Shown here in pieces: positions 1 through 64,000 of a DNA stretch of 64,000 nucleotides. The notes beneath the pieces were generated by a model. The model searched no databases. It was given only the letters and a program-made list of their open reading frames with translations, and was not told where the DNA came from. Where the stretch lies: contig AP026073.1 in the NCBI GenBank assembly GCA_024349765.1, positions 310,001 to 374,000 of the forward strand, in the 5' to 3' direction. The stretch is from Streptomyces nigrescens (GTDB taxonomy: Bacteria > Actinomycetota > Actinomycetes > Streptomycetales > Streptomycetaceae). The position numbers were made by a program, and so were the translations under genes. Positions within the stretch are counted from its first letter, which is position 1. Each line of letters begins with the position of its first letter.

Positions 1-383
1 CAGAACGACGAGCCGGCGCCGACGGCGGTGGCCAGGTGCTCCCCGCCGATCCGCGGATTGGACTCGGTCAGCACCCCCTGCACGACCCGGACGGCACCGG
101 AGGAGAGGTCGTGGTCGTGCCAGCCGGTGTCGTTCTGCCGGGTCCAGCACAGCAGCCAGACGTCGACGAACTCGTCGCGGTACAGCGACGCGTAGTGCCG
201 TTCGGTGTCGGAGAACGCGACCTGTCCGCGCCACAGGTCCGGGCGATCCGCCAACTCGTCGACCAGTGACCGCAGTTCACGCTTGCCGAGATTGCGCTCG
301 GGCAGCGCGGCGAACGGCTGCCCGGCGTCCACGGCCGGACCGGCCCCAGCGGCGGCCTCGGCCCGGGAGGCGGCGTGCGTCAT
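1..383 (-). CDS. Cysteine dioxygenase-like cupin protein (3' end outside window)
   Basis: Reverse-strand gene whose first 127 codons are in the window; the end runs off the left edge. The start is ATG at 383-381, overlapping the TGA of the upstream amidohydrolase in an ATGA junction, with AAAGGAG upstream. About 80-90 residues in, the protein reads TGWHDHDLSSGAVRVVQG, a cupin metal-binding motif like that of bacterial cysteine dioxygenases, which oxidise cysteine to cysteine sulfinate with non-haem iron. The second cupin motif is outside the window, so the substrate is inferred from family resemblance only. It is translationally coupled to the amidohydrolase and presumably shares its LacI-type control. 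Confidence 0.75.
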   Translation of the reverse strand, partial: MTHAASRAEAAAGAGPAVDAGQPFAALPERNLGKRELRSLVDELADRPDLWRGQVAFSDTERHYASLYRDEFVDVWLLCWTRQNDTGWHDHDLSSGAVRVVQGVLTESNPRIGGEHLATAVGAGSSF

Positions 384-1351
384 GGTCGGACTCCTTTCGA
401 CGGGCCCAGCAGACGGGCCGGATTGACGGTGCGCAGGGCGTGCACGGCGGCCTCGGCACCGAGGTCGGGGATCAGCGGATCAAGGGGTGCGGCACGCAGC
501 GCTTCCGGTGGAGAGTGATGGCGGGCGACGGGTCGGGCATAGGGGCGGTCGCTGCCGCTGACGACGACGTCGATGCCGACGGCCCGTACCAGCGCGTCCA
601 CCGCCCGGGTCCCGTACGAGGACGTCTCGTAGAACGCGTCGGGGTCCACCCGGCCCCGCTCCCCGCCGCCGCCCCGGGCCACCAGCCGCTCCCCGTGCAG
701 CGGCGCCAGGCCCGCCAGCGCCGCGAAGCAGACCCGCAGGTCCGGGTGGCGCGGCCGGCCGAAGGCCCGGAACGCGAACCAGGAGGCGTGCATCTGCTGG
801 ACGTACGGGACCAGCGCGGGCCACCAGGCGGGTGCGGTGCCCTCGGCGGGCGGGGCCGCGCCCGGGTGCACGAACAGCGGCTTGTCCAGCCCGGCGAGGA
901 CGTCCAGCAGGGGCGCGCAGCGGGCCCAGCCGGCGGCGTCCAGCAGGGCGGTGGCGGGCAGTTGCAGGCCCACGCAGCCGCGCCGCAGCTCGCGGTGGAG
1001 CGCCCCGGTGTCCGGTTCGGGAGCGGCGAGACAGACCGAGGCCCAGACGCCGAAGGGGGCGGGCAGCTCCAGCGCGCCGTCGTGGAACGCGGTGAGCAGC
1101 GGCGCGGCCTCCTCGGGCGGCAGGTACTCGATGCCGAGCGGACTGGAGAGCGAGACCAGCGCCCGGTCCAGCCCGTCCGCACGGGCGAGCCGGACCCGGG
1201 CCGCGACGTCGTGGTCGGCCGGATCGACGGCGTACGGCGGCTCACCGGGCAGCTCCAGCGTCCAGCCGTCCAGCCGCGGCGGCACATCGCGGGCCCGCAG
1301 CAGCGCCACGAACGCGGGCGGCCAGAGATGCTGATGGACATCGGTGGACAC
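380..1351 (-). CDS. Amidohydrolase family protein
   Basis: 323 residues with a GTG start at 1351. The N-terminus has the metal-binding DVHQHLWP motif. Further on are FVHPGAAP and a C-terminal SGSDRPYARP segment, as in the amidohydrolase_2 (ACMSD-like) metal-dependent hydrolase/decarboxylase superfamily. The substrate cannot be read from the sequence. It is the first gene of a two-gene unit with the cysteine-dioxygenase-like gene (ATGA overlap). An inverted repeat upstream and the divergent LacI-type regulator suggest substrate-induced expression, which is inference. The full-length frame shows no sign of decay. Confidence 0.8.
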   Translation of the reverse strand: MSTDVHQHLWPPAFVALLRARDVPPRLDGWTLELPGEPPYAVDPADHDVAARVRLARADGLDRALVSLSSPLGIEYLPPEEAAPLLTAFHDGALELPAPFGVWASVCLAAPEPDTGALHRELRRGCVGLQLPATALLDAAGWARCAPLLDVLAGLDKPLFVHPGAAPPAEGTAPAWWPALVPYVQQMHASWFAFRAFGRPRHPDLRVCFAALAGLAPLHGERLVARGGGGERGRVDPDAFYETSSYGTRAVDALVRAVGIDVVVSGSDRPYARPVARHHSPPEALRAAPLDPLIPDLGAEAAVHALRTVNPARLLGPSKGVRP

Positions 1352-1371
1352 GGTGCGGGAGCCTCCTCAAC

Positions 1372-1413
1372 CGTTTCACTTAACCGATTAACTGATGCGC
1401 TTAAGTGAAACGC
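1372..1413. promoter_or_regulatory. Putative LacI-family operator between divergent genes
   Basis: Perfect 12-bp inverted repeat, CGTTTCACTTAA (1372-1383) and TTAAGTGAAACG (1402-1413), with an 18-bp spacer. It lies just upstream of the amidohydrolase GTG start and about 145 bp before the LacI regulator. The two arms are 30 bp apart, about three helical turns on one face. A-rich GTGAAACG-type sequences suit LacI/GalR operators, so this is probably where the adjacent regulator binds. Confidence 0.6.
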
Positions 1414-1558
1414 TTAACCACTGAGGGTGTCAAGGCCCGCGCCCCGGAGCGCTCCCGGCCCCACCACCGGAGCAGTGCCGTCCCCACCGCTCCCGGCGCC
1501 GACCTCGTCCGGACGATGGGGCCCGGCCGTCCCTCCCGCCTTCGGTAGGCTTCCGGAC

Positions 1559-2596
1559 ATGGCCAGGCCCAACAAACGCACCACCCTCCGCGAGGTGGCC
1601 GAGGCCACCGGACTCTCCACCGCAGCCGTCTCCTACGCACTGCGCGGCAAGCATGTCTCCAAGGAGACCGAGGAGCGGGTGCGCAAGGCCGCCGCCGAAC
1701 TCGGCTACGAGGCCGACCCGATCGCCCGCGCCCTCGCCAGCGGCCGCACGAGCACCGTCGGCGTGCTCGCCGGCGACCTCCAGGACCTCTGGCAGCAGCA
1801 ACTGATGGCCGCCATAGGGCGCGAACTGCTGGCCGGCGACCGCTACGCGCTGATCCTCGACGCCGGCGGCGACCCCGAGCGGGAACTGGTCCTCGCCAAG
1901 CAGCTGCGCGACCAGCGGGTGGACGGTCTGCTGGTCTCCCCGGTCGACCCCTCGGCCGAGGGCTGGGCGGCGATCGCCGAGGGGGTGCCGGTGGTCTCCA
2001 TCGGCGACGCGCTGAGCCGGGCCCGCACGGCCGGCGAGGTGCTCTTCGACAACCGCGCCGGCATCGACGCGGTCCTGGACTACCTCCGCGGCCTGGGCCA
2101 CCGCCAGATCACCGTCCTCACCCCCACCGGCCCCTCCACCCCCGACCGCCCCGCCGACGTCTACGTCCGCGAGGCCGCCGACCGCCTCGGCATCGACGCC
2201 CAGGTCCTGCCCTGCCCCCAGGAACTGGGCGAGGCGACCGCGGTGGCCCGGCGGGTGCTCACCAACACCCCCGACGGCCGCCGCCCGGCCGGCGCGCTCC
2301 CGCCGCCCGCCGCGGTCTTCTGCTTCTCCGACTCCATCGCCTACGGCGTCTACGCGGCCGCCGCCGAGGCCGGACTGACCGTCGGCCGGGACCTGTCCGT
2401 CGTCGGCTTCGACGATCACCCGGTCTCCCGCGTCCTCACCCCACCGCTGACCACCGTCGACTGGGGCCTCGGCGAGATCGCCAAGGAGGCCGCCCGCCTG
2501 GCGGTCGCGGCGATAGAGGGCCGCCGCGTCCGCCGCAAGCGCATTCTGTGTGCGCCGCGGCTGTCCGAACGGGGTTCAGCCGTCGCTCCGCGCTAG
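1559..2596 (+). CDS. LacI/GalR family transcriptional regulator
   Basis: 345 residues from ATG 1559. The N-terminal HTH reads TLREVAEATGLSTAAVSYAL (about residues 8-27), followed by the hinge helix region and a periplasmic-binding-protein-like effector domain (about residues 60-335) with the typical VVGFDDHPVSRVLTPPLTTV segment. The frame is open upstream to 1427, but only ATG 1559 places the HTH at the N-terminus as the family requires. It diverges from the amidohydrolase/dioxygenase pair and probably represses it through the inverted repeat at 1372-1413. The effector is probably a small ligand but cannot be identified. The gene ends 8 bp before a large palindromic repeat. Confidence 0.9.
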   Translation: MARPNKRTTLREVAEATGLSTAAVSYALRGKHVSKETEERVRKAAAELGYEADPIARALASGRTSTVGVLAGDLQDLWQQQLMAAIGRELLAGDRYALILDAGGDPERELVLAKQLRDQRVDGLLVSPVDPSAEGWAAIAEGVPVVSIGDALSRARTAGEVLFDNRAGIDAVLDYLRGLGHRQITVLTPTGPSTPDRPADVYVREAADRLGIDAQVLPCPQELGEATAVARRVLTNTPDGRRPAGALPPPAAVFCFSDSIAYGVYAAAAEAGLTVGRDLSVVGFDDHPVSRVLTPPLTTVDWGLGEIAKEAARLAVAAIEGRRVRRKRILCAPRLSERGSAVAPR

Positions 2597-2604
2597 GCGG
2601 CCCT

Positions 2605-3040
2605 CCCACGTACCTGGCTTTCCCGCCGCGGTTCGTCTCGCCGTTGCGCCTGGCGGCGGGCGTTTGTGTGTCGGGTGCGGTGCCGGCCCTCCAGACTTCG
2701 TCCTCCGGTCCAGCCCCTCCCGTGAGTGGGAGTTTCGAAGCTGGTTGGGGGCGGGCGTCATCCGTTGCCCGCACGCTCGTGGGCATTACCTGCACCCCCA
2801 CCGGCTTTGACTTTCCCTCTCACGGGAGGGGACGGGCCGGAGGGGCCGGTTGTGTGGACGTAAAGCGTCAGCAGTCCACACAACCGGCCCCGGAGGCCCG
2901 TCACCGCACCCGACAACCCACCTGGCCCGCCGCAGGCGCAACGGCGAACAACACCCGCGGCGGGACGGCCAGGTACGTGGGAGGCGCCGCAAAGCGCGCC
3001 ACGGCGAGACGACCCGCGGCGGGACAGCCAAGTACGTGGG
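2605..3040. repeat. Large nested palindromic intergenic repeat, copy A
   Basis: Fills the gap between the convergent LacI gene (stop 2596) and betaine-binding gene (stop 3043). It begins CCCACGTACCTGGC and ends GTACGTGGG. The core 2605-2981 is one imperfect giant inverted repeat, with arms around GCCGTTGCGCCTG / CAGGCGCAACGGC and GGTGCGGTG / CACCGCACC. Inside it is an 18-bp perfect stem, GGGGCCGGTTGTGTGGAC (2842-2859), with a 14-nt loop (2860-2873). A further right-arm unit (2982-3040) repeats the terminal module. Long frames through it are artefacts. Copies B, C and D lie elsewhere in the window. Confidence 0.9.
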
Positions 3041-3042
3041 AG

Positions 3043-3969
3043 TCAGCCAAGCTTCCGCTCGGAGAGCCACGCCGCCGCCACCCGGTCCGGGTCCTTCTTG
3101 TCCTTGTCGACCTTGCGGTTGAGTTCCGTGAGGTCGGCGGTGGTCAAGGCGTTGCCGAGGGTCGCCAGCGCGCGGCGCACCTTCGTGTCGGCCTTGCGGG
3201 CGGCGATCAGCGGGACGATGTGCTGGGCGGGGACCAGGTGCCGGGGGTCGGCCAGCAGCACCCAGCCGTTCTCCTTGATGTCGACGTCGGTGGTGAAGAC
3301 GTTGGCGACATCGACGTCGCCCTTCTTCAGGGCGCCCTTGACCAGCGGGCCGGACGAGTCCAGCGCCTTGAACTCCTTGAATTCCACGCCGTACTTCTCC
3401 TTGAGGCCGACCAGCCCGACCACCCGCTTCTTCATCTCGGCGGCCGCGCCGAACACCAGCTTGCCGCTGGTCCGGCGCAGGTCGTCGAGCGACGTAAGGC
3501 CGTAGCGCTCGGCGGTCTCGCGGGTCACGGCGAAGCTGTCGCGGTCTTCGGCGGCCGCGTACGGGAGCACCTCCAGGCCGTCGGGCACCACCGTGGCCAG
3601 CGCGTTCTGCATGGCTCCGGCCTCGGTCTCGGTGGCCTTCTTGTCGAGGTAGAGCAGCAGGCTGCCCTGGTATTCGGGGAGCAGGTCGATGTCGCCGGAG
3701 CGCAGCGCCGGGACCACGATCTCGCGGGAGCCGAGGTTGGGCCGGACGGTGGCCTTGACGCCCGCCGCGGACAGCACGCCCGCGTAGAGGTAGCCGAGGA
3801 TCTGGTTCTCGGTGAAGTTGGCGGTGCCGATGACCAGTCCACCGCTGCTGTTGCCGCTGTCGCCGCCGGCGCCACTCCCCTTGAGGGAGGTGATGCCGGA
3901 GGAACAGGCGGCCAGCAGCGGTGCCGAGGCGCCGGCGAGCAGGGTGGTCAGGGCGGTGCGGCGGTTCAT
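3043..3969 (-). CDS. Glycine betaine/choline-type ABC transporter substrate-binding lipoprotein
   Basis: 308 residues from ATG 3969. It has an N-terminal signal with lipobox LLAAC (Cys22), so it is an extracytoplasmic lipoprotein. The mature part carries the OpuAC-type features GTANFTENQILGYLYA near the N-terminus and DLLPEYQGSLLLYL, typical of quaternary-amine (betaine/choline/carnitine) binding proteins. It is the last gene of a four-gene operon with two permeases and a CBS-containing ATPase upstream. Its TGA lies 3 bp from palindromic repeat copy A. Role: ligand capture for osmoprotectant uptake; the exact ligand is unproven. Confidence 0.88.
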   Translation of the reverse strand: MNRRTALTTLLAGASAPLLAACSSGITSLKGSGAGGDSGNSSGGLVIGTANFTENQILGYLYAGVLSAAGVKATVRPNLGSREIVVPALRSGDIDLLPEYQGSLLLYLDKKATETEAGAMQNALATVVPDGLEVLPYAAAEDRDSFAVTRETAERYGLTSLDDLRRTSGKLVFGAAAEMKKRVVGLVGLKEKYGVEFKEFKALDSSGPLVKGALKKGDVDVANVFTTDVDIKENGWVLLADPRHLVPAQHIVPLIAARKADTKVRRALATLGNALTTADLTELNRKVDKDKKDPDRVAAAWLSERKLG

Positions 3970-4019
3970 GGCGGGGCTCCTCGGGAGGGGCGGGCGTACG
4001 GGGCGCGGGGCGTGGCGGT

Positions 4020-4691
4020 TCAGCGGGCGGTGGCCGGGCGGCCGCGGAACAGCAGCCGGGTCAGCCCGCCCAGGGCCAGATCGGCGACGACGGCGAGCAC
4101 GGCGACCAGCACCGCACCGCCGAGCACCTGCACCAGATCGCGCTGGGCCAGGCCGTCGAAGACGTAGCGGCCCAGCCCGCCGAAGCTGACGTAGGCGGCG
4201 ATGGTGGCGGTGGCCACGACCTGGACGGTCGCCAGGCGGATGCCGGTCATGATCAGCGGCAGCGCCAGCGGCACCTCGACCTGCCAGAGGATCTGGCGGC
4301 CGCGCAGCCCGACGCCCTTGGCGGCGTCCTTGACCTCCGGGTCGACGGCGGCCATCCCGGCGTACGTATTGGTGATGATCACGGGCACGGCGAGCGCGAC
4401 CAGCGAGACGTACACCGGCCACACGCTGAGCCCGCCGGCGAGGAAGACCAGGGTGACCAGGCCGACGGTGGGCAGCGCCCGGCCGAAGGAGGAGAGGTTG
4501 ACGGCGAGGAAGGCGCCGCGGCCGGTGTGCCCGATGAGCAGGCCGACGGGCAGGGCGATCACGGCCGCGGCGAGGGTGGCGAGCACCGAGTACTCCAGGT
4601 GCTCCAGGACGCGGGTGGCGATGCCGTCGGGGCCCGCCCACTGGGCCGGGCCGGTCAGCCAGGCCGCCAGGTTCTTCAGCAGTTCGAGCAT
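4020..4691 (-). CDS. Osmoprotectant ABC transporter permease (second)
   Basis: 223 residues with five or six predicted hydrophobic membrane segments and the BPD_transp_1 EAA-like loop, in which GLRGRQILWQVEVPLALPLI precedes GIRLATVQVV. It begins 7 bp after the stop of the first permease and precedes the binding-protein gene. It is homologous to its neighbour at 4699-5370, so the channel is probably a heterodimer like OpuCB/OpuCD. The ATG at 4691 gives a start consistent with the family. Confidence 0.88.
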   Translation of the reverse strand: MLELLKNLAAWLTGPAQWAGPDGIATRVLEHLEYSVLATLAAAVIALPVGLLIGHTGRGAFLAVNLSSFGRALPTVGLVTLVFLAGGLSVWPVYVSLVALAVPVIITNTYAGMAAVDPEVKDAAKGVGLRGRQILWQVEVPLALPLIMTGIRLATVQVVATATIAAYVSFGGLGRYVFDGLAQRDLVQVLGGAVLVAVLAVVADLALGGLTRLLFRGRPATAR

Positions 4692-4698
4692 CGGGCCG

Positions 4699-5370
4699 TC
4701 ACGCTCGCTTCCACAGCTTGGGGGCGGACCGGGGCGTGCCGCGCCGCCAGGGGGTGCACAGCCGCTGGACGGTCACCAGCAGGGCGTCGGCGGCCAGCGC
4801 GAGCAGCAGGGTCAGGACCACGCCGGCGACGACCGGGGTGGGGAAGTTGCGCTGGAAGCCGTCGGTGAAGAGCTGGCCGAGCCCGCCGTACCCGATGTAA
4901 CTCGCCACGCTGACCAGGGAGATGGACATCACCGTCGCGACCCGTACGCCCGCCATGATCACCGGGAGGGCGAGCGGCAGCTCGACGGTGAGCAGGGTGC
5001 GCAGCGGCCGGGTCCCCATCGCCTTCGAGGCCTCGCGTACGCGTTCCGGGACCGCGTCCAGGCCCTCGACGGTGTTCCGCACCAGGACGACCAGGGTGTA
5101 CGCGGTCAGGCCGGTGATCGCGGTGGTGCGGGTCAGCCCGGTGACCGGCAGCAGCAGGACGAAGAAGGCGAGCGAGGGGATGGTGTAGAGGATGTTGGAC
5201 GCGCCGAGGACGAAGCCGCGCAGCGGGCGGACGCGGTGCGCGAGGACCGCCAGCGGCAGCGCGATCAGCAGGCCGAACAGGACGGCGGGGACGGCGGTGG
5301 CGAGGTGGTCCGCGGTGAGGCGGGTCAGTTCACCGGCGTGATCGGGGAACCAGCCCCATTCGACGGTCAT
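4699..5370 (-). CDS. Osmoprotectant ABC transporter permease (first)
   Basis: 223 residues and several membrane helices, with the permease motif GTRPLRTLLTVELPLALPVI (EAA loop contacting the ATPase) followed by GVRVATVMSISLVS. Its ATG overlaps the ATPase stop in an ATGA junction (5367-5370), showing translational coupling. It pairs with the permease at 4020-4691 to form the transmembrane channel of a betaine/choline-type importer. The frame has no anomalies. Confidence 0.88.
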   Translation of the reverse strand: MTVEWGWFPDHAGELTRLTADHLATAVPAVLFGLLIALPLAVLAHRVRPLRGFVLGASNILYTIPSLAFFVLLLPVTGLTRTTAITGLTAYTLVVLVRNTVEGLDAVPERVREASKAMGTRPLRTLLTVELPLALPVIMAGVRVATVMSISLVSVASYIGYGGLGQLFTDGFQRNFPTPVVAGVVLTLLLALAADALLVTVQRLCTPWRRGTPRSAPKLWKRA

Positions 5371-6614
5371 GCGGGGCGCTCCGCGGCGGCCGGGGCCTCG
5401 GGCGCGGGGTCGTCGGGGGTGGGGCCCTCGGCGGCGGGCTCGTGGGGCGTCTCGGCCGCGGTCTGCGTAGCTGCCGTCCGAGTCGCCGGTGCCGTCGGAG
5501 TCGCCGGAGCGGCCGCGCGGGCGGCGTCGGCGTGGCTGCGGCCGGCCCGGTCGTGGATGGCGTCGCGGGAGGTGACACCGGTCAGGACGCCGTCGGCGGT
5601 GACCCGGGCGACCGCCCCGGCCGGCGAGGAGACCGCTTCGTTGAGCGCCGAGAGCAGCGAATCGGTGTCCCGCAGCGGCCGGACCCCGGCCAGCTCCGCC
5701 TCGCCGGCCGTACCGCCGGCCGGCAGCGCGTCGGTGTCCAGCCAGCCCAGCGGTTCACCGCGCGGCGAGGTCACCAGGCGCCAGCGCCCGCCGTCGCGGC
5801 CTATCGCGCCGACCGGTTCGTCGGCGCGTATCGCCCGGCCGGGCGCGTGCGGCACGTCGGCGAGGGTGGTGAGCGAGAGCAGCTTCAGACCGCGCTCGGC
5901 GCCGAGGAAGTCGGCGACGAAGTCATCGGCGGGACGGGCCAGCAGTTCGGCGGGCTCGGCGCATTGGACGAGCCGGCCGCCGGTGCGGAACACCGCGATC
6001 CGGTCGCCCAGGCGGACCGCCTCGTCGATGTCGTGGGTGACGAAGACGACGGTCTTGCGGAGCTCCTCCTGGAGCCGCAGCAGCTCGTTCTGGAGCTGGG
6101 TGCGGACGACCGGGTCGACCGCGCCGAACGGCTCGTCCATCAGCAGCACCGGGGGGTCGGCGGCGAGCGCCCGGGCCACCCCGACGCGCTGCTGCTGACC
6201 GCCGGAGAGCTGGTGCGGATAGCGCTTGCCGGTGTCCGCGGGCAGGCCGACCAGCTCCAGCAGCTCCGCGGCGCGGGCCCGGGCCTTGCGGCGGCCCCAG
6301 CCGAGCAGCAGCGGGACGGTCGCGATGTTGTCGAGGACCGTACGGTGTGGGAAGAGGCCGGACTGCTGGATGACGTAGCCGATGCCGCGGCGCAGCTCGG
6401 CGGCGTCCGCCTCCAGGACGTCGCGGCCGCCGACGCTGATGGTGCCGGAGGTCGGCTCGACCATGCGGTTGACCATCCGCAGGGTCGTCGTCTTGCCGCA
6501 TCCGGACGATCCGACGAGGACGGTGACGCCGCCCTCGGGGAGGTCGAGGGAGAGATCGTCCACTGCGGTGGTGCCGTTCGGGTACCGCTTGCTGACTGCG
6601 TCGAATTTGATCAT
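5367..6614 (-). CDS. Osmoprotectant ABC transporter ATP-binding protein with CBS region
   Basis: 415 residues from ATG 6614, preceded by AAGGGGCAG. Walker A is GSSGCGKT (35-42), the signature is LSGGQQQRVGVARAL, and Walker B is VLLMDEPFGAVDP. The C-terminal third holds a CBS-type module ending VTADGVLTGVTSRDAIHD, as in OpuA/OpuC/ProV ATPases where CBS domains sense ionic strength. A Pro/Ala/Thr-rich tail of about 50 residues follows. It is the first gene of the operon. The open frame extends 11 codons further upstream, but the RBS supports 6614. It energises uptake of a compatible solute. Confidence 0.9.
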   Translation of the reverse strand: MIKFDAVSKRYPNGTTAVDDLSLDLPEGGVTVLVGSSGCGKTTTLRMVNRMVEPTSGTISVGGRDVLEADAAELRRGIGYVIQQSGLFPHRTVLDNIATVPLLLGWGRRKARARAAELLELVGLPADTGKRYPHQLSGGQQQRVGVARALAADPPVLLMDEPFGAVDPVVRTQLQNELLRLQEELRKTVVFVTHDIDEAVRLGDRIAVFRTGGRLVQCAEPAELLARPADDFVADFLGAERGLKLLSLTTLADVPHAPGRAIRADEPVGAIGRDGGRWRLVTSPRGEPLGWLDTDALPAGGTAGEAELAGVRPLRDTDSLLSALNEAVSSPAGAVARVTADGVLTGVTSRDAIHDRAGRSHADAARAAAPATPTAPATRTAATQTAAETPHEPAAEGPTPDDPAPEAPAAAERPA

Positions 6615-6633
6615 CCGCTGCCCCTTGCCCGGC

Positions 6634-6651
6634 CTGCATAGTGTCATGCAG
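6634..6651. promoter_or_regulatory. Palindromic operator candidate of the osmoprotectant operon
   Basis: Perfect inverted repeat CTGCAT-AGTGTC-ATGCAG, about 20 bp upstream of the ATPase ATG and so in the 5' leader or core promoter. The surrounding gap (6615-6809) also serves the divergent lyase gene and contains GTGAATAG at 6664-6671. The cognate regulator is unknown. Confidence 0.45.
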
Positions 6652-6809
6652 AGTCTTAGGCACGTGAATAGAAGTCAATAGGTGGGAGTAAACCCCGTGT
6701 TACAACGTGGGTTACCCGAGAGTTCTTCCCGCTCTCCGCTCGGCCACCGTACGGAACCAGGTGTCGGAATTCGGTCCACAAAGCGCGTTATAAGAGGGAG
6801 TTGAGCCCC

Positions 6810-8306
6810 TTGATTTCCCACATGCTGGACAATGCCCGCCGGTCCGGCAGGCGCATCACCCTCGACGGCACCGCGCTGCGCCCCGCCGACGTCGCCGCCC
6901 TCGCGGACCGCGCCGCCCGCCCCGCGGCCCCCGATCCCAAGGCCCTCGCCCGCGCCGCGGAATCCTGGGACACCGCCCGCCGGCTCGCCGCCACCGGACG
7001 CGTCTACGGCCGCAGCACCGGCGTCGGCGCCAACCGCACCGAGGACGTCGAGGCCGCCGACGCCGCCCACGGGCTCCGGCTGCTGCGCAGCCACGCCGGT
7101 GCGATCGGCGACCCGCTGCCCGGCCGCGAGGTCCGGGCGATGCTCGCGGTCCGCGCCAATCAGCTGCTCGCCGGCGGCGCCGGCCTCAACCCCGCGGTTA
7201 TCACGGCCCTGATCGCCGCCCTGGACGCCGGCGCCCACCCGGTCGTCAACGAACACGGCGCGGTCGGCACCGGCGACCTGGCCGCGCTCGCCCAGACCGG
7301 CCTGGCACTGGCCGGCGAACACCCCTGGCACGGCACCCCCGGCGGCCGCGCCCCCGCCCCCGTCGCCCTCGACAACAACGACGCGCTGGCTCTGATCAGC
7401 AGCAACGCCCTCACCCTCGGCCAGTCCGCACTCGCCCTGGACGAACTGCGCCGGCTGCTGGCCGCCTCACTGCCCATCGCCGCGCTCTCCCTGCTCGCGG
7501 TCGGCGGCTCCTACGAACCGTTCGCCGAACCGGTCATGCTCGCCCGCCCGCACCCCGGCTCCGCGGCCGCCGCCGCCCAGCTGCGCACCCTCTCCGGCGT
7601 GCCGGCGCGGCCCAGCCCGCCGCTGGGCCGCATCCAGGACCCGTACGGCTTCCGCTGCCTCCCCCAGATCCACGGCCCGGCGCTGGACACCGCCGACACC
7701 CTGGAATCCGTGCTGACCGTCGAGCTCAACGCCGCCGGCGAGAACCCGCTGATCAGCATCGAGGACCAGGCCGCCTACCACCACGGCAACTTCTACGCCG
7801 CCCACGTCGTCCTCGCCCTGGACGCCTTCCGGCTGGCCGTCCTGCAGACCGCCCGGCTGTCCACCGCCCGGCTCGCCGCGCTCTCCGAGCCCGACTTCAC
7901 CCGGCTGCGGCCCTTCCTCGGCGACGCCGCGCCGGCCAGCTCGGGCGTGATGATCCTCGAATACGCGGCCGGCGCGGCGCTCGGCGAGATGCGGGCGGTC
8001 TCCCACCCGGCCTCCCTCGGCCACGCGGTGCTCTCCCGCGGCGTCGAGGAACAGGCCAGCTTCGCCTCCCTCGGGGCCCGCCAGACGCTGCGCGCCGCCA
8101 CGTACTACCGTCAGGTCCTCGCCTGCGAACTCGTCGCCGCCGTAAGGGCGTTGCGGATGCGCTCGCTGGAACCCGAGCCCGGTCTGCCGCTCGCCACCGC
8201 CTACGCCCGGGCCGCCGAGGCGCTCGACCCGCGCATGGAGGACCGGCCGCTGACGGACGACGTGGCGGTGGCGGCGGGGCTGCTGGACGAACTGGCGGAG
8301 GTGTGA
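6810..8306 (+). CDS. Aromatic amino acid lyase (HAL/PAL family) with altered MIO triad
   Basis: About 498 residues. TTG 6810 lies 9 bp after AGAGGGAG and is my preferred start; TTG 6801 and ATG 6822 are in frame. Family signatures are VYGRSTGVGAN near the N-terminus, QDPYGFRCLPQIHG, AGENPLIS and HHGNFYAAHVV. The segment that normally reads GASGDLAPL, whose Ala-Ser-Gly cyclises to the MIO electrophile, reads VGTGDLAAL here, so Thr154 replaces the MIO serine. The usual INGTQ motif is ISSNA. It may be a diverged ammonia-lyase or aminomutase, or be inactive. It is not within the hut operon, so I do not call it hutH. It diverges from the betaine operon. Confidence 0.75.
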   Translation: MISHMLDNARRSGRRITLDGTALRPADVAALADRAARPAAPDPKALARAAESWDTARRLAATGRVYGRSTGVGANRTEDVEAADAAHGLRLLRSHAGAIGDPLPGREVRAMLAVRANQLLAGGAGLNPAVITALIAALDAGAHPVVNEHGAVGTGDLAALAQTGLALAGEHPWHGTPGGRAPAPVALDNNDALALISSNALTLGQSALALDELRRLLAASLPIAALSLLAVGGSYEPFAEPVMLARPHPGSAAAAAQLRTLSGVPARPSPPLGRIQDPYGFRCLPQIHGPALDTADTLESVLTVELNAAGENPLISIEDQAAYHHGNFYAAHVVLALDAFRLAVLQTARLSTARLAALSEPDFTRLRPFLGDAAPASSGVMILEYAAGAALGEMRAVSHPASLGHAVLSRGVEEQASFASLGARQTLRAATYYRQVLACELVAAVRALRMRSLEPEPGLPLATAYARAAEALDPRMEDRPLTDDVAVAAGLLDELAEV

Positions 8307-8438
8307 GCGCGGCATGAACGCAGGCAGAAGCGCAGGCAGGAACGCGGACGGGACGGGCCGGCGGTTCGGCGGGCCGGCGCACCACCGCGCGGGCGCGCGC
8401 CCGACCGGGTACCGGACCGGCGCCCGGCACGGGCGTGA

Positions 8439-8569
8439 GGCCGGACGGGTGGCCGGTGTGCCACGGGGCGGGTGCGTGGCCGGACGGGTGGCCGGTGTGC
8501 CACGGGGCGGGTGCGTGGCCGGACGGGTGGCCGGTGTGCCATGGGCCGGGCGCGTGGCCGGACGGGTGG
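8439..8569. repeat. 39-bp tandem repeat (minisatellite) upstream of rpiR-like gene
   Basis: The 39-bp unit beginning GGCCGGACGGGTGGCCGGTG recurs at 8439, 8478, 8517 and 8556 (the last partial). The first three units are nearly identical. Since 39 is a multiple of three, every frame through it repeats a 13-residue peptide, which creates spurious long ORFs on both strands. It occupies the middle of the 426-bp gap 8307-8732. Apart from the promoter side near 8690-8732, I see nothing else in that gap. Confidence 0.9.
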
Positions 8570-8732
8570 TGGGCCTGCCCCGGCGCGCGGCGGCCCGCGT
8601 ACCGGCGGGCGGTGGCCGGAACGATCCCGTACGGCCGGATCGTCAGGCGTACCGCGCGCCGTTCCGAGCCAGGAATTCCGTACAGTCGGTCGACACAGGA
8701 AAAGGCCCGCACCGGGCCGGGAAGAAGAGGCG

Positions 8733-9692
8733 ATGAGCGGGGACGGGGACAACGGCCGCGGCACCGGCGGCGCGGCCGGCGGTGCGCCGGGGGAGCGGGC
8801 CGCGGAGGCCCGGGCCGAGGAGGCGCGGGACGCGACGGCCGGCCGGGTCACGGACGTGGACACCGGCACCGCCGCCCGCCTCCAGAAGCTCTTCGAGGGC
8901 CACCGGCTGACGCCCACCCAGCGCCGGATCGCGCACTGCATGGTGCGCCGGGCCGCCGACGCGCCCTTCCTCTCCAGCGTCGAACTGGCCGAACTGGCCG
9001 GCGTCAGCCAGCCGTCCGTCACCCGCTTCGCGGTGGCGCTCGGCTTCGACGGCTACCCGGCACTCCGCCGCCACCTGCGCGAGGTCGCGCCCGCGGAGAA
9101 GGCCGGCGACGACGGCACCGCCAACGAGTACCAGCAGGCCGTCCAGGCGGAGATCGACAACCTCCGGCACCTGGCCGCCGCGCTGGCCGACCCGTCGCCG
9201 GTGATCGAGGCCGGCCGCCTCTTCGCCGCCTCCCGGCCGCTGCCCGTCCTCGGCCTGCGCGCCGCCACCGCCCAGGCCGCCGGGTTCACGTACTTCGCCC
9301 GCAAGGTCCACCCGGACGTCCGGCTGCTGGACGAGGGCGGCACGCTGCTCCCCGACCGGATCGACGCCGCGGTGCGGGCCGGCGCCACCACCCTGCTGTG
9401 CTTCGCGCTGCCCCGGCATCCCCGCGAGGTCGTCGAGGCCCTCGCCTACGCCCGGGACGCCGGGCTGACCGTGGTCACCGTCGCCGACAGCGCCTTCGCG
9501 CCGGTCGCCCGCCACACCGACCTGCTGCTGCCCGCCGCGGTCGGCACCGGCCTGGCCTTCGACACCGCCTGCGCCCCCATGCTCCTGGGCCGCGTCCTGC
9601 TGGAGGCGATGTGCGACGCGCTACCGGACGCGCAGGCACGCCTCGAAGAATTCGATGCGCGGGCCGCTGCGCGGGGGCTCTTTGTGGAATAA
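8733..9692 (+). CDS. RpiR/MurR family transcriptional regulator
   Basis: 319 residues from ATG 8733, preceded by GAAGAGG. An Ala/Glu/Gly-rich N-terminal extension of about 45 residues precedes an RpiR-type HTH (HRLTPTQRRIAHCMV ... VSQPSVTRFAVALGFDGYPALR, about residues 70-115). A SIS sugar-phosphate-binding domain follows (about residues 150-290; TTLLCFALPRHPREVVEALAYA). Such regulators usually sense phosphosugars. The target here is unknown; the lyase upstream on the same strand is one candidate. The TAA stop is 1 bp from palindromic repeat copy B. Confidence 0.88.
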   Translation: MSGDGDNGRGTGGAAGGAPGERAAEARAEEARDATAGRVTDVDTGTAARLQKLFEGHRLTPTQRRIAHCMVRRAADAPFLSSVELAELAGVSQPSVTRFAVALGFDGYPALRRHLREVAPAEKAGDDGTANEYQQAVQAEIDNLRHLAAALADPSPVIEAGRLFAASRPLPVLGLRAATAQAAGFTYFARKVHPDVRLLDEGGTLLPDRIDAAVRAGATTLLCFALPRHPREVVEALAYARDAGLTVVTVADSAFAPVARHTDLLLPAAVGTGLAFDTACAPMLLGRVLLEAMCDALPDAQARLEEFDARAAARGLFVE

Positions 9693-9693
9693 C

Positions 9694-10185
9694 CCCACGT
9701 TTTTGGCTGTCCCGCCGTGGTGGTTTCTCGCCGTTGCGCTTTGCGGCGCCTCCCACGTACCTGGCTGTCCCGCCGCGGGTGTTGTTCGCCGTTGCGCCTG
9801 CGGCGGGCCAGGTGGTTGTTGGGTGCGGTGACGGACCTCCGGGGCCGGTTGTGTGGACTGCTGACGCTTTACGTCCACACAACCGGCCCCTCCGGCCCGT
9901 CCCCTCCCGTGAGAGGGGAAGTTAAGGACGGTGGGGGTGCACGTAATGCCCACACGCGTGCGGTCAACAGACAACGCACGCCCCCACCGGCCTCTTACCT
10001 CCCACTCACGGGAGGGGCTGGACCGGAGGACGAAGTCTGGAGGGCCGGCACCGCACCCGACAACACCACGCCCGCCGCCAGGCGCAACGGCGAGACGACC
10101 CGCGGCGGGGCGGACGGCTACGTGCGGGGCGCCGCGAAGCGCGCAACGGCGAGACGACCCGCGACGCCGCAGACAGGTACGTGGG
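9694..10185. repeat. Large nested palindromic intergenic repeat, copy B
   Basis: Fills the space between two convergent stop codons exactly (rpiR-like TAA ends 9692; decarboxylase TAG begins 10186). Its orientation is inverted relative to copy A. Double outer modules occur on both sides: CCCACGT at 9694 and CCCACGTAC at 9752 on the left, and GTACGTGGG at 10177-10185 on the right. The 18-bp stem GGGGCCGGTTGTGTGGAC (9841-9858) and its partner (9873-9890) flank the loop TGCTGACGCTTTAC. The hairpin is identical to the other copies, while the rest is more diverged. Confidence 0.9.
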
Positions 10186-11508
10186 CTACAAAGCGCGGAG
10201 GGACTCCGCGTGCGCGGCGCCGCTTTCCGTGGTGAGGTCCGACAGGCTCTGCGGGGTGCGGATGACCGCGAAGCGGACGCCGTCGGGGGATGCGGCGTAG
10301 CCGTAGACGCCGGGGCGGGGGAGCGAGTTGTACGCGAAGTGCGTGGAGAAGTAGTACGCGCCGGTGTCCAGCAGGGCGATGTGGTCGCCGGACTGCAGGA
10401 GGGGGAGCGGGCGGTTCTCCGCGACCAGGTCGCCGGCGAAGCAGCAGGGGCCGGCGACGTCCTGGGCGACCGGCGGCCCCGTCTTGGGGCGCCCCTCGGC
10501 GTCGTAGGCCGCGACCCGGAGCGGCCACGCCTCGGGGACGAAGACCGTACGGGTGGCGACCTGGGCGCCGGCATGGGTGACCGCGATCGGGCGGCCGCCC
10601 GCCGACTTCGCGTACTCGACGCGGGCGAGGACCGTGCCGTGCTTGGCCAGCAGGGAGCGGCCGAACTCGGTGATCAGGCCGTACCGCCCGGCGAGCAGCC
10701 CGGGGACGGCCGAGCGGAGCAGCGCGGCGTACTCGCGGTAGGTGGGGGTGGTGACGTCGGAGGAGAAGTTGACCGGGAGGCCGCCGCCGATGTCCAGGGT
10801 GTCGATCTGCTGCCGGCCGGCCCGTTCGTTGATCTCCTCGGCGAGGTCGAACAGGGCGCGTACCCCGGCGCCCATCAGCTCCAGCGGCATGCCCTGCGAA
10901 CCGACGTGGGCGTGCAGTCGGGTCAGCCACGGGCGGTCGAGGCAGGCGCGGACGACCCAGTCGCGGGCGCCCTCGTCACGTAGCGCGATACCGAACTTCG
11001 AGGTGTCGGTGGCGGTGCTCATCGCCCCGATGCGGCCGCCGCCGATCTGCGGATTGACCCGCAGGCCGACGGGCGCGGTGCTCGGCACGGAGGTCCTCAG
11101 GCGGTCGATCCGGGCCAGTTCCTCGCGGTTGTCGGCGTTGACCGCGATCCCGAGGGCCAGCGCCTCCCGCAGCTCGGCGGGGGTCTTGGCCGGTGAGTCC
11201 AGGACCGTGCGGTCGGCGGGCACGCCGGCGGCCCGGGCCAGTGCCAGCTCGCCGGGGCTGGCCACCTCGCAGCCGAGCCCCTCCTGCGCCAGCAGCCGCA
11301 GCACGGGCACCAGCGAGGCCGCCTTCACCGCGAAGGCGTGCAGCACCGGGGTGCCGGGAGCGGCGAACTCCTCGAAGGCGGCGTGGAGTTCGGCCGCCGA
11401 TCGCCGGACACCGGTGATGTCCAGCAGCCCCGCCACCGGTTCCTCGGGCCCCACCAGTCCCTGCGCAACGGCTGCCTGTACGGCACGGTCTCGGTCCGTG
11501 TACGTCAT
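10186..11508 (-). CDS. Type III PLP-dependent decarboxylase (LysA-like)
   Basis: 440 residues from ATG 11508. The alanine-racemase-like barrel begins with LHAFAVKA, where Lys is the PLP Schiff base. GCEVASPGELALA, HAHVGSQG, DIGGGLPVNFSSD (glycine-rich phosphate loop) and ITEFGRSLLA follow, and the C-terminal domain has AGPCCFAGDL and DTGAYYFS. This is the diaminopimelate/ornithine decarboxylase fold. In place of the CESxD of classical DapDC it has CFAGD, and the gene stands alone, so a specialised amino-acid decarboxylase is more likely than the housekeeping lysine enzyme. It may have its own promoter, since a strong hairpin separates it from the upstream ABC operon. Confidence 0.8.
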   Translation of the reverse strand: MTYTDRDRAVQAAVAQGLVGPEEPVAGLLDITGVRRSAAELHAAFEEFAAPGTPVLHAFAVKAASLVPVLRLLAQEGLGCEVASPGELALARAAGVPADRTVLDSPAKTPAELREALALGIAVNADNREELARIDRLRTSVPSTAPVGLRVNPQIGGGRIGAMSTATDTSKFGIALRDEGARDWVVRACLDRPWLTRLHAHVGSQGMPLELMGAGVRALFDLAEEINERAGRQQIDTLDIGGGLPVNFSSDVTTPTYREYAALLRSAVPGLLAGRYGLITEFGRSLLAKHGTVLARVEYAKSAGGRPIAVTHAGAQVATRTVFVPEAWPLRVAAYDAEGRPKTGPPVAQDVAGPCCFAGDLVAENRPLPLLQSGDHIALLDTGAYYFSTHFAYNSLPRPGVYGYAASPDGVRFAVIRTPQSLSDLTTESGAAHAESLRAL

Positions 11509-11590
11509 GGGACCACTCCATCATCGTCCGGGGGCCCCGCGCCATCGCTTACCGGGCGGGGCGGCCGTGGGGGACGAAAGGACGGCGAAG

Positions 11591-11638
11591 GGGCCCGGCC
11601 GGCGCTGTCCCGGGGGTGGACGGGCGCCGGCCGGGCCC
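11591..11638. terminator. Hairpin terminator downstream of ABC-2 operon
   Basis: Perfect 15-bp stem GGGCCCGGCCGGCGC (11591-11605) and GCGCCGGCCGGGCCC (11624-11638) with an 18-nt loop, starting about 20 bp past the permease stop. There is no U tract, as is usual for GC-rich actinobacterial terminators. Confidence 0.7.
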
Positions 11639-11660
11639 GGGGCGGACCGGGCGAGCCCGG

Positions 11661-12626
11661 TCAGGCTGCGGGGGCCGCTCCGAGGTTGGCCTTGCGGTGG
11701 CGTTCGCCGAGGCGGGAGCCGGACTCGCGGCGGGCGGCACGGCGCAGCAGGGGTATGGCGAGCAGGAAGCCGGCCACGGCCCAGGCGGCCAGGACCAGGG
11801 CGACCGTCGGCAGCTCCCAGGAGCCGGCCGGTTCCGCGGCCCGGGCGGCGTCCGGGAGCAGCGCCGAGCGCACGCCCTGGGCCATCCACTTCAGCGGGAA
11901 GACGGAGGCGATCTTCTGGACGACCGCGGGCAGCGAGGTGAGCGGGAACATCGCGCCGGACGTCACCAGCAGGCCCATGGCCGGCAGCATGATCAGCGCC
12001 AGCGCCTCGCGCGGATTGGGCAGGACGGCGCCGACGGCGGCACCGAGCGGCACCACGGCCAGCAGCCCCAGCGCGCTGACCCACAGCAGCGTCAGCCAGT
12101 TGTCGACGCCGTGCGGCAGCGGTCCGTTCGCCAGCAGCGCGCCGGCGCCCAGCAGGACGACCAGGGTGGCCAGCGCCATCGCGACGACCAGCACCGACTT
12201 GGCGATGAGGTAGGCCGGTATGCCGCCCGGGGTGGTCCGCAGGCGCAGCAGGGCGCCCTCCTCCCGCTCGGTCACCAGGATCTGCGGGAGGTTCACCAGT
12301 CCGATCTGGAAGAGCAGATAGGCGGCGAAACCGGAGAGGGCCAGATGCGACATCGGGACATGCGTCCCCGGCACGTCGTCGTCCATGTAACCCGCGACCA
12401 CCAGCGCGACCACGACGTTGATGAGATGGCCGCTCAGCTCCTTGGGGTTGCGGAGCAGATGCCGTATCTCGATCCCGCCGCGCTGCCAGCCGGCCCGCCA
12501 GTAGCGCCGGCGGGAACCGGGCCTGCTCTTGGCCGGGCCCTGCCCGCCGTCTCCAACTCCCTTGTCCGCCATGCTGGTTTCCCCGTCCGCGTTCGTCGCT
12601 GCCGTCACTGTGTCGACCGCTGTCAT
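11661..12626 (-). CDS. ABC-2 type export permease
   Basis: 321 residues. A hydrophilic N-terminal region of about 50 residues is followed by six predicted membrane segments, including HLINVVVALVVAGYM, ILVTEREEGALLRLRTTP (conserved cytoplasmic loop), LALIMLPAMGLLVTSGAMFP and LVLAAWAVAGFLLAIPLL. This is the ABC2_membrane architecture of drug and lipid exporters. It starts 39 bp after the ATPase stop in the same operon. The substrate is unknown; a regulator inside the operon suggests an inducible efflux function. Confidence 0.88.
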   Translation of the reverse strand: MTAVDTVTAATNADGETSMADKGVGDGGQGPAKSRPGSRRRYWRAGWQRGGIEIRHLLRNPKELSGHLINVVVALVVAGYMDDDVPGTHVPMSHLALSGFAAYLLFQIGLVNLPQILVTEREEGALLRLRTTPGGIPAYLIAKSVLVVAMALATLVVLLGAGALLANGPLPHGVDNWLTLLWVSALGLLAVVPLGAAVGAVLPNPREALALIMLPAMGLLVTSGAMFPLTSLPAVVQKIASVFPLKWMAQGVRSALLPDAARAAEPAGSWELPTVALVLAAWAVAGFLLAIPLLRRAARRESGSRLGERHRKANLGAAPAA

Positions 12627-12665
12627 GTCCGTCCCCCTTGGTCTGTGGTGCTCCGCGCCCGGCCC

Positions 12666-13631
12666 TCAGGCGGCGCGGGTCTCGCTGCCGACGCCGTCGT
12701 CGAAGGCGTCCGTCACCGGTCCCGCCGCGGTCCCCGCCACCTCGTCCTGGTGCACCATCCGCAGATAGGTGTCCTCCAGCGTCGGGCGGCGCACCTCCAG
12801 GTCGGCGACCGGGCCGCCGATCTCGCGGTGGAGCTCCCAGACCAGCCGGGACGGGTCCGCGGTGTGCTCCCGCCGGGCCGTGCCGTCCGGGGCCGTCCAG
12901 CGGACCTCGGCATGGGCGGCGGCGCTGCGGGCCAGCTCCGCCGGGGTGCCGTGGGCCCGGATCCGGCCGTTGACCAGCATCGCTATCCGGTCGGCCAGCC
13001 GCTCGGCCTCCACCAGGTCGTGCGTGGTCAGCAGGACCGTGACGCCCTCGTCGCGGGCCAGCCGCTCGATCAGGTCGTGGAAGTCGCGGCGGGCTTCCGG
13101 GTCGAAGCCGGTGGTCGGCTCGTCCAGGAAGACGAGCTCGGGGCGGCCGACCAGGGCGAGCGCGACGTCCAGGCGGCGGCGCTGCCCGCCGGAGAGCTGG
13201 TCCACCTGCTTGCCGGACTGCCCGGTGAGGCCGACCAGGGCCAGCAGTTCGGCGGGGTCGCGCGGTGCCTCGTGGTACGTGGCGAAGTGTGTCAGCAACT
13301 CGGCCACCCGCCAGCGGCGGTGGTCCCGCCAGGACTGCAGCACCAGGCCGATCCGGCCGCGCCAGGCGTCGCCGCCGCGCGCCGGGTCCGTGCCCAGCAC
13401 CCGGACCGTCCCGGCGGAACGCTGCCGGAAGCCCTCCAGGATCTCGACGGTGGTGCTCTTGCCGGCGCCGTTGGGACCGAGCAGCGCGAAGACCTCGCCG
13501 CGCCGGACGTCCAGGTCGACGCCGTGCAGCACATCGGTGCTGCCGTAGGACATCCGCAGGCCGCTCACCTGGATGACCGGCGGTGCGGCGTCGGCGGTCG
13601 GGGGCACGGGCGCGCCCTCGGTGGTCGTCAT
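12666..13631 (-). CDS. ABC-2 exporter ATP-binding protein
   Basis: 321 residues from ATG 13631. Walker A is LLGPNGAGKST, the signature is QLSGGQRRRLDVALAL, Walker B is LVFLDEPTTGFDP, and the switch His is in LLTTHDLVEAERLADR. The C-terminal DUF4162-like tail is typical of DrrA/CcmA-type exporters. It is coupled by an ATGA overlap to the HTH gene upstream and precedes the permease. The start follows from that overlap; the open frame extends much further upstream without meaning. Confidence 0.92.
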   Translation of the reverse strand: MTTTEGAPVPPTADAAPPVIQVSGLRMSYGSTDVLHGVDLDVRRGEVFALLGPNGAGKSTTVEILEGFRQRSAGTVRVLGTDPARGGDAWRGRIGLVLQSWRDHRRWRVAELLTHFATYHEAPRDPAELLALVGLTGQSGKQVDQLSGGQRRRLDVALALVGRPELVFLDEPTTGFDPEARRDFHDLIERLARDEGVTVLLTTHDLVEAERLADRIAMLVNGRIRAHGTPAELARSAAAHAEVRWTAPDGTARREHTADPSRLVWELHREIGGPVADLEVRRPTLEDTYLRMVHQDEVAGTAAGPVTDAFDDGVGSETRAA

Positions 13632-14011
13632 CGGTGTGCCTCCGCGTGGTGTTGCTGGGTGGTCGGGTCCGAGGTCTGTCCCGGATCGGGTGGTGGGGTC
13701 GCGGGGGCGGCCGTGGGGCCGGCGCCCTCGACGATCGCCCGGAGCGCGGCCACATGCCCCTCGAAGGCGGTGCGGCCACGGCTCGTCAGCCGTACCTTGG
13801 TGCGGCGTTTGCGTCCGCCGCCCTCCTTGTGGATCTCCAGGTACCCGGCCTCCTCCAGGGTGTGCAGCTGCTTGGACAGCGCGGAGTCGCTGAGCGAGAG
13901 GCTGTCCCGGATGAAGGAGAAGTCGGCCCATTCCGTCGCGGCGAGCAGGGCGACGACCGACAGTCGGGTGGAGGGATGGATCAGTTCGTCGAAGCCCGAT
14001 GGAGTGCTCAT
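13628..14011 (-). CDS. Winged-helix (MarR/ArsR-like) regulator of the ABC operon
   Basis: 127 residues from ATG 14011. The N-terminal winged helix reads FSFIRDSLSLSDSALSKQLHTLEEAGYLEIHK, followed by GRKRRTKVRLTSRG, as in the HTH_34 transcriptional-regulator family often encoded beside ABC exporters. The C-terminal 30 residues are Pro/Thr/Gln-rich. It overlaps by 4 bp both the upstream membrane gene and the downstream ATPase gene, so all are co-translated. It probably autoregulates through the palindromes at 14605-14654. Confidence 0.85.
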   Translation of the reverse strand: MSTPSGFDELIHPSTRLSVVALLAATEWADFSFIRDSLSLSDSALSKQLHTLEEAGYLEIHKEGGGRKRRTKVRLTSRGRTAFEGHVAALRAIVEGAGPTAAPATPPPDPGQTSDPTTQQHHAEAHR

Positions 14012-14529
14012 CGGCCCGCCTCCTCGGGGACGGTTCTCAGGGTGGGGTCGCTCAGGCCCCGGCCGCGCAGCGGGCTGACCGCCCAGCGGTTGGCCGGGCC
14101 GACGAAGAGCACGAAGGCGCCGGCGGAGAGCGTGGCCTGGATCAGGCTGCCGTAGGGCAGCGCCAGCCAGTCGGTCAGGCGCCCGGTGAGGATGATCATG
14201 CCGCCGCTGAGGGCCCCGCCCGCGAAGAAGGTGACGACGCTGCGCCAGCCGTACCGCGACCGGTGCAGCCGCATCCGGCTCCGGCGGCTGTAGACCACGG
14301 CCAGGGCGGCCAGGGCGCCCACATAGACGGCGAGGAGCGCGAAGCCGCCCCACTTCGGGAGGTCGAGCCCCCAGCTGGCGAGGAAGAGCCACATGAGGCC
14401 CGCCGTCACGTAGGTGCCCCGCTGGTCGCTCTGCGCGCAGCGCTCGACCTCGTCGTACACCCGCTCCTGTGGCACCCGGATGCGCTGGAGATCCTGCCAG
14501 GCCCGCTCGGCATCAACCGGTGTGGTCAT
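14008..14529 (-). CDS. Membrane protein, first gene of ABC-2 operon
   Basis: 173 residues from ATG 14529. A soluble N-terminal part of about 40 residues is followed by four predicted membrane helices (YVTAGLMWLFLASWGL, GGFALLAVYVGALAALAVVY, VVTFFAGGALSGGMIILTG, LIQATLSAGAFVLFVGPANR). I do not recognise a named family. Its position and ATGA overlap with the regulator tie it to the exporter, as an accessory or signal-sensing component. Confidence 0.75.
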   Translation of the reverse strand: MTTPVDAERAWQDLQRIRVPQERVYDEVERCAQSDQRGTYVTAGLMWLFLASWGLDLPKWGGFALLAVYVGALAALAVVYSRRSRMRLHRSRYGWRSVVTFFAGGALSGGMIILTGRLTDWLALPYGSLIQATLSAGAFVLFVGPANRWAVSPLRGRGLSDPTLRTVPEEAGR

Positions 14530-14604
14530 GTCCTTCGCCTCCCCGTTGGCGTTTCAGACGGGCGGGGTCCGCGCCGGCGATCCACGCAGACAACCCACCT
14601 CAAC

Positions 14605-14654
14605 TTTCCTACTGGGAAAGCTAACACCGACTTTCCGGCCGGGCAAGTCGAACG
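14605..14654. promoter_or_regulatory. Two related palindromes upstream of the ABC-2 operon
   Basis: CTTTCC-TACT-GGGAAAG, and about 27 bp further on a related near-palindrome GACTTTCCGGCCGGGCAAGTC. Both share an ACTTTCC half-site and lie 75-125 bp upstream of the membrane-protein start. They are candidate binding sites for the winged-helix regulator of the operon. The divergent hutU gene lies on the other side. Confidence 0.55.
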
Positions 14655-14695
14655 GCCGGGGTGTGGAAAACCTTTACCACGTCCTGTTGACTAGC

Positions 14696-14725
14696 GCTAT
14701 TCACCGCCTCCAAGATGTGAATAGC
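14696..14725. promoter_or_regulatory. Inverted repeat in hutU promoter
   Basis: Perfect 9-bp inverted repeat GCTATTCAC (14696-14704) and GTGAATAGC (14717-14725) with a 12-bp spacer, ending about 30 bp before the hutU ATG. It is a probable operator for a hut regulator. The octamer GTGAATAG also occurs at 6664-6671, upstream of the lyase gene. Confidence 0.6.
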
Positions 14726-14757
14726 TCAATCCATTCGATGTCAGGGAGGCACGGCCC

Positions 14758-16422
14758 ATGTCGGGACCGCGACCCGTGCGGGCACCGCGCGGTACGGAGC
14801 TGAGTGCTCGGGGATGGCAGCAGGAAGCCGCGCTGCGCATGCTGCAGAACAACCTCGATCCGGAGGTGGCCGAACACCCGGACCAGCTCGTCGTCTACGG
14901 CGGCACCGGCAAGGCCGCCCGTGACTGGCGCTCCTTCGACGCGATGGTGCGCACCCTCACCACGCTCAAGCAGGACGAGACGATGCTCGTCCAGTCCGGC
15001 AAGCCGGTCGGCGTGATGCAGACGCACGAGTGGGCGCCGCGGGTGCTCATCGCCAACTCCAACCTCGTCGGCGACTGGGCCAACTGGGAGGAGTTCCGCC
15101 GCCTGGAGGCCCTCGGCCTGACCATGTACGGCCAGATGACCGCCGGTTCGTGGATCTACATCGGCACCCAGGGCATCCTCCAGGGCACCTACGAGACGTT
15201 CGCCGCCGTCGCGGCGAAGAAGTTCGGCGGCACCCTCGCCGGGACGATCACCCTCACCGCCGGCCTCGGCGGCATGGGCGGCGCCCAGCCGCTCGCCGTC
15301 ACCATGAACGACGGCGTCGCCATCTGCATCGACTGCGACCCGCGCGCCATCGAACGCCGGATCGAGCACCGCTACCTCGACGTCAAGGCCGACAACCTGC
15401 AGCACGCCATGCAGCTCGCCGTCGAGGCCCGCGACGCCCGCAAGCCGCTCTCCATCGGCCTGCTCGGCAACGCCGCCGACCTGCTCCCGCAGATGCTCGC
15501 CGAGGGCGCCCCGATCGACATCGTGACGGACCAGACCTCCGCCCACGACCCGCTGGCCTACCTGCCGACCGGCGTCGACTTCGACGACATGGCCGCCTAC
15601 GCCGCCAAGGACCCGGCGGGCTTCACCACCCGCGCCCGCGAGTCGATGGCCCGGCACGTCGAGGCCATGGTCGGCTTCATGGACGCCGGCGCCGAGGTCT
15701 TCGACTACGGCAACTCCATCCGCGGCGAGGCCCAACTCGCCGGCTACGAGCGGGCCTTCGCCTTCCCCGGCTTCGTCCCCGCCTACATCCGGCCGCTGTT
15801 CGCCGAGGGCAAGGGGCCGTTCCGCTGGGCCGCGCTGTCCGGTGACGCCCAGGACATCGCCGCCACCGACAAGGCGATCCTCGACCTCTTCCCGGAGAAC
15901 GAGTCGCTCGCCCGGTGGATCAAGATGGCCGGCGAGCGGGTCCACTTCCAGGGCCTGCCCGCCCGGATCTGCTGGCTCGGCTACGGCGAACGCGACAAGG
16001 CCGGCGAGCGGTTCAACGAGATGGTCGCCGACGGCACCCTGCGCGCCCCGCTGGCCATCGGCCGCGACCACCTCGACTGCGGCTCCGTCGCCTCCCCCTA
16101 CCGCGAGACCGAGGCCATGAAGGACGGCTCGGACGCGATCGCCGACTGGCCGCTGCTCAACGCCATGGTCAACGTCGCCTCCGGCGCCTCCTGGGTCTCG
16201 CTCCACCACGGCGGCGGCGTCGGCATGGGCCGCTCGATCCACGCCGGACAGGTCACCGTCGCCGACGGCACCCCGCTGGCCGGCGAGAAGATCCGCCGGG
16301 TCCTCACCAACGACCCCGGCATGGGCGTCATCCGCCACGTCGACGCCGGCTACGAGCGCGCCGACGAGGTGGCCGCCGAGCGCGGCGTCCGGATCCCGAT
16401 GCGCGAGGGCGAGGGCGCGTGA
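14758..16422 (+). CDS. hutU: Urocanate hydratase
   Basis: 554 residues from ATG 14758, preceded by GGGAGGC. Urocanase hallmarks are [11 protein letters not shown] near the N-terminus, the NAD-binding [18 protein letters not shown], and a C-terminal [15 protein letters not shown] with the catalytic-region Cys, then [18 protein letters not shown]. It hydrates urocanate to 4-imidazolone-5-propionate in histidine degradation, using tightly bound NAD+. It is the first gene of the hut operon, and the downstream M20 gene overlaps its stop (GTGA). Confidence 0.96.
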
Positions 16423-17657
16423 CCGCCTCGTTCCACGAGATGTGGCAGGAGTTGCGGCCGCTCGGCCGCAACTCCGCCACCGGGGGATACCGCCGCTACG
16501 CCTGGACCGCCGCGGACGCCGACTGCCGCGCGTGGTTCCGGGCGCAGGCCGAGGCCCGCGGCCTCGCCTACGAACTCGACCGCAACGGCAACCAGTGGGC
16601 CTGGCTCGGCGCCACCGGCCACCAGGACGTGGCCCCCGGCGAGGCCGTCGTCACCGGCTCCCACCTGGACTCCGTGCCGGACGGCGGCGCCTTCGACGGC
16701 CCCCTCGGCGTCGTCTCCTCCTTCGCCGCGCTCGACGAACTCCGCCGCCGGGGCGCCGACCCCGCGAAGCCGCTGGCGATCGTCAACTTCGGCGACGAGG
16801 AGGGCGCCCGCTTCGGCCTGGCCTGCGTCGGCTCCCGGCTCACCGCCGGCGCCCTGACCCCCGAGGCCGCGCACGAGCTGCGCGACGCCGACGGCATCTC
16901 GCTGCCGCAGGCCATGGAGCGCGCCGGATACGACCCCGACGCCATCGGCCCGGACCCCGAACGGCTCGCCGCGATCGGCGCGTTCGTCGAGCTCCACGTC
17001 GAGCAGGGCCGCGCCCTCGACCTGTCCGGCGACCCGGTCGGCGTCGCCTCCGCCATCTGGCCGCACGGCCGCTGGCGGTTCGACTTCCACGGCGAGGCCA
17101 ACCACGCCGGCACCACGCGCCTGGAGGACCGGCGCGACCCGATGCTCAGCTACGCCGCGACCGTCCTCGCCGCCCGGGAACAGGCCCGGCTGGCCGGCGC
17201 CCTGGCCACCTTCGGGAAGATCAGCGTGGAGCCGAACGGCGTCAACGCCATCCCCTCGCTCGTCCGCGGCTGGCTGGACTCCCGCGCCCCCGACCAGGAC
17301 ACCCTGGACACCGTGATCCACGGCATCGAGCAGGCCGCCGCCGAACGCGCCGCACGCGACGGGGTCGACCTGACCGTCGTCCGCGAATCCTTCACCCCGG
17401 TCGTGGAGTTCGAGCACGCCCTGCGGGACGAGCTGAGCGCCCTCCTGGGCAAGGCGGCGGAGCGCCCGGTACCCGTCCTCGGCACCGGCGCGGGCCATGA
17501 CGCCGGTATTTTGTCCGGAACCGTCCCCACCGCCATGCTGTTCGTGCGCAACCCGACCGGCGTGTCCCACTCGCCCGCCGAAGCGGCGGAGGAGGACGAC
17601 TGCGCCGCCGGGGTCCTCGCACTCGCCGACGTACTGGAGGGGCTGGCGTGCCGCTGA
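16419..17657 (+). CDS. M20-family amidohydrolase in hut operon (allantoate amidohydrolase-like)
   Basis: 412 residues from GTG 16419, overlapping the hutU stop in GTGA. Metal ligands are visible in [19 protein letters not shown], the FGDEEGARF Glu pair, FVELHVEQG and [11 protein letters not shown]. The dimerisation domain contains [15 protein letters not shown]. This matches the allantoate amidohydrolase/N-carbamoyl-amino-acid hydrolase branch of M20. Its place between hutU and hutF, together with the absence of a HutG (formylglutamate amidohydrolase) gene, suggests that it hydrolyses N-formyl-L-glutamate. That role is inference. Confidence 0.88.
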
Positions 17658-19006
17658 CCACGCAGGCAACACCGACGACGTACTGGCTCGAACACGCCTG
17701 GCTCGGCAGCCACGTCGAGCCGGGCGTGACCCTGCAGACCGCGGACGGCCGGATCACGGCCGTCCGCACCGGGGACGCCACCCCGCCGCCCGGCGCCACC
17801 GTCCTGCGCGGCCTGACGCTGCCCGGCCTGGCCAACGCCCACAGCCACGCCTTCCACCGCGCGCTGCGCGGCACCGTCCAGGTCGGCAGCGGCACCTTCT
17901 GGACCTGGCGCGAGATCATGTACGCCGTCGCCGACCGGCTCACCCCGGACAGCTACTACGCCCTCGCCCGCGCCGTCTACGCCGAGATGGCGCTGGCCGG
18001 CATCACCTGCGTCGGCGAATTCCACTACCTCCACCACGCGCCCGGCGGCACCCGCTACGACGACCCCAACGCGATGGGCGGGGCGCTGATCGCGGCCGCC
18101 GCGGACGCCGGCATCCGCATCACCCTGCTCGACACCGCCTACCTCTCGTCCGGCTTCGGCGCCCCGCCCGACCGGCACCAGCTGCGCTTCTCCGACGGCA
18201 CCGCGGACCGCTGGGCGCAGCGCGCCGACGCGCTCAAGGAGGACCGCGAGCACGTCCGCGTCGGCGCCGCCATCCACTCCGTACGCGCCGTGCCCGCCGG
18301 GCAGCTCGGCACCGTCGCGGAGTGGGCCCGCGAACGGCAGGCACCCCTGCACGTCCACCTCTCCGAGCAGACCGCCGAGAACGACGCCTGCCGCGAGGCC
18401 CACGGCCGCACCCCCACCCAACTGCTCGCCGACCACGGCGCGCTGGGCCGGCGCACCACGGCCGTGCACGCCACGCACCTCACCGACCAGGACATCGCCC
18501 TGCTCGGCGGCTCCACCACCGGCGTGTGCATGTGCCCCACCACCGAGCGCGACCTCGCCGACGGCATCGGCCCGGCCGCCCGCCTCCAGGGCGCCGGCAG
18601 CCCGCTGTCCCTCGGCAGCGACAGCCACGCCGTCATCGACCTGCTCGAAGAGGCCCGCGCCATGGAGCTCGACGAGCGGCTGCGCACCCGCACCCGCGGG
18701 CACTGGACCGCCGCCGCCCTGCTGCGCGCCGCCACCGCCGACGGCCATGCCGCCCTCGGCTGGGACGACGCCGGCACCCTGGAGACCGGCGCGCTCGCCG
18801 ACCTCACCACGATCGCACTGGACTCCGTACGCACCGCCGGACCACTGCCCCGGCTGGCCGCCGAAACGGCAGTATTCGCCGCCTCCGCGGCGGACGTGCG
18901 ACACACCATCGTCGGCGGGCGGCAGATCGTCCGGGACGGTGTGCACACTCTTGTCCCCGACGTGCCCACAGCCCTCGCCGAATCCATCGCCGCCGTACGC
19001 GGCTGA
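17648..19006 (+). CDS. hutF: Formimidoylglutamate deiminase
   Basis: 452 residues from GTG 17648, overlapping the previous gene by 10 bp. The amidohydrolase barrel has the metal site in [20 protein letters not shown], later [25 protein letters not shown] and [16 protein letters not shown]. This matches HutF, which deiminates N-formimino-L-glutamate to N-formyl-L-glutamate. The pathway branch here therefore runs through formylglutamate rather than direct HutG formiminoglutamase. It is co-transcribed with hutU, the M20 hydrolase and hutI. Confidence 0.93.
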
Positions 19007-19023
19007 AGGAGAACACCCCCGCG

Positions 19024-20205
19024 ATGACGACGACCTCCGCGCCGACCACCGCCATCACCCACATCGCCCAGCTCGTCACCAACGACCCCTCCCTCGGTGA
19101 AGGCCCCCTCGGTCTGATCCAGGACGCCGCGGTCGTCATCGACGGCGACCGCATCGCCTGGGTCGGTGCCTCCAGCAAAGCACCCGCCACTGACAACGCC
19201 GTCGACGCCGCCGGCCGGGCCGGCATCCCCGGCTTCGTCGACTCCCACTCCCACCTCGTCTTCGCCGGCGACCGCACCGAGGAGTTCAACGCCCGGATGT
19301 CCGGGCGCCCTTACTCCGCCGGCGGCATCCGCACCACCGTCGCCGCCACCCGTGCCGCCACCGACGGGGAACTGGAGGCCAACCTCACCCGCCACCTCGC
19401 CGAGGCCCTCCGCCAGGGCACGACCACGTTCGAGACCAAGTCCGGCTACGGCCTGACCGTCGAGGACGAGGCCCGGGCGCTGCGCATCGCCGCCGCGCAC
19501 ACCGACGAGGTCACCTTCCTCGGCGCCCACATCGTCTCCCCCGACTACGCGGACGACCCGGCCGGCTACGTCGACCTGGTCACCGGCCCGATGCTGGACG
19601 CCTGCGCCCCGCACGCCCGCTGGATCGACGTCTTCTGCGAGAAGGGCGCCTTCGACGGCGACCAGGCCCGCGCGATCCTCACCGCCGGCAAGGCCCGGGG
19701 CCTCGCGCCGCGGGTGCACGCCAACCAGCTCGGCCACGGCCCCGGCGTGCAGATCGCGGTCGAGCTCGGCGCCGCCTCCGCCGACCACTGCACCCACCTC
19801 AGCCCCGCGGACATCGACGCCCTCGCCCAGTCCGACACCGTCGCCACGCTGCTGCCCGGCGCCGAGTTCTCCACCCGCGCCGCGTGGCCCGACGCCCGTC
19901 CGCTGCTCGACGCCGGCGCCACCGTCGCGCTGTCCACCGACTGCAACCCCGGGTCGTCCTTCACCAGTTCCATGCCGTTCTGCATCGCCCTGGCCGTCCG
20001 CGACATGGGCATGACCCCCGACGAGGCGCTCTGGTCGGCCACCGCGGGCGGCGCCCGCGCGCTGCGCCGCACCGACGTCGGCCGCATCACCCCCGGCGCC
20101 CGCGCCGACCTGGCCCTCCTGGACGCGCCCAGCCATGTCCACCTCGCCTACCGCCCGGGCGTCCCGCTCGTCTCGGCGGTGTGGCACAAGGGAGTTCTGG
20201 TCTGA
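19024..20205 (+). CDS. hutI: Imidazolonepropionase
   Basis: 393 residues from ATG 19024, preceded by AAGGAG. Metal-dependent amidohydrolase motifs are [48 protein letters not shown] and [15 protein letters not shown]. It opens the imidazolone ring to N-formimino-L-glutamate, between HutU and HutF. It is the last gene of the operon, 17 bp after hutF, and is followed by a strong hairpin. Confidence 0.95.
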
Positions 20206-20234
20206 CGCCGCCCGGCCCCGGACGGCCGACAGAC

Positions 20235-20280
20235 GCGGAGGAGGGCCCGTCCCGGTACCCCGGGGCGGGCCCTCCTCCGC
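20235..20280. terminator. Bidirectional hairpin between hutI and sigma factor gene
   Basis: Perfect 15-bp stem GCGGAGGAGGGCCCG (20235-20249) and CGGGCCCTCCTCCGC (20266-20280) with a 16-nt loop, placed between the convergent hutI and sigma-factor stop codons. Confidence 0.8.
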
Positions 20281-20325
20281 GCGGGCGGTGCCGGCCGCGC
20301 GGACCGGCAGGGGCGACCGCGGTCC

Positions 20326-21264
20326 TCACTCCTCGACCATCAGCCCCTTGCGGAGCCGGCCGAGCGTGCGGGAGAGCAGACGGGAGACGTGCATCTGGGA
20401 GATGCCCAGCTCCTCGCCGATCTCGGACTGCGTCATGTTCGCCACGAAGCGCAGGGACAGGATCTTCCGGTCGCGCGGCGGGAGTTCGGCGATCAGCGGC
20501 TTCAACGACTCGACGTACTCGATGCCTTCGAGTCCGTGGTCCTCGTAGCCGATCCGGTCCGCCAGCGCGCCTTCGCTGTCGTCCTCCTCGGGCTGGGCGT
20601 CCAGCGAGCTCGCGGTGTACGCGTTGCTCGCGGCCATCCCCTCGACGACCTCGTCATTGGTGATGCCGAGGCGTTCGGCGAGTTCGTGCACCGTGGGGGC
20701 GCGGTCCAGCTTCTGCGCGAGTTCGTCGCCCGCCTTGGCGAGGTCCAGACGCAGTTCCTGCAGACGCCTCGGGACGCGCACCGACCAGCTGGTGTCGCGG
20801 AAGAAGCGCTTGATCTCGCCGACGATGGTCGGCATCGCGAACGTCGGGAACTCCACCCCGCGGCTGAGTTCGAAGCGGTCTATCGCCTTGATCAGGCCGA
20901 TCGTGCCGACCTGGACGATGTCCTCCATCGGCTCGCTGCGGGAGCGGAAGCGGGAGGCCGCGAACTTCACCAGGGCGAGGTTGAGCTCGACCAGGGTGTT
21001 GCGGACGTAAGCGAATTCGTGGGTGCCTTCCTCGAGCGATTCGAGCCGCTCGAAGAGGGTCTTGGACAGAGCCCTCGCGTCCACCGGACCCACCTCGTCG
21101 AACGGCGGGATCTCGGGCAGATCGTCGATCTCGGGAAAAACCGCCGGATCGGATTCGGCAGCGATCGACTGGGAAGGGATGTGCCCGGTCGGGTCGGACG
21201 GGGATGTCGACGATGCGGACTGCCGGGTGTCGTCGGTACGCAGTTCGTCGAGCCGGGGTGACAT
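20326..21264 (-). CDS. SigB/SigF/SigG-type RNA polymerase sigma factor
   Basis: 312 residues from ATG 21264, preceded by GGAGGAG. An acidic N-terminal extension of about 70 residues precedes region 2 (VQVGTIGLIKAIDRFELSRG, then FPTFAMPTIVGEIKRFFRD), region 3, and region 4 with the HTH MTQSEIGEELGISQMHVSRL. This is the stress and differentiation group of Streptomyces sigma factors. A STAS antagonist and a HATPase anti-sigma-like gene lie divergently upstream, so partner switching is likely. The setting recalls sigI-arsI-prsI of S. coelicolor, also next to hut genes (from memory), but the orientation differs and I do not assign the symbol. Confidence 0.92.
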   Translation of the reverse strand: MSPRLDELRTDDTRQSASSTSPSDPTGHIPSQSIAAESDPAVFPEIDDLPEIPPFDEVGPVDARALSKTLFERLESLEEGTHEFAYVRNTLVELNLALVKFAASRFRSRSEPMEDIVQVGTIGLIKAIDRFELSRGVEFPTFAMPTIVGEIKRFFRDTSWSVRVPRRLQELRLDLAKAGDELAQKLDRAPTVHELAERLGITNDEVVEGMAASNAYTASSLDAQPEEDDSEGALADRIGYEDHGLEGIEYVESLKPLIAELPPRDRKILSLRFVANMTQSEIGEELGISQMHVSRLLSRTLGRLRKGLMVEE

Positions 21265-21378
21265 GGTCTCCTCCATCGTTCTCGGCATATGGCTGCCGAT
21301 GCCTCTACGTGAAGCCTTCGGTGTGCGGCGCCTCCAAAGCCGGCCGTTGCGAATGTGTTCTTCTACGCCTACCTGTCT

Positions 21379-21428
21379 TTGCCGGAAGATGGCAAGTAAG
21401 CGTTGTCCGTATATTGGGCAATATGCGG
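21379..21428. promoter_or_regulatory. AT-richer control region with inverted repeats before the STAS gene
   Basis: Inside the 262-bp gap between the sigma gene and the antagonist gene. CCGTATATT-GGGC-AATATGCGG (21407-21428) is a near-perfect palindrome of low GC content, preceded at about 21380 by TTGCC-GGAAGA-TGGCAA. It is a probable promoter/operator for one or both divergent genes. Confidence 0.45.
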
Positions 21429-21526
21429 ATTGTTCGGCTACCGGCGCGCGTCAGGAAGGCGTAGGGTTCGACGAGCGCAGTCGCAAGCAATCCAGCCGTC
21501 TAGACAGCAAAAGGGGTGCGCTTCGC

Positions 21527-21895
21527 ATGGACCGCGGGACGGTCGGCAGTGCAAGCCGGGGCCGGCTTCACGTCGAGATCCGCCATCACGGCGCAAGCGC
21601 TGTCGTGACGGTCACAGGTGAGCTCGATCACCACACCGCGGATCTCTTGCGGGAATCACTCGAAGGCTGTGTGGACGACGGTTACGCACGCCTGGTGGTC
21701 GACTGCTCACAGCTCGAATTCATGGACTCCACCGGCCTCAACGTACTGCTCGGCGCGCGCCTGAAGGCGGAGGCCGAGGGGGGCGGGGTCCATCTGGCCG
21801 GGATGCAACCGGTGGTCGCCCGGGTATTCGAGATCACCGGCGCTGAGGCAGTCTTCACGGTGCACGATTCCGTCGACGCGGCCCTGGCCGAGTGA
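21527..21895 (+). CDS. STAS-domain anti-sigma factor antagonist
   Basis: 122 residues from ATG 21527, preceded by AAGGGG. The single STAS domain includes VTVTGELDHHTADLLRESL and the phosphorylatable-serine motif FMDSTGLNVLLGA. When unphosphorylated, such SpoIIAA/RsbV proteins bind their anti-sigma kinase and release the sigma factor. It stands between a divergent sigma-factor gene and the HATPase gene, consistent with one partner-switching circuit. Confidence 0.92.
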   Translation: MDRGTVGSASRGRLHVEIRHHGASAVVTVTGELDHHTADLLRESLEGCVDDGYARLVVDCSQLEFMDSTGLNVLLGARLKAEAEGGGVHLAGMQPVVARVFEITGAEAVFTVHDSVDAALAE

Positions 21896-22068
21896 CCTGA
21901 CGACGGTGTCCGGAACGATCTGTTCCGGGCGCGTAGTCCGTGTCACAACTTCCGTACCCAAGAAGTGGGTGTTCTCACGGTCCGGTCGGGCAGGAGACAT
22001 CTGAATCCGTTGCAAGCAGTCCGCTATCTGTTCTCCGTGAATAGGCGAATCGGTGAGGTGAAGCGCTG

Positions 22069-22572
22069 ATGAGCACCACCCGGCCGTACCCGCCGGGCGA
22101 TCTCGGCCCGGAGCCGGGCGGCGCCGGTGCTTCCGCCGCCGTTCCGTCCGCCGCCATGCCGGCGGGCCAGATCCGCCGGCTGCGCCTGGCGGGCACCCGG
22201 GGCGCCGTGGCACGTGGCCGTGATTTCGCCCGGCAGGCCCTGCACGACTGGGGCTGGCTGCCGGCCGCCAACGCCGACCAGCGGGCCGCCGCCGAGGACG
22301 TGCTGCTCGTCGTCTCGGAGCTGGTCACCAACGCCTGCCTGCACGCCGAGGGGCCCGAGGAGCTGCGGCTGCGCTGCACCTCCAAGATGCTGCGGCTGGA
22401 GGTCACCGACCTCGGCGCGGGCTCGCCGGCGCCGCGCAGCCCGCACCGCCCCGGCCGCCCCGGCGGCCACGGCATGTTCATCGTGCAGCGGCTCTGCCTG
22501 GACTGGGGCGTGGTGCGCAACCCCGACGGCACGGGCAAGACCGTCTGGGCGGAGCTCGCCGCACCGGCCTGA
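22069..22572 (+). CDS. ATP-binding (HATPase, RsbW-like) anti-sigma regulatory protein
   Basis: 167 residues from ATG 22069. A Pro/Gly/Ala-rich N-terminal region of about 40 residues precedes an HATPase_c fold. The N box is VLLVVSELVTNACLHAEG, the G1 box is EVTDLGAGSPAP, and the G2 region is RPGGHGMFIVQRLCLDWGV. It is a serine kinase-type anti-sigma factor candidate that would bind the neighbouring sigma factor and phosphorylate the STAS protein. It follows the STAS gene by about 170 bp, so it may have its own promoter. Confidence 0.88.
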   Translation: MSTTRPYPPGDLGPEPGGAGASAAVPSAAMPAGQIRRLRLAGTRGAVARGRDFARQALHDWGWLPAANADQRAAAEDVLLVVSELVTNACLHAEGPEELRLRCTSKMLRLEVTDLGAGSPAPRSPHRPGRPGGHGMFIVQRLCLDWGVVRNPDGTGKTVWAELAAPA

Positions 22573-22593
22573 CCGAGGCCACGGCAGAAGAGG

Positions 22594-22617
22594 AGCGCGG
22601 GTCCGCGGGCCCGCGCT
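22594..22617 (+). terminator. Hairpin terminator after the HATPase gene
   Basis: AGCGCGGG (22594-22601) pairs with CCCGCGCT (22610-22617), with an 8-nt loop and TTC following. It lies about 20 bp after the stop. Confidence 0.6.
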
Positions 22618-22804
22618 TTCGCCGTTCCCGGGCCCGTGTTCACCACCGCCGGGCGGCCGGATGTGCCCGCCGGTGCGGCCCCGGACCGATCGGGGCTGTG
22701 CTGTGCCTTCCCTCGGCAAGGTCCCCGGCGTACCTTGAGCGGCCAATCTGATGTGCCGTCAGTAACAGTCGGCGGTGCGCCCACCGGGAGAAGGGGAACG
22801 GACA

Positions 22805-23521
22805 GTGGCCCGCTTCTACGCACAGCACGGCCGGCGACCGCGCCGGGCGGCCGGCCTCGCCGCCGCCGTGGCGATGACGGCGGGGTCCGCGGTGCTGCTC
22901 ACCGCGCCGGCCGCCCACGCCGAGGTCGTCGACGTCAACTACCAGTGCAAGACGCCGATCGGGAACAAGGGCGCGGTCTCGCCGATCGACATCAAGAGCA
23001 CCCCCAGCGGTGGCGCGTACAAACTCGTGATGTCCTTCCAAAAGGGGGTGTCCTCCAGCCCCGTCGAGCTGGGCAAGGGCGCCATGAAGCCGAGTGCGCT
23101 GATCAAGCTGGGCGGCGCGGAGAGCGGTACGGTCCCGGTCGCCGGGCCGCCCAACGACCGGGCGATTCCGGCCAACACCCCCATCAAGATCAGTGACTTG
23201 AGCGGGACGTACACCCCCAAGGCGAGCGGCAAGGTCACCTTCACCGCCGCCACCCTCACCATCAAGGCGCTCGGCACCACGACCACCTGCACCCCCAGCA
23301 ACAACCCCAAGCCCTCGCTCACCCTCGACGTGAAGGGCTCCGGCGGCAGCGGCGGTGCGGCCACCGGCGGCTCCGGCGGCACGGGCGGCTCCTCCGGCGG
23401 ACAACTGCCGCAGACCGGACCGGCCGACTCCGCGGTGGCGCTGGGCACCTTGGGCGGCACGGTGCTGCTGGCCGGCGCGGCCGGGGTGCTCTGGCTGACC
23501 CGCCGTCACCAGCGCGTCTGA
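22805..23521 (+). CDS. Exported protein with LPQTG sortase signal
   Basis: 238 residues from GTG 22805, preceded by GAGAAGGGG. A basic n-region, hydrophobic core and AAHA|EV cleavage site give a Sec or Tat-type signal peptide. The mature domain (about residues 40-175) starts with VNYQCKTPIGNK and contains LGTTTTCTPSNN, giving two conserved Cys. A Gly/Ser linker and the C-terminal sorting signal LPQTG, a hydrophobic span and RRHQR follow, so it is a wall-anchored protein. The domain is homologous to the second domain of the protein at 25615-27069. The molecular function is not recognised. Confidence 0.82.
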   Translation: MARFYAQHGRRPRRAAGLAAAVAMTAGSAVLLTAPAAHAEVVDVNYQCKTPIGNKGAVSPIDIKSTPSGGAYKLVMSFQKGVSSSPVELGKGAMKPSALIKLGGAESGTVPVAGPPNDRAIPANTPIKISDLSGTYTPKASGKVTFTAATLTIKALGTTTTCTPSNNPKPSLTLDVKGSGGSGGAATGGSGGTGGSSGGQLPQTGPADSAVALGTLGGTVLLAGAAGVLWLTRRHQRV

Positions 23522-23587
23522 ACCGCATCCGGACCGCAGCCTCCGCACCACGTGCAGCCTGTGCACCACGAGTACCAGGAGCCGCCG

Positions 23588-25615
23588 ATGCCGTTCCGTC
23601 CTCGCCCCGCGGTCAGCGGTGCGGTCCTCGCGGCCGCAGCGGTACTGCTGTGCCCCGCCGCGGCCCAGGCCCGCCCCGCCGTGCCGGCCGGGCCGGGCTG
23701 GTCCGCCGCGCCCGCCCCCGGTCGCGGCGCCGCACCGAGCGCGCAGGACCGCCCGTACTTCTACCTGGAGGGGGCGCCGGGCACGGTGCTGGCGGACCGG
23801 CTGTCCCTCGGCAACCCCACCCGCCGGCCCGTCACCGTACGGCTGCGCGGCACCGGCGGCGGGACGGGCGGCGGCGCCGGTTCCTGGCTGCGGTTCGCCG
23901 CGGGGCAGGTCACGGTCCCGCCGCGGACCCGGGCGAGCGTCCCGTTCACGGTGACCGTGCCGCGCGACGCCGCCTTGGGCGACCACCCCGGCACGATCAC
24001 GGCGACCGGCGGACCGGCGCGGCACGGCGGGCCCGCGGTCCGGCGCACCGTACCGGTCCACCTGCGGGTGGCCGGCCCGGCGCTGTCCGCGCTGACCGCC
24101 GAGGACGTGTCGGTGCGGCGGCGGGGGAGCGCGGCGGTCATCCACTACACGCTGGTCAACCGCGGCAACACGGTGCTCACGCCGCGGCTGGCGGTGCGCG
24201 CCGACGGCCTCCTCGGGCCGGTGCTGCGGCGCGCCGCACACACCCTGCCGCTCACCCTGGAGCCCGGTCAGCGGGCCCGTCTGACGGCGGACTGGCCCGA
24301 TCCGCCGGCCCTGGACGCGGTGGACCTCCGGCTCACGGTGACGGCGGGCGGCGGTGCGCACGACGCGGCCACGGCCTCGTACACCGCCGTCCCGTGGGGC
24401 GTCGCGGCCGGGGCGGCGCTGGTACCGGTGGCGGGCGCGGCCGGTCTGCTGTCCGTACGGCGGCGCCGCCGGCGCCGGCGCGGGGACGAGGGGGACGAGC
24501 GGCGGGACGGGGGAGGCGGCAGCGGCGGCGGGAACGAGCGGCCCGCGCCGCCGGCCGCCCTGCCCGCGGCCGTCGCCACGGCCCTCGCCGCCGCCCTCGT
24601 CCTGGCCCCGTCGGCGGCCGGCAGCGCCCGCGCCGCGTCCCCGGCCGGTACCGCGTCCCTGTCCGGTACCGCCCGCGCCGCGTCGCCGGCCGAGGCGCCC
24701 GGGGGCCGTCCCACCGTCCAGCTCTCCCGGAAGGAGGCCGGAAAGGGCGGCACGCTGACCGTGAGCGGGCGCGGCTGGCGGCCCAAGGCCCTGCTCACCC
24801 TGCTGATCTGCGGACAGAACATGATCGGCGGGACCAATTCCTGCGCCAACGGGGACGGCCGGGCGGTCACCACCGACGCGCACGGCACCTTCCGCAAGCG
24901 CCTGCCGGTCGCCGAACCGCCCAAGCCCTGCCCCTGTGTGGTGCACGTGGCGACGGTGACCGGGGCGGCGGCCGCCGCGGACGCCGCGTTCAAGGTGGCG
25001 GGCCACCCGGTGGCGCCGCTGCCGAGGGAGCGCACCGGCGGCCGGCTGGCGGTGCTGTCCCCGCCGCGGCTGGCCGGCAGCAGCGGGCTGCTCACCTGGT
25101 TCGGCGCCCCGCCGCAGCGTGAACTGACCGTCACGGTCGGCAATCTCGGCTCCGCGCCGGCCCGGAACCCGGTCTTCCAGGTCGGCACCTCGCACGGCGT
25201 CTTCGCCCCGCAGTGGGAGGAGCAGCAGTGGCGGGGGACCGTACCGCCCGGCAAGAAGGTCCAGGTCAAGCTGCCGGTCGAGCTGGCGGCCGGCGCACAC
25301 GGGGACTATCTGGTCTCCCTCGAGTACGGCGGCAAGGTGCTGGCCGAGCAGCCGTGGGGCGTCGGCCGGCCCTGGGGCGTGACGCTCTTCTGGGTGCTGC
25401 TGTGCGTCGTGGTCCCGACCGCCGTGTTCCGTATCGGCATGGCGGTCGTGGACCGGGTGCGCCCGCGTCGCACGGCAGGTCACGCCCGCCCCCGCATCCG
25501 CACCCGTCGTACCACGTCGGCCGGCGACCGTGCCGCGCTGCCGTGGTTCACCCCGGACACCGCACCGTCCACCACCACATCAACCGAACGACCGACGTCG
25601 AAAGGTTCTGCGTGA
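23588..25615 (+). CDS. Multi-domain exported/membrane protein of surface-protein cluster
   Basis: 675 residues from ATG 23588, preceded by AGGAG. A signal peptide (GAVLAAAAVLLCPAAAQA) leads to an extracellular beta-rich region (residues about 60-260) resembling COG1470/DUF916-like domains. A membrane span follows (VAAGAALVPVAGAAGLLSV), then a run of eight or more Arg residues and an acidic/Gly stretch. Next is a second signal-like segment (LPAAVATALAAALVLAPSAAGSA), an Ig-like domain with paired Cys (LLICGQN ... PCPC), a second beta domain, and a C-terminal span (TLFWVLLCVVVPTAVF). It looks like two exported proteins fused head to tail. It sits 66 bp after the LPQTG protein and abuts the next gene. 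Function unknown. Confidence 0.72.
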   Translation: MPFRPRPAVSGAVLAAAAVLLCPAAAQARPAVPAGPGWSAAPAPGRGAAPSAQDRPYFYLEGAPGTVLADRLSLGNPTRRPVTVRLRGTGGGTGGGAGSWLRFAAGQVTVPPRTRASVPFTVTVPRDAALGDHPGTITATGGPARHGGPAVRRTVPVHLRVAGPALSALTAEDVSVRRRGSAAVIHYTLVNRGNTVLTPRLAVRADGLLGPVLRRAAHTLPLTLEPGQRARLTADWPDPPALDAVDLRLTVTAGGGAHDAATASYTAVPWGVAAGAALVPVAGAAGLLSVRRRRRRRRGDEGDERRDGGGGSGGGNERPAPPAALPAAVATALAAALVLAPSAAGSARAASPAGTASLSGTARAASPAEAPGGRPTVQLSRKEAGKGGTLTVSGRGWRPKALLTLLICGQNMIGGTNSCANGDGRAVTTDAHGTFRKRLPVAEPPKPCPCVVHVATVTGAAAAADAAFKVAGHPVAPLPRERTGGRLAVLSPPRLAGSSGLLTWFGAPPQRELTVTVGNLGSAPARNPVFQVGTSHGVFAPQWEEQQWRGTVPPGKKVQVKLPVELAAGAHGDYLVSLEYGGKVLAEQPWGVGRPWGVTLFWVLLCVVVPTAVFRIGMAVVDRVRPRRTAGHARPRIRTRRTTSAGDRAALPWFTPDTAPSTTTSTERPTSKGSA

Positions 25616-27069
25616 TGAGGCAACGGAGGAGAGCCGCGGTGGCCTCGGTGGCCGCGCTGGCGCTCGCGGGAGCGGGCATCATGGCCGCGGCCGGTGCCGC
25701 CGAGGCAGCGGAGGTCTCGTACCGGACGGAGTGTCTGCCGCCGCCGATATCGGGGCTGCCGCCGATCGAGGGCACCACGAAGGTGGACGTCAGCGCGCCC
25801 GCGACGGCCAAGGTCGGGGACGAGATCGAGGTGGTCTGGAAGACCGTCGAGGGCGCGTCCAAGAACCCGGACATCCTCGATCTGGGGAAGGACACCGTCC
25901 AGCCGACCGGCACGATCAAGGTGGCCGGGGCGCAGACCGGGGACCTGCCGATGCAGGGGCCGCGGCAGAACCCGCCGATCCCCAAGGGCAGCCCGATGAA
26001 GCTGTCCGACATGACGGGCAAGCTCAAGCTGACCAAGCCCGGTGAGGTCACGCTGACCCCCGGCTTCTACAACATCAACGTCAACCGGCCGATCTCCACG
26101 GACACCAAGTGCTCGCCCAAGGAGGAGGTGAAGCCCGCGGTGACGATCAAGGTCACCGACGGCGGGGGCTCCACCGGCGGAACGACCGGCGGCGGTACGG
26201 GTGGCACGACGGGCGGCAGTACGGGCGGGACCACCGCGGGCACCTCCGGGGGCAGCGCCGGCGGGAGCTCCGCGGGCGGCACCACCGGCGGCTCCACGGA
26301 CGGCGGCGCCACCGGCGGTTCGGCCACCGGCGGTTCGAGCGCCGGCGGTTCGACCGGCGGCTCCGGTGGTGACCCCGACGGCACCGCGTACAAGGGCAAG
26401 GAGATCCAGGTCCCCTACGCCTGCAAGACGCCCATCGGCGACAAGAAGGCGACCTCCCCGGTACAGATCAACGCCGTGAAGAAGGGCGGCGGTTACGACC
26501 TGACGGTGCAGTTCAAGAAGTCCGTGATGAACAGCCCGGCGGACATCCCCAAGGACTCCGTCAAGCCGTCGATGGACGTCAAGGTGGGCGGCGCGGGCAA
26601 GGGAACGGTCAAGGTGGAGGGCCCGGCCAACCCCGCGCCCATCAAGTCGGGCGACCCGATCGAGATCCCTGACCTGAAGGGCACCTACACGCCGGGCGCC
26701 ACCGGCAAGGCCACGCTGAGCCCGGGCGTGCTCACCGTCAACGCCCTGGGCACGACGACGACCTGCACCCCGGAGAAGGACCCCGGGGCCTCGCTCACCC
26801 TCGACACCGCGGCGCAGCCGGGCGGCACCTCCGGCGGCTCGTCGGGCGGGACCACGGGCGGCACCACGGCGTCCGGCGGTGGTACGGCCTCCGGCGGCAG
26901 CGCGACCGGATCGGCCGGCGGCTCGGCCGGCAGCGGGGGCGAGCTGGCCCACACCGGCGCGGGCGGACGGGGCGCGCTGACCGCGCTCGGCCTGCTCGCC
27001 GGCACGGCCGTCCTGCTGGGCGGCGCGGTGTTCACGTTCCTGCCGCGGCGCCGGGCACGGCTGCGCTGA
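25615..27069 (+). CDS. Exported two-domain protein with LAHTG sortase signal
   Basis: 484 residues from ATG 25615, which shares one base with the preceding TGA. The signal peptide ends AAEA|AEV. Two homologous domains (about residues 35-180 and 255-400) each begin with a Cys-containing strand (YRTECLPP; VPYACKTPIGDKK) and end with a second Cys (TKCSP; TTTTCTPEK). They are separated by a Gly/Ser/Thr-rich linker of about 75 residues. The C-terminus, LAHTG plus a hydrophobic span and RRRARLR, fits the LAxTG signal of Streptomyces class E sortases. It is probably displayed on the cell wall. Domain 2 is close to the mature part of the 22805 protein. Confidence 0.8.
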   Translation: MRQRRRAAVASVAALALAGAGIMAAAGAAEAAEVSYRTECLPPPISGLPPIEGTTKVDVSAPATAKVGDEIEVVWKTVEGASKNPDILDLGKDTVQPTGTIKVAGAQTGDLPMQGPRQNPPIPKGSPMKLSDMTGKLKLTKPGEVTLTPGFYNINVNRPISTDTKCSPKEEVKPAVTIKVTDGGGSTGGTTGGGTGGTTGGSTGGTTAGTSGGSAGGSSAGGTTGGSTDGGATGGSATGGSSAGGSTGGSGGDPDGTAYKGKEIQVPYACKTPIGDKKATSPVQINAVKKGGGYDLTVQFKKSVMNSPADIPKDSVKPSMDVKVGGAGKGTVKVEGPANPAPIKSGDPIEIPDLKGTYTPGATGKATLSPGVLTVNALGTTTTCTPEKDPGASLTLDTAAQPGGTSGGSSGGTTGGTTASGGGTASGGSATGSAGGSAGSGGELAHTGAGGRGALTALGLLAGTAVLLGGAVFTFLPRRRARLR

Positions 27070-27091
27070 CCCGGCAGGTCCACCGCACGAC

Positions 27092-27128
27092 GAAGGGGGC
27101 GTCGCACCGGCGGTGCGACGCCCCCTTC
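27092..27128. terminator. Bidirectional hairpin terminator
   Basis: GAAGGGGGCGTCGCACCG pairs with CGGTGCGACGCCCCCTTC, an 18-bp perfect stem around a one-base centre. It lies between the convergent surface-protein gene and peptide-transporter gene. Confidence 0.85.
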
Positions 27129-27150
27129 CGCTGTCCGGGGCCGGCAGGCG

Positions 27151-28656
27151 TCAGTTGACGCCGCCCATCAGCTGCTTGACGCGCTTGCGGGACATCCAGA
27201 TGCCGACGCCGGCGACGACCGCGAGGGCGGCCTCGACGGCGACCGAACCCGAGGTGTTCAGGTCGACGTTCAGCTGCGGCGAGGTCAGCAGACCCGCCAC
27301 GGAGTCACCGGCGGTGACCGCGAGGAACCAGACACCCATCATCTGGGAGCTGTACTTGGCGGGCGCCATCTTCGTGGTGACCGACAGGCCGACCGGCGAG
27401 AGGCAGAGCTCACCGATGGTCTGGATGAAGTAGATCGCCACCAGCCACATCGGGCTGACCTTGCCGCCGTTGGCCGCGGTGTCCAGCAGCGGGAAGAGGA
27501 AGACGGCGAACGAGATGCCGATCAGCGCGAGGCTGGACGCGAACTTGACGGCGGTGCTCGGCTCCTTGCCGCGCTTGTTCAGCCACAGCCACCCGGAGGC
27601 GACCACCGGGGCGAGCGCCATGATGAAGATCGGGTTCAGCGACTGGTACCAGGACGTCGGGAAGTGGAAGCCCAGCAGGTCGTTGGTGGTCGAGTGCTCG
27701 CCGAAGATCGACAGGGTCGAGCCGTTCTGGTCGTAGATCATCCAGAAGACGGCGGCGACCACGAAGAACCAGATGTAGCCGGAGAGCTTGGACTGCTCCA
27801 GCTCCGAGAGCTCCTTGTCGCGCTTCATGCGGAACAGCACGGCGATCGGGATGATCAGGCCGGCGATGGTGATCGGCATCAGCGCCCAGTCGGCGAAGTT
27901 ACCGGTCACACCGAGCAGGGTGTAGAACACGGCCGCGACGATCAGCCAGACCAGGCCCTTGCGCAGCACGGACGCCTTCTCCTGGGGCGACGCGGGCTGC
28001 GACACGACGTCGCTCTCGGCGCTCAGGTGGCGGGTGCCGAGCAGGAACTGGGCGAGGCCGAGGGCCATGCCGACCGCGGCGAGCGTGAAGCCGAAGTGCC
28101 AGTTGACGCTCTCGCCGACGGTGCCGATGGTCAGCGGGGCCAGGAAGGCGCCGAGGTTGATGCCGATGTAGAAGAGCGTGAAGCCACCGTCACGGCGCGG
28201 GTCCTCCGGGCCGTCGTAGAGGTGGCCGACCATCGTGGAGATGTTCGCCTTCAGCAGGCCGGAGCCGAGCGCCACCAGGATGAGGCCGGCGAAGAACGTC
28301 GCCGCGGTGGGCAGGGCGAGCGTGATGTGACCGGCGATGACGACGCAGGCACCGATGGCGACCGTCTTGCGCGGCCCCCAGAAACGGTCGGCCATCCAGC
28401 CGCCCGGCATGGCGAGCAGGTAGACCATCGCCATGTACACGGAGTAGATCGCCGTGGCCGTCGTGGCCTGCATGTGCATGCCGCCGGGCGCGATCAGGTA
28501 CAGCGGGAGTAGGGCCTTCATGCCGTAGAAGCTGAAGCGCTCCCACATCTCGGTCATGAAGAGCGTGGCCAGTCCGCGGGGGTGGCCGAAGAAGGTCTTG
28601 CCGCCGTTCGCAGGGGTTCCCTGCTTGGCCGCGTCCTTCGTCAGGCTGGACGCCAT
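27151..28656 (-). CDS. Proton-dependent oligopeptide (POT/PTR2) transporter
   Basis: 501 residues from ATG 28656, preceded by AAGGAAC. It has 12-14 membrane helices. The POT-family motif EMWERFSFYGMKALLPLYL (ExxER) occurs early and the PTR2 signature FTLFYIGINLGAFLAPLTIG near residue 155. It imports di- and tripeptides with protons. It lies opposite a two-component system that begins about 500 bp upstream. Confidence 0.92.
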   Translation of the reverse strand: MASSLTKDAAKQGTPANGGKTFFGHPRGLATLFMTEMWERFSFYGMKALLPLYLIAPGGMHMQATTATAIYSVYMAMVYLLAMPGGWMADRFWGPRKTVAIGACVVIAGHITLALPTAATFFAGLILVALGSGLLKANISTMVGHLYDGPEDPRRDGGFTLFYIGINLGAFLAPLTIGTVGESVNWHFGFTLAAVGMALGLAQFLLGTRHLSAESDVVSQPASPQEKASVLRKGLVWLIVAAVFYTLLGVTGNFADWALMPITIAGLIIPIAVLFRMKRDKELSELEQSKLSGYIWFFVVAAVFWMIYDQNGSTLSIFGEHSTTNDLLGFHFPTSWYQSLNPIFIMALAPVVASGWLWLNKRGKEPSTAVKFASSLALIGISFAVFLFPLLDTAANGGKVSPMWLVAIYFIQTIGELCLSPVGLSVTTKMAPAKYSSQMMGVWFLAVTAGDSVAGLLTSPQLNVDLNTSGSVAVEAALAVVAGVGIWMSRKRVKQLMGGVN

Positions 28657-29164
28657 GATGGTTCCTTGCTGCTCGGGACGCGCGCGAAGGCCGTGACGCG
28701 CCCGGTGGGGGATGACCGGTACCGGTGCGGACATGCCCGCCCCCACGCCCGGGGGTTCGGTGCGCACGCCGTTCATCGAAGGCAGCACCGGCAGGACGGT
28801 CCGACACCGGGATCCACGCCCCCCGTGCTGCTCGCGCGGTGGACCCGGTCGACAGGTCAATCACTGTGTACCGGGGCTGGTGGTACCAGCCCCGCACACA
28901 ACAGGGACCGGTGACGTCAGTTGAGCGTCACGGTCCCGTTGGTTGTGCGTTGGACGTTCGTTCACCATACGACTCGAACCGCCCCCGGTGGGGCCCGTGA
29001 GACAACGCTCACACTGAAGTGGGGAACCGCGCGCGCCCCTCCGGGCGACCGCGCGCGCCCGTCCCGCACGGGTGCGCCGCAGGCCACGCTGCAGGAACGG
29101 TCCGCCGTCGGCCATCCGTGCTGGTCCTCCCCTCGGGCCGGATACATCGGACTACCATCGGCCC
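28657..29164. other. 508-bp intergenic region with two inverted repeats
   Basis: Non-coding region between the divergent POT transporter and response-regulator genes. It holds a hairpin CGGGGCTGG-TGGTA-CCAGCCCCG (28872-28894). It also holds a larger inverted repeat GGGACCGGTGACG (28904-28916) against CGTCACGGTCCC (28926-28937), with ACAAC / GTTGT extending it outward. The rest, including a CGCGCGC-rich stretch at 29030-29060, shows no gene. These may be operators or a leader terminator for the transporter. Confidence 0.55.
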
Positions 29165-29845
<681 letters not shown>

Positions 29846-29851
29846 GGGCCC

Positions 29852-31099
29852 GTGCGCCGCCGCCTGATCAACTCCACGCTCGCCGTGGTCCTCGTCGTGA
29901 TCGCCGTCTTCGGCGTCTCCCTCGTCATCGTCGAGACCCGGACGATCCAGGCCGGCGCGCAGGAGAGCGTGGCGTCCGAGGCGGTCCGGCTGGTCGGGAT
30001 AGTGGAGAGCCGGCTCGGCAGCGGGGAGAAGATCACCCCTGACGTCCTCTCCGAGCAGATCACCGCCAAGCGGCACGCCGAGATCAAGGTGCCCGGTAAA
30101 GCGCCGATCGAGATCGGGCACCGCCCCGCCGGCGACGTCATCCAGTCGACCGTGCGCGGCGACCGCGGCGAATCCGTCACGGTCCAGGAGTCGAGGTCCA
30201 CGATCAGTGCGGAGATCGGCCGGACGCTGCTGGTCATCCTGGCCGTCGCGCTGCTGGCGATCCTCGCGGCCGTCGTGCTGGCCGTCCGCCAGGCCCGCCG
30301 GCTGACCGCGCCGCTGACCGACCTCGCCGAGACCGCCGAACGCCTCGGCTCCGGCGACCCCCGCCCGCGCCACCGCCGCTACGGCGTGCAGGAGCTGGAC
30401 CGGGTCGCCGACGTGCTCGACGCCAGTGCCGAGCGGATCGCGCGGATGCTGACCGCCGAGCGGCGGCTGGCCGCGGACGCCTCGCACCAGCTGCGGACGC
30501 CGCTGACCGCGCTGTCGATGCGGCTGGAGGAGATCACCCTCACCGACGACCCGGACACCGTGAAGGAAGAGGCCACCATCGCGCTGGCCCAGGTGGAGCG
30601 GCTGACCGACGTCGTGCAGCGGCTGCTGACCAACTCCCGCGACCCGCGCAGCGGCTCCGCGGTCGCCTTCGACCTGGACGAGGTCGTCAAGCAGCAGATC
30701 GAGGAGTGGCGGCCGGCCTACCGCAGCGCGGGGCGGGCCATCGTCCGCTCCGGAAAGAAGGGCCTGCGGGCCGTCGGCACCCCGGGCGCGGTCGCCCAGG
30801 TGCTGGCCACCCTGATCGAGAACTCCCTGATGCACGGCGACGGCACGGTCGCGCTGCGTACCCGCGTCACCGGCAACCAGGCCGTCGTCGAGGTCACCGA
30901 CGCCGGGCCCGGGGTGCCGCCGGACCTCGGCTCCCGGGTCTTCGAACGGACCGTCTCCGGCCGCAACTCCACGGGACTGGGACTGGCCGTCGCACGGGAC
31001 CTGGCGGAGGCGGACGGCGGGCGGCTGGAGCTGCTGCAGCAGCATCCGCCGGTCTTCGCGCTGTTCCTGGCCCGGGAGGCCGAGCCCACCGAGGAGTGA
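29852..31099 (+). CDS. Sensor histidine kinase
   Basis: 415 residues from GTG 29852. The first membrane helix is TLAVVLVVIAVFGVSLVIV, followed by an extracytoplasmic sensor of about 90 residues and a second helix TLLVILAVALLAILAAVVLAV. HAMP, HisKA with H-box DASHQLRTPLTAL, and HATPase with N box LATLIENSLMHGDG and G boxes DAGPGVPP and STGLGLAVARDL follow. It is the cognate kinase of the regulator just upstream. The signal is unknown. Confidence 0.94.
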   Translation: MRRRLINSTLAVVLVVIAVFGVSLVIVETRTIQAGAQESVASEAVRLVGIVESRLGSGEKITPDVLSEQITAKRHAEIKVPGKAPIEIGHRPAGDVIQSTVRGDRGESVTVQESRSTISAEIGRTLLVILAVALLAILAAVVLAVRQARRLTAPLTDLAETAERLGSGDPRPRHRRYGVQELDRVADVLDASAERIARMLTAERRLAADASHQLRTPLTALSMRLEEITLTDDPDTVKEEATIALAQVERLTDVVQRLLTNSRDPRSGSAVAFDLDEVVKQQIEEWRPAYRSAGRAIVRSGKKGLRAVGTPGAVAQVLATLIENSLMHGDGTVALRTRVTGNQAVVEVTDAGPGVPPDLGSRVFERTVSGRNSTGLGLAVARDLAEADGGRLELLQQHPPVFALFLAREAEPTEE

Positions 31100-31132
31100 C
31101 GCCCGCGGGGCGCTGCGGGCGCCGTGGGCGGG

Positions 31133-31663
31133 CTACTTGCGGGAGGCGGGCCGCCGCACGTGCGGGGTGCGGTGCGGCGCGTCCGCGTCCTCGGCGAGGA
31201 ACGACTCGGCCGTCTCTATCGCCTCGCGGGCCGGCAGCGTACGGAAGACCCAGGTGCGGTACGACCAGAAGCGGAAGAGCGTGGCGAGCCCGATGCCGAG
31301 GAACTTGAAGAAGTTGTTCTGCAGCGGGGTGTCCCAGTGGAAGCCGTACGTCGCGATGTAGAGCAGGCCGTTCTCTATCACCAGGCCGACCGCGCTGAAC
31401 AACAGGAAGAGCGTCAGCTCCTTCGTGCGGCCCTGCTTGTCGCGGTCCCGGTAGGTGAAGTACCGGTAGCCGACGTAGTTGGTGCCGGTCGCCACGACCG
31501 TGGCGATGATGCTCGCCCGCACCACGGGCACCTCGGTCAGGTGGCGTACGAGGTTGAAGACCACGAAGTTGACCACGACGCCCGCGCCCCCGACGGCACC
31601 GAACTTCACCACTTCGCGGGTGAGCGCCTCCAGCCTCGACCGCAGTGCGCTCCGTTCACTCAT
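31133..31663 (-). CDS. GtrA-like membrane protein
   Basis: 176 residues from ATG 31663. Four predicted membrane helices include VVKFGAVGGAGVVVNFVVFNLV at the start of the GtrA/DPMS_TM domain and IATVVATGTNYVGYRYFTYRD. GtrA-like proteins are thought to help move lipid-linked sugars across the membrane for wall polysaccharide modification. It is convergent with the histidine kinase. The hydrophilic tail after the last helix is about 35 residues. Confidence 0.85.
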   Translation of the reverse strand: MSERSALRSRLEALTREVVKFGAVGGAGVVVNFVVFNLVRHLTEVPVVRASIIATVVATGTNYVGYRYFTYRDRDKQGRTKELTLFLLFSAVGLVIENGLLYIATYGFHWDTPLQNNFFKFLGIGLATLFRFWSYRTWVFRTLPAREAIETAESFLAEDADAPHRTPHVRRPASRK

Positions 31664-31752
31664 GGTGCTCGTTCAGCTCCCCGTCGTGGGCGGTGTCCGC
31701 GGCCGTCAACCTTGGTCCGCACCCTCATGCTAACCACGCCCGCCGGAAGCGC

Positions 31753-32166
31753 TCAGCCGACCGTGACGCGGAAGTTGAGGGTGCGGGCCCCCGGTTCGTC
31801 GGCCGCCCCCGCCGAGCAGCGCCGACAGCGCACCAGACGTAAGTCCGTACGCCCCGGCCGGACCGCCTCGAAGTCGAGGTAGCGGGCCGGGCCGGCGCCG
31901 CTGCGGGCCTCGTGGGCGCCGGCGGGCCGCAGCACGGCCGGGTCGGGCCGGGGCGCGGCGACGACCCAGCGGAAGCCGCCGGGGTCGTCGGCGACCGCCA
32001 CGCTGAAGCGGTCGCCGGCGGACACCGCGATCTCGGTGTCGTCCGGCCCGTAGACCTTCGGCCCGGACAATTGGCTGAAAACCGAGTGCAGGGCGATCAG
32101 CAGCGCGGCGATCGCGATGGCGATCACCAGCCTCCTGCCGCCCCTGGATATGTCGCTGTTCTCCAT
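31753..32166 (-). CDS. Membrane-anchored hypothetical protein, possibly chagasin-like
   Basis: 137 residues from ATG 32166. An N-terminal membrane anchor (RRLVIAIAIAALLIALHSVF) leads to an extracytoplasmic beta-rich domain with VSAGDRFSVAVADDPGGFRWVV and FEAVRPGRTDLRLVRC. That pattern is reminiscent of the I42/chagasin protease-inhibitor fold, but the match is by eye only. Two Cys (CRRC) are close together. It diverges from purK. Function unproven. Confidence 0.6.
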   Translation of the reverse strand: MENSDISRGGRRLVIAIAIAALLIALHSVFSQLSGPKVYGPDDTEIAVSAGDRFSVAVADDPGGFRWVVAAPRPDPAVLRPAGAHEARSGAGPARYLDFEAVRPGRTDLRLVRCRRCSAGAADEPGARTLNFRVTVG

Positions 32167-32344
32167 CCGGCCTCCCCTTCGCCGGGCCCGCGCCGGGCAC
32201 CGGGCACCGCCCCGTACCGGCTGCCCCGGCCCGGGACCCACGGCCGGTGGTGATCTTCCACCGGCGATCTTCGAACGTGCGAACTCAGAGGATCATCCAA
32301 GGTCGGGTCAGGCGGAACGATGGCTTACGGATACCCTGGGGGGC

Positions 32345-33484
32345 GTGACGTTCCCGGTAGTCGGCATGGTCGGCGGCGGCCAGCTCGCCCGTATGACCCA
32401 CGAGGCGGGTATCCCCCTCGGCATCAAGTTCAAGCTCCTCAGTGACACACCGCAGGATTCGGCGGCCCAGGTGGTCAGCGAAGTCGTCATCGGCGACTAC
32501 CGCGATCTCGACACCCTGCGCGCCTTCGCCCGCGGCTGCGACGTGATCACCTTCGATCACGAGCACGTCCCCACCGAGCATTTGCGGGCCCTGGAGGCCG
32601 ACGGCATCCCCGTCCGCCCCGGTCCCGACGCGCTGGTGCACGCCCAGGACAAGGGCGTGATGCGGGCGAAGCTGGACGCGATCGGCGCGCCCTGCCCGCG
32701 CCACCGCATCGTCTCGGACCCCGAGGACGTGGTGCGGTTCGCGGCGGAGGGCGACGGGTTTCCCGTGGTCCTCAAGACCGTCCGCGGGGGCTATGACGGC
32801 AAGGGCGTCTGGGTCGTGCGATCCTCCAAGGAGGCCGCCGAGCCGTTCCGTGCCGGGGTGCCCGTCCTTGCGGAGGAAAAGGTCGATTTCGCCCGCGAAC
32901 TCGCGGCCAACATCGTCCGCTCCCCGCACGGCCAGGCCGTCGCCTACCCGGTCGTGGAGTCCATCCAGGTCGACGGCGTCTGCGACACGGTGATCGCCCC
33001 GGCGCCCGACCTCGACCCCGAGCTGGCCGGCCAGGCCCAGGAACTCGCGCTGCGGATCGGCCAGGAACTCGGCGTCGTCGGCCACCTGGCCGTCGAGCTC
33101 TTCGAGACCGCCGACGGCCGGATCCTCGTCAACGAGCTCGCCATGCGCCCGCACAACTCCGGCCACTGGACCCAGGACGGCGCGATCACCTCGCAGTTCG
33201 CCAACCACGTCCGTGCCGTGCTCGACCTCCCGCTCGGCGACCCGCGCCCGCGCGCCCGCTGGACGGTGATGGCCAACGTCCTCGGCGGCGACTACCCCGA
33301 CATGTACTACGCGTATCTGCATTGCATGGCGCGGGACCCGCAGCTGAAGATCCATATGTACGGCAAGGACGTGAAGCCCGGCCGTAAGGTCGGGCACGTC
33401 AACACCTACGGCGACGACCTGGCGGATGTGCGCGAGCGCGCCGCGCACGCCGCCGGCTACCTGCGAGGAACGATCACCGAATGA
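32345..33484 (+). CDS. purK: 5-(carboxyamino)imidazole ribonucleotide synthase
   Basis: 379 residues from GTG 32345. The N-terminal [22 protein letters not shown] is the PurK nucleotide-binding start, and the ATP-grasp core has [19 protein letters not shown] and [20 protein letters not shown]. It carboxylates AIR to N5-CAIR using ATP and bicarbonate in de novo purine synthesis. Its stop overlaps purE in ATGA. The frame is open upstream to 32117, but the conserved N-terminus fixes the start. Confidence 0.95.
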
Positions 33485-34020
33485 CTTCCCCTGCAAGCCC
33501 CCTGGTCGGCATCGTCATGGGCTCCGACTCGGACTGGCCCGTCATGGAGGCCGCCGCCCAGGCCCTCGCCGAGTTCGAGGTGCCCCACGAGGTCGACGTC
33601 GTCTCCGCCCACCGGATGCCCCGCGAGATGATCGCGTACGGCGAGGGCGCGGCCGACCGCGGCCTGAAGGTGATCATCGCCGGCGCGGGCGGCGCGGCCC
33701 ACCTCCCCGGAATGCTCGCCTCGGTCACCCCGCTGCCCGTCATCGGCGTCCCCGTACCGCTCAAGTACCTGGACGGCATGGACTCGCTCCTGTCCATCGT
33801 GCAGATGCCGGCCGGCGTGCCGGTCGCCACCGTCTCCGTCGGCGGGGCCCGCAACGCCGGGCTGCTCGCCGCCCGGATGCTCGCCGCGCACGACCCCGAA
33901 CTCCAGGCCCGGATGCGGGAGTTCCAGCAGGAGCTCAACGAACAGGCCACCGAGAAGGGCCGTCGGCTGCGCAACAAGGTCGCCACCCCGGGCGGCTTCG
34001 GCTTCGGGGGCGCCAAGTGA
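33481..34020 (+). CDS. purE: N5-CAIR mutase
   Basis: 179 residues from ATG 33481. Class I PurE motifs are [39 protein letters not shown] and [20 protein letters not shown]. It converts N5-CAIR to CAIR, directly after PurK. It overlaps purK by 4 bp and the downstream dipeptidase gene by 4 bp (GTGA). Confidence 0.96.
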
Positions 34021-35204
34021 GCAGCTCCCGGGAGACCGCCCGGGAGCTGCTCACCCGCTGGCCCGTCGTCGACGGCCACAACGACCTGCCGTGGGCGCTG
34101 CGCGAGCAGGTCCGCTACGACCTCGACCGGCGCGACATCGCCACCGACCAGTCCGCCACCCTGCACACCGACCTGCCGCGGCTGCGGGCCGGCGGGGTCG
34201 GCGCGCAGTTCTGGTCGGTGTACGTACGCGCCGACTACGCCGGCGACACCGCGGTCAGCGCCACCCTCGAACAGATCGACGCGGTACGGCAGTTGGTCGC
34301 CCGCTACCCCGACGCGCTGCGCCTGGCACACACCGCCGACGACATCGAGGCGGCCCGCGCCGAGGGCCGGATCGCCTCCCTGATGGGCGCCGAGGGCGGC
34401 CACTCCATCAACAACTCGCTCGCCACCCTGCGCACCCTGCACCAACTGGGCGTGCGCTACATGACGCTCACCCACAACGACACCATCGACTGGGCGGACT
34501 CGGCGACCGACGAGCCGCGCCACGACGGCCTGTCCGCCTTCGGCGAGGAGGTCGTCCGGGAGATGAACCGCTGCGGGATGCTGGTCGACCTCTCGCACGT
34601 CTCCGCGGACACCATGCGCGACGCCCTGCGGGTCAGCACCGCGCCGGTGATCTTCTCGCACTCCTCCGCGCGGGCCGTCTGCGACCACCCGCGCAACGTC
34701 CCCGACGACGTGCTGGCCCAGCTGCCCGCCAACGGCGGCATCGCGATGGCCACCTTCGTGCCGAAGTTCGTGCTGCCCGAGGCGGTGGAGTGGACGCGGC
34801 GGGCCGACGAGAACATGCGCGCCCACGGCCTGCACCACCTCGACACCACGGAGGAGGGCATGGCGGTCCACCGGGCCTTCGAGGCCGCCAACCCGCGGCC
34901 GAGGGCCACCGCGGCGACCGTCGCCGACCACCTCGACCACATGCGCGAGGTCGCCGGCGTCGAGCACATCGGCATCGGCGGCGACTTCGACGGCACCGCC
35001 TTCACCCCCGACGACCTGGCGGACGTCGCGGGCTACCCGAACCTGATCGCCGAACTGCTGGACCGCAACTGGTCCGAGGCCGACCTGGCCAAGCTGACCT
35101 GGCAGAACGCGGTCCGCACGCTGCGCGCCGCGGAGGACGTGGCGCGCGCCGAGCGGCAGCGGCGCGGCCCGTCCCACGCGACGATCGGGCAACTGGACGG
35201 CTGA
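34017..35204 (+). CDS. Membrane dipeptidase (M19 family)
   Basis: 395 residues from GTG 34017, overlapping the purE stop. M19 zinc motifs are [65 protein letters not shown] and [11 protein letters not shown]. It hydrolyses dipeptides, and possibly beta-lactam or D-amino-acid dipeptides. No signal peptide is present, so it is probably cytoplasmic. It is the third gene of the purK-purE unit. Confidence 0.93.
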
Positions 35205-35213
35205 CCGCGGCCG

Positions 35214-35582
35214 TTACTTGAGGCAGAGGCAGAAGGGGTGCCCGGCGGGGTCGAGATAGACCCGGAAGTCGCGCACCCCTTCGTCGTGCTGCACGAGCTT
35301 CGCGCCCAGCCCGACGACCTTGCGCTCGGCCTCGTCGATGTCCGCCCGGGCCACGTCGAAGTCCAGGTGGAGCTGCTGCGGCACGTCCTGGCCCGGCCAC
35401 TGCGGCGGCCGGTAGCCGCTCTCCACCCGCTGGAAGGCCAACGTGCGCCCGTTCGGCCCGGCGACCTCGATCCAGTCGTCGTCCGCGCCCTCCGTCACCC
35501 GCCAGCCGAGCATCTGCGCGTAGAACTCCGCGAGCGCGGCGTGGTCGGGACAGTCCAGCACGGTGACACCGAGCGTGATCAT
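35214..35582 (-). CDS. VOC (glyoxalase/bleomycin-resistance fold) protein
   Basis: 122 residues from ATG 35582, preceded by GGAGGTAAC. It has two babab modules of the vicinal-oxygen-chelate fold (LGVTVLDCPDHAALAEFYAQML; LHLDFDVARADIDEAE; VYLDPAGHPFCLCLK). The substrate is unknown. It is divergent from the CGNR regulator and shares its promoter region, so that protein may control it. Confidence 0.85.
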   Translation of the reverse strand: MITLGVTVLDCPDHAALAEFYAQMLGWRVTEGADDDWIEVAGPNGRTLAFQRVESGYRPPQWPGQDVPQQLHLDFDVARADIDEAERKVVGLGAKLVQHDEGVRDFRVYLDPAGHPFCLCLK

Positions 35583-35608
35583 GACGTTACCTCCATGCGC
35601 GTCCAACC

Positions 35609-35655
35609 GGTAACTTCGTTACTGCATGATGGCAGCTATCGGTAACATTGCAAGG
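35609..35655. promoter_or_regulatory. Divergent promoter with GTAAC palindrome; leaderless start candidate
   Basis: For the rightward gene, TTACTG (35619-35624), an 18-bp spacer and TAACAT (35643-35648) put the transcription start at about the GTG codon 35655. GTAAC-TTC-GTTAC overlaps the -35 box, and GGTAAC recurs at 35641-35646, suggesting an operator shared with the VOC gene. Confidence 0.5.
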
Positions 35656-36200
35656 TGGCATCCCGAACGGCCCCGGATTCCCTGCTCCTCGTACAGGACC
35701 TGGTGAACACCCTCGACATCGAGACCGGCGCGGACACGCTGTGCGCGGACGGCGGTCCGCGCGCCTTCCTGCGCGACCACGGGCTCCCCGAACTCGCCCT
35801 GGACGACGACGAGTTGACCGGCCTCCAGCAGCTACGAGAGGCACTGCGCGCGGCCTTCCTGGCCCACACCGAGGGCAGCCCACTCCCCACTCCGGCCGCC
35901 CGCACGCTGAACCGGCTGCTGGCCGAAGCACCCCTGGTGCTGGCCGTGGCCGAAGACGGCCACCCCGCGCTCCGCCCCGCCGACGGCCTCCGGGGCACCG
36001 CCCACCTCACCGCCCACATCGCCGCCGCCATGGCGACCGCGGTCGCCGACGGTACCTGGACCCGCCTCAAGGCCTGCGAGGCCCACGACTGCCGCTGGGC
36101 CTTCTACGACCGCAGCCCGGCCGCCCGCGGCCGCTGGTGCACGATGGCGGTCTGCGGGAGTCGGGCGAAGATGCGGACTTATCGCGCGAAGCGCGTGTAG
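35655..36200 (+). CDS. CGNR zinc-finger (ABATE domain) regulator
   Basis: 181 residues from GTG 35655. The N-terminal ABATE stress-response domain (VQDLVNTLDIETGADTL onward) is followed by a C-terminal zinc finger: CEAHDCRWAFYDRSP, then GRWCTMAVCGSRAKMRTYR, where the usual CGNR reads CGSR. Such proteins are putative transcriptional regulators. No ribosome binding site is visible and a promoter sits immediately upstream, so the mRNA may be leaderless. It is convergent with the UDP-sugar dehydrogenase gene across repeat copy C. Confidence 0.85.
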   Translation: MASRTAPDSLLLVQDLVNTLDIETGADTLCADGGPRAFLRDHGLPELALDDDELTGLQQLREALRAAFLAHTEGSPLPTPAARTLNRLLAEAPLVLAVAEDGHPALRPADGLRGTAHLTAHIAAAMATAVADGTWTRLKACEAHDCRWAFYDRSPAARGRWCTMAVCGSRAKMRTYRAKRV

Positions 36201-36208
36201 CGCTGATC

Positions 36209-36498
36209 CCCACGTACTTGGCTGTCCCGCCGTGGGTCGTCTCGCCGTGGCGCCTGCGGCGGGCTGGGTGGTTGTTGGGTGCGGTGGCGGGCCTCCGGGG
36301 CCGGTTGTGTGGACTGCTGACGCTTTACGTCCACACAACCGGCCCCTCCGGTCCGCCCCCTCCCGTGGGGGGGAAGTTGAGGCCGGTGGGGGTGCAGGTA
36401 ACGCCTACGGGCGCGCAGGTATCGGGTCAGGGCCGCCCCCGACCAGCTTGGAAACTCCCACTCACGGGAGGGGTGGACCGGAGGACGAAGTCTGAGGG
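36209..36498. repeat. Large palindromic intergenic repeat, copy C (right arm truncated)
   Basis: Begins CCCACGTACTTGGC at 36209, 8 bp after the CGNR stop, in the same orientation as copy B. The invariant hairpin occupies 36297-36346, with the loop TGCTGACGCTTTAC at 36315-36328. The right half stops after GGACCGGAGGACGAAGTCTG, and the outer GTACGTGGG module is missing. The dehydrogenase stop codon follows at 36502-36504. Confidence 0.88.
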
Positions 36499-36501
36499 AG
36501 G

Positions 36502-37842
36502 TTAAGCCCGAGGCCGCCCCAGCGCTCGGTAGGTCCAGCCTGCCTTGCGCCAGAGTTGGGGGTCGAGGGCGTTGCGGCCGTCCAGGATGCGGCGTTCGGC
36601 GGTGACCTCGGCCAGTGCTGCCGGGTCCAGCTCGCGGAACTCGCGCCACTCCGTCAGGTGCAGCACCACGTCCGCGCCGCGCACCGCCTCCAGGGCGGTG
36701 TCCGCGTAGCCCAGCGTCGGGAAGAGCCGGCGGGCGTTCTCCATGCCCTTGGGGTCGTAGACGGTGACCTGGCCGCCCTGGAGGTGGATCTGGCCGGCGA
36801 CGTTGAGCGCGGGGGAGTCCCGTACGTCGTCGGAGTCCGGCTTGAAGGTCGCGCCGAGGACGGCGACCCGCTTGCCGAGGAAGCCGCCGCCCACCGCGTC
36901 CCGGGCCAGCTCGACCATGTGGCCGCGGCGCCGCATGTTGATCGAGTCGATCTCGCGCAGGAAGGTCAGGGCCTGGTCGGCGCCCAGCTCACCGGCGCGG
37001 GCCATGAACGCCCGCAGGTCCTTCGGCAGGCAGCCGCCGCCGAAGCCGATGCCGGCCCGCAGGAACTTCTTGCCGATCCGCTCGTCGTGCCCGATCGCCT
37101 CGGCGAGCTTCACCACGTCGCCGTCGGCCGCCTCGCAGACCTCGGCCATCGCGTTGATGAAGGAGATCTTCGTCGCCAGGAAGGAGTTGGCGGAGGTCTT
37201 CACCAGCTCGGCCGTCGGGTAGTCCATGACGATGAACGGAGAGCCCTCGGCGATCGGCTTGGCGTAGACCTCGCGCAGCAGCTCCTCGGCCTTCTCGCCG
37301 GCCACACCGACGACGATCCGGTCGGGGTGCAGGGTGTCCTGGACGGCGAAGCCCTCGCGCAGGAACTCCGGGTTCCAGGCGAGCTCGGCCGCCGGGCCGG
37401 CCGGGGCGGCGGCCGCCAGCCGCTCGGCGAGCCGGGCCGCGCTGCCCACCGGCACCGTCGACTTGCCGACGACCAGCGTGGGCCGGGTCAGATGCGGCGC
37501 CAGCGCGTCGAAGGCGCTGTCCACGTAACTCATGTCGCAGGCGTACTCGCCGTGCTTCTGCGGGGTGTTCACGCAGACGAAGTGGACGTCGCCGAACGCG
37601 CCGGCCTCCTCGTAGGAGGTGGTGAAGCGCAGCCGCCCGGTGGAGCCCTCGATGCCGGCGACGTGGCGGCGCAGCAGCTCCGCAAGGCCCGGCTCGTACA
37701 TCGGGACCTCGCCGCGCTGCAGCATCTCGATCTTCTCGGGGACCACGTCGAGCCCGAGCACCTCGAAGCCGAGCTCGGCCATGGCTGCGGCGTGGGTGGC
37801 GCCGAGGTAGCCGGTGCCGATCACGGTGATCTTGAGGGCCAT
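36502..37842 (-). CDS. UDP-glucose/GDP-mannose 6-dehydrogenase family protein
   Basis: 446 residues from ATG 37842. The N-terminal NAD site is GTGYLGATHAAAM, the middle domain has AWNPEFLREGFAV, the catalytic Cys is in GIGFGGGCLPKDLRAF, and the C-terminal domain has GATFKPDSDDVRDSPAL. It oxidises a UDP-sugar twice, most likely UDP-glucose to UDP-glucuronate, using two NAD+, for wall or capsular polysaccharide. The substrate is not proven. It ends at repeat copy C. Confidence 0.92.
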   Translation of the reverse strand: MALKITVIGTGYLGATHAAAMAELGFEVLGLDVVPEKIEMLQRGEVPMYEPGLAELLRRHVAGIEGSTGRLRFTTSYEEAGAFGDVHFVCVNTPQKHGEYACDMSYVDSAFDALAPHLTRPTLVVGKSTVPVGSAARLAERLAAAAPAGPAAELAWNPEFLREGFAVQDTLHPDRIVVGVAGEKAEELLREVYAKPIAEGSPFIVMDYPTAELVKTSANSFLATKISFINAMAEVCEAADGDVVKLAEAIGHDERIGKKFLRAGIGFGGGCLPKDLRAFMARAGELGADQALTFLREIDSINMRRRGHMVELARDAVGGGFLGKRVAVLGATFKPDSDDVRDSPALNVAGQIHLQGGQVTVYDPKGMENARRLFPTLGYADTALEAVRGADVVLHLTEWREFRELDPAALAEVTAERRILDGRNALDPQLWRKAGWTYRALGRPRA

Positions 37843-38049
37843 GGGTGCTCCAGACGCATGCTGACGAAAACGGCCGGACCGAGCATAGTCGCGAGGGGAA
37901 TGGCCTACTCCAGTCGCGCGGTGGGCAGGACCGTAACTGTCGGCAACCTCACGTATCCGCAGGCCGGGCCCGGCGCCTAGAATCCGGAGAGGTAAAGGGT
38001 TACTTAACGGTAGTTAGCACTGCCGGAGCTCACAGGGGAGTGAGAGTTA

Positions 38050-39222
38050 GTGGCGGGAACCGCTGATTTCGATCTGTACCGGCCGTCCGAGGAGCACGAC
38101 ATGCTCCGCGAGTCGGTGCGCTCGCTCGCCGAGGCGAAGATCGCGCCGTTCGCCGCCGCGGTGGACGAGGAGGCCCGCTTCCCGCAGGAGGCGCTCGACG
38201 CGCTGGTCGCCAACGACCTGCACGCCGTCCACGTACCGGAGTCCTACGGCGGTGCCGGCGCCGACGCGCTGGCGACCGTCATCGTGATCGAGGAGGTCGC
38301 CCGGGTCTGCGCCTCGTCCTCCCTCATACCTGCCGTCAACAAGCTCGGCTCGCTGCCGGTGATCCTCTCCGGCTCCGAGGAGCTGAAGAAGAAGTACCTC
38401 GGTCCGCTCGCGGGCGGCGACGCGATGTTCTCGTACTGCCTGAGCGAGCCGGACGCCGGTTCCGACGCGGCCGGCATGAAGACCAAGGCCGTCCGCGACG
38501 GCGATGACTACGTCCTCAACGGCGTCAAGCGCTGGATCACCAACGCCGGCGTCAGCGAGTACTACACGGTGATGGCGGTCACCGACCCGGAGAAGCGCTC
38601 CCGGGGCATCTCGGCCTTCGTCGTCGAGAAGGGCGACGAGGGCGTCTCCTTCGGCGCCCCGGAGAAGAAGCTCGGCATCAAGGGCTCCCCGACCCGCGAG
38701 GTCTACCTCGACAACGTCCGCATCCCCGCCGACCGCATGATCGGCGAGGAGGGCACCGGCTTCGCCACGGCCATGAAGACCCTGGACCACACCCGCATCA
38801 CCATCGCGGCCCAGGCGCTCGGCATCGCCCAGGGCGCGCTGGACTACGCCAAGGGCTACGTCCAGGAGCGCAAGCAGTTCGGCAAGCCGATCGGCGACTT
38901 CCAGGGCATCCAGTTCATGCTCGCCGACATGGCGATGAAGCTGGAGGCGGCCCGTCAGCTCACCTACGCCGCGGCGGCCCGCTCCGAGCGGATCTCGGCC
39001 GGCGGCAAGGGCGAGGACCTGACCTTCTTCGGCGCCGCGGCCAAGTGCTACGCCTCGGACGCCGCCATGGAGATCACCACGGACGCGGTCCAGCTGCTCG
39101 GCGGCTACGGCTACACCCGCGACTACCCGCTGGAGCGGATGATGCGGGACGCCAAGATCACCCAGATTTATGAGGGCACGAACCAAGTTCAGCGGATCGT
39201 GATGGCAAGGAACCTTCCCTAG
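38050..39222 (+). CDS. Acyl-CoA dehydrogenase with island-supplied 3' end
   Basis: 390 residues from GTG 38050. Acyl-CoA dehydrogenase motifs are YCLSEPDAGSDAAGMKT, KRWITNAGVSEYYTVMAV, GIKGSPTREV, QFGKPIGDFQGIQFMLADM and a C-terminal GGYGYTRDYPLERMMRDAKI. It is a flavoprotein of fatty-acid beta-oxidation. The last 18 codons, including catalytic Glu375 in IYEGTN, use atypical codons (ATT TAT, CAA GTT, AGG, CTT). They match the sequence at 47004-47063 at the protein level, so the native gene end was displaced by the island. The protein remains full length, ending RNLP rather than RNLPQ. Confidence 0.93.
   Translation: MAGTADFDLYRPSEEHDMLRESVRSLAEAKIAPFAAAVDEEARFPQEALDALVANDLHAVHVPESYGGAGADALATVIVIEEVARVCASSSLIPAVNKLGSLPVILSGSEELKKKYLGPLAGGDAMFSYCLSEPDAGSDAAGMKTKAVRDGDDYVLNGVKRWITNAGVSEYYTVMAVTDPEKRSRGISAFVVEKGDEGVSFGAPEKKLGIKGSPTREVYLDNVRIPADRMIGEEGTGFATAMKTLDHTRITIAAQALGIAQGALDYAKGYVQERKQFGKPIGDFQGIQFMLADMAMKLEAARQLTYAAAARSERISAGGKGEDLTFFGAAAKCYASDAAMEITTDAVQLLGGYGYTRDYPLERMMRDAKITQIYEGTNQVQRIVMARNLP
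39163..39222 (+). repeat. attL: integrated gene end
   Basis: CAG followed by 18 codons and TAG, encoding IYEGTNQVQRIVMARNLP. About 10 of 54 bases differ from the right-end copy at 47004-47057, all at synonymous positions. The longest identical runs are ATCGTGATGGC (39196-39206) and GAGGGCAC (39172-39179). Confidence 0.85.
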
Positions 39223-39421
39223 CAGGGTTTTTGCAGGTCAGAAGCTGTTTCGACGGCCCGGCGAGTCAGTCACGGCTTCCTGTCCGTTGCGGCCCGATCA
39301 GGCCCGTTCCTGGGCGTCATGCTGGGGAAATCCTGGGTAGACGCCTGGCTGGAAACGGCCTCTGACCTGCGTAAACAGCACAGCCCCCGGCGCGTGGCCG
39401 GGGGCTGTTGTCGTAGGTGGT
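39223..39421. promoter_or_regulatory. Left-end arm region with integrase terminator
   Basis: Non-coding between attL and the integrase stop. It has GCAGGTCA at 39233-39240 and TGACCTGC at 39363-39370, matching sites at the right end, as arm-type integrase or Xis sites would. GGGGAAATCCTGGG near 39323 resembles GGGGAAATGCTGGG near 46929. A hairpin ACAGCCCCCGG (39380-39390) with CCGGGGGCTGT (39398-39408) and a 7-nt loop can terminate the integrase transcript. Confidence 0.6.
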
Positions 39422-40597
39422 TCAGGCGACCTCTGATGCCTCCGTGGGATCGTCAGCGCCGGGCGTCAACATCGTTGCGATGGCGGCCCGGCCGCGCTGC
39501 TCGGCCCCTTCGAAGATGTAGTGGTAGTGCTCCCTCAGCACGTCCGTACTGCTGTGGCCCATCCAGTCGGCCACATCGTTCTCGGGGACTCCGGCGTACA
39601 GCAGCCGCGACCCGTAGTAGTGCCGGAGTGAGTGCGTCTTGCAGTACTTCACCTGTCCCTTCCCCAGAGCCTCCATCCAGATCTTCGGGTAGAAGTACGA
39701 CGCGTAGAGGTATCCAGTCCGCGTCACGTTGGGGAAGAGAAGCCGCTCAGGCCCCCATACGCCGTGGTTCTTGATGTGCCGCCGAAGCTCGAAGGCGACG
39801 TTCGGCGGGAGGGGGACGGTACGCCCTGGCTCGCCTTCGTCACGAGCCTTGATGTGCCGACGCTGGATCGCGCTGTTCTTCCCCGACTCGGTGTCTCCGT
39901 CCTCCGCAATCTGGAAGTCGACCCGAAGCGTCTCGGCCTTGAAGTCGATCTGATCGCGGGACACCGCCATGGCCTCACCCAGCCGCAGGCCGCATCCAGC
40001 CATGAGCCAGAGCATCGCGCGGTAACGCGGTGGGGCTGCATCCAGCATCGCCAGTACTTCCCGCGTCGTGAGCCGTCGAGCGGTGCTCTTGTGCTCCCGG
40101 ATCTCCTTGGCGCGACTGCCCGCGCCCTTGACCTCCTTGCATGGGTTCCGGCCGATGATCTCGTTGGCGACAGCCCAGTCCATCATCCCGGAGAAGAACG
40201 AGAACCGCTGACGCCGAGTCCGGGCGGACAGCTTCCGATCCTGCTCCATCCACAAGAGCCACTGCTCAACGTCAGCGATCTTCAGGGACACGATGGAACG
40301 GGCCTTGAAGAACGGCTCAATGGTCGTGTTGAGGATCGACCGGTACTGCTTCTTGGTGCTGTTCTCCAGCTTCCTCTGATTCGTCCACTGCTCCCATACC
40401 GCCGTCACCGGCTGCTTGCCCAACCGGTCGTCCAGGTAGGTCCCGGCGTCGAGTTCCTGCTCCTTGCGCTTGCGCTGGTCATCAGCCCGCTTCTTGGTCT
40501 CGAACGTCTTCTGCCGCTGCTTGCCGTCCGGGTCGTACCAGAACGTCGTCCACTTCTTCGGGTCGTCCTTCGACCGCGCAACCCAAGCTCTAGCCAC
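39422..40597 (-). CDS. int: Tyrosine recombinase/integrase of the island
   Basis: 391 residues from GTG 40597; the frame is open to 40705 but AAAGG lies before 40597. The N-terminal part includes TTFWYDPDGKQRQKTFETKK, an AP2-like arm-binding segment. A SAM-like core-binding domain with STKKQYRSILNTTIEPFF follows. The catalytic domain has Arg in CGLRLGEAMAVS, HxxR in THSLRHYYGSRLL, ADWMGHSSTDVL and the nucleophile Tyr in LREHYHYIF. It catalyses integration at the dehydrogenase 3' end. Its position at the left end, reading toward att, is usual for such elements. Confidence 0.94.
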   Translation of the reverse strand: MARAWVARSKDDPKKWTTFWYDPDGKQRQKTFETKKRADDQRKRKEQELDAGTYLDDRLGKQPVTAVWEQWTNQRKLENSTKKQYRSILNTTIEPFFKARSIVSLKIADVEQWLLWMEQDRKLSARTRRQRFSFFSGMMDWAVANEIIGRNPCKEVKGAGSRAKEIREHKSTARRLTTREVLAMLDAAPPRYRAMLWLMAGCGLRLGEAMAVSRDQIDFKAETLRVDFQIAEDGDTESGKNSAIQRRHIKARDEGEPGRTVPLPPNVAFELRRHIKNHGVWGPERLLFPNVTRTGYLYASYFYPKIWMEALGKGQVKYCKTHSLRHYYGSRLLYAGVPENDVADWMGHSSTDVLREHYHYIFEGAEQRGRAAIATMLTPGADDPTEASEVA

Positions 40598-40728
40598 GGA
40601 GGTGCTGGCCTTTCTGTTCAAGGGGAGTGCTCGACCGGTGCGCCGGGAGCATCTGACCTCAGACTGAACTTGGCCACCCTGAGTTGTCAACCCTGGGTGG
40701 GTCACTCAGAGTGGTGTATGGTGAGGGT

Positions 40729-41271
40729 ATGCGAGCAGATGAGAGCGGCTTTGAGATCGAGCAGCAGCAAGGGGGGTGGACGGTCCGGATGTGGTGGCCC
40801 GTGGGGACTGTGACGGGTGGCCCCCAGCGCATCACCATCGAGCCGGCTGCCGATGCGCCCGAACGTGACGTGGCACGGGGCATCTCCACGACCGTGCTGC
40901 GCAGGCTCGACCTCGCGGCGGCTTTGAACCTTGCCAAGATGGCGCCGGAGGCCCAGAGCACTCTTGAAAACACGGCCAAGAAGCTGAGCGAGTCTGGTGA
41001 GGCGGCGGGGCTTCTGCTGGCCAATGAAGGGGTCTCGGAGAGGTACTTGGTTTTGCTCGCGGCTACTTATAAGGCCCTGGCGGACACAGGGGCTGTGGCC
41101 CCCGTGCGACATCTGGCGCGGCTCATCGGCCGTCAGCCAGAGACCATCAAGGACCACTTGAAGAAGACACGGCGCGAGGGCTACCTCAGCACCGTCGCAG
41201 GAAAGGCCGGAGGGGAGCTGACTGAGAAGGCATTGGCGATCTTGAAGTGCATGCCGTCTGCGGAAGCGTAG
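40729..41271 (+). CDS. Island HTH-type protein divergent from integrase
   Basis: 180 residues from ATG 40729, preceded by GGTGAGGG. The N-terminal half (ESGFEIEQQQGGWTVRMWW) is not recognised. The C-terminal part reads VAPVRHLARLIGRQPETIKDHLKKTRREGYLS, a convincing helix-turn-helix with a following wing. It is the kind of protein often found next to integrases in actinobacterial integrative elements and may control int or downstream genes. The 131-bp gap to int holds TTGTCA (40684-40689) and an inverted repeat CTGAGT/ACTCAG around 40679-40709. Confidence 0.72.
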   Translation: MRADESGFEIEQQQGGWTVRMWWPVGTVTGGPQRITIEPAADAPERDVARGISTTVLRRLDLAAALNLAKMAPEAQSTLENTAKKLSESGEAAGLLLANEGVSERYLVLLAATYKALADTGAVAPVRHLARLIGRQPETIKDHLKKTRREGYLSTVAGKAGGELTEKALAILKCMPSAEA

Positions 41272-41351
41272 CCTGCACGGCCCAAATTCCTAATCCCGCA
41301 TCGCAATGGCCCCCGAGATGACTCGGGGGCTTTCTTTGTCTGGAGAGTTGA

Positions 41352-41522
41352 TTGACCAAGCTGATGACTGTTGGCGACGTGGCCGAGTACCTGAACAAGC
41401 CTCGGTCGTGGGTGTATGAGAACTGGAGAAACGAGAAGATCCCGTTCAGGAAGGTAGGGCAGTCGCTTCGATGCCGTCCTGCCGATCTGGACTGCTGGCT
41501 GGACGACCGGGAGGCCATGTGA
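41352..41522 (+). CDS. Small AlpA/MerR-type HTH protein, excisionase candidate
   Basis: 56 residues from TTG 41352 (GGAGAG is 4 bp upstream); ATG 41364 is an in-frame alternative. The peptide contains LMTVGDVAEYLNKPRSWVYE, then FRKVGQSLRCRPADLDCWL, the standard winged HTH of excisionase/AlpA-like proteins that bind att DNA. It lies in the integrase region, and its stop overlaps the next start by one base (ATGTGATG). Together with int it would form the recombination module. Confidence 0.8.
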   Translation: MTKLMTVGDVAEYLNKPRSWVYENWRNEKIPFRKVGQSLRCRPADLDCWLDDREAM

Positions 41523-41994
41523 TGCGCCAGAAGACTCCAGACAGCGACTCTTGGGCTGTCGACCCCTTCGACCCTTTCGGTGGCGAGGCTCCGTGGGAAA
41601 TGCAACGTCGTCAGGATGGGGAGGAGCGCTCCAGGGAGGCGGGAGACGGTTCTCTTCACCGTCCGTCCCCGCCGGCCAGCGCGGAGCGCGAAGACAGGTG
41701 GGAGGACATGACGACGCGCCACTACGACTTCATCGGGCATGTGCTGGCCTCAGACCTGCCTCACGCGAACCGCACCTTGGCCACCGCCGTTGCCCTGCAC
41801 TGCGGGCCGAACAGTCACGGTTGTTCAGCCTCGGTCGGCACCCTCGCGGATGAAACGAGGATGACCGTCGCGACGTACGGAAGCGGCTCAGACTCCTTGA
41901 GGAGAAGAAGTTGATCCGCCACGACGGTTGGACAACTCCAAAGGCCGGGGCCACCTCCGGCACCAAGGTCTATCGGATCGGCAGACCCAAGTAA
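41522..41994 (+). pseudogene. Winged-helix (HTH_36-like) protein interrupted by a frameshift
   Basis: ATG 41522 opens a frame that stops at 41914 (130 residues). Up to LADETRMTV it reads as a winged-helix DNA-binding protein (HYDFIGHVLASDLPHANRTL, CSASVGTLADE). After codon 41867 the sense continues in another frame (from GAC 41872): DVRKRLRLLEEKKLIRHDGW, on to YRIGRPK and TAA 41992-41994. One missing base near GTCGCGACG explains this. HTH_36-type domains are common in replication and regulatory proteins of mobile elements. Either the gene is inactivated or the base loss is a sequencing error. Confidence 0.75.
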
Positions 41995-42017
41995 GCCGGG
42001 GCTTCCCGCTCGATAGG

Positions 42018-42125
42018 TAGGGGTCTTTTACCCTCTTGGGTAGGGGTGTTCGAGCCCCTTGGATAGGGGGAGGTCACCCCTCCAAACATTTCATTGAACA
42101 TCCAATACAACATCTAATAGAACAT
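42018..42125. repeat. Iteron-like region: 23-bp and 12-bp phased repeats
   Basis: TAGGGGT/TAGGGGG starts at 42018, 42041 and 42064, exactly 23 bp apart, within units sharing TAGGGGTnTT...CC...CTTGG. An AT-rich stretch follows in which AACAT recurs at 42085, 42097, 42109 and 42121, exactly 12 bp apart. The layout of GC-rich iterons beside an AT-rich 12-mer array resembles plasmid origins. It directly follows the winged-helix gene. Confidence 0.75.
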
Positions 42126-42163
42126 GCCCGCCCCATCAGAGGGGCGGGCTGTTGTTTCTTTCT
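42126..42163 (+). terminator. Rho-independent-type terminator
   Basis: GCCCGCCCC (42126-42134), loop ATCAGA, GGGGCGGGC (42141-42149), then TGTTGTTTCTTTCT. The stem plus T-rich tract is unusually canonical for this genome. It would end the rightward 40729-41994 transcript. Confidence 0.8.
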
Positions 42164-42167
42164 GGCG

Positions 42168-42245
42168 GAGACTCTTGGGAGTCTCGACCAGCCAAGGAAA
42201 GTAGAGTTAGGCAACCGGTTGCCAACGAGACTCAGGGGAGTCTCG
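42168..42245. promoter_or_regulatory. Three clustered inverted repeats
   Basis: GAGACT-CTTGGG-AGTCTC (42168-42185), the perfect palindrome GGCAACCGGTTGCC (42210-42223) and CGAGACT-CAGGGG-AGTCTCG (42226-42245). The outer two share the AGACT/AGTCT arms. They are candidate operator or structured-RNA elements between the terminator and the small membrane-protein gene. The rest of the 41995-42324 gap is the iteron region. Confidence 0.55.
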
Positions 42246-42324
42246 TACCAACTGGCGAGGGAGCGCGCGCCCATGGCATGTGCCCCCGCTAGCCGTGTAC
42301 AACTGCCCCGTCGTTATCGGCGGG

Positions 42325-42525
42325 TCAGCCGAGGGCGCGGAGGCTCGTCAGCACTAGGAGGAAGAGCGTCAGTGCGGCGCCAGCCGCGGCTGAACCGCCT
42401 CGGATGCAGGCTGGCGTGCGGGCTCCTTCCCACCGAGCGAGTAGGCCGGCCACCATGCCGACAATGATCGCTGCCAGCACCGCCGCCAGGATAAGCAGCA
42501 GCCTGACGTAGAGGGGCAGTCCCAC
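42325..42525 (-). CDS. Small two-helix membrane protein
   Basis: 66 residues from GTG 42525, preceded by GGAGGTTGAA. Two hydrophobic helices (VRLLLILAAVLAAIIVGMVAGLLA and AAGAALTLFLLVLTSLRAL) are separated by a short loop WEGARTPACIRGG. Function unknown; small proteins of this type are frequent in Streptomyces integrative elements. The good ribosome binding site makes it a credible gene. Confidence 0.65.
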   Translation of the reverse strand: MGLPLYVRLLLILAAVLAAIIVGMVAGLLARWEGARTPACIRGGSAAAGAALTLFLLVLTSLRALG

Positions 42526-42620
42526 TTCAACCTCCGTTGCACACAAGCGAGATGAACACACTCAGCTTCCGTGCAGGCCGGCTGCTGAACTAGCATTCCG
42601 GACTACCTCGATAAATCACA

Positions 42621-42660
42621 GGACTATGCAGGACTTCGCAGGAGTATGGGGGACTACATG
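42621..42660. repeat. Four 10-bp phased repeats over an HTH gene start
   Basis: GGACTATGCA, GGACTTCGCA, GGAGTATGGG and GGACTACATG lie in perfect 10-bp register, with a further GGACTACCTC at 42600. One copy per helical turn suggests cooperative binding on one DNA face, perhaps autoregulation by the downstream HTH protein. Confidence 0.6.
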
Positions 42661-43470
42661 GGGCGACGACTGGAGCCGCTCGACGCAGAGAACCCTCTGC
42701 ATGTGTTCGCCCTGCGACTGAGGCAACTCAGGGACGCGGCCGGGACAGCAGGGGACACCAAGGCGACGTGCCAACGAGTGGGCATCTCACCCACGACGTA
42801 CTACGCATGGCTGGCTGGGAAGCAACTTCCAGGAAGAGACGCCTTGGAGCGCACGGTCAAAGCATGGGGCGGAGAGGTCGCGGAGTGGTTGGAGCTTAGA
42901 GGCCGGACAGAGGAGACACTCGCGAAGTTGGCGGCGCAACAACGAGCCCTGGCTTCGCCGCCCCAACCATCGGCCCGCTCCCAAGAGGTCGAGACCCAGG
43001 AACGGAGTGTCCTTCCTTCTGGAACTTCAGCTCATGTGAGGCTTCGAGAGGCGCGTGAACTTCTCCGAATCCTTGGCTTCCTGGATGAAGCTACAGGTGA
43101 GCGCTCTGGACTCATTTTCTTGTCCTTGCTCAATTTAACTCCAGATAGGGATTGGCATCAGGTGGAGCGACCAGTGCGGCAGACGGTTGATGCTATGCGG
43201 TGGATCGGAGAATTCTATGGGGTTCACTACAAGCCGAACACCAGAGAGACGATTCGTCGGCGCACCCTTCATGAATTCAGGGAGAAGGCTCTCATCGTTT
43301 GGAATCCAGACAACCCCAACCGTCCCATCAACTCGCCCAAGTGGTGTTTTCAATTGTCGGACATGTACTTCCCGTTGATTCGCGGCTACAAACAAAAGTA
43401 CTTCTGGCGCGAACTGGCAGATTTCTGGGGAAGAGTCGGTCACGGGTTCTTTGGAGATGAGAGCAGGTGA
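42658..43470 (+). CDS. HTH protein fused to PstI/BsuBI-type recognition domain, no nuclease domain
   Basis: 270 residues from ATG 42658 (ATG 42646 is in frame). Residues about 10-75 form an XRE-like HTH (CQRVGISPTTYYAWLAGKQL). After a polar linker, residues about 125-260 read LREARELLRILGF, ERSGLIFLSLLNL, HYKPNTRETIRRRTLHEF and NRPINSPKWCFQL. These closely follow the N-terminal DNA-binding domain of PstI (KDYKPNSRETIRRQTLHQF, recalled). The C-terminal catalytic domain of these enzymes is absent, and no methyltransferase gene is nearby. It may be a sequence-specific regulator made from a restriction-enzyme domain. Local GC is lower than the chromosome's. Confidence 0.78.
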   Translation: MGRRLEPLDAENPLHVFALRLRQLRDAAGTAGDTKATCQRVGISPTTYYAWLAGKQLPGRDALERTVKAWGGEVAEWLELRGRTEETLAKLAAQQRALASPPQPSARSQEVETQERSVLPSGTSAHVRLREARELLRILGFLDEATGERSGLIFLSLLNLTPDRDWHQVERPVRQTVDAMRWIGEFYGVHYKPNTRETIRRRTLHEFREKALIVWNPDNPNRPINSPKWCFQLSDMYFPLIRGYKQKYFWRELADFWGRVGHGFFGDESR

Positions 43471-43892
43471 TCGAGCGTAAGTTGCCATGGTTCTCAGGAG
43501 AATGTGTATAAAGTCCTGCCTGCGAATAAAGCAGGTGCCGTCGGACCTCATGCGTGATGGGTCAACCAAAAAGTGCGGCGAGCTCACACATTGAGTCATT
43601 CATCTCCCGGCGGGGCGGTTAATTCGCTGTGTAATAAGGCTGAAGCGAGGGCGCAGAAGGCTTAAGGATGCCTCTGTGTGCGGCAGCGGGTATCTAGGGA
43701 GAGCGCCTCAGCCTGAGGGTCGGCTCCTTCTTCTTCGCAGGAAAATCGATACCCGTACATGATCCAAGGGAGGCACCCCCGGTGGGTCCTAATAAATTTC
43801 AGGCGGGCATTACCCCAGGCAATTGTATATTCCGTTTACTGAATTGCCCCGCCCTTTGAGGTGGGCCCAGTATGTGAAGACGCTTTGCTTTG
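43471..43892. other. 422-bp low-GC non-coding stretch of the island
   Basis: No convincing gene on either strand. CGGGTATC (43687-43694) pairs with GATACCCG (43748-43755) around an inner CCTCAG-C-CTGAGG palindrome (43706-43718) and a pyrimidine-rich run, giving a possible structured RNA. No remnant of a nuclease catalytic domain was recognised. Confidence 0.5.
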
Positions 43893-44369
43893 TTAGTTCG
43901 ACGTCGCGATCGGGCAGCCCAGGGCAGCGTGATAACGGTTCGGGGAGCAGGTCACAACTGCCAGGGACAGGTAGCAGGGGCGTTCTAGGTAGAAGCCGTA
44001 TGACACATCAGCACCTGAGTGCAGTTCTTCGGCAGCAGCATGCACTATCCGGGCCAGGCCCGTGGTGTCGCGGTACCTTTCCGACGCGAACCGAGATGCG
44101 TACTCGGCCAGCCGCTCACCGAGCCATGATGCCGCCTCCTTTGCCTCATCCCAGGTGCCTCGAACCGCTGAAGGGGGCTTGATAAGCCAGTACGCCGTTT
44201 CGAGAGGCGGGAGGTCCGATGTGGGGAACTCTAGGGCGGCCTCGCGGTAACGCTGGATCAGTTCCGGCTTGCTGCCGGCCGGGGGTGGGTCAGGGTGCGG
44301 GGGACGTCGTAGAGCCTCGTTGTCGAAGCGCTCTTTCGGCCCGGTCCATAGGTAGCCGTGGTGGTGCAC
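43893..44369 (-). CDS. Hypothetical island protein
   Basis: 158 residues from GTG 44369; the true start may lie elsewhere because no ribosome site is evident and the frame continues upstream. The sequence looks coding (PELIQRYREAALEFP, AYWLIKPPSAVRGTWDEAKE, YRDTTGLARIVHAAAEEL) but I recognise no family. It is predicted soluble and mostly helical. It is oriented like the DUF397/XRE genes to its right and may be the last member of that group. Confidence 0.55.
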   Translation of the reverse strand: MHHHGYLWTGPKERFDNEALRRPPHPDPPPAGSKPELIQRYREAALEFPTSDLPPLETAYWLIKPPSAVRGTWDEAKEAASWLGERLAEYASRFASERYRDTTGLARIVHAAAEELHSGADVSYGFYLERPCYLSLAVVTCSPNRYHAALGCPIATSN

Positions 44370-44451
44370 CAGTCGTTCCCGTTCGAGTGGTGCCAGCCGG
44401 GCCGGACCCAGGGACGGGGGATGTTCCCGGCCCGACTGGCGGGAGGGGGGA

Positions 44452-44676
44452 TCAGATGTTCAGGCCGAAGCGCGCCGGGTCGATGCCGGCCGCGCTCAGC
44501 TCCTCCGTGGTGAACCGCAGCGGCTCCGCACTCGGCCGCTTGCTGTCACCGAGCGCCCAGAGACCGTCGCCGATCCGGGCCAGGGTCACGCACCCCTCCG
44601 TGCAGGGGCCGCCGCACGCCTGGACGAACGAGGCCCCGCTGATGTCGAGCGCGTACAGGTCGGTTCCGTTCTGCAT
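44452..44676 (-). CDS. DUF397-like small protein
   Basis: 74 residues from ATG 44676, with GGAAGG 7 bp upstream; GTG 44679 is adjacent. It reads ALDISGASFVQACGGPCTEGCVTLARIG, then DSKRPSAEPLRFTTEEL. The C-terminal DSK..P....L.FT pattern is that of DUF397 proteins, which occur next to XRE/DUF5753 regulators in Streptomyces and act with them as antitoxin-like or regulatory partners. Three Cys occur in the first half. Confidence 0.72.
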   Translation of the reverse strand: MQNGTDLYALDISGASFVQACGGPCTEGCVTLARIGDGLWALGDSKRPSAEPLRFTTEELSAAGIDPARFGLNI

Positions 44677-44958
44677 CACTGCACCTTCCTGCTAACTGAT
44701 CACGGCCATGGCTGGCCGTCGCCGCCCGAACGGGCGGGAGTCAAAGGGGGAGAGCCGCGCTTCAGCGGTTGGAACGCTTGCCGTACTCGGCGCACCGCGT
44801 GCACTCGCACGGCGGCCACGCGGAAGTCATGAGAGGTGCCAGATCATCGCTCGCGGATACTGCCTGCTCGGGCCCCCGCGATCGCCCGGAGTCACGGGAA
44901 ACGCGCATCGTCATCAGCGGCCGGTCAGCGAAGAGACGCTGCGCCGCTCCCTTACGCG

Positions 44959-45171
44959 TCACGCGTGTACCTCGGCTTGGTGGCGGCGGAGCCTTACGTT
45001 GCCGTCTGAAACCCCGCTGTAGTTCCCTGCGGATCGCGCGTTCTCGCGAGCCACCGACAGCGAGAGGCACGTACGGCATCCGGGCTTAGGGGACGGCTCA
45101 CTTGTCCCGTTCATCAGGCTAATTGCCGATGCGGTCGACTCCGGATCGGAAGTTCTCTCTTCGCTCCCCAT
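44959..45171 (-). CDS. Small Cys-containing hypothetical protein
   Basis: 70 residues from ATG 45171, with no strong ribosome site. The C-terminal half, PGCRTCLSLSVARENARSAG then SDGNVRLRRHQAEVHA, resembles small CxxC proteins that accompany XRE/DUF397 genes in Streptomyces. The N-terminal 25 residues are low-complexity. It follows the XRE gene by 32 bp in the same direction. The region 44680-44958 beyond it shows no firm gene. Confidence 0.45.
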   Translation of the reverse strand: MGSEERTSDPESTASAISLMNGTSEPSPKPGCRTCLSLSVARENARSAGNYSGVSDGNVRLRRHQAEVHA

Positions 45172-45203
45172 GACGCCATCTTCGGCTGGCCGGGGGCGCG
45201 CCT

Positions 45204-46034
45204 CTAGGCTGTTTCCTGTTCCCGCAAAAAGTCGTTGCGAATGTCTTCGAGTAGGCCTCGCATTCTGTCCCCCGACAGAGCTACGGCCGCGAACCCATTG
45301 AACTTATCTACGTACAGCCCAACGTCTCTCGGGTCCGTAACGACCACTTCAGCGTGCACGGTCTCTATCGTCACCATGTGGTCATCGCGGATAACGAACG
45401 CGTGATTGGCGATGTCGTGTTGCTGAATCGCCAGCGGCACCACTCGCACATCCACGTGAGGCAGGCGCGATATGGAGGCGATGCGGTCGAGCTGCGCCGC
45501 CATCATCTGCGGTGGGACGATTCTCCACCTTAGTGCCGGTTCCGTGATGACGAACTGAAGTGATTTCGTGCTGTCGTACAGAACCGCTTGCCGTTCGAGC
45601 CTTCCGCTGATTGTGCGCGTGAGGGCGTCTTCACCCAGGTTGTGCCGTTTCAGAACGGCCCGGATGTACTCCGGGGTTTGGAGCAGGCCGGGGATCAGTG
45701 CCGGTTGAAAGAGCCGCAGCGTCGACATCTGGGCTTCCAGGGCCTTGGCGGCTTGCTGCCCCTTGTGGACGCCGATGCGCTTCAGCAGCCGCCACGCTGT
45801 AGCTTCGGTCGCGGACGCGCGGGCAGCCTCCGTGTACTCGGCCTTGACTTCATCCGATACGCCGATGGCGGTCAGGATGCGTTCAACATCCGTGGCGCTC
45901 GGTGCGAGCTTGGCATTCTCGATCTTGGACAGCTTGGACGGAGACATGAGGGCGCTGCGGGCCACTGCCTTGGCTTCTTTTCCAGATGCCATTCGCAGCG
46001 CCCGCAGCGCGGCCCCAAGCTGTGCTCTGTTCAC
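45204..46034 (-). CDS. XRE-family regulator with DUF5753 domain
   Basis: 276 residues from GTG 46034, which overlaps the stop of the DUF6879 gene in GTGA. N-terminal HTH: LGAALRALRMASGKEAKAVA and MSPSKLSKIENAKLAPS. The C-terminal DUF5753 region (about residues 95-270) includes FQPALIPGLLQTPEYIRAVL, RQAVLYDSTKSLQFVITEPALRW and HVDVRVVPL. This family (WhiJ/BldD-neighbour type) is abundant in Streptomyces and works with DUF397 partners in developmental or stress regulation. It forms a three-gene operon with 46031-46730. Confidence 0.9.
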   Translation of the reverse strand: MNRAQLGAALRALRMASGKEAKAVARSALMSPSKLSKIENAKLAPSATDVERILTAIGVSDEVKAEYTEAARASATEATAWRLLKRIGVHKGQQAAKALEAQMSTLRLFQPALIPGLLQTPEYIRAVLKRHNLGEDALTRTISGRLERQAVLYDSTKSLQFVITEPALRWRIVPPQMMAAQLDRIASISRLPHVDVRVVPLAIQQHDIANHAFVIRDDHMVTIETVHAEVVVTDPRDVGLYVDKFNGFAAVALSGDRMRGLLEDIRNDFLREQETA

Positions 46035-46555
46035 GCCCCGTACTTGGCCCACCATTCGGTAAATGGTTCCGCATGGGCGAGTGCCATGTCGCGGTACCTG
46101 GTGAACTCTGCCACCTGTTCCGGCTCCAGCACTTCCGAGCCCAGGTACTTTCCTGCCCCGTCATATTTCATCACGGCCACGGACTCGGAATCGAAGCACC
46201 AGAAGTCCGGTACGCCGGCCAGGGGATTGGGTTCCTCGGTGACGTCGAGGATGAAGAACTCTTCACCTCCGGTCATGTTCTTCCGGTAGCCCCACCCGAG
46301 TTCGAACAAAAGATAGTCTGTGAGCGGGCGCGACAGAATGTGCACCCGATACACCCGCTTCCCGTTCTCGGTGTGCGAGCGGAGTTCTTCCACCCATCCT
46401 GCGTTGTAGTCCTCGGGCTGCGGCTCCCCGGCCAGGTAGGCGTGATATGCGTCGACGTTCCCGGACTTGCTGTAGTCGTCCAGGGTTTCCAGACGGAAAG
46501 CCTCACGCTGGAACGAGTCGAAGAGGTCGCCGAGGGTCTTAGATGAGCTTGTCAC
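46031..46555 (-). CDS. DUF6879-family protein
   Basis: 174 residues from GTG 46555, overlapping the upstream small gene by 17 bp. Motifs include FDSFQREAFRLETLDDYS, HTENGKRVYRVHILSRPLTDYLLFELGWGY, FFILDVTEEPNPL and DFWCFDSESVAVMKYD. They match the DUF6879 proteins typically encoded just upstream of an XRE/DUF5753 regulator. The biochemical role is unknown. Translational coupling to that regulator is clear. Confidence 0.85.
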   Translation of the reverse strand: MTSSSKTLGDLFDSFQREAFRLETLDDYSKSGNVDAYHAYLAGEPQPEDYNAGWVEELRSHTENGKRVYRVHILSRPLTDYLLFELGWGYRKNMTGGEEFFILDVTEEPNPLAGVPDFWCFDSESVAVMKYDGAGKYLGSEVLEPEQVAEFTRYRDMALAHAEPFTEWWAKYGA

Positions 46556-46730
46556 GGATGGCCTTCTGGAGCAGTTCCATCGGAATCTCGACCAGGGTTT
46601 CGTGAGCGGGAATCTGGAGCCCGTGGTCCGTTGGCGTCTCGCCCTGCACCAGGAAAGTGCCGCGATCCGTCGCGTAGATCGTAGGGCAGTCCTTGATGTC
46701 GCAGGTGCTGACCAGCTTGGTGACCTTCAT
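46539..46730 (-). CDS. Small hypothetical protein, first gene of the XRE operon
   Basis: 63 residues from ATG 46730, preceded by GGAGGGG. The sequence (VTKLVSTCDIKDCPTIYATD, then LVQGETPTDHGLQIP, ETLVEIPMELLQKAI) matches the short companions of DUF6879/XRE units in streptomycetes. It has a CxxxxC pair. Its end overlaps the next start by 17 bp. Function unknown. Confidence 0.78.
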   Translation of the reverse strand: MKVTKLVSTCDIKDCPTIYATDRGTFLVQGETPTDHGLQIPAHETLVEIPMELLQKAIRDKLI

Positions 46731-47003
46731 GGTCTGGGTTCCCCTCCCATGCCGCTGTCAGTGCCTCGCGTCTGGGTTGATGCTCCCGAGGGCCGGGCGT
46801 GTGGGTCAAGCGATCACGGTTGACGGGACGGGAAACCGCGTGACGCCCTCCAAGCCTGCTCGTCTGTTGCCCTCTCAGGCTCGGCTTCAAGGCGGCTGGG
46901 GTGACCTGCGCAGACTGTTGACGATCATGGGGAAATGCTGGGGAGCCCTCCTCTGAGAGGGCTGTTCATGCAGGTCAGGACCATATGACCTGTAAAGCAC
47001 AGA
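46731..47003. promoter_or_regulatory. Right-end arm region of the island
   Basis: Non-coding between the XRE operon start and attR. TGACCTGC at 46902-46909, GCAGGTCA at 46970-46977 and TGACCTG at 46986-46992 repeat the left-end motif; the last two form CAGGTCA-N8-TGACCTG. A hairpin GCCCTC-CTCTGA-GAGGGC lies at about 46945-46962. These are probable integrase/Xis sites and an outward terminator. Confidence 0.6.
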
Positions 47004-47063
47004 ATCTACGAGGGCACCAACCAGGTCCAGCGCATCGTGATGGCGCGCAACCTGCCCCAGTAA
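47004..47063 (+). pseudogene. attR: stranded native 3' end of the acyl-CoA dehydrogenase gene
   Basis: Nineteen codons plus TAA encoding IYEGTNQVQRIVMARNLPQ with GC-rich host codons (ATC TAC, CAG GTC, CGC). It is in frame with nothing upstream in the island. This is the original end of the gene now at 38050-39222, separated by island insertion, and it still sits next to a strong terminator. Confidence 0.88.
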
Positions 47064-47078
47064 GCACCACGGCAGACA

Positions 47079-47118
47079 GGAAGGGGCCCGGACCGCCGTC
47101 GCGGTCCGGGCCCCTTCC
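47079..47118. terminator. Strong bidirectional hairpin (original dehydrogenase terminator)
   Basis: GGAAGGGGCCCGGACCGC (47079-47096), tetraloop CGTC, and GCGGTCCGGGCCCCTTCC (47101-47118): an 18-bp perfect stem between attR and the convergent LCP gene. Confidence 0.88.
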
Positions 47119-47136
47119 CGTGGCCGGGTCCCTGCG

Positions 47137-48420
47137 TCAGTTGCTGCTGACCGTGACCTTCTCGTCGTTGTTCAGCTGCTGGACCAGCTGCTGCACCTTG
47201 GCCTTGTCCCACACCAGGTTGCCGCCGGTGGAGCCGGAGATCGGCATGTTCATCGACTTGCCGTCACCGCTGGTTACGCCCTTCATCGCGAAGAACATCT
47301 CGCCCAGGTCCCACAGGCTCATGTCCTTGTCGACGATCAGCGTGTCCAGGCCGGCGCCCATCACCGGGTAGAGCTTGAACGGGTTGAGCACGGTGCTCGG
47401 CGTGGCGGTCTGGCTGGCCAGCGACGACAGGAACTTCTGCTGGTTCTTCGTCCGGTCCAGGTCACTGCCGGCGAAGGCGTGCCGGGTGCGGACGAAGGCG
47501 AGCGCCTGCTGGCCGTTGAGGGTCTGCTTGCCGGCCGGGAAGTCGGCGCCGGACCACTTGTCCTTGAACGCCTTGGGGATGTCCATCTCCACACCGCCGA
47601 TGGCGTCCACGATGTTGGCGAAGCCGGCGAAGCCGATCTCCACGTAGTGGTCGATGTGCAGGTGGGTGTTGGCCTCGACGGTGCGCACCAGCAGCTCCGG
47701 GCCGTCCTCGGCGTAGGCCGCGTTGAGCTTGGTGTGCCGCCCGGTGCCCGGGTACTTCTTGCCGGAGTCCGAGCCGACGAAGGACGGTATCTCGACGTCC
47801 GAGTCACGCGGCAGCGAGATCAGCGTCGGGCCGTTGCTGCCGTCGTGCAGGATCATCATCGAGTCGGTGCGCTTGCCCTCGGCGGAGCCGGTGTGCAGCT
47901 TCTTCTTCTCCTCGGCGGACATGCCCTCGCGGCTGTCCGAGCCGACGATCAGGTAGTTCGTGCCGTCGCCGGTCGCCGGCCGGTCGATGACCTTGCTGAG
48001 GTCGACCTGGCGGCGGAGCTTGCCGTCGGCCCAGAAGTACGTGGCGACCGAGGCGACCGCCAGGACGGCGACCAGGGTGATGATCGTCCACTTGATGCGC
48101 CGGCCCCAGCGCGGCCGCGGCCGCCCGCCGCCGTAGTCGTCGCCGTAGCGGTCCCCGCCACCGCCGCCGCCTCCGTAGACCTGGCCGGTGTTGTAACCGT
48201 CGTACGCGTCGTCGTAGCCCTGGGACTGCTGCGGCGGCACGGTCGCGCCCCTGCGTGGGGACATCGACGGCGGCAGCGGGGGCTCCTGTCGCCGATAGCC
48301 GGGTGCCGCGTCACGCCGCACCTGGGGCATGGCACGCGCACCCTCCGGGTCGGCGCCGCTGCCGCGCCCGTACCCGTTGCCGTTCCGGTCGCCGGACCAT
48401 CCGTTGGGCCACTCATTCAT
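47137..48420 (-). CDS. LytR-CpsA-Psr (LCP) family protein 1
   Basis: 427 residues from ATG 48420. A long Gly/Pro/Tyr-rich cytoplasmic N-terminus (about 110 residues) precedes one membrane anchor (IKWTIITLVAVLAVASVATYF). The extracytoplasmic LCP domain has NYLIVGSDSREGMS, MMILHDGSNGPTLISLPRDS, KLNAAYAEDGPELLVRTVE, HYVEIGFAGFANIVDAIGG and ALAFVRTRHAFAGSDLDRTKNQQKF. The Arg and Asp residues that bind polyprenyl phosphate are present. LCP enzymes attach wall polymers to peptidoglycan. It has no LytR_C domain, unlike three of the other copies. Confidence 0.92.
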   Translation of the reverse strand: MNEWPNGWSGDRNGNGYGRGSGADPEGARAMPQVRRDAAPGYRRQEPPLPPSMSPRRGATVPPQQSQGYDDAYDGYNTGQVYGGGGGGGDRYGDDYGGGRPRPRWGRRIKWTIITLVAVLAVASVATYFWADGKLRRQVDLSKVIDRPATGDGTNYLIVGSDSREGMSAEEKKKLHTGSAEGKRTDSMMILHDGSNGPTLISLPRDSDVEIPSFVGSDSGKKYPGTGRHTKLNAAYAEDGPELLVRTVEANTHLHIDHYVEIGFAGFANIVDAIGGVEMDIPKAFKDKWSGADFPAGKQTLNGQQALAFVRTRHAFAGSDLDRTKNQQKFLSSLASQTATPSTVLNPFKLYPVMGAGLDTLIVDKDMSLWDLGEMFFAMKGVTSGDGKSMNMPISGSTGGNLVWDKAKVQQLVQQLNNDEKVTVSSN

Positions 48421-48586
48421 ACCGGGCAGTGTGCACGGCCCAGGGGCCCGTCCCATAGGGCGGGTGCGGGATCGGGCCAGGCCTGTTGCAGACCTGATGC
48501 AAAGCGACGGCGGCGTTCCGCCGCATATCGCAAGGGCCCGTGACCATTCCGACCTGCACGAACGGAATCTACGATTCCGGATGCTC

Positions 48587-49081
48587 CCCACGTACTCGTT
48601 GCACTTTGTGGCATTGCCCACGTAGTCGGCTGCGCCTTGTCTCCTCCCCACGTACCTGGCTTTCCCGCCGCGGGTCGTCTCGCCGTTGCGCCTGGCGGCG
48701 GGCGTGGTGTTGTCGGGTGCGGTGCCGGCCCTCCAGACTTCGTCCTCCGGTCCAGCCCCTCCCGTGAGTGGGAGGTGAGAGGTGGTTGGGGGCGTGCGTT
48801 GTCTGTTGACCGTACGCGTGTGGGCGTTACGTGCACCCCCACCATCGTTTTCTTTCCCTCTCACGGGAGGGGGCGGGCCGGAGGGGCCGGTTGTGTGGAC
48901 GTAAAGCGTCAGCAGTCCACACAACCGGCCCCGGAGGTCCGTCACCGCACCCGACACCCACCCAGCCCGCCGCAGGCGCAACGGCGAACAACAACCGCGG
49001 CGGGACAGCCAGGTACGTGCGGGGCGCCGCAAAGCGCGCAACGGCGAGCAAGCCCCGCGGCGGGACAGCCAGGTACGTGGG
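48587..49081. repeat. Large nested palindromic intergenic repeat, copy D
   Basis: Lies between the divergent LCP and thioesterase genes in the orientation of copy A. Left modules CCCACGTAC occur at 48587 and 48647 (CCCACGTAG at 48617), and right modules GTACGTG at about 49013 and GTACGTGGG at 49073-49081. The invariant hairpin is at 48883-48932. Outside the terminal modules, a further perfect 19-bp inverted pair, CGGCTGCGCCTTGTCTCCT (48627-48645) and its complement (49083-49101), extends the palindrome into local flanking sequence. Confidence 0.9.
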
Positions 49082-49116
49082 AAGGAGACAAGGCGCAGCC
49101 GCTTAGGCTGGGGCGC

Positions 49117-49671
49117 ATGACCGAACCAGTCGCCAGCGACCCCGATCGTGAACCCGTGGGCAAGCCCACCTCCGTGTCCCGCATCACGCTCAGCCACATC
49201 ATGACGGCCGGCGACACGAATCTCCTCGGGTCGGTGCACGGTGGCGTGATCATGAAGCTGGTCGACGACGCCGCCGGCGCGGTGGCCGGCCGGCACTCCG
49301 GCGGGCCGGCGGTGACCGCCTCCATGGACGAGATGGCCTTCCTGGAGCCGGTCCGGATCGGCGACCTCGTCCACGTCCGCGCCCAGGTCAACTGGACCGG
49401 CCGCTCCTCCATGGAGGTCGGCGTACGGGTCCTGGCCGAGCGCTGGAACGAGTCCAGCCCGGCCCAGCAGGTCGGCTCCGCCTACCTCGTCTTCGCCGCC
49501 GTCGACGAGCACGGCAAGCCGCGCCCGGTGCCGCCGGTGATCCCCGAGACCGAGCGGGACAAGCGCCGCTACCAGGAGGCGCAGATCCGCCGTACGCACC
49601 GGCTCGCCCGCCGCCGCGCCATCAAGGAGCTGCGCGAACGGCGCGCCGCGGAAGGCCTCGACGACGCATAG
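49117..49671 (+). CDS. Acyl-CoA thioesterase (hotdog fold)
   Basis: 184 residues from ATG 49117. The hotdog core has TLSHIMTAGDTNLLGSVHGGVIMKLVDDAAG (split across strands), then VRIGDLVHVRAQVNWTGRSS and SAYLVFAAVDEHGKPRPVPP. This is the arrangement of YciA/Acot-type acyl-CoA thioesterases with the Asp of VDDAAG. The basic C-terminal helix is RRTHRLARRRAIKELRERR. It hydrolyses acyl-CoA to free acid and CoA. Its 3' end overlaps the convergent VanZ-like gene by 50 bp. Confidence 0.9.
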   Translation: MTEPVASDPDREPVGKPTSVSRITLSHIMTAGDTNLLGSVHGGVIMKLVDDAAGAVAGRHSGGPAVTASMDEMAFLEPVRIGDLVHVRAQVNWTGRSSMEVGVRVLAERWNESSPAQQVGSAYLVFAAVDEHGKPRPVPPVIPETERDKRRYQEAQIRRTHRLARRRAIKELRERRAAEGLDDA

Positions 49672-50203
49672 CGGCCACCGCCAGCTGCCCCAGCAGCGCC
49701 AGCCCCGCCCCGATCACGGTGCCGGCGGCCGCGCACAGCACGTCGTCGATGTCGGCGATCCGCCCGGCCCGCATCAGCAGCTGCGCCGTCTCGATCACCA
49801 GGGACAGCCCGACCCCGAGCAGGAACGCCAGCGCGACCGGGACCCGCGGCACCGCGAACCGCAGCAGCAGCGGCACCGGCACGAACAGCGCCGCGTTGGC
49901 GGTCTGCCGCCGTACCAGCATCACCAGCTCCCCGGGCTCCAGCTGGGCGCCCAGCTCGAACAGCCCCTCACCGGGCCGCCACCACACCGTCGCGTCCCCC
50001 GAGCCGATCGGCTGGGCCGGTGCCAGCGTCGCCACCAGGAGCAGCAGCAGCCAGCCGGCCAGCAGCACCCGGGCGGTGGTGCGCGGCGCGGGGCCGGCCG
50101 GGGACAGCGCGGTCCACAGGGCGAACCCCGCCGCCAGCGCCAGCGCCGCGAGCAGGAACAACGCCACCGTGGTGGGGGTGATGCCCAGCACAACCTGCCA
50201 CAC
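49622..50203 (-). CDS. VanZ-like membrane protein
   Basis: 193 residues from GTG 50203, chosen because GGAAAGG lies 8 bp upstream; GTG 50212 is an alternative. Membrane helices are ALFLLAALALAAGFALWTAL, VLLAGWLLLLLVATLAPA, NAALFVPVPLLLRF, VALAFLLGVGLSLVIETAQLL and the VanZ signature IADIDDVLCAAAGTVIGAGL. Role unknown; VanZ itself gives low-level teicoplanin resistance. The last 50 bp overlap the thioesterase gene antisense. Confidence 0.85.
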   Translation of the reverse strand: MWQVVLGITPTTVALFLLAALALAAGFALWTALSPAGPAPRTTARVLLAGWLLLLLVATLAPAQPIGSGDATVWWRPGEGLFELGAQLEPGELVMLVRRQTANAALFVPVPLLLRFAVPRVPVALAFLLGVGLSLVIETAQLLMRAGRIADIDDVLCAAAGTVIGAGLALLGQLAVAAMRRRGLPRRAVRAAP

Positions 50204-50245
50204 GAGGTGCACCTTTCCGAGTAGGTCCGTGGCGCCCGCCGGGCG

Positions 50246-50704
50246 TCAGCCGCAGCTCCACTTGGTGACGTAGACCGTTTCCGCGTGCTCCATGACGCCG
50301 CGGATGCACTCGTCCGCGAGCATCTCCACCCGGCCGCTCAGCGTGACCGCGCCGTGCCGGGTCCACCGGGTGCCGAACCAGCCGGGGAACGCCGTGATCC
50401 GGGTGTTCTTGCGCTGGTAGCCCAGCCGCACCGGGATCTCCCGGAGGCCGGCCGCCGCGCCGTGCCGCCGGTAGGTCGCGGTGTACGTCCCGTCGGACCC
50501 CACCGGGCCGCGCAGGCACAGCTGGCCGCGGACCAGGTCGCCGCAGCCGGTCGGGGCGGCGGGTGCCGGCGGTGCCGCGGCGGCGGTCGCCGCGACCAGG
50601 CACAGCGCGGCCGCCGCGACGAACGCGCGGCGGACCCGGCGGCGGGCGTCCGGGCGGTGCGCGGGCGATGCGGCCGGGGTGCGGCGGGGCGCGGGGACAC
50701 TCAT
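50246..50704 (-). CDS. Secreted hypothetical protein
   Basis: 152 residues from ATG 50704. A long basic n-region (RRVRR) and hydrophobic core FVAAAALCLVAATAAAAPPAPA give a signal peptide, perhaps Tat-like. The mature domain of about 100 residues has CGDLVRGQLCLRGPVGSDG and ends VYVTKWSCG, with four Cys that could form disulfides. It is not assigned to a family. It lies between VanZ-like and LCP genes, so an envelope role is possible. Confidence 0.7.
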   Translation of the reverse strand: MSVPAPRRTPAASPAHRPDARRRVRRAFVAAAALCLVAATAAAAPPAPAAPTGCGDLVRGQLCLRGPVGSDGTYTATYRRHGAAAGLREIPVRLGYQRKNTRITAFPGWFGTRWTRHGAVTLSGRVEMLADECIRGVMEHAETVYVTKWSCG

Positions 50705-50726
50705 GCCGGGACCTCGCTTCGCTCGC

Positions 50727-52178
50727 TCATGGGCACACCGCCTGGTCGCCGGTGACCGCCGAGACCGCGCCCGCCGGCGGCGACGGTTCCTCGGCCCGCA
50801 CCCGGTGGACCGCCTCGTGGTCCTGCCCGACCGTCACCCGCATCACCGACCCCTGCCCGGTCACCGGCCGCAGCTCGGCGCCCGGCAGCGCGGCGGCCAG
50901 CGAGCGGGCCGAGCGGTCCCAGCGCGGGTCGTAGGCGATGACCGTACGGGCCAGCCGGCCGAGCCCGGAGTTGCCCGGTGTGCCGACCGTCGCGAACCCG
51001 GTGGCGTGCAGCTCCCGGGCCACCGCCGTGGCCAGCCCGGCCCGGTCGCTGCCGTTGTCGACCTGCACCTGTACCCGGCCCGGCGGCACGTCCACGACCG
51101 CGGCGCGCGGCCGGTGCCGGTCCCGGTGCTCCGCGAGCGGCCGGTCCTCGCGGATCGCCTCGAAGAGCTTCGGCGCCCGCACCGGGTCCCACCGCACGGT
51201 CGAGCCGACGCCCGGCACCGGCTGCGCCACGTCTCCCAGCGGGACGGAGGTGAACTCCGACGACGACGGGGTGAAGCCGCGCATCGCCTGCCCGAGGTCG
51301 ACCAGGTCGTTCGCCTCGAACCCCGGATCGGCGCGGACGGACGCCAGCATCGTGTCGGCGACGTCCTTGAAGCGGATCGGGTTCATCAGCACCCCGGAGG
51401 AGGTGATCTTGTGGATCAGGGCGGCCAGGAAGCGCTGCTGGCGCTGCATCCGGCCGAGGTCCGCGGAGCCGTCGATATGGCGCGAGCGCACGTACTGCAG
51501 CGCCTGCCCGCCGTTGAGCTGCGCCTTGCCGACCGGCAGGTTCAGCCCGGTGTAGCTGTCGCGCAGCGGCCGTACGGTGCAGATCTCCACCCCGCCGACC
51601 GCGTCCACGGTCCGCATGAAGCTGGTGAAGTCGACCTCCAGGTAGTGGTCGATGTGCACGCCCGTCATGTGCTCGACGGTCCGCACGGTCAGGTTGGGGC
51701 CACCCTCGGCGTAGGCCGCGTTCAGCTTGATCGGGTGCGCGGCGCGGGCCCGGCCGGTGGCCGCGTCCGTATGGGCGGGCACCTCGGCATAGGAGTCCCG
51801 GGGGAGGCTGACGACGCTGGCGCGGTCCCGGTCGGCCGACAGGTGCACCAGCATCAGGGTGTCCGTGCAATGGCACGGCTGACCGCCCAGGTGGTACTTC
51901 TCCTTCTCCTCCTGGGTGAGCTTGTCCCGCCCGTCCGTGCCGACGACCAGGAAGTTCAGCCCGTCGCCGCCCCCGGGCCGGTTGCTCATCCCCTGGAACG
52001 CGTCCACCCGGCCGATGCCGGTCTCGACGCCGGTGACCATGGCGTGCCCCACCCCGCTCGCCGACAGCAGCAGCACGGACGTGGCCGCGCCGATCCGCAG
52101 CCCCCAGCGCGGGCCCGCCGGGCGGCGGTGCGCGCCGGAGCGGTCGGCCCGGCGGGCGGAGCGGAACGGCGCGGTCAC
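50727..52178 (-). CDS. LCP family protein 2 with LytR_C domain
   Basis: 483 residues from GTG 52178, with GGAGG 8 bp upstream. Short basic N-terminus, membrane anchor LRIGAATSVLLLSASGVGHA, and LCP domain: LNFLVVGTDGRDKL, LMLVHLSADRDRASVVSLPRD, KLNAAYAEGGPNLTVRTVEHM, YLEVDFTSFMRTVDAVGG, ALQYVRSRHIDGSADLGRMQRQQRF. The C-terminal LytR_C region is QVQVDNGSDRAGLATAVARELHATGF. It is a probable phosphotransferase joining teichoic-acid or arabinogalactan-like polymers to peptidoglycan. It diverges from the glycosyltransferase gene. Confidence 0.93.
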   Translation of the reverse strand: MTAPFRSARRADRSGAHRRPAGPRWGLRIGAATSVLLLSASGVGHAMVTGVETGIGRVDAFQGMSNRPGGGDGLNFLVVGTDGRDKLTQEEKEKYHLGGQPCHCTDTLMLVHLSADRDRASVVSLPRDSYAEVPAHTDAATGRARAAHPIKLNAAYAEGGPNLTVRTVEHMTGVHIDHYLEVDFTSFMRTVDAVGGVEICTVRPLRDSYTGLNLPVGKAQLNGGQALQYVRSRHIDGSADLGRMQRQQRFLAALIHKITSSGVLMNPIRFKDVADTMLASVRADPGFEANDLVDLGQAMRGFTPSSSEFTSVPLGDVAQPVPGVGSTVRWDPVRAPKLFEAIREDRPLAEHRDRHRPRAAVVDVPPGRVQVQVDNGSDRAGLATAVARELHATGFATVGTPGNSGLGRLARTVIAYDPRWDRSARSLAAALPGAELRPVTGQGSVMRVTVGQDHEAVHRVRAEEPSPPAGAVSAVTGDQAVCP

Positions 52179-52393
52179 GGGGGACACCTCCGCGGTACGG
52201 ACGGAACCGGCGAGAACACCGTAGGTCCATATGATCTGGTGCAAAGCGCCACACGCCGGGCATCGACCGGCCGGCCACCCGGCTGCGTCCGGGCCGGTCC
52301 GCCATTCGCGGTAACGTGAGGCGCGATTCTGCAGTCTCCCGGCGGGCGCTGCCGCCCCGGCGGCTCCGCCACGGGCCGTACCCCCGAGGAACC

Positions 52394-53428
52394 ATGCCGC
52401 AGCAGCCGCCCCCGGCCGTCTCCGTGATCATGCCGGTGCTCAATGAGGAACGTCACCTGCGCAATTCGGTCCGGCACATCCTGGAGCAGGAGTACGCCGG
52501 CGAGATGGAGGTGGTGATCGCTCTGGGCCCCTCCGCGGACCGCACCGACGAGATCGCCGCCGAGCTGGTGGCCGAGGACCCCCGGGTGCACACCGTGCCC
52601 AACCCGACCGGTCGCACCCCCGCCGCCCTGAACGCCGCGATCAAGGCGTCCCGGCACCCGATCGTGGTCCGGGTCGACGGTCACGGCATGCTCTCCCGCG
52701 ACTACATCGCCACCGCCGTCCGCCTCCTGGAGGAGACCGGCGCCGCGAACGTCGGCGGGATCATGCACGCCGAGGGCGAGAACGCCTGGGAGGACGCGGT
52801 GGCCGCCGCGATGACCTCCCGGATCGGCGTCGGCAACGCCGCCTTCCACACGGGCGGCGAGGCGGGCCCCGCCGAAACCGTCTACCTCGGCGTCTTCCGC
52901 CGCGAGGCCCTGGAACAGCAGGGCGGGTACAACGAGGAGTTCATCCGCGCCCAGGACTGGGAGCTGAACTTCCGCATCCGCGAGGCCGGCGGCCAGATCT
53001 GGTTCTCGCCCGAGCTGAAGGTCCAGTACCGCCCCCGGCCGAGCATCAAGGCGCTGGCGAAGCAGTACAAGGACTACGGCAAGTGGCGCCACGTCGTGGC
53101 CCGCTACCACGCCGGCTCGATCAACCTGCGCTACCTCGCCCCGCCGACCGCGGTCTGCGCGATCGCGGCCGGCCTGGTGGTCGGCGCCGCCGTCACCCCG
53201 TGGGGCCTCGTCGTCCCGGCCGGCTATCTGGCGGCCATCACCGCGGGCTCGCTGCCCGCCGGCAAGGGGCTCTCCCTGAAGGCCCGCGCCCAGATCCCCG
53301 TGGCGCTGGCCACCATGCACATGTCCTGGGGCTTCGGCTTCCTGACCAGCCCCCGCGCGCTGGCCAGGAAGGTCATCGCCAGCCGCCGCCCGGCGGTCGT
53401 CGCCCCGGCGGCGACGCGCACGGACTGA
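52394..53428 (+). CDS. Family 2 glycosyltransferase with C-terminal membrane segments
   Basis: 344 residues from ATG 52394, preceded by CGAGGAACC. The GT-A core has VSVIMPVLNEERHLRNSVRHI, VVIALGPSADRTDEIA, VVRVDGHGMLSRDY (Asp-containing metal site) and EEFIRAQDWELNFRIREAG. The C-terminal helices are YLAPPTAVCAIAAGLVVGAAV and LVVPAGYLAAITAG. It probably builds a wall or capsule glycan. It is surrounded by LCP genes, suggesting a role in making the polymer they ligate; this is inference. Confidence 0.9.
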   Translation: MPQQPPPAVSVIMPVLNEERHLRNSVRHILEQEYAGEMEVVIALGPSADRTDEIAAELVAEDPRVHTVPNPTGRTPAALNAAIKASRHPIVVRVDGHGMLSRDYIATAVRLLEETGAANVGGIMHAEGENAWEDAVAAAMTSRIGVGNAAFHTGGEAGPAETVYLGVFRREALEQQGGYNEEFIRAQDWELNFRIREAGGQIWFSPELKVQYRPRPSIKALAKQYKDYGKWRHVVARYHAGSINLRYLAPPTAVCAIAAGLVVGAAVTPWGLVVPAGYLAAITAGSLPAGKGLSLKARAQIPVALATMHMSWGFGFLTSPRALARKVIASRRPAVVAPAATRTD

Positions 53429-53450
53429 CCCCGGCCGGCGACACGACGAC

Positions 53451-53498
53451 GAGCGGCCGCCGCTCCGCCGGGTGGATCCGGTGGGGCGGCGGCCGCTC
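53451..53498. terminator. Bidirectional hairpin terminator
   Basis: GAGCGGCCGCCGC (53451-53463) pairs with GCGGCGGCCGCTC (53486-53498), a 13-bp perfect stem with a 22-nt loop, between the convergent glycosyltransferase and LCP genes. Confidence 0.8.
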
Positions 53499-53521
53499 GC
53501 ATGCCGATGCGCGGGACGGAG

Positions 53522-55219
53522 CTAGAACGTGTAGTCCGGGTTCACCCGCATGCAGCCCTTGGACTCGCCGTTGAGGGCGTCCGCGCTGGCGGGCGCCTTG
53601 TCGGCGGGCTTGTCGCTGCCGGACGTCTTCGGGTAGGTCGTGCCCGCCCGCCAGTCGTTGCCGACCACCAGCTGCAGCCCGCTCACCGAACTCGACTCCC
53701 GCACCGCGCTCTTGGGCAGGCCGAGCGCCTTGGCGACGGCCAGCGCATCGCCGCGCCGGTCCGCGCCGTGGTACGTCAGGGTGGTGTCGGCCTGGCTGGT
53801 GAGCACCGTGGTGGTGCCGGCCGCGGAGTAGCCGAGCCCGGCCAGCTGGTGCTGGACGTCGTTGGCGCGGCCGGAGGCCGGGCCGGTCACCGTGCTGTTG
53901 GTGCCGTTCTGCACGACAATCTTCAGCTGGTCCTTGGGAGTTGACGCCTTCGGGTCGGGCGCCGGCTTCTTCTTGGCGTCCTTGCCGTCGAGCGCGGTGT
54001 CGTTGCGCAGCATCGCGAACGTCGCGTCCGCGTCGCCGGGCTTGGGCACGACGTAGCGCTCACCGGGGCCGTACTGCCAGGGCATGGTGATCATCGTGAT
54101 GCGCTTGGTCGGCACCCGGCTGAGGTCACCGCCCAGGTCGTAGAGCTTCTTGACGGTGTCCAGCCCGTCGTCGACGGTCAGTGCCTTGGTCGCGGCCTCC
54201 GCCAGGTCCCGCAGCTGTCCCGGGTCGGACAGCTTGGTGCCCTTCTTCAGCTGGCGGACCATCGAGTTCATGTACATGTGCTGGGCCTTGGCCCGGCCGA
54301 TGTCGGTGTTGTCCTCGAAGCCGTAGCGGGTGCGCAGCCACTGCAGCGCCTGGACGCCCTTGACGGAGTGGGTGCCCTTGGTGAGCCGCAGGCCGCTGCC
54401 GTGGCCCCTGCTGTCGTGCGAGTAGATGTTGGCCCGGACGCAGACCGGGACGCCGCCGATGGCGTCCGCCATGTCCACCACGCCGGAGAAGTCGACCATC
54501 ATGAAGTGGTCGATGTAGACGCCGGTGAGCTCCTGCCAGGTGGAGAGGGTGCAGCCCGGACCGCCGTGCTGGAGCGACTCGTTGATCGGCGCGGTGGTCT
54601 GCGGATAGACCTCGTGCGTCTTCGGGTCGGTGCACTTGGGGATCGTCACCCGGGTGTCCCGCGGGATGGAGACCACCGACATGTTGCTGCGGTCGGCGGA
54701 GACGTGCACCAGCATCTGGACGTCGGCCAGCGGCTTGCGGTCCGCGTCCTGCCGGGCGCCGCCGAGCTCGATGTTCTTCTTGCTGTTCCGGCCGTCGGAG
54801 CCGAGCAGCAGGATGTTCAGCGGGCTCTGCCCGAACGCGTTGGGGTCCGGCTTCTTCAGGCCGTTGCCGCCCAGGGACCGCGGGGCCTTGCGGAGGTTGG
54901 CGTTGAGGTGCTCGTAGTACCAGTAGCCGGCGCCCGCGGTGCCCACTATCAGGACGGCGAGGGATATGGCGGTCCAACGGAGGGCCTTGCGCCCCTTGCC
55001 CTTCTTGCGGCGCGGCCGGCCCCCTTTGCGGTGGCCGCCGGTCTCCTCGGGCCCGTCCTCGTCGCCGGGCGGCACCTCGCCGCCCTCCGGCGGCGTCCAG
55101 CCGGGTGCGTCCGGCGGCAGCCCCTTGTTCTCGTAGAGGCTGTCGTCCCAGCCCAGTTCCTGTGCTTCCGGCTGCCGTCGCCGGCGTGATCGGTCACCAC
55201 GCACACTGCTCTGCCGCAT
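53522..55219 (-). CDS. LCP family protein 3 with LytR_C domain
   Basis: 565 residues from ATG 55219. A charged cytoplasmic N-terminus of about 80 residues (RPRRKKGKGRK) is followed by anchor WTAISLAVLIVGTAGAGYWYY. The LCP domain has LNILLLGSDGRNSKKN, MLVHVSADRSNMSVVSIPRDT, HFMMVDFSGVVDMADAIGG and ALQWLRTRYGFEDNTDIGRAKAQH. The C-terminal LytR_C (LKIVVQNGTNSTVTGPASG) extends to about residue 520. It is 70 bp upstream of nothing coding but next to the paralog at 55290, so the two may be transcribed in series. It is a wall-polymer ligase candidate. Confidence 0.92.
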   Translation of the reverse strand: MRQSSVRGDRSRRRRQPEAQELGWDDSLYENKGLPPDAPGWTPPEGGEVPPGDEDGPEETGGHRKGGRPRRKKGKGRKALRWTAISLAVLIVGTAGAGYWYYEHLNANLRKAPRSLGGNGLKKPDPNAFGQSPLNILLLGSDGRNSKKNIELGGARQDADRKPLADVQMLVHVSADRSNMSVVSIPRDTRVTIPKCTDPKTHEVYPQTTAPINESLQHGGPGCTLSTWQELTGVYIDHFMMVDFSGVVDMADAIGGVPVCVRANIYSHDSRGHGSGLRLTKGTHSVKGVQALQWLRTRYGFEDNTDIGRAKAQHMYMNSMVRQLKKGTKLSDPGQLRDLAEAATKALTVDDGLDTVKKLYDLGGDLSRVPTKRITMITMPWQYGPGERYVVPKPGDADATFAMLRNDTALDGKDAKKKPAPDPKASTPKDQLKIVVQNGTNSTVTGPASGRANDVQHQLAGLGYSAAGTTTVLTSQADTTLTYHGADRRGDALAVAKALGLPKSAVRESSSVSGLQLVVGNDWRAGTTYPKTSGSDKPADKAPASADALNGESKGCMRVNPDYTF

Positions 55220-55289
55220 TGGGCCCTCTCCCCGTTGTCAGTCCGGTGGTGCTTCCCGGCCGCCGTGCGGGGCGGCCGGGTCACGTTCG

Positions 55290-57059
55290 TTACTTCGCGC
55301 AGACGTTCTTGTCGTCCGCGTTGACGTTCTGCACGTTGTCCGGAATCTCGGTCGGCGCCGAGATCGGTGTGCCCGGTGCCTTGAAGTCCTTGCCGAGGAT
55401 GAGCTTCATCGGCACCCGGTCACCGGCGTCCTGTGCGGACTTCTTCAGCGCGCTCTTGGGCAGGCCCATCCAGTCGGCCAGTGCGGCGGCCTGGTCGGCC
55501 TGGTTGGGGGCGTACTCGAGGCGGGTGGCGGCCAGCTTCTGCGGGGCGTTGCCGGCGTTGGTGGAGAGCCGGGCGCCCTTGCTGTTCTGCAGCCAGTCCA
55601 CGGTCTCCTGGGCCGAGCCGATCGGCCCGCCGCCGTTGGTCACGTCGACCCGCACCAGCTCCGGCGGGGCCTTCTTGACCGATCCGGAGCTCTTCTTGCC
55701 CTTGTGCTTCTTCGCGAGCTGGTGGTCGGCCCGGACCATCGCGAACAGCGGGTCCGCCTTCGCCTTGTCCAGGATGACGGTGGCCGGGTCGTTGGGGTTG
55801 TCCAGCACCGGCACCGTGGCGAAGGTGATCTTGTCGATGTTGACCCGCTTCAGGTCGTTGCCGAAGTCCAGCAGCTTGCTGGCGGTACCGATGCCGGTGT
55901 CGACGGTGAGCGCCTTGGTCGCCGCCTGGCTGACGTCGTAGAGCTTGCCGGGGCTGGAGAACGCGCTCGACTTCAGCTTGCGGATCAGCGAGCTGAGGAA
56001 CTGCTGCTGCATCTTGATCCGGTCCAGGTCGCTGCCGAACCCGATGGCGTGCCGGGTGCGGACGAACGCCAGCGCCTGCTCGCCCTTGACGGTGTGCCGG
56101 CCGGCCTTCAAGTGCAGGTGCGACTTGGGGTCGTTGAGGTCCTTGGCGGCGCAGACCTCGACACCGTCCACCGCCTCGGACAGCTCCTTGACCGCGTTGA
56201 AGTCCGCCATCATGAAGTGGTCGATCTTCAGGCCGGTGAGCTTCTGGACGGTGCGCCAGGTGCAGCCGGGGTCCCGGCCCTCCTGGCCCAGGCTGGTGTT
56301 GAAGCGCACCTGGTGCTCGCCGCGGATGACCTTCTTCGAGCCGTCCTTCTGCGCCGTCGGGCAGTCCGGGATGTCGGTGATCAGGTCGCGCGGGATGCTC
56401 AGCGCGGTGGCGTTGGACCGGTCCTTGGAGATGTGCATCAGGATCGTGGTGTCCGCGTGCCCCACGCTCCCGGCGTCGCCGTAGCCGGAGTTGCCCTTGC
56501 CGTCCCGGGAGTCCGTGCCGATGATCAGCAGGTTCACCGGGCCGTCGGACACCGCCTCGTTCTCCACGCCGACGTCGACCTTGGAGATGTTCCCGTCCAG
56601 CTGCTGGTACAGGTAGTACGCGCCGCCGCAGCCGGCGACGAGGACGAAGCCGACCACGCCCGCCGTCCAGTACAGGACCTTCTTCTTCCCGGACGCCTTC
56701 GGCTTGCGCTTGCGGCGGCTCGCCGGACCCGCCACCGAGGGCGAGCCGGTCGCGGTACGCCCCGCCGCCCGCCGCGCCGCCGCCCGGCCACCGGCCGGCC
56801 GCCCGTCCGCACCGTCCTCGCCCCGCTCACCGCGGCGCCCGCGCTGCGTCGGCAGCGGCCGGGTGTCGGTGTCGTCCCCGGCACCCGGCCGCCGCGCGGC
56901 GCGTCTGGACCCGGGGGCCTTGGGGTCGGAGGGCCGAGCGGGGGCTTGACCGGCCGGGTCAAGCCGCAGCTCGTAATTGCCGGTGTTCGGATCGAACACC
57001 CACTGATCGGCGGGATCCACGTTGTCGTCGCCCGCCTGCCCACGGCCTTGCGCGTCCAC
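55290..57059 (-). CDS. LCP family protein 4 with LytR_C domain
   Basis: 589 residues from GTG 57059, preceded by AAGG and GGAGG. The long N-terminus begins with QWVFDPNTGNYELRLDP, a motif common in Streptomyces LCP proteins, and continues Ala/Arg-rich to the anchor VLYWTAGVVGFVLVAGCGGAYYL (split by eye). LCP domain: VNLLIIGTDSRDGKGN, ILMHISKDRSNATALSIPRDL, HFMMADFNAVKELSEAVDG, ALAFVRTRHAIGFGSDLDRIKMQQQF. The LytR_C region is LVRVDVTNGGGPIGSAQETV. It ligates a glycopolymer to peptidoglycan by family inference. Confidence 0.92.
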   Translation of the reverse strand: MDAQGRGQAGDDNVDPADQWVFDPNTGNYELRLDPAGQAPARPSDPKAPGSRRAARRPGAGDDTDTRPLPTQRGRRGERGEDGADGRPAGGRAAARRAAGRTATGSPSVAGPASRRKRKPKASGKKKVLYWTAGVVGFVLVAGCGGAYYLYQQLDGNISKVDVGVENEAVSDGPVNLLIIGTDSRDGKGNSGYGDAGSVGHADTTILMHISKDRSNATALSIPRDLITDIPDCPTAQKDGSKKVIRGEHQVRFNTSLGQEGRDPGCTWRTVQKLTGLKIDHFMMADFNAVKELSEAVDGVEVCAAKDLNDPKSHLHLKAGRHTVKGEQALAFVRTRHAIGFGSDLDRIKMQQQFLSSLIRKLKSSAFSSPGKLYDVSQAATKALTVDTGIGTASKLLDFGNDLKRVNIDKITFATVPVLDNPNDPATVILDKAKADPLFAMVRADHQLAKKHKGKKSSGSVKKAPPELVRVDVTNGGGPIGSAQETVDWLQNSKGARLSTNAGNAPQKLAATRLEYAPNQADQAAALADWMGLPKSALKKSAQDAGDRVPMKLILGKDFKAPGTPISAPTEIPDNVQNVNADDKNVCAK

Positions 57060-57296
57060 GGTGCCTTGAGTCCTCCGTCGGTGCCACGCGGCGCCATCCC
57101 CTCAAGGCGCTCGGTAGGTCGATCGTGCAGTGCATGGTCAAAGGTGCATGGTCATCGGTCCGGCAATGTGCGGACCGGATCGCTCACACTATCCGCCCAG
57201 TTCAGCGCCACGCGACGCGCGTGACAAATTCCACTTCCCTACAACTGGGCAATCCGCCCAATCCATTCGAGTCGCCGAGCGTACTTTGCGGCATCT

Positions 57297-58538
57297 TTAT
57301 TCGCAGATCCCGCGCTCCGCCGTCGTACCGGGAAAGGTAGGCCCTGAACCCGCCGAAGGCGAGGGTTCGGGGCCCGGCTTGTCGTCCGGCGACCCACCGC
57401 CCGGCGCCCCGCCCCCGGACCGCACCGGCCGCTCCGCACCGCCCGGCGCCGGCCGCACGGTCACCGGAAGATCCCTGCCCAGCCGCCCGAAGAGCTGGTC
57501 GGCATCCGGTTCCACCAGCTCGTCGCGGTTGGGATCGAAGCGGTACTCCCGGCGCGGCACGGTCAGGAACTGCACCCGCCCGGTCGGAATGCCGCGAGTG
57601 CTGCGCACCAATTCGTACAGCCCGCGCAGCGAAGCCAGACCGCCGTCCGTGGTCAGCGAACTCGTCGCGGCATCCAGAACCGGATACAGCCGGGTCGGAT
57701 TCAGCAGGACACCATTGCTCTGCACTTTCTTCACGAGAGCACCAAGAAATCGTTGTTGGCGCTCCATGCGCTCGGTGTCACTTCCGTCCCCCAGGCTCTT
57801 GCGGGCCCGCACGTATCCGAGCGCGGCCTCGCCCTGCAGCGTCTGCCGGCCCGCGGGCAGATCGAGGTGCGCCTCGGCGTCCCGGACCGGCCGGGGGAGG
57901 CAGACCTCGACCCCGCCCACCGCGTCCACCATCCGCTTGAAGCCCACGAAATCGATGATCATGTAGTGGTCGATGCGGATCCGGGTCAGCTTCTCCACCG
58001 TCCGGATCGTGCAGGCCGCCCCGCCGTACGCGAACGCCGAGTTGAACTGGGTCGTCTGCGGACCGGTCTCCCGGCCGTCGGCCCCCTTGCAGTGCGGCAC
58101 CTCCACCACCAGGTCCCGCGGGATGCTCACCGCGGTGGCGCTCCTCCGGTCCGCAGCGAGATGCAGCAGCATCGTGGTGTCCGACCGCTGGCCGCTGCTC
58201 CGGCCGTACGCGCTGTTGCCGCCGGTGCGGCTGTCGGAGCCGATCAGCAGCAGGTTCTGCGCGTTCGGCGGGCCCGCCGGCGGCCGCTCCGACTCCCACT
58301 TGCGCAGCTCGGCCTCGACGTCGCTGTCGGTGTGGATATTGCCGTTGAGCTTGGCGTACAGCGCCGCGCCGGCACCCGCCCCGACCAGCAGCACCCCGAC
58401 CGCCCCGAACACCAGCCGGCGCCGCCAGCGCCCGTCCGGCGGGGTGCGCCGCGGCCCCGGCCCCCTGCCCGGGCGCTCGGCCCAGCCGGTGAACCTGGGG
58501 GGCTCGGGGGTCTCGGTCACCTGTGCGTCCATCCTCAC
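57297..58538 (-). CDS. LCP family protein 5
   Basis: 413 residues from GTG 58538; ATG 58532 is an alternative (GAGG lies directly before it). The anchor is RLVFGAVGVLLVGAGAGAALYA. LCP domain: NLLLIGSDSRTGGNSAYG, MLLHLAADRRSATAVSIPRDL, HYMIIDFVGFKRMVDAVGG, ALGYVRARKSLGDGSDTERMERQQ. The tail is Pro/Gly/Ser-rich without LytR_C. The 237-bp gap to protein 4 is relatively AT-rich and probably holds a promoter for it. Function as for the other LCP proteins. Confidence 0.92.
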   Translation of the reverse strand: MRMDAQVTETPEPPRFTGWAERPGRGPGPRRTPPDGRWRRRLVFGAVGVLLVGAGAGAALYAKLNGNIHTDSDVEAELRKWESERPPAGPPNAQNLLLIGSDSRTGGNSAYGRSSGQRSDTTMLLHLAADRRSATAVSIPRDLVVEVPHCKGADGRETGPQTTQFNSAFAYGGAACTIRTVEKLTRIRIDHYMIIDFVGFKRMVDAVGGVEVCLPRPVRDAEAHLDLPAGRQTLQGEAALGYVRARKSLGDGSDTERMERQQRFLGALVKKVQSNGVLLNPTRLYPVLDAATSSLTTDGGLASLRGLYELVRSTRGIPTGRVQFLTVPRREYRFDPNRDELVEPDADQLFGRLGRDLPVTVRPAPGGAERPVRSGGGAPGGGSPDDKPGPEPSPSAGSGPTFPGTTAERGICE

Positions 58539-58710
58539 GGAGTCGGCGTAGCGCCCGTGCGCGGGCCCCGCGTCACGACGGACGGACGGAACCCGCGCCG
58601 GGTCGTACGTATCTCACGAGCATGAACGGAAACCGGCGCCCGGGCCTGCGCTGGGCCCCCACGGTCCGCCGGACGGGGGAGCGCTCCCGGGAGCGCCCCC
58701 GCGGCACGCG

Positions 58711-59475
58711 CTACCCGGCCGCCCGCGGCGCCCGGAAGGTGATCTTCTCGCTGGTCTCCCGGGCCGCCTCGGCCGCCGGGTCGAGCCCGCCGAGGTGCCG
58801 GCAGAGCACCACCGAGCCGCCGGCCGCCAGCGGCCCGTACAGCCCGTACGACAGGCCCTCCCAGGTGTCGTACCCCAGCCCCGACAGCACCCGGGGCGCC
58901 GCGGGCAGCCCGGCCGCGGCCGCATCGGCCCGCGCCCGGTCCACGACCTCCGCACCGGTCAGCTCCTCGCCGGCCACCACCAGCGCCACCGCATCCGCCT
59001 CCACCGGGACGAACGGCACGAACCGGTCGCCCTGCCCCGGCACCTCCACGGCGTAGTCGGCGAACCCCTCCGGCGGCTGCGGGAAACGCCCGCCCAGCGG
59101 ACGCAGCGCCAGCGCCACCCGCTCCCCGGAACAGGCCCGCGCCTCCGCCAGCCGGTCCGGACCGGCCACCACCAGATCCGCGGCCGCCGGATTCCCGCCG
59201 ATCTCCGCCACCACGCCCACCGACGAACAGGCCAGCAACCAGACGGCGGTCTGCCAGTGGGCCGGCAGCAGCAGCGCGAGCCGGTCACCGGGCTCGGCGG
59301 CCAGATCGCCCTGCAGATAGTTGGCGGTCTTGGCCACCCAATTGGCGAAGGTCGCGACGGACAGTTCCACGCGCTCGCCGGTGGCGTCGTCGTAGAAGGT
59401 CACCAGCGGGCGGGCCGGGTCCGCGGCGAGCGCGGAACCCAGCAGGTCGGCGGGGGTGCGATCGATGGCGTTCAT
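58711..59475 (-). CDS. TIGR03089-family (AMP-binding-like) protein
   Basis: 254 residues from ATG 59475. It starts RTPADLLGSALAADPARPLV, then VELSVATFANWVAKTANYLQ and DRLALLLPAHWQTAVWLLAC, resembling the N-terminal part of acyl-CoA synthetases. The ATP-binding and C-terminal domains of the adenylate-forming family are missing. This is the actinobacterial TIGR03089 family, whose role is unknown. It is near LCP and sugar-nucleotide genes, as in other streptomycetes. The open frame extends to 62379 without meaning. Confidence 0.85.
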   Translation of the reverse strand: MNAIDRTPADLLGSALAADPARPLVTFYDDATGERVELSVATFANWVAKTANYLQGDLAAEPGDRLALLLPAHWQTAVWLLACSSVGVVAEIGGNPAAADLVVAGPDRLAEARACSGERVALALRPLGGRFPQPPEGFADYAVEVPGQGDRFVPFVPVEADAVALVVAGEELTGAEVVDRARADAAAAGLPAAPRVLSGLGYDTWEGLSYGLYGPLAAGGSVVLCRHLGGLDPAAEAARETSEKITFRAPRAAG

Positions 59476-59595
59476 CGCGGCAAGGGTACGCGCGGCGGCC
59501 GCTGACGGTGGGTCGGGCCCGGCCGGCCCGGGCCACCGGATCGGCCGATGCCCCGTCAGGTCACCGTTGGCGCGTTGCCGCCGCCCGTGTTCACG

Positions 59596-60948
59596 ATGCT
59601 GTTCATGCGCCCCTTCCTCGCGAGCTGCCTCGGCGCGGCGTGCACCGCCGCCCTCGCCCTGCCCTTCGCGCCGGACGCCGGTGCCGCCCGCCGGCCACCC
59701 GGCCCCGCCGCGGCGCGCATCGCCGACCTCCCGGGCAGCACCCAGTCCCTGCCGGTCGCGGCCCTCGGCACCGGCGCGCCCCGCCCCACCGACCGCGACA
59801 CCGCCACCGCGCCGGCGCCCCGCACCCTCGGCCTGCCGGCCCGCAGCGTACGGCCGTTCTCCCTGCTCGGCGTCGTCTGGGAGGACGCCGGCGCCGCACT
59901 CCACGGCCGGGTCCAGGTCCGCACCCGCGCCACCCGCACCGGCGCCTGGTCCGGCTGGCAGGACGTCCAGACCCACAACGACGACGCCCCCGACCTCGAC
60001 GCCGCCGAACGCCACGACAGCGACGTCCGCGGCAGCACCGCGCCCCTGTGGGTCGGCGACTCCGACGCCGTCCAACTGCGCATCACCCCGCAGACCCGCA
60101 ACCGCGCACCGGTCGCCGTCCCGCGCGGACTGCGCCTCGAACTCGTCGACCCCGGCAGCGCACCGCCCGCCCGGCGCAGCATCCAGGGCCCGCCGGCCCC
60201 CCTCGGCCCCGACGCCACCGCGGCCTCCGTCGCCAACGCCGCCCTCGCCCCGGTCGGCGCCACCGAGATCCCCGCCCTCGACCGCGCCGCCTCCCAGGCC
60301 GACATCGCCGCGGCCGGCGGTGGCCGGCCCGCCGGCCCGACCTACGTCGGACCGCGCCCCCGCATCGTCACCCGGGCCGGCTGGGGCGCCAACGAGAAGC
60401 TGCGCGAGAAGTCGTTCCTCTACACCCACGCGGTGCGCGCCGCCTTCGTCCACCACAGCGGCTCCGGCAACAACTACACCTGCGCCCAGGCCCCCAAGCT
60501 GATCCGCGCCATGTACCGCTTCCACGTCAAGAGCAACCACTGGCGGGACATCGGCTACAACTTCCTCATCGACAAGTGCGGAACGGTCTACGAGGGCCGC
60601 GCCGGCGGCGTCGCCAAGCCCGTCATGGGCGCCCACACCCTCGGCTTCAACAACGACTCCACCGGCATCGCCGTCCTCGGCACCTTCACCGACACCGAAC
60701 CGCCCAAGGCCGCCGTTGCCGCGGTCGCCCACCTGACGGCCTGGAAGCTCGGCCTGTCCAACGCCGATCCGCGCGCCACCACAAAGATGGTCTCCAGCGG
60801 CGGCAACCGCTATCCCAAGGGAACCAAGGTCGGCCTGCACGTCATCTCCGGCCACCGCGACGGCTTCACCACCGACTGCCCCGGCAACCACCTCTACAAC
60901 AAACTCGCCGCCACCCGGCTCGCCGCCGCGCAACTCCAGGGGCGCTGA
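59596..60948 (+). CDS. Secreted peptidoglycan-recognition amidase (PGRP/amidase_2)
   Basis: 450 residues if ATG 59596 is the start, chosen for a compact signal peptide (LASCLGAACTAALALPFAPDAGA); the frame is open from 59548. An N-terminal beta-rich region of about 230 residues (VRPFSLLGVVWEDAG; WSGWQDVQTHNDDAPD) precedes the amidase domain: IVTRAGWGANEKLR, AFVHHSGSGNNYTC, RDIGYNFLIDKCGTVYEGR, GAHTLGFNNDSTGIAV and VISGHRDGFTTDCPGN. The zinc His/His/Cys set is present. It probably cleaves or binds the muramoyl-alanine bond of peptidoglycan. Confidence 0.9.
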   Translation: MLFMRPFLASCLGAACTAALALPFAPDAGAARRPPGPAAARIADLPGSTQSLPVAALGTGAPRPTDRDTATAPAPRTLGLPARSVRPFSLLGVVWEDAGAALHGRVQVRTRATRTGAWSGWQDVQTHNDDAPDLDAAERHDSDVRGSTAPLWVGDSDAVQLRITPQTRNRAPVAVPRGLRLELVDPGSAPPARRSIQGPPAPLGPDATAASVANAALAPVGATEIPALDRAASQADIAAAGGGRPAGPTYVGPRPRIVTRAGWGANEKLREKSFLYTHAVRAAFVHHSGSGNNYTCAQAPKLIRAMYRFHVKSNHWRDIGYNFLIDKCGTVYEGRAGGVAKPVMGAHTLGFNNDSTGIAVLGTFTDTEPPKAAVAAVAHLTAWKLGLSNADPRATTKMVSSGGNRYPKGTKVGLHVISGHRDGFTTDCPGNHLYNKLAATRLAAAQLQGR

Positions 60949-61200
60949 ACGGGATACCGGTAGGGGGCACCCCCGGGGACGGGAGACCGCCGCCGGCCGG
61001 ACGAGGAGGAAGGCCGCCTTCCGGGTCGTCCCGGGCACCACTGAACCGTTCCTGCGGCAGACACGTCTTAGCGACCACGACTTGGGATGACGGCGTCCGC
61101 CCGCGGCCGGAACCCGCCCCTCCGCCGGGGCCGGCCGGGGGCCCGTCTGCCTACACTGGTCCGCCGACCGGCCGACCCCAGCAGGAAGCAGAGACGACAG

Positions 61201-62283
61201 GTGACAGAAGCGATCCTCCTGGTCGGCGGCAAGGGCACCCGGCTGCGCCCGCTGACGGTGCACACGCCCAAGCCCATGGTCCCGGCGGCCGGCGTGCCGT
61301 TCCTCACCCACCAGCTGGCCCGCGCCCGGGCCGCCGGCGTCGAGCACATCGTCCTGGCCACCTCCTACCTCGCCGAGGTGTTCGAGCCGTACTTCGGCGA
61401 CGGCTCGGCGCTCGGGCTGCACCTGGAGTACGTCACCGAGCGGGAACCGCTGGGCACCGGCGGCGCCATCCGCAACGTCGCCGAACGGCTGCACTCCGCC
61501 CCCGGCGACCCGGTCCTGATCTTCAACGGCGACATCCTCACCGGACTGGACATCAAGGCCCTGGTCGACACCCACCGCACCTCCGGCGCCGACGTCTCCC
61601 TGCACCTCACGCGCGTCGAGGACCCGCGCGCCTTCGGTCTCGTCCCCACCGACGGCACCGGACAGGTCACCGCCTTCCTGGAGAAGCCGCAGACGCCCGA
61701 GGAGATCGTCACCGACCAGATCAACGCCGGCGCCTACGTCTTCAACCGGTCGGTCATCGACACCATCCCGGCCGACCGCCCGGTCTCCGTCGAACGCGAG
61801 ACCTTCCCCGGGCTGCTCGCCGACGGCGCGCACCTCCAGGGCATGGTCGACTCCACGTACTGGCTGGACCTCGGCACCCCGCAGGCTTTCGTCCGCGGCT
61901 CCGCCGACCTGGTCCTGGGCCGCGCCCCGTCCCCGGCGGTGCCCGGCCGCCGCGGCGACCGCCTCGTCCTGGAGACGGCCGAGGTCGCCCCGGACGCCAA
62001 GCTCACCGGCGGTACGGTCGTCGGCCCGCGCACCGTCATCGGCGCCGGCGCCGAACTCGACGGCAGCGCCGTCCTGGAGGGCGCGGTCGTCGAACCCGGC
62101 GCCGTGATCCGCGACTCCCTGATCGGCGCGGGCGCCCGCATCGGCGCCCGTACGGTGCTCGACGGCGCGGTCATCGGCGACGGCGCCCGCATCGGCGCCG
62201 ACAACGAACTCCGCGACGGCATCCGCATCTGGTGCGACGCGGAGATCCCGGCCGGATCGGTGCGCTTCTCGTCGGACCAGTAG
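61201..62283 (+). CDS. Sugar nucleotidyltransferase (NDP-sugar synthase)
   Basis: 360 residues from GTG 61201. The N-terminal nucleotidyltransferase signature is AILLVGGKGTRLRPLTVHTPKPMVPAAG (split for length), with FNGDILTGLD and WLDLGTPQAFV. A C-terminal left-handed beta-helix of hexapeptide repeats follows (VVGPRTVIGAGAELDGSAVL). This fits the GDP-mannose pyrophosphorylase/glucose-1-phosphate nucleotidyltransferase group. It supplies activated sugar, probably for wall glycans. The frame is open to 61087, but the conserved N-terminus fixes the GTG. Confidence 0.9.
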   Translation: MTEAILLVGGKGTRLRPLTVHTPKPMVPAAGVPFLTHQLARARAAGVEHIVLATSYLAEVFEPYFGDGSALGLHLEYVTEREPLGTGGAIRNVAERLHSAPGDPVLIFNGDILTGLDIKALVDTHRTSGADVSLHLTRVEDPRAFGLVPTDGTGQVTAFLEKPQTPEEIVTDQINAGAYVFNRSVIDTIPADRPVSVERETFPGLLADGAHLQGMVDSTYWLDLGTPQAFVRGSADLVLGRAPSPAVPGRRGDRLVLETAEVAPDAKLTGGTVVGPRTVIGAGAELDGSAVLEGAVVEPGAVIRDSLIGAGARIGARTVLDGAVIGDGARIGADNELRDGIRIWCDAEIPAGSVRFSSDQ

Positions 62284-62523
62284 CGGGGCCGGGCCGGTGG
62301 CCGGGACGGGCCGGTGACCGGGACACCGGGAATACCGCCCCCACCCGGCCGGTTGAGGCCCCGCAGGGGGCCCTCGCACCCCCTACGGGATCCGTTCGCC
62401 CCGCCCCTAAGGCCCGCGCCCCAGCCCCCGGCGTCCCGCACCCCCACCCCCGGCGTCCCGCGCCCCCGCCCCGGCGCCCCCGCACCCCCGCCCGCTGTCA
62501 CCCCCATCGCCTACTCTGGCCGC

Positions 62524-63429
62524 ATGCCCGCCCGCACCTGGGTCCCGCCCGGCCCGTACGACCTGCACCGCACCCTGGGGGTGCTGCAGCGCGGCCCGGG
62601 CGATCCGGCGTTCGCGGTGCGCGGCGGGGAGATCTGGCGCGCCTGCCGTACGCCCCAGGGACCCGGCACGCTGTGCGTCGCGGCCCGCCCGGCCGACGGC
62701 GAGGTGGTGGCCGAAGCCTGGGGCCCCGGCGCCGAGTGGCTGCTGGACCGGCTGCCGCAGCTGCTGGGGGAGGACGACGACCCGGCGCAGCTGACCGCCC
62801 GGCACCGCATCGTCCATGAGGCGCGCCGCCGCCACCCCGGCGTCCGGCTCGCCCGCACCGGCCTGGTCCTGGAATCGCTGATCCCCTCGATCCTGGAGCA
62901 GAAGGTCACCAGCGACGAGGCGTACCGCGCCTGGCGCCTGCTGCTCCAGCGGCACGGCGAGCCCGCGCCCGGCCCCTGGGAGCGGCTGCGGGTGATGCCC
63001 GATCCGCGCGGCTGGGCGCTGATCCCGTCCTGGGAGTGGCACCGCGCCGGCGTGGACGCCAAGCGCTCCACCGCGATCCTGCGCGCCGTACGGGTGGCCC
63101 GCCGGATGGAGGAGGCCGCGCGGATGGATCTGTCCGACGCCACCCGCCGGCTGACGGCGATCCCCGGCATCGGCCCGTGGACGGCCGCCGAGACGCTCCA
63201 GCGCGCCCTGGGCGCCCCGGACGCGATCACGGTCGGCGATCTGCACCTCCCGAAGATCATCGGCTACGCCCTCACCGGCCGCCGCGGCACGACCGACGCG
63301 GAGATGCTCGAACTCCTCGCGCCGTACACCGGGCAGCGGCACCGCGCCGCCCGGCTGATCCTGCTCTCCGGGATCACCCCGCCGCGGCGCGCCCCCCGAT
63401 TCCCGGTCGGCGACATCGCCCGCCTCTGA
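62524..63429 (+). CDS. DNA-3-methyladenine glycosylase-like protein (HhH-GPD)
   Basis: 301 residues from ATG 62524. The HhH-GPD domain has LIPSILEQKVTSDEAYRAWR, the helix-hairpin-helix LTAIPGIGPWTAAETLQRAL and the catalytic Asp in AITVGDLHLPKIIGYAL. It matches the actinobacterial AlkA-like base-excision glycosylases that remove alkylated purines. It stands between the NDP-sugar synthase and the F420 ligase genes. The upstream 62284-62523 stretch is C-rich with CCCCCGGCGTCCCGC repeated and shows no gene. Confidence 0.88.
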   Translation: MPARTWVPPGPYDLHRTLGVLQRGPGDPAFAVRGGEIWRACRTPQGPGTLCVAARPADGEVVAEAWGPGAEWLLDRLPQLLGEDDDPAQLTARHRIVHEARRRHPGVRLARTGLVLESLIPSILEQKVTSDEAYRAWRLLLQRHGEPAPGPWERLRVMPDPRGWALIPSWEWHRAGVDAKRSTAILRAVRVARRMEEAARMDLSDATRRLTAIPGIGPWTAAETLQRALGAPDAITVGDLHLPKIIGYALTGRRGTTDAEMLELLAPYTGQRHRAARLILLSGITPPRRAPRFPVGDIARL

Positions 63430-63462
63430 GCCCGGCGGGGTCCGGCCCGGGGGGGGGCCGCC

Positions 63463-64000
63463 TCAGCGCACGACCACGAAGTCGTCCGCGCTCCGTGCCG
63501 CCCGTGCCCGCGGTGCCTCGGCCGGACGGCCGATGGCCACCGCCCCCATCGGCTCCCAGTCGCCGGGCAGGCCCAGGACCTCCCGTACGACGTCCCGGCA
63601 GAACATCGTCGAGGAGATCCAGGCGGACCCCAGCCGCTCGCCCGCCAGCGCCACCAGGAAGTTCTGGATCCCCGCCCCGTGGGCGACGACGAACATCTCC
63701 CGCTCCGCCGCGTTGCGCCGCGCGTCCGGATAGGTGTGCGCGCCGTCCAGCACCATGCACGGCACCGCCAGATACGGCGCGTTGCGCAGCACGTCGCCGC
63801 GCCGCACCCGTTTGGCGATGGACTCCTCCGACTTGCCGTCGCCGCGCAGATCCGCGATCCAGGCGTCCCGCATCGCGTCCAGCAGCCGCTCCCGCGCCTC
63901 GGCCGACTCCAGCAGGACGAACCGCCAGGGCGTGGTGTGGTGCGGCGCCGGTGCGGTGACCGCCGCGGCCACCGCGCGCCGCACCGCCCCCGGGTCCACC
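63463..64000 (-). CDS. Coenzyme F420:L-glutamate ligase, C-terminal nitroreductase domain (5' end outside window)
   Basis: The last 179 codons of a reverse-strand gene running off the right edge. Visible are [25 protein letters not shown] (split by eye; nitroreductase/FMN region), [50 protein letters not shown]-like [15 protein letters not shown] and the C-terminal [14 protein letters not shown]. This matches the C-terminal domain of FbiB, which completes F420 polyglutamylation. The N-terminal ligase domain is not in the window, so a stand-alone nitroreductase is not excluded. Confidence 0.72.

Follow-up and report, generated by a model that had tools for sequence, protein, structure and literature searches.

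Why does the end of an acyl-CoA dehydrogenase (ACAD) gene of Streptomyces nigrescens occur a second time, on the far side of an island of integrase-linked genes? Both copies lie in the window, by which we mean the whole 64,000-nucleotide stretch of DNA that was analysed (Table 1). A preliminary description held that the last 18 codons recur at 47004-47063 with about 10 synonymous differences. Pairwise comparison bears this out: the two tails agree in 18 of 18 residues and differ at 10 of 54 nucleotides, in 9 of 18 codons, every difference being synonymous. Against the fetched loci, the 18-residue tail gives a tblastn E value of ∼7e-9, and chance recurrence is therefore excluded. An in-frame stop immediately precedes the right-hand tail, and the gene body is absent there.

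Table 1. Features of the ACAD locus and its island (positions are those of the window)
Feature	Position	Strand	Evidence or remark
ACAD gene, integration target	38050..39222	+	Pfam Acyl-CoA_dh N/M/1; PDB match E 5e-189
attL core, 9 bp common to host site and island end; presumed place of strand exchange	39159..39167	+	empty-site identity to 39167
Island-borne, synonymously re-spelled ACAD end: 18-codon tail 39166-39219, then TAG	39166..39222	+	bases 1-2 common to host
GCAGGTCAG motif, candidate integrase site	39233..39241	+	putative role
CTGACCTGC, inverted copy of GCAGGTCAG	39362-39370		
Tyrosine integrase, 391 aa	39422..40597	-	PF00589 1.2e-17, PF22022; 47 relatives all at ACAD gene
Conserved gene, regulator by guess	40684..41271	+	no Pfam match
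HTH_17 protein, candidate excisionase (xis)	41355..41522	+	PF12728 2.2e-10
HTH + BsuBI/PstI restriction-enzyme N-domain protein, cargo or remnant	42646..43470	+	PF17728 4.6e-32; PADLOC REase_II, MTase_II models
XRE/DUF5753 regulator, cargo common to many relatives	45204..46055	-	PF19054 1.7e-40
DUF6879 protein	46031..46555	-	PF21806 2.5e-47
Conserved island right end with GCAGGTCAG and TGTAAAGCAC; attR junction	46920..47003	+	∼76-88% identity to relatives' right ends
Displaced original host ACAD end: tail 47004-47057, then CAG TAA	47004..47063	+	equals uninterrupted gene of L117 to last stop-codon base

The origin of each copy can be read from genome G194 (locus L117), a near relative that lacks the island. 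There the ACAD locus runs straight through, as had been predicted for an island-free relative, and its flanks match those of the window at 97.7% identity on the left and 96.4% on the right. Because the single gene end of L117 equals the right-hand copy and the flanks match on both sides, the left ACAD end is the island's and the right one is the displaced host end. The gene is host-derived to ∼39167 and island-derived beyond, the first island-type base being 39168.

In relatives, the right-hand junction reads CAC-S-CAG-AT, and the core CACSCAGAT lies 4 bases ahead of the presumed catalytic Glu codon. Insertion had been placed at the YEGT motif that holds the catalytic base; the position near the gene end stands, with the core just before the Glu codon, whereas that codon is itself unchanged. 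It is GAG in both copies, that is, swapped for an identical codon, and neighbouring codons are re-spelled instead, contrary to the idea that the catalytic codon had been replaced synonymously. (In the available text of PMC11153573, the catalytic Glu is placed in the J-K loop for ACADs except LCAD and IVD.) The island-borne end finishes NLP, versus NLPQ for the displaced end and the empty-site relative, and the enzyme is therefore shorter by its last residue. With the island-supplied end the gene keeps its reading frame and, as judged from its sequence, should still yield a working enzyme. The right-hand junction of the window is irregular, CAC-AGA-ATC compared to CAC-SCAG-ATC in most relatives, and an irregular attR core is also seen in L070, L075, L079, L080, L095 and L096. 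A search of IMG/VR for an attP-like junction gave 0 matches; this and the irregular cores weigh against the integration model given below.

Use of this gene is family-wide. Among 84,980 species, with one genome per species, close relatives of the integrase reside at the ACAD gene in 47 of 47 loci, all of them in Streptomyces; among 295 congeners, a close integrase homologue adjoins ACAD in all 14 other genomes that have one, a set that overlaps the 47-locus set in genomes. These data support the earlier proposal that the integrase targets the 3' end of a protein gene instead of a tRNA, and the check suggested with it, a search of integrase homologues for the same att gene, comes out in its favour. 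A single tRNA was found in the window, at 9098-9193, far from the island. The ACAD stop and the integrase are 201-206 bp apart in 42 of 48 loci (the integrase start was set to agree with 391-aa ORFs in several relatives). Two integrase homologues of 37-39% identity come from fetched loci without an ACAD gene, and the ACAD site therefore goes with this integrase clade. Displaced ends are visible in 25 of 48 loci; in the others the locus ends or the element runs past the fetched DNA, or the end has been lost. Elements were counted in loci that reach no further than 10 kb from the integrase.

We conclude, with a probability of roughly 0.93, that a tyrosine integrase put the island via its attP into the ACAD core, swapping the host end for a re-spelled one; the island is probably a reduced member of a satellite-like family. 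On this model, the integrase recombined the island's attP with the 9-bp core CACSCAGAT near the end of the conserved ACAD gene, probably by strand exchange within the core. The attP holds a complete re-spelled gene end and stop codon beside the core, so that integration exchanges one end for the other and leaves the reading frame whole. The original end, without its body, persists beyond the island as attR, and excision would restore it. The GCAGGTCAG repeats are candidate integrase sites: at left ends the direct motif occurs in 30 of 42 and the inverted one in 21 of 42, and at right ends the direct motif occurs in 15 of 25.

Integration of this kind is known from the cryptic prophage e14 in icd of E. 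coli (Hill et al. 1989, via the accessible text of PMC11148124), where a displaced end of 165 bp persists with 12 nucleotide differences. There too, by that account, the element inserted in the 3' portion of a gene for a metabolic enzyme, brought its own coding end and left the displaced end on the far side. Host, enzyme and element are different, and the icd end spans 54 residues with two amino-acid changes, compared to 18 codons with synonymous changes only here. Protein-gene targeting has precedent in Streptomyces as well, since PMC9513070, in the part available, gives 14 protein-gene sites versus 36 tRNA sites for elements of this genus; the term 'acyl-CoA' is absent from its main text. 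For ACAD as an integration site, the literature within reach (subscription papers and supplements lay outside it) yielded only two neighbouring cases: a prophage with a serine integrase, close to position 280 of a fadE gene from a mycobacterium (PMC9934374, in part), and a phiC31 pseudo-attB in S. rimosus (PMC7890619, in part). What is new here is the target gene, of which we found no example in the literature searched, along with the head protein described below. If only integration holds, the locus is a good further case of the e14/icd mechanism. The ACAD site is also a conserved place on the chromosome at which Streptomyces could be engineered with this integrase and its att sequences.

What kind of element is this? 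A homologue of the conserved gene beside the integrase, at least 80% of its length, is found next to the integrase in 30 of 32 loci with a full-length integrase, the window included. No nuclease domain was found in the BsuBI/PstI-type protein. Relatives are richer. A phage major head protein is encoded in 7 of 47; which of the scaffold, primase and small-terminase-like genes accompany it varies. Type A loci carry the integrase, the conserved gene, xis, a scaffold, head A, an Lsr2-like gene and a primase; L091 and L094 have head B with a small-terminase-like gene; and the IMG/VR contig L147 combines the type A set with head B and the small-terminase-like genes. L091 belongs to S. flavofungini JCM 4753; both island ends are visible there and in L088 of S. 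mashuensis JCM 4059, another of the fuller relatives. The fuller islands are ∼11 kb long and bring together int, xis, a primase and genes for packaging or the capsid, in some cases also an HNH endonuclease. The primase is of the DUF3987 phage type and has no counterpart in the window, which also lacks the head, scaffold and small-terminase-like genes. In view of the irregular attR core and the absence of replication and capsid genes, the window's island has probably been reduced and may be immobile; its family resembles phage satellites in gene content.

The same inventory could be left by an ordinary temperate prophage that had lost most of its genes, inasmuch as head, scaffold and small-terminase-like genes could persist during decay and the PHROGs family name for the relatives' small protein is minor tail protein. 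We consider this unlikely: similar compact gene sets recur across several hosts (type A loci; L091 and L094; L147), and neither a portal nor a large terminase was found among the matches listed (25 of 26 families in one scan) for 54 additional ORFs selected from the seven head-protein loci. Searches at E 1e-20 returned three phage and two plasmid records, none with this integrase above ∼31% identity. Connectors and both terminase subunits were likewise missing among the matches listed for those 54 ORFs, the small-terminase-like protein aside. (A structure model of the head protein had a mean pLDDT of 31 and was left unused.)

A conjugative or mobilizable element of the AICE type would fit the genus, as Streptomyces commonly harbours AICEs, some of them within protein genes such as rlmN (PMC9513070, in the part available); integrase-borne specificity, accretion and decay are further likenesses. 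Yet the FtsK/TraB and AICE-type (pSAM2) Rep families are absent from the nine scanned island ORFs of the window (a set without ORF 41523-41912) and from the scanned ORFs of relatives, and the relatives' primase is of the phage type, which makes this origin improbable. Duplication or gene conversion by chance, the integrase being uninvolved, can also produce short repeated gene ends; the near-fixed integrase distance, the same layout in 47 of 47 loci and the empty site in L117, which contradicts it directly, leave this hardly credible.

A satellite-like island integrated by its own integrase thus remains our reading, and we tentatively extend it, at a little under even odds. The ACAD site may be the dedicated home of an undescribed phage satellite family whose members encode head protein and scaffold themselves, together with a TerS-like gene, and rely on a helper for portal, large terminase and tails. 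Selection on host fatty-acid metabolism would keep the enzyme end in attP functional while its spelling drifts with the integrase, and the window would hold a reduced descendant. These odds are lowered because head, scaffold and TerS-like genes occur together only in IMG/VR contigs L147 and L149, the latter with a different integrase.

To our knowledge, canonical PICIs encode no head protein. PICIs and cf-PICIs, as described in the available text of PMC10690885, share with relatives in this family an integrase, excisionase-like, primase, small-terminase-like and head proteins, in some cases HNH, and a size of ∼11 kb; cf-PICIs also encode a protease, portal, connectors and both terminase subunits, whereas portal and large terminase were not found here among the matches listed. 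The Streptomyces satellite MulchRoom (OQ784832) is alike in its small genome, TerS, scaffold, head protein, tyrosine integrase and Lsr2-like gene, and differs in having its own portal and large terminase; tblastn of 15 proteins of the island family against it gave no match at E 1e-3. As a candidate satellite family that encodes part of a capsid set, these islands bear on the division of labour between satellite and helper.

The 48 carried ends and their integrases form a natural series: part of a host enzyme lies within the att site of a mobile element and evolves there under constraint from the host's protein, yet along the history of the element. The identical 18 residues are encoded by the island-supplied end in 47 of 48 loci, in line with the earlier suggestion that the island brings its own coding copy. 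Mantel tests were confined to loci with a full-length integrase (32 of 48), 18 of those having both tails. Distances between attL tails correlate with those between integrases (r 0.55, p 0.0001; 0.52 when partialled on the host gene) and not with those of the host gene, allowing for integrase (–0.10, p 0.92), and all 2,616 codon differences across pairs of the 32 attL tails are synonymous. Carried ends covary with the integrase and not with the host gene, their protein sequence being conserved.

GC3 is 0.73 in the island tails (48 attL), 0.94 in displaced tails and 0.98 in empty sites (n = 17, restricted to loci that had no integrase match and whose downstream gene lay <400 bp away). Displaced tails are on average 4.7 nt from the empty sites, versus 9.6 nt for island tails. 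Two observations count against a simple picture: displaced tails do not track the host gene (r –0.19, n = 18), and 8 of 25 contain an island-like AGG codon. Scars were counted in the 52 loci left after dropping seven, namely L041; L053, L061 and L120 (site occupied or integrase fragments present); the window's own locus, L138; and L131 and L133 (second copies of included genomes). An island-type tail lies on the attR side in four loci of three genomes, and repeated insertion or a resident scar is therefore needed in those four.

The window's acyl-CoA dehydrogenase (ACAD) gene, the integration target, ends with codons for IYEGTNQVQRIVMARNLP, and the same peptide is encoded a second time beyond the island. 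These two tails agree in 18/18 residues and differ at 10/54 nucleotides, in nine codons and always synonymously, much as the preliminary description had it (an 18-codon end repeated with about 10 synonymous differences). No recurrence of the ACAD gene body was found ahead of the second copy. The title of that description, in which the catalytic Glu codon is synonymously replaced, is off in its wording, since the Glu codon of YEGT is GAG in both tails; it has been physically swapped for an identical codon. In its LDHTR motif, the window's ACAD has Thr at the position where LCAD and IVD carry their Glu.

Features of the window and of related loci
Feature	Locus	Coordinates	Remark
ACAD gene	window	38050-39222 (+)	integration target
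Last ACAD codons (island tail)	window	39166-39219
End of left-hand identity with the empty site	window	39167
Glu codon of YEGT, island tail	window	39172
Small HTH-like gene	window	41523-41980	behind xis
Segment shared with L087	window	42306-42609	83%
attR core	window	46998-47003	irregular
Second tail copy	window	47004-47057
Glu codon of YEGT, second copy	window	47010
Unassigned protein	L071	6738-7448	ahead of TerS-like gene
Unassigned protein	L074	7058-7768	ahead of TerS-like gene
Unassigned protein	L098	6943-7668	ahead of TerS-like gene
Radical-SAM protein	L094	2854-3966	cargo
Gene module	L149	1-9000	IMG/VR contig

To compare the site with its island-free form, the two flanks were joined at the break and run against 295 congeners. 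Among the matches listed, that in G194 was the best (95%) and the only one covering all 243 bases. An island-free relative had been expected to read through the site, and at this locus (L117) ACAD is indeed uninterrupted. Its tail equals the window's right-hand copy from ATC onward, with the first mismatch at the final stop-codon base, and its flanks align with those of the window at 97.7% over 1,669 bp (left) and 96.4% over 1,595 bp (right). Because the gene is whole in L117, its tail agrees with the right-hand copy up to that base and both flanks match, the left gene end is the island's (ending NLP) and the right one the host's (ending NLPQ).

The preliminary description also raised the question of whether integrase homologs share this att gene, and two sets of genomes indicate that close homologs do. 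Integrase matches at E 1e-60 occur in 16/295 congeners; 15 of those 16 genomes (the window's own included) have a copy whose identity is 87% or higher, and in 15/15 this copy lies beside ACAD. In the fetched loci of two matches at 37-39% identity, one in G246 and the other an additional match in G016, no ACAD was found. In a collection of one genome per species (84,980 species), a scan that detects close integrase relatives only gave 47 loci, every one from Streptomyces, with an ACAD tail preceding the integrase in 47/47; several genomes are common to both sets, which are hence not independent. The integrase is shortened in 16/47 loci. With the window included, the distance from stop codon to integrase is 201-206 bp in 42/48 loci, and a right-hand tail lies inside the fetched DNA in 25/48. 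Tail-to-tail length is 4.8-11.3 kb in the 18 two-tail loci with full-length integrase.

The carried gene end is conserved in protein sequence. The same 18 residues are encoded by 47/48 island tails, that of L115 having two conservative changes, and all pairs of 32 island tails with full-length integrase give 2,616 synonymous and 0 nonsynonymous codon differences. Third-position G+C falls from 0.98 in empty sites (n = 17) through 0.94 in displaced tails, the original host ends at attR (n = 25), to 0.73 in island tails; AGG serves as the Arg codon of MAR in 0/17, 8/25 and 46/48, respectively. In Mantel tests on the 32 loci with full-length integrase, island tails correlated with the integrase (r 0.55, p 0.0001; partial 0.52) and with the host gene body (r 0.23, p 0.004; partial -0.10). 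In 18 loci, displaced tails showed no correlation with the integrase (-0.18) or the host body (-0.19). These last values run against a simple picture; few of the 54 bases vary, which may leave too little signal for such a correlation.

Strand exchange probably occurs within CACSCAGAT, given the extent of left-hand identity to the empty site and the AAAGCAC-S-CAG-AT, followed by host-type codons, in most of the family's right-hand junctions. The window's own right junction reads AAGCACAGAATC, and the adjoining tail is the empty-site allele; departing right junctions are also seen in L070, L075, L079, L080, L095 and L096. An altered attR junction beside unaltered bases could reflect either an inexact exchange or drift where selection does not act. 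GCAGGTCAG, present in 30/42 left ends and 15/25 right ends, and CTGACCTGC, present in 21/42 left ends, count as candidate integrase sites only because of where they lie.

Attachment junctions resembling attP were found in 4/149 fetched loci (three genomes). An arm-like motif lies behind ACAD in 4/52 sites without a full integrase (L054, L056, L063, L126; positive control, 45/48), and L054 also has a 47-residue stretch with 55% identity to the integrase. The motifs at these four sites are possibly scars of lost islands and, taken with the attP-like junctions, suggest that earlier insertions leave scars behind or become stacked. Two near-equal matches to the ACAD gene end occur in genomes such as G004, G015, G052, G055, G142, G162 and G267, so some species may have the site twice.

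Gene-restoring islands in general (PMC12884075) and protein-gene integration sites in Streptomyces (PMC9513070) are described, and e14/icd (PMC11148124) is a clear precedent for a carried gene end. Use of the ACAD end as an integration site was not found in the literature searched.

Among the relatives, the left end of the island is kept, as is the last 80 bp in many, and the middle differs. Gene counts there are lower bounds, because no locus extends further than 10 kb from the integrase. Head proteins are of type A in 5/47 loci (L075, L087, L088, L093, L100) and type B in 2/47 (L091, L094), with profile matches to phrog_267 (1.1e-44) and phrog_283 (9.9e-33). A scaffold relative accompanies the type A head in 5/5 loci (phrog_4708, 1.4e-12 in L093). 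A small TerS-like protein is present in 7/47 (L071, L073, L074, L091, L094, L098, L101); none turned up in the five type A loci. The name TerS is tentative because the PHROGs family of this protein is called minor tail protein; of two tested against Pfam Terminase_7, that of L091 scored above the cut-off (1.7e-6) and that of L094 below it (0.0017). In L071, L073, L074, L098 and L101, a 234-264 aa protein without convincing family takes the head gene's place. In three of these loci (L071, L074, L098) it measures ~236-241 aa and its gene lies ahead of the TerS-like gene. A DUF3987 phage-type primase, at 80% of length or more, is found in 13/47, split over two frames in L101. In 54 additional selected ORFs from the seven loci with a head protein, no family of portal, large terminase or TraB came up (25 of 26 families listed).

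The satellite-like gene set of these relatives differs from MulchRoom and from cf-PICIs as defined in PMC10690885, which mentions predicted Actinomycetota PICIs that may or may not include ACAD-site islands. An 8.7-kb IMG/VR contig (L147/L148) holds integrase, scaffold, head A, TerS-like and primase genes together, and a 13-kb one (L149) carries this module next to an integrase of another kind. Such a shared gene order beside another integrase indicates that the module has passed from one integration system to another. The order in L149 runs xis, scaffold, head, TerS-like, Lsr2-like, primase, with the different integrase-like ORF at the contig end.

The window's island encodes the integrase, a conserved gene, HTH_17, a BsuBI/PstI restriction N-domain protein, XRE/DUF5753, DUF6879 and a DUF397-like product scoring below Pfam's cut-off. 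A segment of it matches L087 just behind the L087 head gene, which suggests that scaffold, head, Lsr2-like and primase genes have been lost here. The small HTH-like gene shows an apparent frameshift by eye. In L094, the radical-SAM protein matched prokaryotic viperin models (PADLOC pVip, 9e-14) and is possibly anti-phage cargo.
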